Source: Oscillospiraceae bacterium (lineage in GTDB: Bacteria > Bacillota > Clostridia > Oscillospirales > Ruminococcaceae). From it: a stretch of 33,214 bases of DNA. The stretch is taken from positions 1 through 33,214 of the forward strand of contig JAGAPB010000035.1 of assembly GCA_017847995.1 (NCBI GenBank). The letters are read 5' to 3'. Shown here one piece after another: positions 1-33,214 of this stretch (the stretch's first letter is position 1; the number at the start of each line of letters is the position of its first letter). The notes below the pieces were generated by a model. It worked only from the letters and a program-made list of their open reading frames with translations. It was not told the origin of the DNA and did not search any database. The position numbers and the translations under genes are program-made.

Positions 1-880
1 CGACACCATCGGTTCGGGCATGGCCCTGCTGCACGCCCTGCGGGATATGGGCAAGCAGGTGCGCCTGCACAGCCCCGACCCCATCTCCGGCCGCTACGGT
101 ATGGTGGTGGGGCAGGAGGACACCACCGCCGGGCTGGAGGATAGCTTTGTCGTAACCGTTGACGTGGCCGACCCCGCCCTGCTGGGACGTTTGGAGGAAG
201 AATACGGCCACCGTGTGGACCTTTGCGTAGACCACCACCCCAGCAACAAGCGCTATGCCAAAAACCTGCTGCTGCGGGGCGAATACGCAAGCTGCTGCGA
301 GGCCATCTATGAGCTGCTGCTGGCCCTGGGGTGCCAAATCACCCCCGAGATGGCCGGCGCCGTCTATCTGGGCGCCTCCACCGACACCGGCTGCTTCCGC
401 TATGGCAACACCACCGCCAACACCCACTTTGTGGCCTCCAAAATGATCGAAGCCGGGGCCAACCACGGCCTCATCAACCGTGTCATCTTTGAAACAGTGA
501 GCAGGGAACGCATGGTCTTTGAAAGCCGTGTGAAGGAAACCCTGGAATACCACTACGGCGGCCATTGCGCCCTGATGTACCAACTGCAAAGTGCCTTTGA
601 GGGCCTTAGCGTGGAAGAAAGCGAGCTGGAAGGCATCAGCAACATTCCCCGCCAGATCGAAGGGGTGGAGGTAGGCGTTACCGTACGGGAACAGGCCGAC
701 GGAACCTGCCGCATCAGCCTGCGCAGCAGCGACTTTGTGGATGCCTCGGAGGTTTGCCAGCGCTTTGGCGGCGGCGGACACAAGCGTGCCGCCGGCTGCA
801 CTCTTGCCATGAAGCCCGCCGAGGCCGGCATGGCTGTGGTGAAAGCCATTGGGGACTATTTCCCCGGGGAGAGCCTGTGA
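1..880 (+). CDS. nrnA: DHH-family phosphoesterase (NrnA-type nanoRNase/pAp phosphatase), 5' end cut
   Basis: The reading frame is open from the first bases of the window (frame beginning at base 2), so the true start lies upstream. The first residues, DTIGS, are the tail of DHH motif I. The other motifs follow in order: TVDVADP (motif II), CVDHHPSN (motif III, the DHH signature) and GASTDTGCFRY (motif IV). The C-terminal DHHA1 domain ends in GGGGHKRAAGC, its substrate-binding loop. Proteins of this type are Mn-dependent enzymes that degrade 2-5 nt RNAs and hydrolyse 3'-phosphoadenosine 5'-phosphate. The position directly before truB and ribF is the usual place for nrnA in Firmicutes, downstream of rbfA. 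The stop codon overlaps the truB GTG start, which suggests translational coupling. The assignment is firm at family level; the split between nanoRNase and pAp phosphatase activity is from family knowledge. Confidence 0.93.
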   Translation, partial: DTIGSGMALLHALRDMGKQVRLHSPDPISGRYGMVVGQEDTTAGLEDSFVVTVDVADPALLGRLEEEYGHRVDLCVDHHPSNKRYAKNLLLRGEYASCCEAIYELLLALGCQITPEMAGAVYLGASTDTGCFRYGNTTANTHFVASKMIEAGANHGLINRVIFETVSRERMVFESRVKETLEYHYGGHCALMYQLQSAFEGLSVEESELEGISNIPRQIEGVEVGVTVREQADGTCRISLRSSDFVDASEVCQRFGGGGHKRAAGCTLAMKPAEAGMAVVKAIGDYFPGESL

Positions 881-1806
881 AGCGCCAGGATGCCCGGTTC
901 CACGGCATCCTTTGCCTGGATAAACCGGAAGGCTTTACCTCCTTTGACGCGGTGGCCAAGCTGCGGGGAATGATCCGCCAGCGGCGCATCGGCCACGGCG
1001 GAACTTTGGACCCCTTTGCCACCGGGGTGCTGCCCCTGTTTTTGGGCCGGGCCACCCGCCTGTGCGATATGTCCCCGGTGGAGGACAAGCGTTATACCGT
1101 TACCCTGCGCCTGGGGGTGGAAACCAACACCCAGGACATGACCGGCAAGGTGCTGAAGGAATGTGACGGCCAAATAAGCCGCACCGACCTGGAAGCCCTG
1201 CTGCCCCTCTTCACCGGGGCGCAGCAGCAGCTTCCTCCCATGTATTCGGCGGTGCAGGTGGGGGGACAGCGCCTTTATGACCTGGCCCGCCAGGGCATCG
1301 AGGTGGAACGCCAGCCCCGTGACATCACCATCCACCACATCAATTTGTTGGACTATAATGAAAATACCCGCCGCGCCGTGCTGGATGTAGCCTGCAGCAA
1401 AGGCACCTATATCCGTACCCTGTGCCACGACCTGGGCCAAAAGCTGGGGGTGGGCGGCGCCGCCGAAACCCTGCGCCGCACCGAGGCTTTGGGCTTTGCC
1501 TTGCAGGATTGCGTTGGCTACGACACCATTGCCGCCGCTTTGGAAGAGGGCGAGGAAGCCTTTGCCCGGCTGCTGCTGCCGTTGGAAACGGTCTTTCGCA
1601 GCTGCCCGGCGGTGCATCTTTCCCCGGCGCAGGATAAAATGTTCCGCAACGGGGTGCGCATGGACCTGGCCCGCATCCACGGCGTACCCGACCGGGAAAG
1701 CGGCCTGCTGCGGGTTCTGGGCAACCAAGGGGAATTCCTCGGGGTCGCCCGGGCTTCCTACGAGACCAGCGAACTGATCACCGTGCGCAATTTCTGCGGC
1801 GGATAA
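877..1806 (+). CDS. truB: tRNA pseudouridine(55) synthase TruB
   Basis: A 309-residue protein that makes pseudouridine 55 in the T-loop of tRNAs. The catalytic motif GGTLDPFATGVLP is present with the catalytic aspartate at about residue 45, preceded by the KP-x-G-x-TS motif (DKPEGFTS). The C-terminal part (about 250-309) fits the small TruB C-terminal domain. The GTG start at 877 is preferred over longer in-frame starts because it overlaps the nrnA stop (GTGA), has GGGGAG just upstream and gives the family's usual length and N-terminus. It is followed by ribF after 40 nt. The order nrnA-truB-ribF is a conserved Firmicutes arrangement. Confidence 0.95.
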   Translation: MKRQDARFHGILCLDKPEGFTSFDAVAKLRGMIRQRRIGHGGTLDPFATGVLPLFLGRATRLCDMSPVEDKRYTVTLRLGVETNTQDMTGKVLKECDGQISRTDLEALLPLFTGAQQQLPPMYSAVQVGGQRLYDLARQGIEVERQPRDITIHHINLLDYNENTRRAVLDVACSKGTYIRTLCHDLGQKLGVGGAAETLRRTEALGFALQDCVGYDTIAAALEEGEEAFARLLLPLETVFRSCPAVHLSPAQDKMFRNGVRMDLARIHGVPDRESGLLRVLGNQGEFLGVARASYETSELITVRNFCGG

Positions 1807-1846
1807 TAAGGCATAAACCGCAAACCATATCCAAAGGAGAAGGGAC

Positions 1847-2755
1847 ATGACGGAAGCATATACCCAAAAACCGAATGAACAAACAGCCGTCGCCCTTGGC
1901 TACTTTGATGGGGTCCATCTGGGGCACCGGGCGGTCATCGACTGTGCTGTTGCCGAAGCGGGGGAGAGCCTTATCCCCGCCGCCTTCACCTTTTCCACCG
2001 GAGGCGGTTCCCCCGAAAAAAAGCGGGGCGCTGCCGCCCTTTCCAGCCCGGCAGAAAAGCTGGAGCTGCTGCAGGCCGCCGGCATCCGCCGGGTGGAAAA
2101 CCCCGATTTTTCCGACTTTCAGGGCATGACCCCCGAAGAATTTGTCAAAGATTTTTTGGTGGGCCGCATGAACGCAAAGGTATTGTGCTGCGGCAGCGAC
2201 TTCCGCTTTGGTAAAGGCGCCGCCGCCGGGGTGCAGGACCTGATGCGCATCGGTCAGCCTTTGGGCATCAAGGTCTGTGTGGTGCCCGCTGTAGAACTGG
2301 ATGGAGCACCTGTCAGCAGCACCCGCATCCGCGCCGCCATCCAGCAGGGCCGCATGGAAGAGGCCGCCCGCCTGCTGGGCCGCCGCTACAGCTTTGCCTC
2401 CCCCGTGGTGGAGGGTAAGCATCTGGGCCGAAAGCTGGGTTTTCCCACCGTCAACCAGCCCTTACCCCAGGGCCGCTGCATGCCGCCCCCGGCGGTGTAT
2501 GCCGCCTGGATCCAAACCCCCGACGGGGTGTGGCGCATGGGCGTGTGCAACATCGGCGCTCAACCCACCGTGGAGGGCAGCATCCCCCTGGCCGAAACCT
2601 ACATTTTGGACTTTGAGGGTGACCTTTACGGACAGGTTTTGCGGCTGGCCCCCTGGCACAAGCTGCGGGAGATCCGAAAGTTTGAGTCGGTGGAAGAACT
2701 GCGCCGGGAGGTGCTTTTCAACGCCGACCAGGCCCGCCGGGTTTTAAGCCGCTGA
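1847..2755 (+). CDS. ribF: Bifunctional riboflavin kinase / FAD synthetase
   Basis: A 302-residue cytosolic enzyme that turns riboflavin into FMN and then FAD. The N-terminal nucleotidyltransferase domain shows ALGYFDGVHLGHRAVI near residue 16, with the HxGH nucleotide-binding motif, and SSTRIRAAI near residue 160. The C-terminal riboflavin kinase domain (about 180-300) shows GRKLGFPTVN, the flavokinase signature. The ATG at 1847 follows AAAGGAGAAGGG at good spacing. The length is normal for RibF. It is the last gene of the nrnA-truB-ribF group; a possible terminator and the rpsO promoter follow. No FMN riboswitch precedes it, as expected for this housekeeping copy. Confidence 0.95.
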   Translation: MTEAYTQKPNEQTAVALGYFDGVHLGHRAVIDCAVAEAGESLIPAAFTFSTGGGSPEKKRGAAALSSPAEKLELLQAAGIRRVENPDFSDFQGMTPEEFVKDFLVGRMNAKVLCCGSDFRFGKGAAAGVQDLMRIGQPLGIKVCVVPAVELDGAPVSSTRIRAAIQQGRMEEAARLLGRRYSFASPVVEGKHLGRKLGFPTVNQPLPQGRCMPPPAVYAAWIQTPDGVWRMGVCNIGAQPTVEGSIPLAETYILDFEGDLYGQVLRLAPWHKLREIRKFESVEELRREVLFNADQARRVLSR

Positions 2756-2793
2756 AGGCTGCCCGCAATATGGTGAAAATAACCCGAAACAAT

Positions 2794-2836
2794 GGCGGAA
2801 AAACCTTGATTTTTCGCAAAATAACGCCGTTTTTTT
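2794..2836 (+). terminator. Possible intrinsic terminator after ribF
   Basis: GGCG at 2794-2797 can pair with CGCC at 2825-2828, enclosing a second short stem (GAAAAA with TTTTTC), and a run of seven T follows. The outer stem is short, so this is only a plausible terminator. It lies immediately upstream of the rpsO promoter, where the ribF transcript would be expected to end. Confidence 0.4.
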
Positions 2837-2838
2837 GC

Positions 2839-2867
2839 TTTACAAGCAAAGCCGGGTATGCTATAAT
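2839..2867 (+). promoter_or_regulatory. rpsO promoter, sigma-A type with extended -10
   Basis: TTTACA at 2839-2844 and TATAAT at 2862-2867 are separated by exactly 17 nt, and TG at 2859-2860 makes an extended -10. The predicted transcript would carry about 105 nt of leader before the rpsO start. A perfect 7-bp inverted repeat (TTTGCTT, TAC, AAGCAAA; 2834-2850) lies across the -35 element. Confidence 0.8.
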
Positions 2868-2980
2868 CAATTATTGCTGACGACCTTTTTCTAAGCTTTG
2901 GGGAAAAAGCCCTTGTATGGGGGATCACCCGCCCATTGCCTGGAAATTGGCGACAAATAAAACACAGAGGTGACTGCATT
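2868..2980 (+). promoter_or_regulatory. rpsO 5' leader, possible S15 autoregulatory RNA
   Basis: The roughly 105-nt transcribed leader contains a hairpin made by CTTTTTC (about 2885-2891) and GAAAAAG (about 2903-2909), then further G/C-rich segments that can pair. Ribosomal protein S15 is known to repress its own mRNA in several bacteria by binding leader structures that differ between lineages. That this leader does so is an inference from its length and position; I cannot match it to a specific known class. Confidence 0.35.
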
Positions 2981-3247
2981 ATGATGCGCAAAGAAGAAAA
3001 AACCGAAATTATCCTGGCCAATGCCACCCACGAAGGCGACACCGGTTCTCCCGAAGTACAGATCGCTGTTCTGACCAAGAGAATCAACGACCTGAACGAA
3101 CACCTGAAGGTCCACAAGAAGGACCATCACTCCCGTCGTGGTCTGCTGAAGATGGTTGGTCATCGCCGCAACCTGCTGGCCTACCTGCAGAAGACCGATA
3201 TCGAGCGTTACCGCGCCATTATCGCCAAGCTGGGCCTGCGTAAGTAA
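2981..3247 (+). CDS. rpsO: 30S ribosomal protein S15
   Basis: An 88-residue primary 16S rRNA-binding protein of the small subunit platform. The core [16 protein letters not shown] followed by [12 protein letters not shown] and [10 protein letters not shown] is characteristic, and the protein ends in LGLRK as S15 usually does. Two adjacent ATG codons (2981, 2984) are possible; the first lies 8 nt after the GAGGTG ribosome site and is preferred. The longer frame upstream to 2936 starts within the leader and is not supported by a ribosome site. A strong hairpin follows directly, then pnp, the conserved rpsO-pnp arrangement. Confidence 0.97.
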
Positions 3248-3259
3248 GTTTTTTAAGAA

Positions 3260-3289
3260 GGCATGGGGTGAATTTCGCCCCATGCCTTT
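3260..3289 (+). terminator. Hairpin terminator after rpsO
   Basis: An 11-bp stem (GGCATGGGGTG at 3260-3270 with CGCCCCATGCC at 3276-3286, one G-U pair) with a 5-nt AATTT loop is followed by only three T residues. It may terminate part of the transcripts and protect rpsO mRNA from 3' decay while letting some polymerase continue into pnp. Confidence 0.65.
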
Positions 3290-3297
3290 CGCCGTTG

Positions 3298-3328
3298 TTT
3301 ACAGGGGAAACCCTGAACCAAATATAAG
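3298..3328 (+). promoter_or_regulatory. Candidate pnp promoter
   Basis: TTTACA at 3298-3303 and TATAAG at 3323-3328 are separated by 19 nt, longer than ideal. A start near 3335 would place the long hairpin at 3344-3400 at the extreme 5' end of the pnp mRNA. The call depends mostly on position. Confidence 0.4.
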
Positions 3329-3343
3329 GCTGTGAACTGGCAA

Positions 3344-3400
3344 TTTAGCAGTGAATCCAACCCTTCCACCGCCGGTGAAAAGGCTGGATTTATTGCTAAA
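3344..3400 (+). promoter_or_regulatory. Long double-stranded hairpin in the pnp leader
   Basis: Bases 3344-3359 pair with 3385-3400 without interruption (two G-U pairs). After a mismatch, 3361-3362 and 3364-3365 pair with their partners, and CACC (3367-3370) pairs with GGTG (3374-3377) around a GCC loop. In E. coli the pnp leader forms a comparable long hairpin that RNase III cuts, after which PNPase represses its own translation. Similar control here is an inference from the structure and its position about 45 nt before the pnp start. Confidence 0.6.
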
Positions 3401-3443
3401 ACGTCACCGCAGCCTGCATTAATAATAATGGAGGTATTTTAGG

Positions 3444-5567
3444 ATGTTTGAAAATTTCCGCGTATTTGAAACCACCCTGGCCGGCAAGCCCATCAGCTTT
3501 GAAACCGGCAAAATGTGCGGCCTGGCCAGCGGCTCCTGCCTGGTGCGCTATGGCGAAACCACCGTGCTGTGCAACGCCACCATGGCCCAGAAGCCCCGCG
3601 AAGGCATCGACTTCTTCCCCCTTTCTGTTGACTTTGAAGAAAAGCTCTACTCGGTAGGCCGCATTCCCGGCTCCTTCATCCGCCGCGAAAGCCGTCCCCC
3701 CGAATCGGCTATTCTGGCATCCCGCGTTGTTGACCGCCCCATCCGTCCCCTGTTCCCCAAGGATATGCGCAACGACGTTTCGGTGGTTATGACCGTGCTG
3801 TCGGTCGACCCCGACTGCAGCCCTGAAATTGCCGGCATGATCGGCACTTCCTTTGCCCTCAGCATCTCTTCCATTCCCTGGAACGGCCCCATCGCCGGTG
3901 TCAACGTTGGCCTGGTGGATGGCGAGATCATTGTTTGCCCCAACGCTGAACAGCGTGCCAAGAGCGACCTGCAGCTGACCGTTGCCGGTACCGCCACCAA
4001 GGTTTGCATGATCGAAGCCGGCGCCAACGAAGTTGACGACGACACCATGCTGGAAGCCATCATGCAGGGCTTTGCCGAAATTCAGAAGATGGTCGCCTTC
4101 ATTTCCGACGTACAGAAGGAGATCGGCAAGGAAAAGATCGTTTTCGAATCCAAGGAAGTTCCCCACGATATGTTCGAAGCCATCAAGGACTTCGCCATTG
4201 ACGACATCAAGGCCGCCCTGGATACCGACGACAAGAACGTTCGCGAAGAACGTCTGGCTCCCGTTGTGGCTGCCATCCACGAAAAGTTTGACGCCGAATA
4301 TCCCGAACAGGAAGCTGTTATCGACGAAGCCATCTACAAGCTGCAGAAGTTTGTGGTTCGCCGCTGGCTGCTGGACGAAGGCAAGCGTATTGACGGCCGC
4401 CAGATGGACGAGATCCGTCCTCTGAACGCCGAAGTTGGCCTCATCCCCCGTGTACACGGCTCCGCCATGTTCACCCGTGGTCAGACCCAGGTCATGACCA
4501 TCACCACCCTGGGCACCATCAGCGAAGCCCAGATCCTGGACGGCATCGACGGCAACACCAGCAAGCGCTACATGCACCACTACAACTTCCCCTCCTACTC
4601 GGTGGGCGAGACCCGTCCCAGCCGCGGCCCCGGCCGCCGCGAGATCGGTCACGGTGCTTTGGCTGAACGTGCCCTGCTGCCCGTCATCCCCTCGGTTGAA
4701 GAATTCCCCTACGCCCTGCGTCTGGTTTCCGAAGTGCTGTCCTCCAACGGCTCCACTTCCCAGGGTTCCATCTGCGCTTCCACCCTGTCTTTGATGGACG
4801 CCGGTGTTCCCATCAAGGCTCCCGTAGCCGGCATCAGCTGCGGTCTGATCACCGAAGGCGACCGCTGGATGACCATGGTTGACATCCAGGGTCTGGAAGA
4901 CTTCTTCGGCGACATGGACTTCAAGGTAGGCGGCACCCACAAGGGCATTACCGCCATCCAGATGGACCTGAAGATCGACGGCCTGACCCCCGAGATCATC
5001 AAGGAAGCCTTTGAAAAGACCCACAAGGCCCGTGTATACATTCTGGACGAGATCATGCTGAAGGCTCTGCCCACCTACCGTCCCGAACTGAGCAAGTACG
5101 CTCCCAAGATGCAGACCCTGGTCATCAACCCCGACAAGATCCGCGACGTGATCGGCAGCGGCGGCAAGGTCATCCAGAAGATCTGCGCCGAATGCGAAGT
5201 TAAGATCGACATCGAAGATGACGGCCATGTATTTGTTTCCGGCATCGACGCCGAAAACGTACGCCGCGCCGTAAACGTTATCGAAACCATCGTAAACGAC
5301 CCCGAAGTTGGCGCCATCTACAAGGGCAAGGTAACCCGTCTGATGAACTTCGGCGCCTTCGTTGAGATCGCCCCCGGCAAGGAAGGCCTGGTACACATCT
5401 CCAAGCTGGATTCCACCCGTGTTGAAAAGGTGGAAGACATCGTTAACCCCGGCGACGAAGTATTCGTCATGGTTACCGAAATTGACCAGCAGGGCCGTAT
5501 CAACCTCTCCCGCAAGGACGCTCTGGCTGCCATTGAAGCCAAGCGCAAGGAACAGGCCCAGCAGTAA
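3444..5567 (+). CDS. pnp: Polyribonucleotide nucleotidyltransferase (PNPase)
   Basis: A 707-residue phosphorolytic 3'-5' exoribonuclease that works as a ring-shaped trimer in RNA decay. Order of domains: first RNase PH-like domain (about 10-145), helical linker (about 150-240), second RNase PH-like domain (about 325-545), KH domain with the GSGG loop at about 571-574, and S1 domain from about residue 622 (GKVTRLMNFGAFVEI). The catalytic aspartates of the second PH domain are seen in QMDLKIDG (about 508 and 512). The ATG at 3444 follows GGAGGT. Length and domain set are those of a normal complete PNPase. Codon use is strongly biased toward C-ending codons, consistent with high expression. Confidence 0.98.
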   Translation: MFENFRVFETTLAGKPISFETGKMCGLASGSCLVRYGETTVLCNATMAQKPREGIDFFPLSVDFEEKLYSVGRIPGSFIRRESRPPESAILASRVVDRPIRPLFPKDMRNDVSVVMTVLSVDPDCSPEIAGMIGTSFALSISSIPWNGPIAGVNVGLVDGEIIVCPNAEQRAKSDLQLTVAGTATKVCMIEAGANEVDDDTMLEAIMQGFAEIQKMVAFISDVQKEIGKEKIVFESKEVPHDMFEAIKDFAIDDIKAALDTDDKNVREERLAPVVAAIHEKFDAEYPEQEAVIDEAIYKLQKFVVRRWLLDEGKRIDGRQMDEIRPLNAEVGLIPRVHGSAMFTRGQTQVMTITTLGTISEAQILDGIDGNTSKRYMHHYNFPSYSVGETRPSRGPGRREIGHGALAERALLPVIPSVEEFPYALRLVSEVLSSNGSTSQGSICASTLSLMDAGVPIKAPVAGISCGLITEGDRWMTMVDIQGLEDFFGDMDFKVGGTHKGITAIQMDLKIDGLTPEIIKEAFEKTHKARVYILDEIMLKALPTYRPELSKYAPKMQTLVINPDKIRDVIGSGGKVIQKICAECEVKIDIEDDGHVFVSGIDAENVRRAVNVIETIVNDPEVGAIYKGKVTRLMNFGAFVEIAPGKEGLVHISKLDSTRVEKVEDIVNPGDEVFVMVTEIDQQGRINLSRKDALAAIEAKRKEQAQQ

Positions 5568-5582
5568 GCTTAACAGCAAAAC

Positions 5583-5616
5583 AAAACCGCCCATCCGCAG
5601 GGATGGGCGGTTTTTT
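5583..5616 (+). terminator. Bidirectional terminator between pnp and the minus-strand IIB gene
   Basis: A perfect 10-bp stem (CCGCCCATCC at 5587-5596, GGATGGGCGG at 5601-5610) with a 4-nt loop, A residues before it and six T after it. It ends pnp on the + strand and, with TTTTG on the other strand, also serves the minus-strand gene that ends at 5639. Confidence 0.9.
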
Positions 5617-5638
5617 GCGCTTTTGGGGCGCTAAAATA

Positions 5639-5953
5639 TCAATACAGGTCCATGTCGGGGGCGCTTTCGATCAGTTCCAGCACCTTGCGGTTGACCGGCT
5701 CGCAGTCGATGCCCGAAAGATAGCAGGTGTCGCTGACCACCGGCACCGGATATTCCCGAAAGATGGGGGAGGCGGTGACGATCAGGCAGATGTGGTCCAG
5801 ATACTGGTCCAGCTCGCTGAAGCGGCAGCAGATCAATTCAACATAGTTGACTTTTTCCCGCTCAAAAAACTCTTCAAGCTGATATTTGATGGAACTGGAG
5901 CTGGCGATGGCCGCGCCGCAGACACAGGCAACGCGCTTTCTAATAATTCCCAT
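5639..5953 (-). CDS. PTS galactitol-type EIIB-like protein
   Basis: A 104-residue cytosolic protein. The N-terminus, strand then ACVCGAAIASSSS, matches the phosphocysteine loop of the Gat/lactose-type EIIB fold, with the probable active cysteine at residue 12. Such proteins pass phosphate from an EIIA to the sugar bound in EIIC. The ATG at 5953 is chosen because GAGGT stands 8 nt upstream; an in-frame ATG at 6097 would lie inside the preceding regulator gene. It follows the PRD regulator by 40 nt in the same direction. It differs clearly from the IIB at 9938, so the locus has two IIB genes on opposite sides of the divergent promoter region. It may feed the regulator instead of the transporter; this is not shown. 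Confidence 0.8.
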   Translation of the reverse strand: MGIIRKRVACVCGAAIASSSSIKYQLEEFFEREKVNYVELICCRFSELDQYLDHICLIVTASPIFREYPVPVVSDTCYLSGIDCEPVNRKVLELIESAPDMDLY

Positions 5954-5993
5954 AATACATGACCTCATTTTGATGATACTTGCAGCAGGCGGC

Positions 5994-8144
5994 TCAGTTG
6001 GAATGGCGGGCAATGCACTGCAGAATATCTTCTTTGTTGCCCCGCAGTATGGTGCGGAGGCTGTTGGCATCCTTGAACATGCGGAACAACTGGGCAAGGG
6101 CGTTCAGGTGGGTCTTTTCATCCTTGGCGGAAAGCATCACGATGATGTTCACCGGGTCGTGTGCCTTATATCCAAAGTGAACAGGGGTGCTGAGCAGGCT
6201 CATGCTGATGCCAAGGCCGTTGGCGCCCTCTTCGGGCGCGGCGTGGGCAAGGGCGATGCCGGGCAGCATGACCATATATGGCCCAAACTGTTCCAGGTTG
6301 CGGATGATCGATTCTTTATAGCTGGGGGCGATCACACCCTGGCCTTCCAGCAGGGCGGCCGAAGCCCGGATGGCCTCGCGCCAGTCGTCGCTGCAGTTCA
6401 CGGTGTTGATGCGGTCGCGGGTAAGCAGGTCACACAGCGAAAGGTTTCCCTGAGGAGCAGGAGCCAGCGAAGCCGCCGGGGGACTGGTCATCAGCTCGTT
6501 GAGCAGCTCGTACTGCAGATGCAGGCGGTCGTTGACCACACAGTATTTTTCAATGATGGAAAGCAGGCGGTTGACCGTAAATACTTCCAGGTCGTAGTGC
6601 TCCTTGGGAACAAAGCGAAGCGAAAGAAATTCAGCGATTTTTTGCTGGTCCCGTTCGTCAAACATGGGGCTTACCTGGATGCAGTGGGTGTCGCCATCCA
6701 GGGGCAGAGGAACGGTGGTGATGATGTGGTCGATGCCGGTCTTATCCATGGCCATCGCCTTGCGTCCCGAAACGGTGCCCACCACCTCAACATTGAAGAG
6801 CTTTTCGATCTGGGCGGTGATCATCTGGGCCGAGCCGAGGCCGGTGCCGCAAACCAACAGGACACGGGCCTTGTTGGTGGTGCGCAGGTTGACCCGGTGC
6901 AGCGCTGCGCCGAAGTGGAGGGCGATGAAGGAGACCTCATGGTCGTTCATGGGGCAGCGGAGGTATTCCTCCAGATGGTGGCAGACGATGCGGGTGTTGA
7001 TAAACAGCGCGTTGTAGTTGGAAACGATCTCGCTGTAAAGGGGATTGTGGTTGTACATGCCGAACCGCAGGCGGTGGGCGGCCGGCTTTAGATGCAGGAA
7101 AATAGCCTGTTCGATCTCATTGTACTGGTCGCCGAAGTCCACGTCATAGATGCGGGAAATATCGGCGATCATTTTGCGGGTGACTTCCAGCAGGGGCTGG
7201 TCCTCCACCTTTGGGTCGACCGGAACATAGGGGCGCATCACCTTGGCGCCCAGCAGGCAGTAGGTAAAATACCGGACCTCATCCTCCGGCAGAAGCTGGT
7301 TGCCGGGTTCCAGTTCGTCCAAAACCAGGCGGGCGGCGGCATATTCTGAAGTCATGGGAATATAATCGGCATTGGGGTCGGAAAGGTTGAGGGGATAGCC
7401 CAGATAGCCGCGGCGGAAGATGATGGCCAGGCGAACCAGCAGTTCGGAAAAGCTGTCGTCGCTGAAGGGACGGTCCAGCAGCGTTTCCAGCCGCTTGACG
7501 GCACGGGCGCCGGCGGCAGCTACCTCCACCGGAAGAAGTTCTTTCACCAACAGCAGCTCGGCCTTGCCCTTCAGCTCAGCGCCGGTGGTGGCATAGTGCA
7601 GCAGATTGTTGGGGTTGACCGACTGCATGACGATTTGGGTGGCAAGCTGGCGGCGGGTAAATTCATCCCCTTCGCAAAAAAGGCCGACACGGGGTCTTTT
7701 TACCAAAACAAGATCGTGCTGCTTCAGCCATTCTTCGGTTCTTTCCAGGTCCTTGAACATGGTGTTGCGGCTGCGGTCCAGGCTGTGGCACAGATCCTCA
7801 ATGCGTACAGGCTGTACGGCAAGCAGCAGAATAAACCGCAGAAAGGCCTGGCGTTCTTCGGCCGAGTAGCTGTACTGAAAGGAACGCAGCTCGCCGGCAC
7901 AGCGGTCCACAAATTCATAAACCTCGGGGGAAGCGCTCAAACGAACGCCGCGGGTGCGTTCCCGCTCCAGATAGGGCAGCCCCCGTGAGACCATATATTG
8001 CTCGATTTTGTCCAGGTTGTAGCGGATGCCGCGAACCGAAAGGCCGTACTGGTCGGCCAGTTCCTCGATGGAAACATAGTCCTCTTTGGCACGGAGATAG
8101 GCCATAATATCCAAATGCTTTTTGTTCAGTTCCAAATCAGCCAT
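5994..8144 (-). CDS. PRD-containing transcriptional antiterminator/activator with IIB and IIA domains (MtlR/ManR type)
   Basis: A 716-residue regulator. Visible domains in order: N-terminal winged HTH (about 8-55, SIEELADQYGLSVRGIRYNL), second Mga-like HTH (about 95-165), PRD1 (about 205-300), PRD2 (about 310-420), a Gat-type IIB domain (VLLVCGTGLGSAQMI, about 430-515) and a mannitol/fructose-type IIA domain (about 570-716) with the phosphohistidine motif IALAHAAPEEG. Proteins of this design are DNA-binding activators of PTS operons, switched by HPr- and EII-dependent phosphorylation. PRD2 keeps histidines in HLKPAAHR and ALHFGAAL, but PRD1 has LLVRLAIIF and YFTYCLLGA where histidines are usually found. 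The gene diverges from the IIC gene across a 388-nt region. The ATG at 8144 has a GGAG ribosome site. Confidence 0.92.
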   Translation of the reverse strand: MADLELNKKHLDIMAYLRAKEDYVSIEELADQYGLSVRGIRYNLDKIEQYMVSRGLPYLERERTRGVRLSASPEVYEFVDRCAGELRSFQYSYSAEERQAFLRFILLLAVQPVRIEDLCHSLDRSRNTMFKDLERTEEWLKQHDLVLVKRPRVGLFCEGDEFTRRQLATQIVMQSVNPNNLLHYATTGAELKGKAELLLVKELLPVEVAAAGARAVKRLETLLDRPFSDDSFSELLVRLAIIFRRGYLGYPLNLSDPNADYIPMTSEYAAARLVLDELEPGNQLLPEDEVRYFTYCLLGAKVMRPYVPVDPKVEDQPLLEVTRKMIADISRIYDVDFGDQYNEIEQAIFLHLKPAAHRLRFGMYNHNPLYSEIVSNYNALFINTRIVCHHLEEYLRCPMNDHEVSFIALHFGAALHRVNLRTTNKARVLLVCGTGLGSAQMITAQIEKLFNVEVVGTVSGRKAMAMDKTGIDHIITTVPLPLDGDTHCIQVSPMFDERDQQKIAEFLSLRFVPKEHYDLEVFTVNRLLSIIEKYCVVNDRLHLQYELLNELMTSPPAASLAPAPQGNLSLCDLLTRDRINTVNCSDDWREAIRASAALLEGQGVIAPSYKESIIRNLEQFGPYMVMLPGIALAHAAPEEGANGLGISMSLLSTPVHFGYKAHDPVNIIVMLSAKDEKTHLNALAQLFRMFKDANSLRTILRGNKEDILQCIARHSN

Positions 8145-8532
8145 CTCCTTCCAAAATAAATGACAGAAAACACCATTCCTGATGTTGTTTTTTACTATAT
8201 CATATCAAATGTTCGTTTGCAAAAGAAGCAAAGGGCCATTTTCCCGGTTTTGTTTTGTCATGGATGACTACTTTCGTGGGCCTTTTTTGTCTATAATGCA
8301 ATAATGGATGATTTGAGGCCGTTAAAATGCACAAAAACCTTGGATAAAAGCCGACAACTTTGGGAAATGATGCATTTTTTCCCTGGGAATTTGTCGTGAA
8401 AAATACATTGAAACAATGGAAAAAGTGGAAAAGGAATGGTAATATGTTACTATGAAAATAATAGGCAACTAGATTCATTTGAGGATTTTGTACAGAACCT
8501 GCACATTTTTGCAGTGAAATGAGGTAACGGCA
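8145..8532. promoter_or_regulatory. 388-nt A/T-rich divergent control region between PRD regulator and PTS operon
   Basis: No gene is seen here. Toward the regulator (minus strand) TTGCAA (8217-8222) and TATAGT (8194-8199) are separated by 17 nt, a good sigma-A promoter. Toward the PTS genes a TATAAT lies at about 8292-8297 without a good -35, as often found at activated promoters. An inverted CGACAA/TTGTCG pair (8352-8357 and 8391-8396) encloses a GGGAAA/TTTCCC stem, and TTCCCTGGGAA is a palindrome of its own. A small stem CTGCA (8499-8503)/TGCAG (8510-8514) stands just before the GAGGT ribosome site of the IIC gene. The palindromes are candidate operators for the PRD regulator; no sigma-54 -24/-12 motif was recognised. 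Confidence 0.6.
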
Positions 8533-9933
8533 ATGGACCAAATCGTACAGAGCATTCTGGGGATTTTTTCTTCCATTCAAAATATGGGGGCAGTGTTGTT
8601 TGTTCCCATCGTTATCTTTCTTGTGGGTATCATCTTTGGGCTCAACTGGATGAAGTCTTCCCGTGCAGCCATAACGGTGGGCATCGGGTTCATCGGCGTT
8701 AATTTGGCGCTTACCCTGGTGTGGGACCAGCTTGGCCCCATCACCCATGCCATTGTGGAACGGTTTGGCCTGCGGTTGGAGGTGCTGGACACCAGTTGGA
8801 CCTCGGCCGCCGCGGTGGCCTTCACCGGCCAGGTGGGCGTTTTCATCATACCCTACGTTCTGCTCATCAATGTCATTATGATTTTTCTGCGTCTGACCAA
8901 GACCATGAACATCGACATCTGGAACTACTGGCATTTTGCTCTGACCGGCACCCTGGTCACTGTGATGAGCGATTCGACTTTTCTGGGCTTTTTGGCAACC
9001 GCCTGCCACGTGGTCATCGTGCTCCAGTTTGCCGATATCACCGCCCGGAATGTGCAGAAGGAACTGAACATCCCCGGCATTTCCATTCCCCATGCCAATT
9101 CGGTGGCGCTGGCTCCGCTCTATCTTTTCCTGGATAAGCTTTACGACAAAATTCCGTTTATGAAGCCCTCGGGCGAAAAGGCCGGCAACGAACACGGCGC
9201 CTTTTGGAAATGGATCTCCGATCCTGTTATTATGGGTTTCCTCATCGGCATTGTGTTTGGCCTGGTGGCCGATTGTCCCCCGCTGGAAACCGCCACCGTT
9301 GCCATGAGCATGGCTGCGCTGATGCTGCTTCTGCCCCGCATGGTCAAGGTCATCATGGAAGGGCTGCTGCCCATTTCCCAGTCGGTAAAAAAGTTTGCCA
9401 ATGAAAAAATGGGTCGGCGGGTCATCTACATCGGTTTGGATTCCGCCGTTATTTTGGGCCATCCCACCACCCTTACCGCTTCGATGATGCTGATCCCCAT
9501 CACCCTGGTGCTGGCCTTCCTTTTGCCCGGCAACCGCACCATTCCGGTGGGCGACCTGGTTGCCATCAATTTCTTTATTGCTGTAGCAACCGCGGTACAT
9601 AAGGGCAGCCTGCGCCGTACACTGGTCTCGGGTGCCATCACCACCTCGGTCATGCTGGTGGTGTGCAGCTATTTTGCCCCGGCGTTTACCCAGCTTGCCC
9701 GCCAAACCGGCGGCATGGTGCAAATGGCCGAAGGCGCTATCCTCATTTCGGCAATGGCGGTTGGGGACCTTGTGGCCTGGGTTTTGGAAAGACTTTCTTC
9801 CATCCCCGTGGCCGGTGCGCTGCTGATGGTTGCCGTTACCGCCTTGGTGGTAATGGTATGCCGCAGCCAGGACCGCAGCGCAAACGAAGAAAAAGAACCT
9901 ATAACCCCGGAACACTCCCCGGAAAGGGAATGA
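8533..9933 (+). CDS. PTS galactitol-family transporter subunit IIC
   Basis: A 466-residue polytopic membrane protein of the GatC family. It starts MDQIVQSILGIFSSI and has about ten to twelve hydrophobic segments spread over residues 12-450, with a conserved-looking PGISIPHAN loop near 178. GatC-type IIC proteins bind and translocate galactitol, pentitols or related sugars, which are phosphorylated during entry. A charged tail (from about 443) rich in E, P and R follows the last TM segment. The start has GAGGT 7 nt upstream. IIB follows after only 4 nt, so the two are co-translated. The substrate cannot be read from the sequence; the family name reflects similarity only. Confidence 0.88.
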   Translation: MDQIVQSILGIFSSIQNMGAVLFVPIVIFLVGIIFGLNWMKSSRAAITVGIGFIGVNLALTLVWDQLGPITHAIVERFGLRLEVLDTSWTSAAAVAFTGQVGVFIIPYVLLINVIMIFLRLTKTMNIDIWNYWHFALTGTLVTVMSDSTFLGFLATACHVVIVLQFADITARNVQKELNIPGISIPHANSVALAPLYLFLDKLYDKIPFMKPSGEKAGNEHGAFWKWISDPVIMGFLIGIVFGLVADCPPLETATVAMSMAALMLLLPRMVKVIMEGLLPISQSVKKFANEKMGRRVIYIGLDSAVILGHPTTLTASMMLIPITLVLAFLLPGNRTIPVGDLVAINFFIAVATAVHKGSLRRTLVSGAITTSVMLVVCSYFAPAFTQLARQTGGMVQMAEGAILISAMAVGDLVAWVLERLSSIPVAGALLMVAVTALVVMVCRSQDRSANEEKEPITPEHSPERE

Positions 9934-9937
9934 GAAT

Positions 9938-10222
9938 ATGGAAAAAACAATTTTGATCGTTTGCGGCACCGGAGTGGCCTCATCGGCAATTATGAACAAT
10001 GCGGTGCAGGATCTGCTGGAGCGCAACAAGCTGGATTCCAGAGTGATCCTGTGCCGGTACAGCCAGATGGAGCGCTATCTTTCCCAGGCCGACCTGATCA
10101 TCGCATCCCTGGACCTGCCGGAACGTCCCAAGCCCCCTGTTATTATGGGAACCGGCTTTTTGACAGGCGTTGGGGTGGATGAACTGGAAGAAAACATTCT
10201 CCGGCAGCTTAGCCCGGCCTAA
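9938..10222 (+). CDS. PTS galactitol-type subunit IIB
   Basis: A 94-residue cytosolic phosphocarrier. The N-terminus TILIVCGTGVASSAIM is the typical IIB phosphate loop with the active cysteine at residue 9. It directly follows the IIC gene (4-nt gap), which marks it as the transport partner. No IIA gene follows in this operon; the only IIA domain visible is the C-terminal one of the PRD regulator. Length is normal for free GatB-type subunits. The IIB at 5639 is the alternative partner for the same transporter. Confidence 0.9.
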   Translation: MEKTILIVCGTGVASSAIMNNAVQDLLERNKLDSRVILCRYSQMERYLSQADLIIASLDLPERPKPPVIMGTGFLTGVGVDELEENILRQLSPA

Positions 10223-10285
10223 ACAGGTACGTTTTAGATTCGCGGATGAATCTTTGAAAGAGAACATAAATGAGGAGGCAAAAAA

Positions 10286-11173
10286 ATGAAGTTTGAACTG
10301 GTAATCGACAGCGGCTGCGGCATTGCTGAAACTCCCATCTGGGATGACCGCAGTCAGACCCTGCTTTGGAACGACCTGTTCACCGGTGACGTGTATGAAT
10401 TTAACCCCGCCACCAAGGAACAGAAGATGTGGAAGACCAATGCCCTCATCGGTTCCTGCATCCCCTGCGAAGATCCCAACAAGATCTTTGTCATGATCGA
10501 AACCGGCGCCTATCTGCTGGATAAGACCACCGGCGAACTGGAATTCCTGGTGGACCCCGAAAACGGCAACGAAAAGAACCGCTATAACGACACCCGCATC
10601 GACGCCAAGGGCCGCATCTTCACCAGCTCGGTGGCCAAAACCTACGGCACCGACGACTACACCCCCGACCAGTTGGGCGCCTTCTACATGATCGACACCG
10701 ACCACAAGACCGTTAAGCTGGTCAAGGATGGCATCAACCAGTACAACTGCATCGTTTGGAACAAAGACAACACCAAGATGTTTGTTGTGGATACCTACAA
10801 CGAGACCCTGCTTTGCTGGAACTACGACCTGGAAACCGGCCCCGTTGGCGAACCTGAGATCGTCATCAACTTCAAGGGCGCTCAGGGCATGCCCGACGGC
10901 GTAAGCATCGACGAAGAAGACAACCTGTACGTTTGCCACTGGAGCCAGCAGATCAGCGTTTGGAACAAGGATTTCGAACTGGTAAAGACCATCGACTTCC
11001 CCGTACCCCAGATCGCCTGCGGCGGCTTTGGCGGCGCTGACCTGAAGGACTTCTACGTTGCTTCGGCTGCCTACTGCTACACCGAAGAAGACAAGAAAAA
11101 CAACCCCGGCGCCGGCGGCACCTTTGTTGCCAAAAATGACATCAAGGGCCGTATGGACTACTTCTTCAAATAA
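10286..11173 (+). CDS. SMP-30/gluconolactonase/LRE-like beta-propeller protein
   Basis: A 295-residue cytosolic protein without signal peptide. Motifs expected of the six-bladed SMP-30 propeller are present: IAETPIW near residue 13 (metal-binding glutamate), NRYNDTRIDAKGRIF near 97 (asparagine/aspartate), MPDGVSID near 209 (metal-binding aspartate), and CGGFGGADLKDFYVASA near 248. Family members are divalent-metal lactonases that open aldonolactones, or related hydrolases. The GGAGG site is well placed before the ATG at 10286. Its place after the PTS IIB (63-nt gap) suggests a step in catabolism of the imported compound or a related sugar acid; the exact lactone is unknown. Confidence 0.88.
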   Translation: MKFELVIDSGCGIAETPIWDDRSQTLLWNDLFTGDVYEFNPATKEQKMWKTNALIGSCIPCEDPNKIFVMIETGAYLLDKTTGELEFLVDPENGNEKNRYNDTRIDAKGRIFTSSVAKTYGTDDYTPDQLGAFYMIDTDHKTVKLVKDGINQYNCIVWNKDNTKMFVVDTYNETLLCWNYDLETGPVGEPEIVINFKGAQGMPDGVSIDEEDNLYVCHWSQQISVWNKDFELVKTIDFPVPQIACGGFGGADLKDFYVASAAYCYTEEDKKNNPGAGGTFVAKNDIKGRMDYFFK

Positions 11174-11190
11174 GAGAAAGAAGCTTTATT

Positions 11191-11403
11191 ATGCGTAAAG
11201 TGCAATGGATTCTTTGCCCTGTTTGCGGAGGAAAGACCCGAAACCAAATACGGGAAGACACAGTGCTGAAAAAGTTTCCGCTGTTTTGCCCCAAGTGTAA
11301 ACAGGAAACTTTAATTGACGCAGAAAAACTGAATATTATTGTTATAAAAGAGCCGGACGCACAGACGCAGAGCCTACAAATCGCGGGAAATCGCGAGGAG
11401 TAG
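11191..11403 (+). CDS. Cysteine-rich KTR family small zinc-ribbon-like protein
   Basis: A 70-residue protein with cysteine pairs at residues 9/12 (CPVC) and 33/36 (CPKC), as in a zinc ribbon. The KTR after the first pair and the stretch REDTVLKKFPLFCPKCKQET match what I recall of the cysteine-rich KTR family of Firmicutes, whose function is unknown. The gene is about 45% GC by hand count, against roughly 55-60% for neighbours, and uses A/T-ending codons, so it looks acquired. It has only a weak ribosome site. Its last dozen codons and stop form the left and right arms of a terminator hairpin (11369-11408). It stands between the lactonase and dehydrogenase genes, with no sign of a sugar-related role. 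Confidence 0.8.
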   Translation: MRKVQWILCPVCGGKTRNQIREDTVLKKFPLFCPKCKQETLIDAEKLNIIVIKEPDAQTQSLQIAGNREE

Positions 11404-11417
11404 GCTCTTTTCCTTTT
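11369..11417 (+). terminator. Branched terminator hairpin overlapping the 3' end of the KTR gene
   Basis: A perfect 9-bp stem joins 11369-11377 (AGAGCCTAC) with 11400-11408 (GTAGGCTCT). Inside it a second stem TCGCG (11381-11385)/CGCGA (11392-11396) closes a GGAAAT loop. TTTTCCTTTT follows. The KTR stop codon lies inside the right arm, so coding and terminator sequences are the same bases. Confidence 0.8.
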
Positions 11418-11439
11418 GTCGAAAAAAGACGAAAGGAAG
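11409..11439 (+). other. Second hairpin downstream of the KTR terminator
   Basis: TTCCTTTTGTC (11410-11420) pairs with GACGAAAGGAA (11428-11438) across 11 positions including one G-T, with a 7-nt A-rich loop. It uses the T-tract of the preceding terminator as its left arm, so the two structures may be alternatives. Role unknown. Confidence 0.5.
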
Positions 11440-11514
11440 CGGCACTTGTTCGGTTTCGCAAAATAAAAGTGGTTTGAACCAAATTTCATCAAAGAATAAA
11501 GGAGATTTGAAGCT

Positions 11515-12693
11515 ATGTTGAACGCATTTGAATTTGCACCCCCCAGAGTTATTTTTGGCGCAGGTATCGTTGCCAAGGTTGGCGAAGAAGCTGCCAAGTA
11601 CGGCAAAAAGGCCCTGGTTGTAACCTACGACGAAAAGTTTGTTAAGGAAGTTGGCTTCTACGATAAGGTAGCCAAGAGCTGTGCCGAAGCCGGCGTAGAT
11701 CTGATCTGGCACTTTGGCGTAAAGAGCAACCCCACCGTGGAACATGCCCGCATCGCCATCGAGATTATCAAGAAGGAAGCTGTTGACTGCATCATCGCCC
11801 TGGGCGGCGGTTCCGCCATGGACGAAGCCAAGTGCATCGGCATCGGTGCCCTGTACGACGGCGACGTTTGGGATTTCTTCTGCGGCAAGGCTGCCATGGA
11901 AAAGACCCTGCCCGTTATCACCGTTGTTACCATCCCCGCCACTTCTTCTGAAGTAAACGGCACCTCGGTTATGAACAACGAAGGCCTGCAGCGTAAGGAA
12001 GGCTGCGCCAACCCTGTTATGAAGCCTGCTCTGGCCGTTCTGGACCCCGAACTGACCTACTCCATCCCCGTACGCCAGACCGCTTACTCCGCAGCCGACA
12101 TCATCAGCCATCTGCTGGAACATTACCTGGGCCATGACGACGGCTTCTATCCCTACCAGGATCACTTCTCCGAAGGCGGCATCCGCTCCATCATGGACTG
12201 CATGAACCGCATTCTGGAAAATCCCACCGATCCCGAAGCCCGCGCCCTGATGATGTGGCAGGCCTCCTATGCCTGGAACGGCTTCTACGACAGCGGCTTT
12301 GCTCTGCCCAACTCCAACATCCACATCCTGGGCCACTCCCTGTCCAACTTCTATGACACCCCCCATGGCGCCGCCATGTCCATCACCATTCTGGCCACCC
12401 TGCGTTACTACCTGAAGGAACGCACCGCCCGCTATGCCCAGTTTGCCCGCGAAGTATTCAAGATCGACGAAGCTGACGACCTGAAGGCCGCCGAAGCCGG
12501 CATCGCCGCTCTGGAAGCCTGGTTCAAGAAGATCGGCACCCCCACCACCCTGGCCGAAGCCGGCATCACCGACGCCGACGCCATCGACAAGATGACTCCC
12601 GACGCATTCCAGACCGCTGCCAACTGGGGCGAAGTGGAAAAGTGGAACTACAGCGAGGATGTTATCCGCGCCCAGTTTGAACTGTGCAAGTAA
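11515..12693 (+). CDS. Iron-containing alcohol dehydrogenase (butanol dehydrogenase-like)
   Basis: A 392-residue group III alcohol dehydrogenase. The nucleotide-binding motif GGGSAMDEAK begins at about residue 97. The metal ligands are visible as D195 and H199 (DIISHLLEH), H274 (HILGHSLS) and H284 (YDTPHGAAM). The closest subtype by motif is the BDH/YqhD group, which reduces aldehydes with NAD(P)H or runs in reverse. AAAGGAG precedes the ATG at 11515. It follows the KTR terminator by about 100 nt and is 83 nt before the FGGY kinase. Its real substrate is open; in this setting oxidation or reduction of a sugar alcohol or short aldehyde is likely. Confidence 0.92.
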   Translation: MLNAFEFAPPRVIFGAGIVAKVGEEAAKYGKKALVVTYDEKFVKEVGFYDKVAKSCAEAGVDLIWHFGVKSNPTVEHARIAIEIIKKEAVDCIIALGGGSAMDEAKCIGIGALYDGDVWDFFCGKAAMEKTLPVITVVTIPATSSEVNGTSVMNNEGLQRKEGCANPVMKPALAVLDPELTYSIPVRQTAYSAADIISHLLEHYLGHDDGFYPYQDHFSEGGIRSIMDCMNRILENPTDPEARALMMWQASYAWNGFYDSGFALPNSNIHILGHSLSNFYDTPHGAAMSITILATLRYYLKERTARYAQFAREVFKIDEADDLKAAEAGIAALEAWFKKIGTPTTLAEAGITDADAIDKMTPDAFQTAANWGEVEKWNYSEDVIRAQFELCK

Positions 12694-12710
12694 GAATTTA
12701 AGACTGCTGT

Positions 12711-12732
12711 CCCGCTCCGGCTTTGGGGCGGG
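12711..12732 (+). other. G/C-rich intercistronic hairpin
   Basis: CCCGCTCC (12711-12718) pairs with GGGGCGGG (12725-12732) around GGCTTT. No T-tract follows, so it is more likely an mRNA-stabilising or processing element between the dehydrogenase and kinase genes than a terminator. Confidence 0.5.
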
Positions 12733-12776
12733 CGGCACCCTTTGATACCAAGCAAGTATTAAGGAGGACATATCCC

Positions 12777-14324
12777 ATGAGTTGTTTTTTGGGTATTGAC
12801 GCCGGCACCAGCGGCATTAAGGCCATCGTTCTGGAGGATACCGGCAACATCGTAGGCGTAGGCTACGCCGAATGTAACCTGATCACCCCCCGTCCCGCCT
12901 GGGTGGAAGAAAACCCCCTGGACTGGTGGGAAGCCTGTGACACCGCAGTAAAGCAGGCTGTTGCCAAATCCGGAAAGGGCATGGAGATCGTCGGCATCGG
13001 CTTCTCGGGCCAGATGCAGGGCAGCACCCTGATGGACAAGGACATGAACCCCATCGGCAACTGCATGATCTGGATGGACCAGCGTGCCGCCGACATCGCC
13101 GAGGAACTGAACAGCCGCATTTCGGCCGAAGAGGTTCTTTCCATCACCGGCAGCTTCTGCCTGCCCACCTACTGGGCCCCCAAGCTGCTGTGGCTCAAGC
13201 AGAACAAACCCGAAGATTACGAAAAGATCAAGGTCGTTCTGTTCACCAAGGACTATCTCCGCTACCGCATGACCGGCGAGGTCGCCACCGAAGTTTCCGA
13301 CTGCTCCTGCAGCTGGCTGATCGACATGAAGACCCGCAACTGGTCCGACCGCATGTTTGAAGTGACCGGCATTCCCCGCAGCATCGTTCCCGAACGGATG
13401 CTGGAAAGCACCGACGTGGCAGGCTACCTGCTGCCCGAGATCGCGGAAGCCTGGGGCATGAAGGCCGGCATCCCCGTAGCAGCAGGCGGCGGCGACCAGA
13501 CCGCAGGCGGCATCGGTTCCGGTGTTACCAAGCCCGGCATCATCGCAGCCACCATCGGCACCTCCGGTGTAGTATTCGGCTGCTGCGAAACTCCCTTCGC
13601 CGACCCCAAGCCCCGCGGCATGTTCTCGCTGTGCCACTCGGCTCCCGGCACCTACAGCTTCCTGGGCTGCACCCTGGGTGCAGGCGGCTCCTTCAAGTGG
13701 ATGCGTGACACCCTGTTTGCCGACAAGAAGGCTGCCCTGGCTGCCGAAGGCAAGGATGTTTACGACTATATGACCCAGTTGGCAGCCGCGGCCCCCGTTG
13801 GCTGCGAAGGCCTGGTATACCTGCCCTATATGAGCGGCGAAACCACCCCCCACGTTGACCCCGATGCCCGCGGCGTATTCTTTGGCATGAGCTACCGCAG
13901 CGACCTGGGCGCCCTGTGCCGTTCGGTAATGGAAGGCGTGACCTTCTCGCTGCGCGATACCATCGAAATTCTGCGTGAGACCAACGGCCTTGATGTTAAG
14001 GAAGTGCGCGCCATGGGCGGCGGCGCCAAGAGTGCCCTGTGGCGTCAGATCCAGGCAGATGTTTACAACGCGACCGTAGTGACCATGAACATGGAAGAAG
14101 GCCCCGCAGCCGGTGCTGCCATCATGGGTGCCGTTGCCGCCGGTTACTACAAGAGCGTACAGGAAGGCTGCGACGCCATTCTGAAGATCAAGACCGTGAC
14201 CGAACCCATTGCAGCCAATGTTGCAATGTACAACGACTACTACCAGACCTACCGCGAACTGTATCCTGCCCTCAAGCAGCTTTACAAGACCCAGGCAGGC
14301 CGGGTAGGCAAGTATCTCGACTAA
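12777..14324 (+). CDS. FGGY-family carbohydrate kinase (xylulokinase-like)
   Basis: A 515-residue sugar kinase. The first domain begins FLGIDAGTSGIKAIV (phosphate-binding loop), then FSGQMQG and IWMDQRA. The second domain starts near GGGDQTAGGIGSG with the likely catalytic base D240, then GTSGVVFG and GGGAKSALWRQIQAD (adenosine site). The pattern is closest to XylB-type ketose kinases, although the family also covers ribulo-, fuculo-, glycero- and erythritol kinases. The ATG at 12777 has AAGGAGG 9 nt upstream; the longer in-frame start at 12723 lacks this. It closes the carbohydrate gene set. A kinase for a free sugar is unexpected beside a PTS, since PTS sugars enter phosphorylated. Confidence 0.88.
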   Translation: MSCFLGIDAGTSGIKAIVLEDTGNIVGVGYAECNLITPRPAWVEENPLDWWEACDTAVKQAVAKSGKGMEIVGIGFSGQMQGSTLMDKDMNPIGNCMIWMDQRAADIAEELNSRISAEEVLSITGSFCLPTYWAPKLLWLKQNKPEDYEKIKVVLFTKDYLRYRMTGEVATEVSDCSCSWLIDMKTRNWSDRMFEVTGIPRSIVPERMLESTDVAGYLLPEIAEAWGMKAGIPVAAGGGDQTAGGIGSGVTKPGIIAATIGTSGVVFGCCETPFADPKPRGMFSLCHSAPGTYSFLGCTLGAGGSFKWMRDTLFADKKAALAAEGKDVYDYMTQLAAAAPVGCEGLVYLPYMSGETTPHVDPDARGVFFGMSYRSDLGALCRSVMEGVTFSLRDTIEILRETNGLDVKEVRAMGGGAKSALWRQIQADVYNATVVTMNMEEGPAAGAAIMGAVAAGYYKSVQEGCDAILKIKTVTEPIAANVAMYNDYYQTYRELYPALKQLYKTQAGRVGKYLD

Positions 14325-14375
14325 GAACATCTCTTTCTTCATTTTTATCTCCTATTCTGTATATTTTTCGGACAT

Positions 14376-14398
14376 CCCCGCGGCGGTTCGCCGCGGGG
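14376..14398 (+). other. Perfect G/C hairpin after the kinase gene
   Basis: A 10-bp perfect stem, CCCCGCGGCG (14376-14385) with CGCCGCGGGG (14389-14398), closes a 3-nt GTT loop. T residues stand before rather than after it, so it is not a standard + strand terminator. On the minus strand it would be followed by AAAAAT rather than a T-run as well. It may limit decay or read-through into the ABC operon. Confidence 0.5.
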
Positions 14399-14491
14399 CC
14401 GAGGAAGTGGAACCACCCGCCAACTTCTCGGCCGCACGGCGAACCGGCTCTGCGTTTCCATCCCCGACCTTTCGGGACAGGAGGAATCGAT

Positions 14492-15463
14492 ATGATCGAA
14501 GTAAAAAACCTGACCAAATATTACGGCAGCAAAATGGGCGTGGAAGACGTCAGCTTCACCATCCAGAAGGGCGAGATCGTCGGCCTGCTGGGACCCAACG
14601 GCGCCGGCAAATCCACCATCATGAAGATGATCAACGGCTATTTTCCTCCCACCAGCGGCACCATTCTGGTGGATGGGCACAATGTGGTGGAAGAACCCCG
14701 TGAAGCCGCTGCCTGCATCGGTTTTCTGCCCGAAATTCCTCCCCTGTATGTGGAAATGGTGGTGGAAGACTACCTGATGTTTATTGCCCAGATCCGCGGC
14801 GTGCCCCGTGCCGAGCGCAAGGAGCACATCGGCCATGTGATGGAACTGGCCAGCATCTCCCACGTGCGTGACCGCCTGATCAAAAACCTTTCCAAGGGCT
14901 ACCGTCAGCGTGTTGGCCTGGCCCAGGCGCTGGTCAACCTGCCCGAAGTGCTGATTTTGGACGAACCCACCGTCGGCCTGGACCCCAAGCAGATCACCGA
15001 AGTCCGTGATCTCATCAAGGAACTGAGCAAGGAACACACCGTCATCCTCAGCAGCCACATTCTTTCGGAGATCAACGCCATCTGCGAAAAGGTCATCATC
15101 ATCAACCGCGGCCGTTTGGTCACGGTGGATACCGTGGAACACCTGGAACACGGCACCGGACGCAGCATGCTGCTGCGGGTAAAAACCGACCCCCTGCGTG
15201 CCCAGGAAGTGATCGGCAGAATGCCCGAAATTGAATCGGTGCAGCGGCTGCCCGCCCAGCCCGGCGACGGCGACTCGGTTCGCTTTTCGGTGCTGGCCAA
15301 AGAGGACAGCGACATTGCCGAAGAACTGTTCCAGATCTGTGTTGTATCCAATATGCCCATTTTGGAAATGCGCCCGCTGGACGCCTCGCTGGAAGAGGTC
15401 TTCCTGACCCTGACCAGTGATAACGCTGCCGGTGCCGAACAAACCGAAAAGGAGGGTGCCTGA
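14492..15463 (+). CDS. ABC transporter ATP-binding protein (Gld/Nat-type)
   Basis: A 323-residue ATPase. Walker A GPNGAGKST lies near residue 36, signature LSKGYRQRVGLAQAL near 134, Walker B VLILDEPTVGLD near 154, and the switch histidine in SSHILSE near 188. The extra C-terminal portion (about 225-323) resembles the regulatory extension of GldA-like ATPases. The ATG at 14492 follows CAGGAGG; longer in-frame starts run back into the kinase gene. The stop overlaps the start of the permease (TGATG), a sign of coupling. With the next three genes it forms a Gld-like transport system, commonly seen in Firmicutes but with unknown cargo; gliding does not follow from the name. Confidence 0.93.
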   Translation: MIEVKNLTKYYGSKMGVEDVSFTIQKGEIVGLLGPNGAGKSTIMKMINGYFPPTSGTILVDGHNVVEEPREAAACIGFLPEIPPLYVEMVVEDYLMFIAQIRGVPRAERKEHIGHVMELASISHVRDRLIKNLSKGYRQRVGLAQALVNLPEVLILDEPTVGLDPKQITEVRDLIKELSKEHTVILSSHILSEINAICEKVIIINRGRLVTVDTVEHLEHGTGRSMLLRVKTDPLRAQEVIGRMPEIESVQRLPAQPGDGDSVRFSVLAKEDSDIAEELFQICVVSNMPILEMRPLDASLEEVFLTLTSDNAAGAEQTEKEGA

Positions 15464-16167
15464 TGATTTATGTGTTCAAAAAAGAAGTAGGCTCCTACTT
15501 TTCCACCCCCTTTGGCTTTGTTTACATGGGCATTTTCCTGCTGCTCAGCGGCCTTTCCTTCACCATCTACAACCTGGTGGGCCTCAGCGGCGACATGGCG
15601 GGTATGTTCTCGCTGCTTTCCAACCTTTCCTTTATGATCTTTCCGGTGCTGACCATGCGCCTGTTTGCCGAAGAACGCCGCGCAGGCACCGAACAACTGA
15701 TGATCAATTCTCAGCTGACCATTACCGACATCGTTTTGGGCAAATACTTTGCCGCCCTGTTTGTCATGATCTGCAGCATGCTGGTCACTTTGGTTTATGT
15801 GGGCATTCTCATCCGCTTTGGCTACCCCAATCTGGGGGCTGTGGCCGCATCCTACATCGGCTACTTCATCCTCAGCATGGCAATGATCGCCGTCTGCACC
15901 TTTGCCTCTTCCATGGCCGATAACCAGGTGACAGCAGCCATCGCATCCTTTGGCCTGATGTTTGTGCTGGTCATGCTCAACTCCTTCACCCGTTCGGTGG
16001 ATATCCCGGTCATTACCGAGGTGCTGAGCGCACTGGCCATCACCACCCGCTATGAAGAATTCACCCTGGGTGTTTTCCGCTTGGGACCCATCTGCTACTA
16101 CCTTGCATTTGCGGCGGTGGCGCTGTTCCTGACCGTGAAGAATGTGGAACGCCGCCGCTTGTGGTAA
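15463..16167 (+). CDS. ABC-2 type permease (GldF-like)
   Basis: A 234-residue inner membrane protein with six hydrophobic segments, beginning with FKKEVGSYFSTPFGFVYMGIF. The motif LRLFAEERRAGTEQLM-like stretch (MRLFAEERRAGTEQL near residue 65) is the characteristic cytosolic coupling loop of GldF/NosY-type permeases. The start codon overlaps the ATPase stop and AAGGAGGG precedes it. It is the only canonical permease in the operon, so it probably acts as a homodimer or together with the GldG-like protein. Confidence 0.9.
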   Translation: MIYVFKKEVGSYFSTPFGFVYMGIFLLLSGLSFTIYNLVGLSGDMAGMFSLLSNLSFMIFPVLTMRLFAEERRAGTEQLMINSQLTITDIVLGKYFAALFVMICSMLVTLVYVGILIRFGYPNLGAVAASYIGYFILSMAMIAVCTFASSMADNQVTAAIASFGLMFVLVMLNSFTRSVDIPVITEVLSALAITTRYEEFTLGVFRLGPICYYLAFAAVALFLTVKNVERRRLW

Positions 16168-16202
16168 GCAGACCACCCCACAAAGGCCTGAAGGAGAACA
16201 TT

Positions 16203-17633
16203 ATGGATAAGACTCAAAGCTTTTTGAAAAAGAAAAAACGCAGCTTTATCATCATCACCTCCATCACCCTGGTGCTGGTGCTGATCGTGGCTGTGCTGGG
16301 CGTAAAGATCGCCTATAACATCCCCTGGAATTACGACATGACCGCCACCCGGCTGTTCACTTTGTCGGAACAGTCCCTGACTGTCATCGATTCGTTGACC
16401 GAGCCGGTGCAGATCGGCGCCGTTTATTCGGCCGGCACCGAGGAAATGATGGTCGAGTCGCTGCTGGATGAATACGACCAGGCCAGCGAACTGATCTCGG
16501 TGGAATACATAGACGCCGTAAAGGAGCCCTCCAAGCTGGCCCGCTATAACCTGGACCTGGCGGCGGTGCCCAACGGCTCCATCATTGTAAAAATGGGGGA
16601 TCACTACAAGCTCATCAGCAGCGATTCGCTGTTTGCCACCTCTTCCGAAGGGCAGAACACCTTCAGCGGTGAGCAGCAGATCACCGGTGCGCTGCGGTTT
16701 GTTTCCAGCAGCGATATGCCCGTGGTTTATGTCACCACCGGCCACAGCGAAACCAACCCCGACGAAAAGCTGACCGTGGCCATGACCAACATGGGCCTGG
16801 CCATGTATGACATGAAGCCCCTGAACCTGCAGCAAACCAGCAAGGTTCCCGAAGACGCCGACATCGTCATCATGATGAACCCCGTGGAGGACATCAGCGA
16901 ACGGGAACTGGAACTTTACAAGGAATATTTGAAAACCGGCGGCGGTCTGCTGCTTTGCACCGATGCTGTTACCAACACCAACTCGGTGCAGCTTCCCAAC
17001 CTCAACGCCCTGTGCAACAGCTTTGGTTTGGACATCACCAACAACTATGTTGTGGAAGAAGACCAGAATAACCACCTTTCGGTAAGTCCCATGTACCTGG
17101 TGCCCGATATGGGCGCCCACGAGATCACCCAGCAGATCGGCATACAGGAACTGCAGGTGGCCCTGCCCATTGCCCGGGGCATCGGAACCGTGGAATACGA
17201 CAGCAGCACCATCAAGCATGAAATGCTGCTGGCCTCTTCCGAAAAATCCTGGGCCCGCATCGATATGGCCAACGGCAGCGCCATCAAAACCGAAGGGGAC
17301 AAGGATGGCCCCATCCCCCTGGCCTATGCCGTTACCATCAGCAACGTTGCCTGGGGCAACGAGGCCGCCCGCGTGGTGGTCATCGGCGACACCACCTTTG
17401 CCACCGACGGCAACATCGAGTTCCAGGGCAACAACGACCTGTGGATGAACAGCCTGAACTGGATCGAGGGCGCACGCCAGAACGAGGTCATTTCGGCCAA
17501 GGTCATCGGCGGCAACAGCCTGATCATCCGCGGCACCGACTTTGTCCGTCTGGCTGCCATCTGCGTGGGCGTCATTCCTCTCATTTGCTTCGCCGCCGCA
17601 CTGGCGGTTTGGATGCTGAGGAGGAATCAGTGA
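16203..17633 (+). CDS. GldG-like ABC system auxiliary membrane protein
   Basis: A 476-residue protein with one N-terminal TM segment (about 14-36, after a K-rich start), a large extracytoplasmic region and a C-terminal TM segment (about 447-470) ending in RRNQ. The region after the first TM shows YDMTATRLFTLSEQS, the typical entry of the ABC-type uncharacterized (DUF4350/GldG) domain, followed by VVYVTTGHSE. In gliding bacteroidetes GldG pairs with GldA and GldF; in Firmicutes the role is unknown. The ATG at 16203 has AAGGAG upstream. Its stop overlaps the next start (TGATG). Confidence 0.88.
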   Translation: MDKTQSFLKKKKRSFIIITSITLVLVLIVAVLGVKIAYNIPWNYDMTATRLFTLSEQSLTVIDSLTEPVQIGAVYSAGTEEMMVESLLDEYDQASELISVEYIDAVKEPSKLARYNLDLAAVPNGSIIVKMGDHYKLISSDSLFATSSEGQNTFSGEQQITGALRFVSSSDMPVVYVTTGHSETNPDEKLTVAMTNMGLAMYDMKPLNLQQTSKVPEDADIVIMMNPVEDISERELELYKEYLKTGGGLLLCTDAVTNTNSVQLPNLNALCNSFGLDITNNYVVEEDQNNHLSVSPMYLVPDMGAHEITQQIGIQELQVALPIARGIGTVEYDSSTIKHEMLLASSEKSWARIDMANGSAIKTEGDKDGPIPLAYAVTISNVAWGNEAARVVVIGDTTFATDGNIEFQGNNDLWMNSLNWIEGARQNEVISAKVIGGNSLIIRGTDFVRLAAICVGVIPLICFAAALAVWMLRRNQ

Positions 17634-18946
17634 TGAAAGCCCTGAAAAAACACCGCACCATCGTTGTGCTTGCGGTTCTGGCAGTTTTGATGGCCGGGAT
17701 CTATATCTGGATGGAAACCACCGACGACGCTTCCATCAGCGGTACCCTCTACCGCCTGGGCGAAGGGGAGACCATCACCTCCATTTCCATTGACAATACC
17801 TACGGTACCTACGATTTTGCCCCTGACGAAGAGGGCCGCTGGACCGTGACCGCCGATGGAAACACCTACCGCACCCACTCCGGAAAGATGGAACTGATGA
17901 CGGCGGCACTGAACAACATCGAGATCACCCGTGTGCTCAAGGAAGAATTTGAAGATTACGGGTTATCTTCCCCTCAGGCCATCGTCAGCTGCACCACCAG
18001 CAAGGGCAAGAACTATTCCTTTGCTGTGGGGAACGAAACGGCCAGCAAAGCCGAGGTTTACATCCGCAACCAGGGCAGCGGCGATGTGATGGTGACTACC
18101 ACAGCCGCCGTGGCCCAGTTTACCGGCAGCCTTTCGGCCTATCGTGACAAAGAGATTTTTACCATCGATAAAGAAAACATCACTGCTGTTGAATACTACA
18201 AGGACGGCCAGAAGCAGCTTTCGGTGCAAAGCACCAACGGAAGCTGGCAGCTCACCTATCCCTTTGAGGCTCCCGCCCGTCAGATCGCAATGAATGAATT
18301 CCTTTCTTCTGCAAAGGCCTGGACGGCGGCCGGCTTCCCCAACGAAGGCAACGAAGATTACGCCTCGATGGGCCTGGAAAGCTCGGGCCACTGGCTTGAT
18401 TTTACCGACAGAAACGGCGAGACCCAGCGGCTGCTGATCGGCGGAACCCAGGGCACCGGCACCTATGTGCGCACCGGCGGCGAAGATGAAGTTGCTGTCA
18501 TGTACACCACCGACCTGGAATTCACCGACTTCACCCCCGATGGGCTGGTGTTCATCGCACCCCTTAAATCCACCATTGACCAGTTGGCGGCCATTGTGGT
18601 GCAAACCGCGGCCGGCACCGACACCTTCGAGGTGGAACAACTGGAAGGCGGCAAGCAAAGGGTACTGCTCAACGGGGTGGAAATTGACTCCAATGCCTTT
18701 GCATCGGTCTTTTCCAAGTACATTGGCATGAATGCCGACGGCTACGCCCCCGGCGAGGCCGGCGAAGAGGTCGTAGCGGTACTGACCAGCGTTTATGTGG
18801 ACGGCAGCGCTGCCCAGCTTGTGCTGCAGCCCCGCGACGAATCCACTTTCTATATGCTGGTGGACGGCAAAACCGATTTCTACATGAATGCCAGCGAGCT
18901 GGAAACCCTGCTCTACCGCATCAACAGCGTAAAAAACGCTCAGTAA
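17633..18946 (+). CDS. DUF4340 domain-containing membrane-anchored protein
   Basis: A 437-residue protein with an N-terminal signal anchor (about 8-26, IVVLAVLAVLMAGIYIW) and a large outside region with repeated beta-rich units. The phrases TSISIDNTYGTYDF, YGLSSPQAIVSCT and DKEIFTIDKENITAVEYYKDG are typical of DUF4340 proteins, which accompany GldG-like genes. The ATG at 17633 overlaps the GldG stop and has GAGGAAT upstream. Function is unknown. It completes the four-gene ABC operon. Confidence 0.88.
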   Translation: MKALKKHRTIVVLAVLAVLMAGIYIWMETTDDASISGTLYRLGEGETITSISIDNTYGTYDFAPDEEGRWTVTADGNTYRTHSGKMELMTAALNNIEITRVLKEEFEDYGLSSPQAIVSCTTSKGKNYSFAVGNETASKAEVYIRNQGSGDVMVTTTAAVAQFTGSLSAYRDKEIFTIDKENITAVEYYKDGQKQLSVQSTNGSWQLTYPFEAPARQIAMNEFLSSAKAWTAAGFPNEGNEDYASMGLESSGHWLDFTDRNGETQRLLIGGTQGTGTYVRTGGEDEVAVMYTTDLEFTDFTPDGLVFIAPLKSTIDQLAAIVVQTAAGTDTFEVEQLEGGKQRVLLNGVEIDSNAFASVFSKYIGMNADGYAPGEAGEEVVAVLTSVYVDGSAAQLVLQPRDESTFYMLVDGKTDFYMNASELETLLYRINSVKNAQ

Positions 18947-18955
18947 TTATTCCCG

Positions 18956-18982
18956 TATAAGACGTCGCTCCGGCGTTTTATA
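18956..18982 (+). other. A/T-rich hairpin between the Gld-like operon and the sugar ABC genes
   Basis: TATAAGACG (18956-18964) pairs with CGTTTTATA (18974-18982) with one G-T pair, loop of nine. It may be a weak terminator for the Gld-like operon. I do not see a convincing promoter between it and the lipoprotein start. Confidence 0.35.
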
Positions 18983-19015
18983 AAATAAGAACAAAAACAC
19001 AAGGAGGCTAACACA

Positions 19016-20191
19016 ATGAAAAAGACCACCAAATTGGTCGCTCTGCTGATGGCTCTGCTGATGGTTATCACCATGTTCGCAGCCTGCGGCTCTTCCGCTC
19101 CCGCTGAAGAACCCGAAGCTCCCGCTGCCGACGCTCCCGAAGCCGAAGCTCCTGCTGCCGAACCCGAAGAAGGCGCTTACATCGGTAAGGTAACCCTGAC
19201 CCTGAAGCACGACGTACATGGCAACGACTCTATCTGGGCCGAAAAGTATGCCAAGGAAAAGTACGGCGCCACCTATGAAGTAATCGACCCCGACCAGGAT
19301 CTGTCCAAGCAGATCGCCGGCGTTGAAACCTTCATCTCCAAGGGCGTAGATGGCATCATCCTGCACCCCGTAACCGAAGATGGCGTTAACGAAATCATTC
19401 AGGAAGTTCGCGATGCTGACATCAACATCCTGTGCTACAACCTGAACTCCACCGACAAGGCTGTTCCCTTCCTGGCCATCGACGAAGCTGAAGTAGCTTA
19501 CCAGATGGGCGCCGACATGGCTAAGCAGTGGATGGAACTGTACCCCGACAAGCCCGTATCTGTTGGTTTCATTTCCTGGACCGACATCGCTTTCTGCTTC
19601 GACAACCGTACCGGTCCCTTCATCAAGGGCGTTAAGTCCGTTGTTGAACCCGACACCTCTGCCAACCCCAACCCCGCCGTGTTCCAGAACTCCGCTGGTG
19701 AAGAACTGACCGGTGCTACTTATTGGGAACATGCAGGCGGCGTTCTGGAAGTTGCTCAGCAGGTTACCGCTGACGCCATCACCAAGTATCCCAACGTAAA
19801 CGTAGTTTACGGCGATAACGTTTCCAACGGCCTGGGCGCTCTGGCTGCCTACGAAGCCGCTGGCCGTGGCCTGGCTGAAGACGGTGTTCCTCTGACCGAA
19901 ATCATCGCTTCCACCGACGCTTCTTCCGGCGAACTGATCAAGCTGGCCGACCCCACCTCCGCTCTGAAGTACGCTCTGGGCATGCAGCCCCAGACCTTTG
20001 CTTACGCTCAGGTTGACATGATCATGGAACTGATCAACGGCGAGCTGGACAACGACACCTACGTTGAAAGAACCACTCCCGACTGCTACTTCAACTACTA
20101 CAAGGATTCCGTACAGGATATGCAGGACTGGTTCAACACCCAGTACAACCCTGCCACTCCTCTGGATCTGGCTGCTGAAATCGCCAAGTAA
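19016..20191 (+). CDS. Sugar ABC transporter substrate-binding lipoprotein (ribose/galactose-type)
   Basis: A 391-residue lipoprotein. The signal peptide (KK at 2-3, hydrophobic 7-22) ends in MFAAC with the lipidated cysteine at residue 24. A low-complexity A/E/P linker (about 28-55) keeps the binding domain away from the membrane. The rest is a periplasmic-binding-protein type 1 fold: LSKQIAGVETFISKGVDGIILHPV and later NVNVVYGDNVSNGLGALAAYEAAG near residue 262. Codon use is strongly biased to preferred codons, as expected for an abundant protein, and AAGGAGG precedes the ATG. The sugar is unknown; the two-permease context fits a pentose, galactose or related compound. Confidence 0.92.
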   Translation: MKKTTKLVALLMALLMVITMFAACGSSAPAEEPEAPAADAPEAEAPAAEPEEGAYIGKVTLTLKHDVHGNDSIWAEKYAKEKYGATYEVIDPDQDLSKQIAGVETFISKGVDGIILHPVTEDGVNEIIQEVRDADINILCYNLNSTDKAVPFLAIDEAEVAYQMGADMAKQWMELYPDKPVSVGFISWTDIAFCFDNRTGPFIKGVKSVVEPDTSANPNPAVFQNSAGEELTGATYWEHAGGVLEVAQQVTADAITKYPNVNVVYGDNVSNGLGALAAYEAAGRGLAEDGVPLTEIIASTDASSGELIKLADPTSALKYALGMQPQTFAYAQVDMIMELINGELDNDTYVERTTPDCYFNYYKDSVQDMQDWFNTQYNPATPLDLAAEIAK

Positions 20192-20213
20192 GGTTTTTAC
20201 CTTGCAAAACTGC

Positions 20214-20237
20214 CGCGGGGGGGTTTTGCCCCCCGCG
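20214..20237 (+). other. Very stable G/C hairpin downstream of the binding-protein gene
   Basis: CGCGGGGGG (20214-20222) pairs perfectly with CCCCCCGCG (20229-20237); the loop is GTTTTG, and GCCGC/GCGGC can extend it. There is no T-run after it. Such structures after binding-protein genes are known to protect the upstream mRNA and keep the binding protein in excess over the membrane parts. Confidence 0.6.
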
Positions 20238-20248
20238 CAAGCGGCATG

Positions 20249-20320
20249 TGTTATGCCGAACGAAGTAAAGGATCCCAATCTTTATTGGGCGGAGTATCCT
20301 TGACTTCCTTCAGGATAACA
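20249..20320 (+). repeat. Extragenic palindromic element (REP/MITE-like)
   Basis: A 25-nt arm at 20249-20273 and its reverse complement at 20296-20320 agree at 21 of 25 positions. Between them CCCAAT/ATTGGG adds a further 6-bp stem, so the whole unit folds as one long hairpin. The arm contains GAACGAAGTAAAGGAT, resembling dispersed palindromes built on GAACGAAGTGAAGGAT-like cores that I recall from many bacterial genomes. No open reading frame or target duplication was recognised. Confidence 0.65.
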
Positions 20321-20398
20321 AAGTCGGTTGTTGTCACTGTTCCCCGCAAGGGATGGAATAAATTAAGCCGGTAAAACGCCGGCGGAATGGAGGGAAAT

Positions 20399-21883
20399 AT
20401 GAGCGAATATGTATTGGAAATAAAAAATATCTCCAAGCATTTTGCCGGGGTAAAGGCCTTGGATGATGTCAGCTTTAACATCGTTAAGGGAAGCTGCCAC
20501 TGTTTGGTTGGCGAAAATGGCGCCGGCAAATCCACACTCATCAAAATTTTGACCGGTGCGCACCCCAAAACTTCCGGCACTGTTCTTTACAACGGTAAGG
20601 ATTTTGCACCCAATGGCACCCGCGAAGCCATGCGCAGCGGCATCGGCTGCCTGTTCCAGGAACTGAACGTAGTGGAAAAACTGCGCGTGGAAGAAAATAT
20701 CTGCCTGGGCCAGGAAGAAACCAAATTCGGCATCATTCGTCAGAAGAGCAATGCCAAGGTGTTTGAAGTGCTCAAGCGCATCGATCCCAGCATTGACCCC
20801 AAGATGCTCATCGAAGATCTTTCGGTTGCAAAACGTCAGTGTGTTGAAATGGCCAAGGCTTTGGCTATGGACAGCGATGTTATCATCATGGACGAACCCA
20901 CCGCTTCCCTTTCGGAAGAAGAAGTACGTCGTCTGTTCAAGATCATTGCCGACCTGAAGGCCCAGGGTATCACCATCATCTACATTTCTCACCGTCTGGA
21001 AGAAATTATGGAGCTGGCCGACTATGTTACCGTACTGCGTGACGGCAAGCATATTGATACCAAGCCCCGCAGCGAAATCAACACCCGTCAGGACCTGATC
21101 CAGATGATGATCGGTAAGGTCATCGTAGAAGACTATCAGCCCAACGACGTGGACGAAAGCGTCAAGATGATCGAGGTCAAGAACCTGAACAACCGCAAGC
21201 TGAAGAATGTCAACTTTGACCTGTACAAGGGCGAAATTCTTGGTTTCTATGGCCTGATCGGCGCCGGCAAAACCGAAATTGCCCGGGCACTGTTCGGCGT
21301 TGACCCCTATGCCGGCGAAGTTTTGGTGGATGGCACCGCCGTTAAGACCGAAGGCGCCCGCGCCGCACTGGCCAACGGCATTGCCCTGGTTCCCGAAGAA
21401 CGCCGTACCCAGGGTGTTGCCACCTCCCTCAGCATTTTGGACAACACCCCCATGATGAACTACAACACCATTGCCACCAAGGGCGTTGTAAACAAAAAGA
21501 AAGAAGTGGAAGTTGCCCAGGAATACATCGAAAAGGTTGGTACCGCCTGCCGTAACGAACAGCAGTCGGTGGCCTATCTTTCGGGCGGCAACCAGCAGAA
21601 GGTCGTTATTTCCAAGTGCCTGAACGCCCATCCCAAGGTTCTGCTGCTGGACGAACCCACCCGCGGTGTTGACGTAGGCGCCAAGCAGGAGATCTACACC
21701 ATCATCCGCCAGTTGGCCAAGCAGGGCTGCTCCATTATCGTATTCTCCAGCGAACTGCCTGAAATTCTGGGTCTGTGCGACCGCATCGGCCTTCTGTATG
21801 ACGGTGAACTGAAGACCTTCATCAAAAATGGTCCTGAGGTCGACTCTCAGCAGATCATGCACGTTGTAACAGGAGGTAACTAA
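20399..21883 (+). CDS. Sugar ABC transporter double ATPase (RbsA/MglA type)
   Basis: A 494-residue cytosolic ATPase with two fused ABC domains. First domain: Walker A GENGAGKSTLIK near residue 39, signature-like LSVAKRQCVEMAKAL near 142, Walker B VIIMDEPTASLS near 160. Second domain: degenerate Walker A GLIGAGKTEIAR near 283, true signature LSGGNQQKVVISK near 394, Walker B VLLLDEPTRGVD near 416. A weakened second site is normal in this family. The ATG at 20399 is chosen because GGAGGG lies directly before it; the ATG at 20387 would place this ribosome site inside the gene. The permease follows after 2 nt. Confidence 0.95.
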   Translation: MSEYVLEIKNISKHFAGVKALDDVSFNIVKGSCHCLVGENGAGKSTLIKILTGAHPKTSGTVLYNGKDFAPNGTREAMRSGIGCLFQELNVVEKLRVEENICLGQEETKFGIIRQKSNAKVFEVLKRIDPSIDPKMLIEDLSVAKRQCVEMAKALAMDSDVIIMDEPTASLSEEEVRRLFKIIADLKAQGITIIYISHRLEEIMELADYVTVLRDGKHIDTKPRSEINTRQDLIQMMIGKVIVEDYQPNDVDESVKMIEVKNLNNRKLKNVNFDLYKGEILGFYGLIGAGKTEIARALFGVDPYAGEVLVDGTAVKTEGARAALANGIALVPEERRTQGVATSLSILDNTPMMNYNTIATKGVVNKKKEVEVAQEYIEKVGTACRNEQQSVAYLSGGNQQKVVISKCLNAHPKVLLLDEPTRGVDVGAKQEIYTIIRQLAKQGCSIIVFSSELPEILGLCDRIGLLYDGELKTFIKNGPEVDSQQIMHVVTGGN

Positions 21884-21885
21884 AC

Positions 21886-22869
21886 ATGAGTAACGCTACT
21901 GCTAACAACCTGTCTAAATCCAAGCTGAAGCTTACCATGGATGGGGTACAAAATCTGGCTATCTTTGCCATTTTTGTTGTCATCTGCATCGTGGGATTTG
22001 CCTTGGAACCCCAGCTTTTTCCCAGCAAAAATAATATCGTCAACATTCTGGTGTCCAACTCCAGTGTTATGATCGCAGCACCCACCATGTGCTTTGTGCT
22101 GCTTTCGGGCAACCTGGATATGTCCCCCAACGGTGTTGGCGCCATGGCCGGCGTACTGTTCGCCATCTTTGCCCGTGCCGGCATGCCGGTGGGCGTTTCG
22201 GCCATCGCCTCCATTGCCATCGGTGCTGTTTGCGGCTTCCTGTGCGGCTTCATCATCTCCAAGCTGGAACTGCCCTCCTTCATCATTTCGCTGGCATTTA
22301 ACTACATCACCCTGGGCGTTGCCCTGATCGGCGCCGGCGGCGCCATCATTTCGGCCGGTCTGCCCGGCAACATCGATGACCTCAGCCAGACCATTTCCGG
22401 CGTTCCTCTGCCTGTGGTTTACGCCATCATCATCGTTGTCGCATTCCTTATCATCCAGAGCAAAACCGTTTTTGCCCGCGAAGTTACCGCCATCGGCGCC
22501 AACAGCTCGGCTGCCAAGCTTTCCGGCATCAGCCTGGTGAAGAACGTTTCCGCCGTTTTCGCCCTGAATGCCATCTTTGCTTCCTTTGCCGGCGTACTGG
22601 TAACTTCCCGCTTCAGCGTGGCCGACTCCGGCATGCTGCCCGGCTTTGAAACCGACTGCATCATCGCCTGCGTACTGGGCGGCACCGACATCAACGGCGG
22701 CCGCGGCACCGTATTCGGCACCCTGATCGGCGCATTGATCGTTGGCGTACTGACCAACATCATGAACATGCTGGGTCTGGTAAGCTACACCCAGAACATC
22801 GTTAAGGGCCTGGTTCTGATCGGCGCAATTCTGCTGAATGACGCCATCCGCACCAAGGTCAAGGTTTAA
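21886..22869 (+). CDS. Sugar ABC transporter permease (RbsC/MglC type), first of two
   Basis: A 327-residue polytopic membrane protein with about eight to ten hydrophobic segments. LLSGNLDMSPNGVGAMAGVLFA near residue 69 matches the conserved GGIDLSVGS-type segment of this permease family, and CVLGGTDINGGRGTVFGTLIGAL near 263 is the typical coupling region. The start follows AGGAGGTAACTAAAC and lies 2 nt after the ATPase stop. It probably forms a heterodimer with the next permease. Confidence 0.93.
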   Translation: MSNATANNLSKSKLKLTMDGVQNLAIFAIFVVICIVGFALEPQLFPSKNNIVNILVSNSSVMIAAPTMCFVLLSGNLDMSPNGVGAMAGVLFAIFARAGMPVGVSAIASIAIGAVCGFLCGFIISKLELPSFIISLAFNYITLGVALIGAGGAIISAGLPGNIDDLSQTISGVPLPVVYAIIIVVAFLIIQSKTVFAREVTAIGANSSAAKLSGISLVKNVSAVFALNAIFASFAGVLVTSRFSVADSGMLPGFETDCIIACVLGGTDINGGRGTVFGTLIGALIVGVLTNIMNMLGLVSYTQNIVKGLVLIGAILLNDAIRTKVKV

Positions 22870-22883
22870 GAAAGGGGGTAGTG

Positions 22884-23876
22884 ATGATGAAAAAGAAACT
22901 GAATATCAACCGCACCACACGCTATAACATCATGCTGCTGGTCCTTCTTGCAGTTTTGATGGTTTTCTTCACCATTCAGAACGACCGCTTCCTTACTCTG
23001 CTCAACCTGATGGGCATTGTACGCCAGACCGTGCCCCAGGCCCTCATCGCCTGCGGTCTCTGCTTTGTTGTTATTGCCGGCGGCATCGACCTTTCCACTG
23101 GCAGCTGCATGGGTCTTAGCGCCATCATCTACGGCAAGCTTTGCCTGGCCGGTATGAACGCCTGGCTGGCCGTTGTTCTCTGCCTGGTGTTTGGTGTTAT
23201 CCTGGCATGGATCAACACCGTTCTGTCTGAAAACCTGAAGATCCCCTCCATCATGGGCACTTTGGCCACCCAGTTGATCGCCGGCGGCGCAGCCCTTACC
23301 ATCGTAAAGGCCATCCCCATCAGCGACAAGCTGGTCAAGCCTGTTACCGTAATGAACCAGCTCAAGTTCTTTGACAAAAAGGTTCCTCTGGCCTTCTTCA
23401 TCGTGCTGGCTGTGGTTCTGGTCTTCATCTTCCTGGAAAAGAAGACCCTCATCGGCAAATATGCTCTGGCCATCGGCGGCAACGCCAACGCCGCCTTCTT
23501 CTCGGGCATCAACGTATGGAAGATGCGCTTCATCTTCTTTGCCCTGTGCTCGGTACTGTCTGCATTCTCCGGCGTTTGGATGGTAGGCCGTCTGGGCTCC
23601 GCCGACCCCACCATCGGCCGCGGCATGCACTTTGAAGTTCTTTCCGCCTGTATCCTTGGTGGTGTAAACATCAAGGGCGGTGAAGGCACCATCATCGGCT
23701 GTGTGCTGGGTACCTACATCCTGGCTGTTCTGACCAACGGCATGCAGATGATGGACATCAGCTCCTTCTATCAGCAGGTAGTGATCGGTGTTGTTATGCT
23801 GGCAGCTTTGCTGATCAACCAGTTGACCGCCAACCGCGCTGCCAAAAAGGCTGCCATCGCCAAGGCTGCCGCCTAA
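22884..23876 (+). CDS. Sugar ABC transporter permease (RbsC/MglC type), second
   Basis: A 330-residue polytopic membrane protein paralogous to the previous gene. CFVVIAGGIDLSTGSCMGLSA near residue 56 and CILGGVNIKGGEGTIIGCVLGT near 255 are the family hallmarks and are closer to the family consensus than in the first permease. Start choice is open among GTG 22881, ATG 22884 and ATG 22887, all behind AAAGGGGG; the first ATG is used here. It ends the ABC importer operon, with a strong terminator 26 nt after its stop. Confidence 0.93.
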   Translation: MMKKKLNINRTTRYNIMLLVLLAVLMVFFTIQNDRFLTLLNLMGIVRQTVPQALIACGLCFVVIAGGIDLSTGSCMGLSAIIYGKLCLAGMNAWLAVVLCLVFGVILAWINTVLSENLKIPSIMGTLATQLIAGGAALTIVKAIPISDKLVKPVTVMNQLKFFDKKVPLAFFIVLAVVLVFIFLEKKTLIGKYALAIGGNANAAFFSGINVWKMRFIFFALCSVLSAFSGVWMVGRLGSADPTIGRGMHFEVLSACILGGVNIKGGEGTIIGCVLGTYILAVLTNGMQMMDISSFYQQVVIGVVMLAALLINQLTANRAAKKAAIAKAAA

Positions 23877-23902
23877 GCGTTGGGCAAAATCGGAACATAC
23901 AA

Positions 23903-23938
23903 AACCCCCGGAAGCTGAAGCGTCCGGGGGTTCTTTTT
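23903..23938 (+). terminator. Intrinsic terminator of the sugar ABC operon
   Basis: A perfect 10-bp stem, AACCCCCGGA (23903-23912) with TCCGGGGGTT (23923-23932), 10-nt loop, then CTTTTT. Confidence 0.9.
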
Positions 23939-24056
23939 GCAATGGGCACAATGCCGCAAAAATTCCCCTGTGGAGTGATTTTGCGGCTGAACAAGGCAAC
24001 TTCACAGAAAAACAGAAATGCGTTTTCAGGACGATTTTAAGGGTCTGGAAAAGAAC

Positions 24057-24087
24057 AAAAAAGCCCCCGACTTCTGTCGGGGGGCTT
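24057..24087 (-). terminator. Intrinsic terminator for the minus-strand membrane protein gene
   Basis: AAGCCCCCGAC (24061-24071) pairs with GTCGGGGGGCTT (24076-24087) with one extra G; loop TTCT. Read on the minus strand it is followed by six T, 15 nt after the stop of the gene ending at 24103. Confidence 0.88.
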
Positions 24088-24102
24088 ATAAAGATTATTT
24101 GT

Positions 24103-24975
24103 TTATTCCTGAACTTCGATCTCTTCCACCACTTCTTCGGATTCCTCATTTGCGGCGGGAACCTTTCCAAAGGCGATGGTTGCGGCTGCGATGGCGGCAA
24201 CGGCGGCCGACACCAGAACAAAAATCAGTTCGCTGAAATTGGGGGCGCCAAGAATTTCGGTGTTGCCGTTGACCAGCAAAGAGACCAGACGGGGCAGCAC
24301 CAGGGTCGCACCAAAGAACACGGTGACAAGACCGTAAAGAATGGTGCGGCGGCCGCAGGTGGCCAGCTCGGTGCCCATCATATACTTCAGACAGTTGGTC
24401 AGGAAGAAGGCCATGGCGGCAATGGCCAGAATGTGCAGCATATTATCGGATACATGGTAAACGATGGTGTGGGAAAGGTAGGTGCAGACCAAAGCGGCAG
24501 CGCCCCACAAAGACATGATGGAGGCGGAGAGCAGGTCGATGCTTTCCTGCTTGCCCGAAATGCCCAGCAGGCCCTGGTAAAGCAGCAGCACGCCGCCAAT
24601 GACAAAGATGATGGCGGGCAGGGCGGAGGGCAGGTAAAGGCCGTCGCCGCTCAGCAGTCCGCGGATCTCGGTCAGGAAGGGGAACAGATAGCTGAGCTCG
24701 GCAGTGAAGCCCATCAGCATCAGGCCGATAAAGAATTCGCTGGAAAAGCGCTTGGGCTGGTCGTTGACCTCTTTGCCGCAGCGGCGTACCGAAAGCCAGA
24801 TCAAAGCCACAGCGGCAAGCAGAAATACGTTAAAGATGATCTCCACAACACCGGAGTGATAGAAGCCGGTGGAGTGGTCGATGGCGGTAAACTGAAGCAC
24901 AGTGCGCAAAACAACGGCGGCGATGGTCAGCAGGCCGGTCAGCACAAAGGATTTTTTAAGAGGCGAATGATTCAA
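24103..24975 (-). CDS. Unrecognised eight-TM membrane protein with acidic tail
   Basis: I do not recognise this 290-residue protein. It has about eight hydrophobic segments spread over its whole length (for example LTGLLTIAAVVLRTVLQF near residue 12 and FSELIFVLVSAAVAAIAAA near 250). The tail of about 15 residues (EESEEVVEEIEVQE) is strongly acidic. A TTG start at 24975 is chosen because AAGGAGG stands 8 nt upstream; the longer in-frame ATG at 25032 has no ribosome site and would start close to or before the predicted transcription start. It has its own promoter and terminator and so is monocistronic. Nothing nearby suggests a function. Confidence 0.72.
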   Translation of the reverse strand: MNHSPLKKSFVLTGLLTIAAVVLRTVLQFTAIDHSTGFYHSGVVEIIFNVFLLAAVALIWLSVRRCGKEVNDQPKRFSSEFFIGLMLMGFTAELSYLFPFLTEIRGLLSGDGLYLPSALPAIIFVIGGVLLLYQGLLGISGKQESIDLLSASIMSLWGAAALVCTYLSHTIVYHVSDNMLHILAIAAMAFFLTNCLKYMMGTELATCGRRTILYGLVTVFFGATLVLPRLVSLLVNGNTEILGAPNFSELIFVLVSAAVAAIAAATIAFGKVPAANEESEEVVEEIEVQE

Positions 24976-25027
24976 AACAAATTCCTCCTTGGAACAGGGG
25001 ACAACTCCCCGTTTATAAACATACGCA

Positions 25028-25057
25028 TACATTATAGCAAACCTGCGCCAAAAAGCA
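25028..25057 (-). promoter_or_regulatory. Promoter of the eight-TM protein gene
   Basis: On the minus strand TGCTATAAT forms an extended -10 (TATAAT at about 25033-25038). A weak -35 (TTGCTT) lies 16 nt upstream. This would start transcripts near 25025, inside the longer ATG reading frame, supporting the TTG start at 24975. Confidence 0.6.
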
Positions 25058-25077
25058 AAGAAAAAAGTGTGAATCTT

Positions 25078-25110
25078 TCAAAAACGCCCTGTTCCGAAGA
25101 ACAGGGCGTT
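25078..25110 (-). terminator. Intrinsic terminator of the citrate synthase gene
   Basis: A perfect 12-bp stem, AACGCCCTGTTC (25083-25094) with GAACAGGGCGTT (25099-25110), loop CGAA. On the minus strand it is followed by T residues. It begins 7 nt after the citrate synthase stop. Confidence 0.92.
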
Positions 25111-25117
25111 AATGCTT

Positions 25118-26491
25118 TTAGCGGTCGGAAAGGGGAACATACAAACGGGAACGGGAATTGATGGCCTTGTAGGCGGGACGCATGATCTTGCCGCCGGTTT
25201 TCAGTTCTTCCAGACGGTGGGCGCACCAGCCGGCCATGCGGGCGGTGGCAAACAGGGGGGTGTAAACCTCGGCGGGGATGCGCAGCAGCCGGTAAACCAG
25301 TCCGGAATAGAGGTCCACGTTGGAGCAGATGGTGTTGGGGTCCAGGCCCTTCACCTCGGCCATCAGGTTGGGGGTGATGCGTTCCACGGTGGAAAGCAGC
25401 CGCACATCGGCCTCCAGCTCGGTGCCGGCAGCCAGGCGGGTGATGTTCTTCTTCAGAATGACCGAACGGGGGTCGCTGAGGGTGTAAACCGCGTGGCCCA
25501 TGCCGTAGATGAGGCCGGAACGGTCGCCGGCTTCCTTGGCCAGGATCTTCTGCAGATATTCCCTTACCTCATTTTCATTTTCGGGGTCGCTGATCTCTTC
25601 CTTCATGAAGTTCAGCATCTCCATCACCTTCAGGTTGGCGCCGCCGTGTTTGGGGCCCTTCAGCGAGCCAACAGCAGCGGCAATGGCCGAATAGGTGTCG
25701 GTACCGGAGGAGGTGAGAACACGGGTGGTGAAGGTGGAGTTGTTACCGCCGCCGTGTTCGGCGTGCAAAATCAGGCACAGGTCCAGCAGATGGGCCTCTT
25801 CTTCGGTAAAGGTCTTGTCGCTGCGCAGGGTGCGCAGGATGTTCTGCGCGGTGGAAAATTCCGGCTTGGGGGAATGGAAGTACATGCTCTTGCGTTCATA
25901 GGCGCGGCGGCGCACCTGATAGGCCGCGGTGATGATGGAGGGGGTGCGGGCGATCAGCTCGATGCACTGGCGCAGCACATTGCTCAGCGAGGTGTCGTCG
26001 GGGTTGGCGTCATAGGAATAAAGGGCCAGCACGGAACGGGCCAGTTTGTTCATAATGTTGGGGGAGGGGGCCTTGATGATCATGTCATCGGCAAAATCCT
26101 CGGGCAATTCCCGGTAATGGGCCAGCAGCTCGTTGAACTTCTTCAGCTGCTCGGGGGTGGGCAGAGTGCCAAACATCAGCAGCCAGGCGGTTTCTTCGTA
26201 ACCATAGCGGTTGTCGGCCTGGCAGCCGTTGATCAGGTCGTTGATGTCGATGCCGCGGAAGGTCAGGTGGCCCTCTACGGGGAACTTTTCGCCTTCATCC
26301 AGAACATAACCGTGAACATTACAAATCTGGGTGACGCCGGCCATTACACCGGTGCCGTCCGAGTTGCGCAGGCCGCGCTTTACGGGGTATTTGCCGTAAA
26401 CCTTGGGATCGATTTGGTTATGCTGGGTGTATTCATCGCATAAAATGTGAATGTAGTTGTCCATTTCCTGGGTGACGTATTCTTTTTGCAA
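25118..26491 (-). CDS. Citrate synthase
   Basis: A 457-residue citrate/2-methylcitrate synthase that condenses oxaloacetate with acetyl-CoA (propionyl-CoA in the methyl type). Key segments: GHLTFRGIDINDLI near residue 74, LHAEHGGGNNSTFTTR near 242 (active-site histidine), LKGPKHGGAN, YGMGHAVYTLSDPR near 335 (second histidine) and NVDLYSGLVYRLL near 406 (catalytic aspartate). The start appears to be TTG at 26491, with GGGGAGG 9 nt upstream; the next in-frame ATG is codon 10. It stands alone with its own promoter and terminator; aconitase or isocitrate dehydrogenase genes are not adjacent. A role in glutamate synthesis through a partial TCA path is likely for an anaerobe. Citrate versus methylcitrate cannot be separated by eye. 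Confidence 0.93.
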   Translation of the reverse strand: MQKEYVTQEMDNYIHILCDEYTQHNQIDPKVYGKYPVKRGLRNSDGTGVMAGVTQICNVHGYVLDEGEKFPVEGHLTFRGIDINDLINGCQADNRYGYEETAWLLMFGTLPTPEQLKKFNELLAHYRELPEDFADDMIIKAPSPNIMNKLARSVLALYSYDANPDDTSLSNVLRQCIELIARTPSIITAAYQVRRRAYERKSMYFHSPKPEFSTAQNILRTLRSDKTFTEEEAHLLDLCLILHAEHGGGNNSTFTTRVLTSSGTDTYSAIAAAVGSLKGPKHGGANLKVMEMLNFMKEEISDPENENEVREYLQKILAKEAGDRSGLIYGMGHAVYTLSDPRSVILKKNITRLAAGTELEADVRLLSTVERITPNLMAEVKGLDPNTICSNVDLYSGLVYRLLRIPAEVYTPLFATARMAGWCAHRLEELKTGGKIMRPAYKAINSRSRLYVPLSDR

Positions 26492-26541
26492 TACAATCTA
26501 CCTCCCCATTTTGTTGAATTACGGAAACAAAGATTATTACA

Positions 26542-26571
26542 ATTTTAGCAAAACCAATCGTGCAAAGTCAA
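26542..26571 (-). promoter_or_regulatory. Citrate synthase promoter
   Basis: On the minus strand TTGACT (26571-26566) and TAAAAT (26547-26542) are separated by 18 nt, with TGC before the -10 (extended -10). The leader would be about 45 nt. A + strand TATAAT at 26586-26591, without a clear -35, may serve the divergent SpoIID-like gene, so the two promoters would overlap. Confidence 0.7.
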
Positions 26572-26630
26572 GGAAAGATAGGGGTTATAATAGCCAAAAA
26601 TGCAGGATTTAAGAACCGAACTTTCATAAT

Positions 26631-27719
26631 TTGCCACAGGAACAGGCAAAAAGGAGGCGAAGGAAGACGAAAATAAAAGAAATGATCGTCTGGGTGGTGG
26701 TGCTGGTGGTTTTGGTGCTCGCCACGGTGCTGCTGGAGCCCGCCCGGGCACTGCCCGCCGTGGTGCAGCCCGCCAGCCTGCCGCAGCCGGAAGCATCTTC
26801 CCCGGAAGCAAAACCCGAACCGGCACAGGAGACCGGAATTTACACCCGGGCGCCCCAAAGCTTTTTTATTCTGAATGAATCCACCGGAAAGGTGGAGGAG
26901 ATGGCGGCGGAAGATTTTGTACGGGGGGCGGTGGCGGCCGAGATGCCGGCCCTTTTCCACCCCGAGGCACTGAAGGCCCAAGCCGTGGCGGCCTACAGCT
27001 ACGCCGTGCGCCAGGCCTTGCAGCAGAGGGATGACCCGGACCCCGCCCTGCAGGGGGCCGACTTTGCCGCCGACCCCGAAAACCTCAAGGTCTGCCTGAC
27101 CGAAGCCCGGGCCCGGGAATTTTACGGCGAGGATTTTGATTTTTATTGGAACAAAGTGTGCGATGCCGCCGACCAGGCGGGCAGGTACATCCTGCTTTAC
27201 CAGGGACAGCCGGCGGCTGCGGCCTATCATGCCATTTCGGCGGGGATGACCGAGGATGCCGCTTATGTGTGGGCAGGCGAGGAGCTGCCCTATTTGCAGG
27301 CTGTGGAAAGCGAGGGGGACAAACTGGCGGCGGGCTATGAAACCACCGTTACCTTTACCGCCCGGGAGCTGCGGCAAAAGCTGACCGAGGAACTGGGCGA
27401 AACAACCTTGCCTGAAAATATGGACCGTTGGATCGTTCCGTTGGAGTGGTCGCCCTCGGGTTATGTCACCCTGGTGCAGGTGGGGGAACAGAACCTTACC
27501 GGGCTGGAACTGCGGTTTTTGCTGGGGCTGCGCTCTTCCCACTTCACGGTTGCACAGCAAAACGGGGTCTTTACCTTTACGGTGCAGGGTTATGGCCACG
27601 GGGTGGGCCTGAGCCAAAACGGCGCCGATTACATGGCCCGCCAGGGGGCCACCTTTGACGAAATTTTGCTTCACTATTATCCGGGCACCACTCTGGCCCT
27701 TTCGGCCCCGCAGGCATGA
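26631..27719 (+). CDS. SpoIID/LytB-domain protein (sporulation lytic transglycosylase-like)
   Basis: A protein of up to 362 residues. A K/R-rich start (about 7-16) and one TM segment (about 18-37) anchor it; a P/E-rich linker follows to about residue 65. The SpoIID domain begins near 73 with the probable catalytic glutamate in VAAEMPALFHPEALKAQAVAA (about residue 104). HAISAGMTEDA near 202 and GYGHGVGLSQNGADYMA near 320 are the family hallmarks. In spore formers SpoIID cleaves denuded glycan strands during engulfment. The start is uncertain: TTG at 26631 keeps the basic residues ahead of the TM but has no clear ribosome site; ATG 26682 begins at the TM, 24 nt after AAGGAGG. The gene is not near other sporulation genes here, so it may be a paralogue. 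Confidence 0.85.
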   Translation: MPQEQAKRRRRKTKIKEMIVWVVVLVVLVLATVLLEPARALPAVVQPASLPQPEASSPEAKPEPAQETGIYTRAPQSFFILNESTGKVEEMAAEDFVRGAVAAEMPALFHPEALKAQAVAAYSYAVRQALQQRDDPDPALQGADFAADPENLKVCLTEARAREFYGEDFDFYWNKVCDAADQAGRYILLYQGQPAAAAYHAISAGMTEDAAYVWAGEELPYLQAVESEGDKLAAGYETTVTFTARELRQKLTEELGETTLPENMDRWIVPLEWSPSGYVTLVQVGEQNLTGLELRFLLGLRSSHFTVAQQNGVFTFTVQGYGHGVGLSQNGADYMARQGATFDEILLHYYPGTTLALSAPQA

Positions 27720-27720
27720 A

Positions 27721-27755
27721 AAAATCCCGCCAGTCCTTCGATTGGCGGGGCTGTT
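27721..27755. terminator. Bidirectional terminator between SpoIID-like and acetyltransferase genes
   Basis: CCCGCCAGT (27726-27734) pairs with ATTGGCGGG (27741-27749), one G-T pair, loop CCTTCG. The A-run before it gives a T-run on the minus strand for the gene ending at 27763. On the + strand only GCTGTTT follows, so it is weaker in that direction. Confidence 0.75.
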
Positions 27756-27762
27756 TGCGTGT

Positions 27763-28878
27763 TCAGTATTCTTCGCTGCACAGGCAGTTCTGGGGCGGCA
27801 GCAGCTCATCCAGTTGGGCGGCTGCGGCTGCATCGTGGAGGACGGCATGCCCCTCGGCGGCCAGTTGGGCCAAACTGCGGTAGCCGCACAGCCACTGGGC
27901 CAGATGCCCGGCGGTCAGGCTGACCTGCGGAGCTTTTTCGGTGAGGTTGCCCTCCAGGTCAAAAATGCCGCTGTTGGCGGGCACAACGGGGTCGGTGATC
28001 TGCAGGGCAAAGCCCTTCCCTCCGCCCAGGGTTTGCAGCAGGGCGGGCAGATGGGCAATTCCCATGCAGCCCCAGGGCTTCACTTCGGCAATGCCTCCCT
28101 CCAATTGGGGCAGGTGGTCGGTGGGCAGCTTTATGGTCAGTTCCAACCCTTCGGCGGTGTGGGCCAAAGCCTGGGCCAAACGCAGGTAGGCGTCGTCACT
28201 CAGGGCGACACATTCTTCCCCCATCACCGATGTTTCATCCCTAAAATAATAGCAATAACCCTCGATGTTGTTTTGCTCATCGATTGCGGCGATCAGCTTT
28301 GCGCCGCCTGCCTGGTAGTCGTCGGCCTTGAACCGCTGGGCCGCGGCGTCACGCCAAACCGGGCCGGAATAGGGGGCAATATACTGCCGGTAGCAGGCCA
28401 GCAGCTCCTCCATACGCTGGCCAAACTCCAGGGGAATGACCCCCTTGGGCAGGGCGGGACGGGGTGTGTCGGCATGCAGGGTCAAAAAGCCCCGGTCGCT
28501 GCAGGTGTAGTGCTCCAGCGAAAAATAGAGGTCCTCCCGCACCGGGTGCAAAAAGGTGAGGGGAACCCTGCGGCGGTGCATTTCCCCCATAAAATCGGTG
28601 AAAAGGCGGCGCATCACACCCTTGCCCCGGTGGTCGGGGTGGGTGGAAACCCCACCAATGATGACGGCGGGAACCACGGTTTGACGCACCCAAAGGCGGG
28701 TGGGCAGGCCGTACACGGCGCCGATGATCTGCCCCTGTTGGCGGGCAGCAAGGCAGTATTCGGGCCAGAAGCGGTTGGCAAAAAACCAGCCGCGAAACGC
28801 TTCGTCGTCGCCAAAGCAGGTGAACCAAAGTTCACTCAGCTCCTTTTTATCCTGGGGCAAAGCCCAGCCGATCTCCAT
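27763..28878 (-). CDS. GNAT-family N-acetyltransferase, Eis-like
   Basis: A 371-residue cytosolic acetyltransferase. The first GNAT domain contains IIGGVSTHPDHRGKGVMRRLF near residue 73, with the acetyl-CoA pyrophosphate-binding R/G-x-x-G segment. A second, degenerate GNAT-like domain follows (about 150-275), then a sterol-carrier-protein-like C-terminal domain (about 285-371) ending in EEY; a C-terminal carboxylate acts in catalysis in the Eis group. Known Eis enzymes acetylate amines, including aminoglycosides and protein lysines; the substrate here is unknown. The ATG at 28878 has AAGGAGGG upstream; a longer frame to 28932 lacks one and would overlap the promoter. Confidence 0.86.
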   Translation of the reverse strand: MEIGWALPQDKKELSELWFTCFGDDEAFRGWFFANRFWPEYCLAARQQGQIIGAVYGLPTRLWVRQTVVPAVIIGGVSTHPDHRGKGVMRRLFTDFMGEMHRRRVPLTFLHPVREDLYFSLEHYTCSDRGFLTLHADTPRPALPKGVIPLEFGQRMEELLACYRQYIAPYSGPVWRDAAAQRFKADDYQAGGAKLIAAIDEQNNIEGYCYYFRDETSVMGEECVALSDDAYLRLAQALAHTAEGLELTIKLPTDHLPQLEGGIAEVKPWGCMGIAHLPALLQTLGGGKGFALQITDPVVPANSGIFDLEGNLTEKAPQVSLTAGHLAQWLCGYRSLAQLAAEGHAVLHDAAAAAQLDELLPPQNCLCSEEY

Positions 28879-28913
28879 TTTGCGCCCTCCTTTCGGGGTG
28901 TTTTCTACCCCAC

Positions 28914-28942
28914 AGTATAGCAAACTTTGCAAGAAACGCCAA
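28914..28942 (-). promoter_or_regulatory. Promoter of the Eis-like gene
   Basis: On the minus strand TTGGCG (28942-28937) and TATACT (28919-28914) are separated by 17 nt, with TGC before the -10. Confidence 0.65.
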
Positions 28943-28954
28943 CCACTCTTTTGG

Positions 28955-28983
28955 TTGACCCTGCCCTGTTATTATAGTAAAAT
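28955..28983 (+). promoter_or_regulatory. Promoter of the aldo/keto reductase operon
   Basis: TTGACC (28955-28960) and TAAAAT (28978-28983) are separated by 17 nt. It stands back to back with the Eis-like promoter, with 12 nt between the two -35 elements. Confidence 0.72.
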
Positions 28984-29032
28984 TTTAACAGGAAATACTT
29001 CTGACGCCAACCACACACAGGGAGGAAAAGAG

Positions 29033-30160
29033 ATGATCAGTGAGAAAAAACTGGGCTTTGGCATGATGCGCCTGCCCCTGTTGGACCCCAACAAGCCCAG
29101 CAGCATCGACCTGGAACAGACCAAGCAGATGGTGGATGCCTTTTTGGAACAGGGCTTCACCTATTTTGACACCGCCTGGATGTACCATTCCTTCCAAAGT
29201 GAAAAGGCCGCCAAAGAGGCTTTGGTGGAACGCCATCCCCGCGAAAGCTATACCCTGGCCACCAAGCTCCATGCGGGTTATCTGCAAAGCAAGGAGGACC
29301 GGGACAGGATTTTTGAGGAACAGCGGAAAAAGTGCGGTGTGGAGTACTTTGACTATTATCTGCTCCACGACATCGGCATGGACCACTACAAGATCTATAC
29401 CGATCTGGACTGTTTCACCTGGCTGCAGGAAAAGAAACAGCAGGGTCTGGTGAAGAACATCGGCTTTTCTTACCACGACAACGCCGAACTGCTGGACAAG
29501 GTGCTGACCGAACACCCCGAGATGGACTTTGTGCAGCTGCAGATCAACTATCTGGACTGGGAAAGCCCGGCCATTCAGTCCCGCCTGTGCTACGAGGTGG
29601 CCACAAAACACAAGGTCCCCGTCATCGTTATGGAGCCGGTGAAGGGCGGCGCCCTGGCCAATGTGCCCCAGGAGGTGGCCGAACTGTTCCAGGCCCGTCA
29701 CCCCGACTGGAGCGTGCCCTCCTGGGCCATCCGCTTTGCTGCCGGGCTGGAAAATGTGGCGGTGGTGCTCAGCGGCATGAGCGACATGCAGCAATTGATG
29801 GACAACACCGGATATATGGCCGATTTTGAGCCTTTGGGCAAGGAAGAGATCGCCCTGGTGGAACAGGCGGTGGACAAGATCAAGGCCGATATTGCCATCC
29901 CCTGCACCGGCTGCGGTTACTGCCTGGATGGCTGCCCCATGAACATCCCCATTCCCCGCTATTTTACCCTTTACAACGATTATCAGAAGCGGCCTGTCAA
30001 AAAAAAGTGGACCCTGGAAGTGGGCTACTACGAACGGCTTACCATGACCTTCGGCAAGGCCAGCGACTGCATCGGCTGCGGAAACTGCGAGGGCGTTTGC
30101 CCCCAGCATCTGAACATCATCGAAAACCTGAAGGAAATTGCCGGGCGCTTTGAAGAATGA
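29033..30160 (+). CDS. Aldo/keto reductase with C-terminal 4Fe-4S domain
   Basis: A 375-residue enzyme. The AKR barrel (about 5-280) has FDTAWMYHSF near residue 44 (aspartate and tyrosine), LATKLHAGY near 78 (lysine) and YYLLHDIGM near 110 (histidine), the complete catalytic tetrad. The C-terminal part has two cysteine clusters, CTGCGYCLDGCP near 291 and CIGCGNCEGVCP near 346, as in ferredoxin-type 4Fe-4S proteins. Such fused proteins are common in anaerobic Clostridia and probably exchange electrons with ferredoxin; the carbonyl substrate is unknown. The ATG at 29033 has GGAGG upstream. It is the first gene of a four-gene operon; the next starts 18 nt after its stop. Confidence 0.93.
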   Translation: MISEKKLGFGMMRLPLLDPNKPSSIDLEQTKQMVDAFLEQGFTYFDTAWMYHSFQSEKAAKEALVERHPRESYTLATKLHAGYLQSKEDRDRIFEEQRKKCGVEYFDYYLLHDIGMDHYKIYTDLDCFTWLQEKKQQGLVKNIGFSYHDNAELLDKVLTEHPEMDFVQLQINYLDWESPAIQSRLCYEVATKHKVPVIVMEPVKGGALANVPQEVAELFQARHPDWSVPSWAIRFAAGLENVAVVLSGMSDMQQLMDNTGYMADFEPLGKEEIALVEQAVDKIKADIAIPCTGCGYCLDGCPMNIPIPRYFTLYNDYQKRPVKKKWTLEVGYYERLTMTFGKASDCIGCGNCEGVCPQHLNIIENLKEIAGRFEE

Positions 30161-30178
30161 CCCAAAGGAGGGAAAATC

Positions 30179-30748
30179 ATGGAACAGGTAAAAATGAAAA
30201 GAGCGGGAGTTGTTCCCCGTCTAAGCATAAAAGCACAAACCCTGGCGGCCCTGGCTGCCGCCGGGATGGCGGTGGCCCTGCCCCAACTGGTGCATGCCCT
30301 GGGGGCGTTTGCCGGGCTGGGCACCGGTTTGGGCGAGCTGCTGCTGCCCATGCATCTGCCGGTGATGCTGGCCGGGTTTGTGGCCGGGCCCTGGGCCGGT
30401 GCGGCTGCGGGTCTTTTGGCCCCCATGGTCAGCCATCTGCTTTCCGGCATGCCTTTGGCGGCAATGCTGCCCTTTATGGTCATAGAACTGACCGTTTACG
30501 GCATGGCTGCCGGGCTGCTGAAACCTTCCGCCCTGCCCATGTTCGGCAAGGTGGTTTTGGTCCAATTTGCGGGCCGGGCCGTGCGCGCCGTGGCCATCCT
30601 GCTCGGGTTTTATCTGCTGCAAAGCAAGGTCGCTCCGGCAGTCATCTGGACCAGCATTGCCGCCGGGTGGGCAGGCATCCTGCTGCAGTGGGCGCTGCTG
30701 CCCCTGCTGATCAAATGGACCGAAAGGCGGATACCCCATGAAGGCTGA
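30179..30748 (+). CDS. ECF transporter S component-like membrane protein
   Basis: A 189-residue membrane protein with about six hydrophobic segments. The stretch MHLPVMLAGFVAGPWAGAAAGLLAP near residue 60, followed by VSHLLSGMP, is the arrangement common in vitamin-type S components of energy-coupling-factor transporters. S components bind a vitamin or similar compound and share an ATPase/T-component module often encoded elsewhere; no module gene lies in the window. AAAGGAGGG precedes the ATG. Its end overlaps the DUF1893 gene by 11 nt. The ligand cannot be inferred from the sequence. Confidence 0.78.
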   Translation: MEQVKMKRAGVVPRLSIKAQTLAALAAAGMAVALPQLVHALGAFAGLGTGLGELLLPMHLPVMLAGFVAGPWAGAAAGLLAPMVSHLLSGMPLAAMLPFMVIELTVYGMAAGLLKPSALPMFGKVVLVQFAGRAVRAVAILLGFYLLQSKVAPAVIWTSIAAGWAGILLQWALLPLLIKWTERRIPHEG

Positions 30749-31184
30749 CCTGCAAAAAGCCAAAGATCTGCTGCAAACCGGAAGCTGCACCTGCGTGCTC
30801 TGCAAGGAGGAAGAAACCCACAGCAGCACACAGCGTGGGGTCAGGCCCCTGCTGGACTGGCTGGAGCAAAGCCCCGACTGGCAGGGCTATTGCGCCGCCG
30901 ACAAGGTGGTGGGCCGCGCCGCCGCCTTTCTCTATCTGCTGATGGGGGTCCAACAGCTCTACGCCGGGGTAATAAGCCAGCACGCCCTGCGGCTGCTGGA
31001 GCAGCACCACATCGGGTGCGAGTACGGCCGGCTTGTGCCCGCCATCCGCAACCGCGCGGGGGACGGCTTCTGCCCCATGGAAAGCGCTGTGCGAAACATT
31101 GACGACCCGGCCGAAGCAGTGTTGGCCATCAAACAAACCCTGGAAACATTGCAGGAACAGAAAAAGAGGGAAGGAGATGCTTAG
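30738..31184 (+). CDS. DUF1893 domain protein
   Basis: A 148-residue cytosolic protein. It shows the DUF1893 hallmarks: GVRPLLDWLEQ near residue 35, ADKVVGRAAAFLYLLMGV near 54 and IRNRAGDGFCPMESAV near 103. The family is thought to have a cytidine-deaminase-like fold, but biochemical function is unknown to me. The gene overlaps the S-component gene by 11 nt and the next small gene by 8 nt, so the three are tightly coupled. A link between DUF1893 and the transported ligand is a reasonable inference. Confidence 0.87.
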   Translation: MKADLQKAKDLLQTGSCTCVLCKEEETHSSTQRGVRPLLDWLEQSPDWQGYCAADKVVGRAAAFLYLLMGVQQLYAGVISQHALRLLEQHHIGCEYGRLVPAIRNRAGDGFCPMESAVRNIDDPAEAVLAIKQTLETLQEQKKREGDA

Positions 31185-31437
31185 CGTGCAGGAAACGATG
31201 GGTACTGTTGTTTCGGTTGCCAAACAATGGTGGCTGAAGGTGAATACCAAGCCGATAAGACTGCATGGTTTGGACGGAGCCGTTTTCCCCCATGTGATCA
31301 AGGTGAAGTATACCGTGGACGGGATCGGCTATACAAAAAGAAAATGGATCGGAGCCGGCAAACCTGTTCCTCCCGTGGGCAGTTCGGTAAAGGTGATTTA
31401 TCACGAGGACAAGCCCCAAAAGGCAAGGGTACAGTGA
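31177..31437 (+). CDS. Small protein of unknown function with a WW/IKVKYTVDG core
   Basis: An 86-residue protein without TM segment or signal peptide. It has the core VAKQWWLKVNTKP, then IKVKYTVDGIGYTKRKWIGAG and PPVGSSVKVIYHEDKP, reading as a small beta-rich domain. I recall similar short proteins in Clostridia, sometimes labelled as transport proteins without support, but cannot name the family. The ATG at 31177 overlaps the DUF1893 end; GTG 31186 and ATG 31198 are alternatives. GC is about 51% by hand count, lower than the upstream genes. A terminator follows. Confidence 0.7.
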   Translation: MLSVQETMGTVVSVAKQWWLKVNTKPIRLHGLDGAVFPHVIKVKYTVDGIGYTKRKWIGAGKPVPPVGSSVKVIYHEDKPQKARVQ

Positions 31438-31456
31438 TTTTATAAAATGGCAAAAG

Positions 31457-31486
31457 AAACGCCCCCATTGGTATGGGGGCGTTTTT
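31457..31486. terminator. Bidirectional terminator between the AKR operon and pyrE
   Basis: AAACGCCCCCAT (31457-31468) pairs with ATGGGGGCGTTT (31473-31484), loop TGGT, followed by TT. The minus strand reads GTTTCTTTTG after the stem and so also serves pyrE. Confidence 0.9.
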
Positions 31487-31525
31487 ATATCGCGGGTTGT
31501 TTGGGCTTCCAATTTGGTTTTATCT

Positions 31526-32203
31526 TCAGGCCTTTACGCCGTACTGTTCGTAATAGGCGTCGATGGAGGCCTTCATGGCATCATCGATGAGCACACGGCC
31601 GTTGCGGGGCTGGTTGTACAGGTACTGCACAACCTCTTCCATGCTGACAATGGCGTTGGCGGGGAAGCCGTATACTTCCTGAATTTCCTGCAATGCGCTC
31701 TTGTCGCCCTTGCCGCGTTCGCAGCGGTTCAGCGAAACGATCAGCCCCTTGATCTCCACATTGGCCTGAGCCTTGATGATGGGGAAGGTTTCTTCAATGG
31801 ATTTGCCGGAGGTGGTAACGTCTTCGATGATCACAACGCGGTCGCCGTCCTTCAGCTTGCTGCCCAGCAGGATGCCGGTGTCGCCGTGGTCCTTCACTTC
31901 CTTGCGGTTGGAACAGTAGCGGATGTCCTTGCCGTACAGCTCGTTGATGGCCATGGTGGTGGCTACGCTGAGGGGGATGCCCTTGTAGGCAGGCCCAAAC
32001 AGCACGTCAAAATCCAGACCATAGTTGTCGTGGATGGCCTTGGCGTAATATTCACCCAGCTTGCGCAGCTGGGTGCCGGTGACATAGGCGCCTGCATTCA
32101 TAAAGAAGGGGGACTTTCTGCCGCTTTTCAGGGTGAATTCGCCAAACTTGAGAACGTCGCTTTCGATCATAAAATCAATGAATTCCTGCTTGTACTGTTC
32201 CAT
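31526..32203 (-). CDS. pyrE: Orotate phosphoribosyltransferase
   Basis: A 225-residue enzyme of pyrimidine synthesis that joins orotate to PRPP, giving OMP. The PRPP-binding motif VVIIEDVTTSGKSIEE lies near residue 119, and FGPAYKGIPLSVAT near 68 forms the pyrophosphate loop; FTLKSGRKSPFFMN near 23 is the usual N-terminal hood. AGGAGGT precedes the ATG at 32203. It is separated from other pyr genes in this window, with its own promoter, and no PyrR-type attenuator was seen in its leader. Confidence 0.96.
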   Translation of the reverse strand: MEQYKQEFIDFMIESDVLKFGEFTLKSGRKSPFFMNAGAYVTGTQLRKLGEYYAKAIHDNYGLDFDVLFGPAYKGIPLSVATTMAINELYGKDIRYCSNRKEVKDHGDTGILLGSKLKDGDRVVIIEDVTTSGKSIEETFPIIKAQANVEIKGLIVSLNRCERGKGDKSALQEIQEVYGFPANAIVSMEEVVQYLYNQPRNGRVLIDDAMKASIDAYYEQYGVKA

Positions 32204-32247
32204 TCTATCAAAACCTCCTGAATCGATGTCAAAATTCTTTGGAAATC

Positions 32248-32256
32248 ATTATAGCA
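32248..32256 (-). promoter_or_regulatory. pyrE promoter, extended -10
   Basis: On the minus strand TGCTATAAT (TATAAT at 32253-32248) is a clear extended -10; no good -35 is present at 17 nt. The leader to the pyrE ATG would be about 35-40 nt. Confidence 0.6.
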
Positions 32257-32290
32257 TACAAACCCATGAAAGGGAACAAAGCGTTTTGCA

Positions 32291-32329
32291 AAAACAAAAC
32301 CGCCCCCTGACCAAGGTCAGAAGGCGGTT
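32291..32329 (-). terminator. Intrinsic terminator after nrdG
   Basis: AACCGCCCCCTGACC (32298-32312) pairs with GGTCAGAAGGCGGTT (32315-32329), including two G-T pairs. On the minus strand TTTTGTTTT follows. It separates nrdG from pyrE. Confidence 0.9.
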
Positions 32330-32338
32330 CTTTTGTTG

Positions 32339-32860
32339 TCAGTTGTCCCACAGCACCGGATGCCCGGCCTGCAGGCTGGCGGGCAGGTCCAGCAGACGCT
32401 GGTTTTCCGACCCGCGGAAACGCAGGGAAATGTTCTTCTGTGCCAGAATAAACCTGCCGTCCACCAGCACATCGATGAGGGAAAGCAGTTGGTCGGTGGC
32501 TGCGCACCGCTTGGCAATGCCCTCGGTCAGCAGTTCCTCCAGCGTAAAGCCGGTGAAGGCCCAAACGGTCTTGTTGGGGTATTGTTCCCGCACCCGCCGC
32601 ACAAAGGGCAGCAGGGCCTGCTGGTTTTGGGGTTCAAAGGGTTCGCCCCCCAGCAGGGTCAGGCCGCTAATATAGTCAGGGGCCAGCAGCCGCAGGAGTT
32701 CCTCTTCGGTTTGGGCGGTAAAGGGCCGGCCGTATTCAAAATCCCAGGTCTGGGGTTGAAAGCAGCCCTGGCACCGGTTGGTGCAGCCCGAAACGAAAAG
32801 GGTGACGCGCACCCCTTCGCCGTTGGCAATATCACAGTTTTTGATCTCGCCGTAATTCAT
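32339..32860 (-). CDS. nrdG: Anaerobic ribonucleotide reductase activating enzyme
   Basis: A 173-residue radical-SAM enzyme that makes the glycyl radical on NrdD. The cluster motif CTNRCQGC is at residues 26-33 (CxxxCxxC), followed by TLLGGEPFEPQN near 68, a SAM-binding segment. Length is normal for NrdG. The ATG overlaps the nrdD stop (TAATG), so the two are translationally coupled. Confidence 0.95.
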   Translation of the reverse strand: MNYGEIKNCDIANGEGVRVTLFVSGCTNRCQGCFQPQTWDFEYGRPFTAQTEEELLRLLAPDYISGLTLLGGEPFEPQNQQALLPFVRRVREQYPNKTVWAFTGFTLEELLTEGIAKRCAATDQLLSLIDVLVDGRFILAQKNISLRFRGSENQRLLDLPASLQAGHPVLWDN

Positions 32861-33214
32861 TACAGATGCAGCACTCTTTCCTTAATTTCCTGGGTACGGC
32901 CCTGGTTCCAATACTGGGTGCCGATGTAACCGCAGGTGCGGCGGGCAACGTTCATCTTATCCTGGTCGGTGTTGCCGCAGTTGGGGCAGCGCCAAACCAG
33001 TTTGCCGTCCTCTTCCACAATTTCAATTTCACCGTCAAAGCCGCATTCCTGGCAATAGTCGCTCTTGGTGTTCAGCTCGGCATAGATGATGTTGTCGTAG
33101 ATGAACTTCATCACCTGCAGCACGGCGGGGATGTTCTGCTGCATGTTGGGTACTTCCACATAGCTGATGGCACCGCCGGGGCTGAGGTGCTGGAACTGGG
33201 CCTCAAACCGCAGC
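32860..33214 (-). CDS. nrdD: Anaerobic ribonucleoside-triphosphate reductase, C-terminal end (cut by window)
   Basis: The last 117 or so residues of NrdD, the oxygen-sensitive reductase that makes dNTPs. The frame remains open to the window end; the first visible residues include HLSPGGAISYVE. A zinc site is visible as two pairs, CQEC and CPNC, and the glycyl-radical loop is RRTCGYIG, about 25 residues before the end (ERVLHL). The internal ATG at 33159 is not the start. It is joined to nrdG by a 1-nt overlap. Confidence 0.95.
   Translation of the reverse strand, partial: LRFEAQFQHLSPGGAISYVEVPNMQQNIPAVLQVMKFIYDNIIYAELNTKSDYCQECGFDGEIEIVEEDGKLVWRCPNCGNTDQDKMNVARRTCGYIGTQYWNQGRTQEIKERVLHL

Follow-up and report, generated by a model that had tools for sequence, protein, structure and literature searches.

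A near-constant 26-nt core and a terminator-like hairpin at the 3' ends of KTR genes and unrelated accessory genes in Firmicutes

The Oscillospiraceae contig JAGAPB010000035.1, of which the whole analysed stretch of 33,214 nt is called the window here, carries a small gene of deviating composition inside a sugar operon, and the last codons of this gene fold into a hairpin. This raises the question of what was acquired at the locus: a gene, a terminator, or something that the two have in common. An earlier note, made from the sequence alone, had proposed a mobile 'terminator with an ORF'. The locus is a hexitol-type PTS/sugar operon headed by a galactitol-type PTS EIIC-EIIB pair (8533-10222, + strand), from which a PRD/EIIA-type regulator (5994-8144, - strand) is divergently oriented. 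The following features surround the gene:

10286..11173, + strand: SGL, SMP-30/gluconolactonase-like, the native upstream gene
about 11186..11470, + strand: insertion relative to the congener G002, ends uncertain by ~15 bp
11191..11403, + strand: KTR gene, encoding a 70 aa zinc-ribbon protein (PF14205)
11515..12693, + strand: ADH, iron-containing alcohol dehydrogenase, the native downstream gene, which directly follows SGL in G002 and G001
12777..14324, + strand: xylulokinase-type FGGY kinase, the next gene of the sugar operon

The KTR gene and its acquisition

The encoded protein clearly belongs to the Cys_rich_KTR family (PF14205), as the profile search gave 109.1 bits (cut-off 25.5) over residues 5-57 and the motif CPxC...KTR...CPKC is present. 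It is predicted to be a small all-beta zinc-ribbon-like protein, and pLDDT in the model falls below 50 at residues 58-60 and 62-64, which are the last codons under constraint (see below). A fold search returned nothing under E 0.001, with LysW as best match (E 0.45), and no significant RNA-binding-protein match; sequence and fold searches against the PDB found no significant relative, and a search of a defence-system library gave no match. In the searchable papers (subscription literature lay outside the search) no function is described for KTR, and only one of them names it, as an ORF of the Tn916-like Tn6822 (PMC9137128).

By its GC3 the gene is foreign at this locus (0.40 against 0.69-0.78 in the four neighbours SGL, ADH, xylulokinase and EIIC), and its overall GC content is likewise low, with 45.1% against 56.3% for the whole window. 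KTR starts 17 nt past the SGL stop. Both congeners compared, G002 and G001, lack KTR and carry SGL followed by ADH, with spacers of 65 bp and 30 bp, respectively, compared to 341 bp with KTR in the window. The ADH of G002 is 94% identical to that of the window, and although the G002 genome is 56% complete, its contig is continuous across the empty site. Relative to G002 the insertion measures ~285 bp and shows no target duplication. Within the family, KTR is scattered over 37 of 198 genomes from 32 genera. Because it is absent from both congeners and scattered in the family, KTR was evidently gained between SGL and ADH. The low GC content and the entry into a sugar locus that the earlier note had read from the sequence are thus both borne out, and empty sites do exist in close relatives.

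One conceivable vehicle is a MITE-like minute transposon, in which KTR and its hairpins would have been moved by a transposase acting on the ends. The size of the insertion would suit such an element, as would an imperfect inverted repeat of 14 nt (86%) near the estimated ends (11185-11198 / 11454-11467). However, this repeat is no better than chance repeats within the same 461 bp, no target was duplicated relative to G002, the window genome contains one KTR copy, the DNA past the hairpin is not common to other loci, and other copies do not have these ends. The unit therefore does not display the terminal inverted repeats, target duplication and several copies of MITE and IS elements, and we consider this origin very improbable.

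Hairpin, putative terminator and conserved core

To describe the end of the gene the following features are needed:

11349..11374, + strand: invariant core AGAGCCGGACGCACAGACGCAGAGCC, overlapping codons E54 to S61
11369..11408, + strand: terminator-like hairpin, with the final AGAGCC of the core as 5' arm
11407..11417, + strand: interrupted T-tract TTTTCCTTTTG, at and past the stem end, read from the sequence
11409..11439, + strand: second hairpin of 11-12 bp, 11409-11420 with 11428-11439

RNA folding of 11340-11450 gave an MFE of -48.2 kcal/mol, compared to -26.1 +/- 3.3 for shuffled sequences (z -6.75; 0/200 shuffles). The last codons and the stop indeed form the branched hairpin that the earlier note had described, with an outer stem of 9 bp (11369-11377 with 11400-11408) and an inner stem of 5 bp plus one G-U pair (11381-11386 with 11391-11396); the stop TAG (11401-11403) sits within the 3' arm. 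The T-tract, which had been placed directly after the stop, is present, but it begins after the 3' arm (11407 on) and is interrupted (TTTTCCTTTT). The second hairpin was also recovered by folding, its 5' arm containing the tract; its sequence was not found at other loci. The fold was also recovered as inverted repeats I1 and I5 in a repeat search of 461 bp, and a simple terminator scan misses the branched hairpin because of a loop limit of 8 nt.

In total, 201 such endings, here called tails, were collected, 158 of them with a full KTR gene upstream, 10 with a partial one and 33 with none, of which one or two (e.g., L149) match the short form of the search pattern by chance. Among 169 non-redundant tails, 145 have AGAGCC base-paired to an arm further downstream, 133 of these 145 together with a T-rich stretch, and at stem positions 7-13 several standard pair types occur. 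The hairpin is a family trait and, as it is kept across the family with compensatory changes, the window hairpin is far beyond chance. It combines the GC-rich stem and the T-rich tract of intrinsic terminators, the tract being interrupted in the window; stem, tract and conservation together strongly imply that transcription ends here.

Most relatives end their ORF with QSR* within the stem (CAGAGCCGATRA), as the codons CAG AGC CGA TGA/TAA place the stop inside the 5' arm. In the window, the corresponding stem bases have become TAC with a matching GTA, the usual stop is gone and the ORF runs through the loop to the TAG in the 3' arm; the stem was preserved at the cost of the usual stop. With its tail and hairpin the window copy resembles relatives beside tet(M), tet(O) and other accessory genes, whereas it differs from them in standing alone in a sugar operon, in its unique hairpin sequence and in the lost stop.

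The 5' arm is the end of a longer conserved element, a core of 26 nt with the consensus AGAGCC-R-GACGC-NNA-GACGC-AGAGCC. Across 70 non-redundant KTR genes, the choice among synonymous codons is free in codons 6-52 but not in the last nine (53-61), and the ratio of codon identity to expectation is 1.20 and 2.30, respectively; GAG (69/69), GAC (68/68), CAG (37/37), ACG (57/57) and AGC (61/61) are fixed. In addition, the core is kept behind premature stops (EPDA*TQSR* in L049, L087 and L098) and in another frame (EPDTLDAEPM in L030, L076 and L078, with a variant in L107). Because of this synonymous fixation and the persistence past stops and in shifted frames, the constraint acts on DNA or RNA and not on the protein. 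This also explains why the last codons look so constrained, in a part of the protein that is modelled with low confidence.

The core pattern matches 49 of 395 genomes of the order, a reversed control pattern none. Its spacer of 3 or 4 nt varies (ACA, AAA, ATA, TAA, CAA, TTAA), and one GACGCANN unit was lost in L033 and gained in L079. An account of the core or tail was not found in the searchable literature, subscription papers lying outside the search. A resemblance to group II intron domain V (GAGCCG start) was discarded for want of Rfam support; the Rfam search returned chance matches only (E 3.1 and 4.4).

Neither the ORF nor the hairpin is constant. Cores without KTR lie behind ABC transporter genes, a PspC-like gene (L160) and a Cfr/RlmN-like radical SAM gene (L163-L168). 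A terminator that differs strongly in sequence and does not involve AGAGCC comes after the core in L202 and L204, and the internal cores of L160 and L177 lack a 3' arm, with the next gene beginning at once. In L033 the core stands behind an oppositely oriented ORF. As tails occur without KTR, with other terminators or with none, ORF and hairpin are replaceable and the core is not. The notion of a 'terminator with an ORF' therefore has to be revised: the conserved part is core plus terminator, the ORF is optional (33/201 tails lack KTR), and the terminator sequence is not fixed. That a core strictly requires KTR in the same genome was also rejected, since four core-bearing genomes that are at least 96% complete (G108, G499, G239, G558) are devoid of KTR.

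These results bear on another explanation, in which KTR is an ordinary transferred gene, widespread and equipped with a normal terminator, that travels as a passenger of conjugative elements and stayed in the window operon after a chance recombination; a stop within the stem would be normal in Firmicutes, where RNA polymerase outruns ribosomes. The review PMC7858274, citing Johnson 2020, places B. subtilis terminators only a few nt past stop codons, so that a stop near or inside a terminator is ordinary for Firmicutes, and KTR adjoins orf9 in Tn916-type elements (PMC9137128). However, an ordinary gene leaves the synonymous invariance of the last nine codons unexplained, as well as the core after unrelated genes and terminators and the switches at the core reported below. 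This explanation is already disfavoured, and we regard it as improbable.

Alternatively, the KTR protein itself or a host factor may bind the core as a conserved RNA site where the transcript ends and thereby tune termination or stability of accessory mRNAs, recombination at tails being a by-product of the shared sequence. The core lies nearly always on the sense strand at the 3' end of a unit beside the terminator, and KTR is predicted to be a small all-beta zinc-ribbon-like protein. Both AGAGCC copies can pair with GGCTCTTTT (11346-11354 or 11369-11374 with 11403-11411), which would permit switching, and the variable spacer length is easier to accommodate for an RNA target. On the other side, the core is kept where the hairpin ignores AGAGCC (L202, L204) or is absent at internal joints (L160, L177), and in L033 behind the oppositely oriented ORF; the four genomes with cores but no KTR speak against KTR as the binding partner, and the fold search gave no significant RNA-binding-protein match. 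An RNA site is thus possible, yet we do not think it likely.

The 9-bp pairing AAAAGAGCC/GGCTCTTTT (11346-11354 with 11403-11411) would absorb the T-tract and preclude the terminator stem, and an equivalent is possible in most tails because the core holds AGAGCC twice. Proteins of the phage Mu Com type are small zinc-binding RNA regulators. KTR, equally small and Cys-rich, could bind nucleic acid as they do; the two are likened by description only, and the likeness serves as a lead.

Accessory units and their junctions

Upstream of KTR, 65 unrelated gene clusters were found, 53 of them within 75 nt and mostly at -20 to +40 nt. The capped genes encode ABC-2 permeases, MATE and MFS transporters, acetyltransferases, flavodoxins, regulators and hydrolases, and on plasmids and phages tails lie behind tet(M), tet(O) and a methyltransferase gene. 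Resistance and efflux units on conjugative elements are frequent among them. KTR adjoins tet(M), tet(O), Cfr/RlmN-like, Mef-like and lantibiotic-transporter genes in gut and pathogenic Firmicutes, and it has also spread to Campylobacter and to Pasteurellaceae plasmids. That unrelated accessory genes share the same ending with a near-constant core of 26 bases is undescribed in the searchable literature. Together with its own tail, the Cfr/RlmN-like radical SAM methyltransferase gene is shared as near-identical DNA by species of several genera (L163-L168 in G015, G163, G141, G170, G152 and G192; also L187), pointing to a recent spread. Six viral contigs (L248, L254, L255, L266, L272, L275) have a core without KTR (TATAGAGCCAGACGCTGAGACGCAGAGCCGTTTAA...GGGCTTT), followed by differing genes.

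In L202, L203, L204 and L206 successive complete units form arrays, each unit with a terminal tail; they include BlaR1-type, lantibiotic-type ABC and histidine kinase units, and a relaxase gene adjoins the L202 array. Orientation is identical in 38/38 neighbouring tail pairs, to which the collinear arrangement of genes in conjugative elements may have contributed. Spacer sharing within arrays was not significant (11/33 pairs against 7.0 expected, p 0.07), and spacer homogenisation was therefore rejected as proof of exchange.

Tails also mark sites where neighbouring DNA changes. In 13 clusters, 200-400 bp of downstream DNA agree at 85-100% identity, whereas the upstream side is unrelated or holds a KTR gene of less than 75% identity, and 9 clusters show the reverse. 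The switch point lies within the core at base resolution for L172/L215, two L025 copies, L015/L048 and L035/L037, and probably for L072/L205 and L006/L105; several other switches lie outside it, where KTR begins or where the hairpin ends. Breakpoints close to the start of KTR were dropped as proof of site-specific insertion, being due for the most part to operon packing and lost homology. A filled and empty pair is given by L064 and L035/L036/L057, which are collinear for 4.2 kb upstream and several hundred bp downstream; behind the first tail L064 has an extra unit of 1.7 kb with TetR, a phosphorylase-family protein, KTR and a tail.

Plasmid pB1006 (L116) carries a tet(O)-KTR unit that is circularly permuted compared to the Campylobacter and phage copies. 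The opening lies within the core spacer (GACGCTTAA^GACGC), and the unit meets the end of a mobilisation gene at the target TATAA, which shares only TAA with it; another Pasteurella plasmid is the counterpart without the unit. This circle is a single event, and each of its two joints shows 3-bp microhomology. Split cores are very rare overall, and in Tn916-type plasmids and E. coli all cores were intact or absent.

These events would fit a site-specific gene-cassette system in Clostridia and other Firmicutes, in which units recombine at the core and the half-sites GAGCCRGACGC and GACGCAGAGCC flank a variable overlap of 3-4 nt that ends in A. By integron-like logic, a putative recombinase would add circular one-core units to resident cores and so build the arrays, in which resistance and efflux operons lie on one strand; the KTR protein might act as an accessory factor. 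The fixed core with its variable spacer, the single orientation of arrays, the exchange at the core and the pB1006 circle, opened exactly in the spacer, argue for it. However, no recombinase or transposase tied to the core was identified, the integron integrase (IntI, TIGR02249) stayed below cut-off in all 10 genomes tested, the half-sites are direct and not inverted, and next to the very rare split cores there is one clear circle event. Such a system seems rather unlikely to us.

Breakpoints at shared sequence are also expected from plain homologous recombination. This general process explains arrays and exchanges but not 26 nt that stay fixed amid divergence, which a dedicated recombinase or an RNA-binding partner would explain.

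A probable mobile 3' tail and its relation to known systems

The explanation that we favour, and consider probable on sequence comparison, is a mobile 3' tail that terminates transcription and acts as recombination junction between accessory units. It would consist of the usual but optional KTR ORF, the 26-nt core and an intrinsic terminator, for which the final AGAGCC of the core normally supplies the 5' arm. Such tails would cap accessory transcription units, many of them resistance or efflux operons, and end their transcripts on conjugative elements, plasmids and phages of Firmicutes. Recombination at core or terminator would set new units in tandem and in one orientation, or alternatively swap the upstream or downstream DNA. 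In the window, a lone tail of ~285 bp would have entered the vertically inherited sugar operon between SGL and ADH; at this position a part of the operon transcripts would be expected to end before ADH and xylulokinase, unless polymerase reads through. Of the mobility suggested by the earlier note, the part that stands is movement deduced from recombination junctions; self-movement is not indicated, with no transposase and one copy in the genome. Of the two findings that the note had named as speaking against it, KTR genes elsewhere without the hairpin and vertical inheritance at this locus with typical composition, neither was obtained: the hairpin is present in nearly all family members, the congener sites are empty and the composition is foreign.

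Like integron cassettes (attC), tails are one-orientation accessory units that end in a conserved site plus hairpin and are joined at this site (38/38 pairs on the same strand, switches at the core). In difference to them, the attC boxes RYYYAAC and GTTRRRY are both missing from the core AGAGCCRGACGCNNAGACGCAGAGCC, as read from alignments, the tail hairpin is replaceable, the core repeats are direct and not inverted, and an integron integrase is not above cut-off in the 10 genomes tested. With intrinsic (Rho-independent) terminators of Firmicutes that overlap stops, tails share the GC-rich stem, the T-tract and the stem over the ORF end; they add the 26-nt core, which is fixed, begins before the stem and reaches into it, and is common to unrelated genes. 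Found at exact unit joints, the core provides a searchable marker for the assembly of accessory and resistance operons outside integrons, and offers a direct test for a second cassette-like system.

A possible second lone tail lies in L108 (G131), in a sugar operon with the order dehydratase-KTR-permease; the congener G014 differs altogether downstream and gives no clean empty site. IS-like DNA breaks the core or hairpin in L021 (~4178), L028 (~4178), L036 (~6818) and L187 (~1556), and the base at which it enters is identical in L021 and L028 (GACGCAGA^TGACCG). Matches to pemK RNA (RF02913) lie near the tail loci L160 (6996-7096) and L163 (5484-5564). In many tails (e.g., L009, L011, L069) a second hairpin with an A-rich loop (e.g., GCCCACCGAATAAAAAAAACGGTGCTTTGGTGGGC) recurs 20-40 nt past the first.
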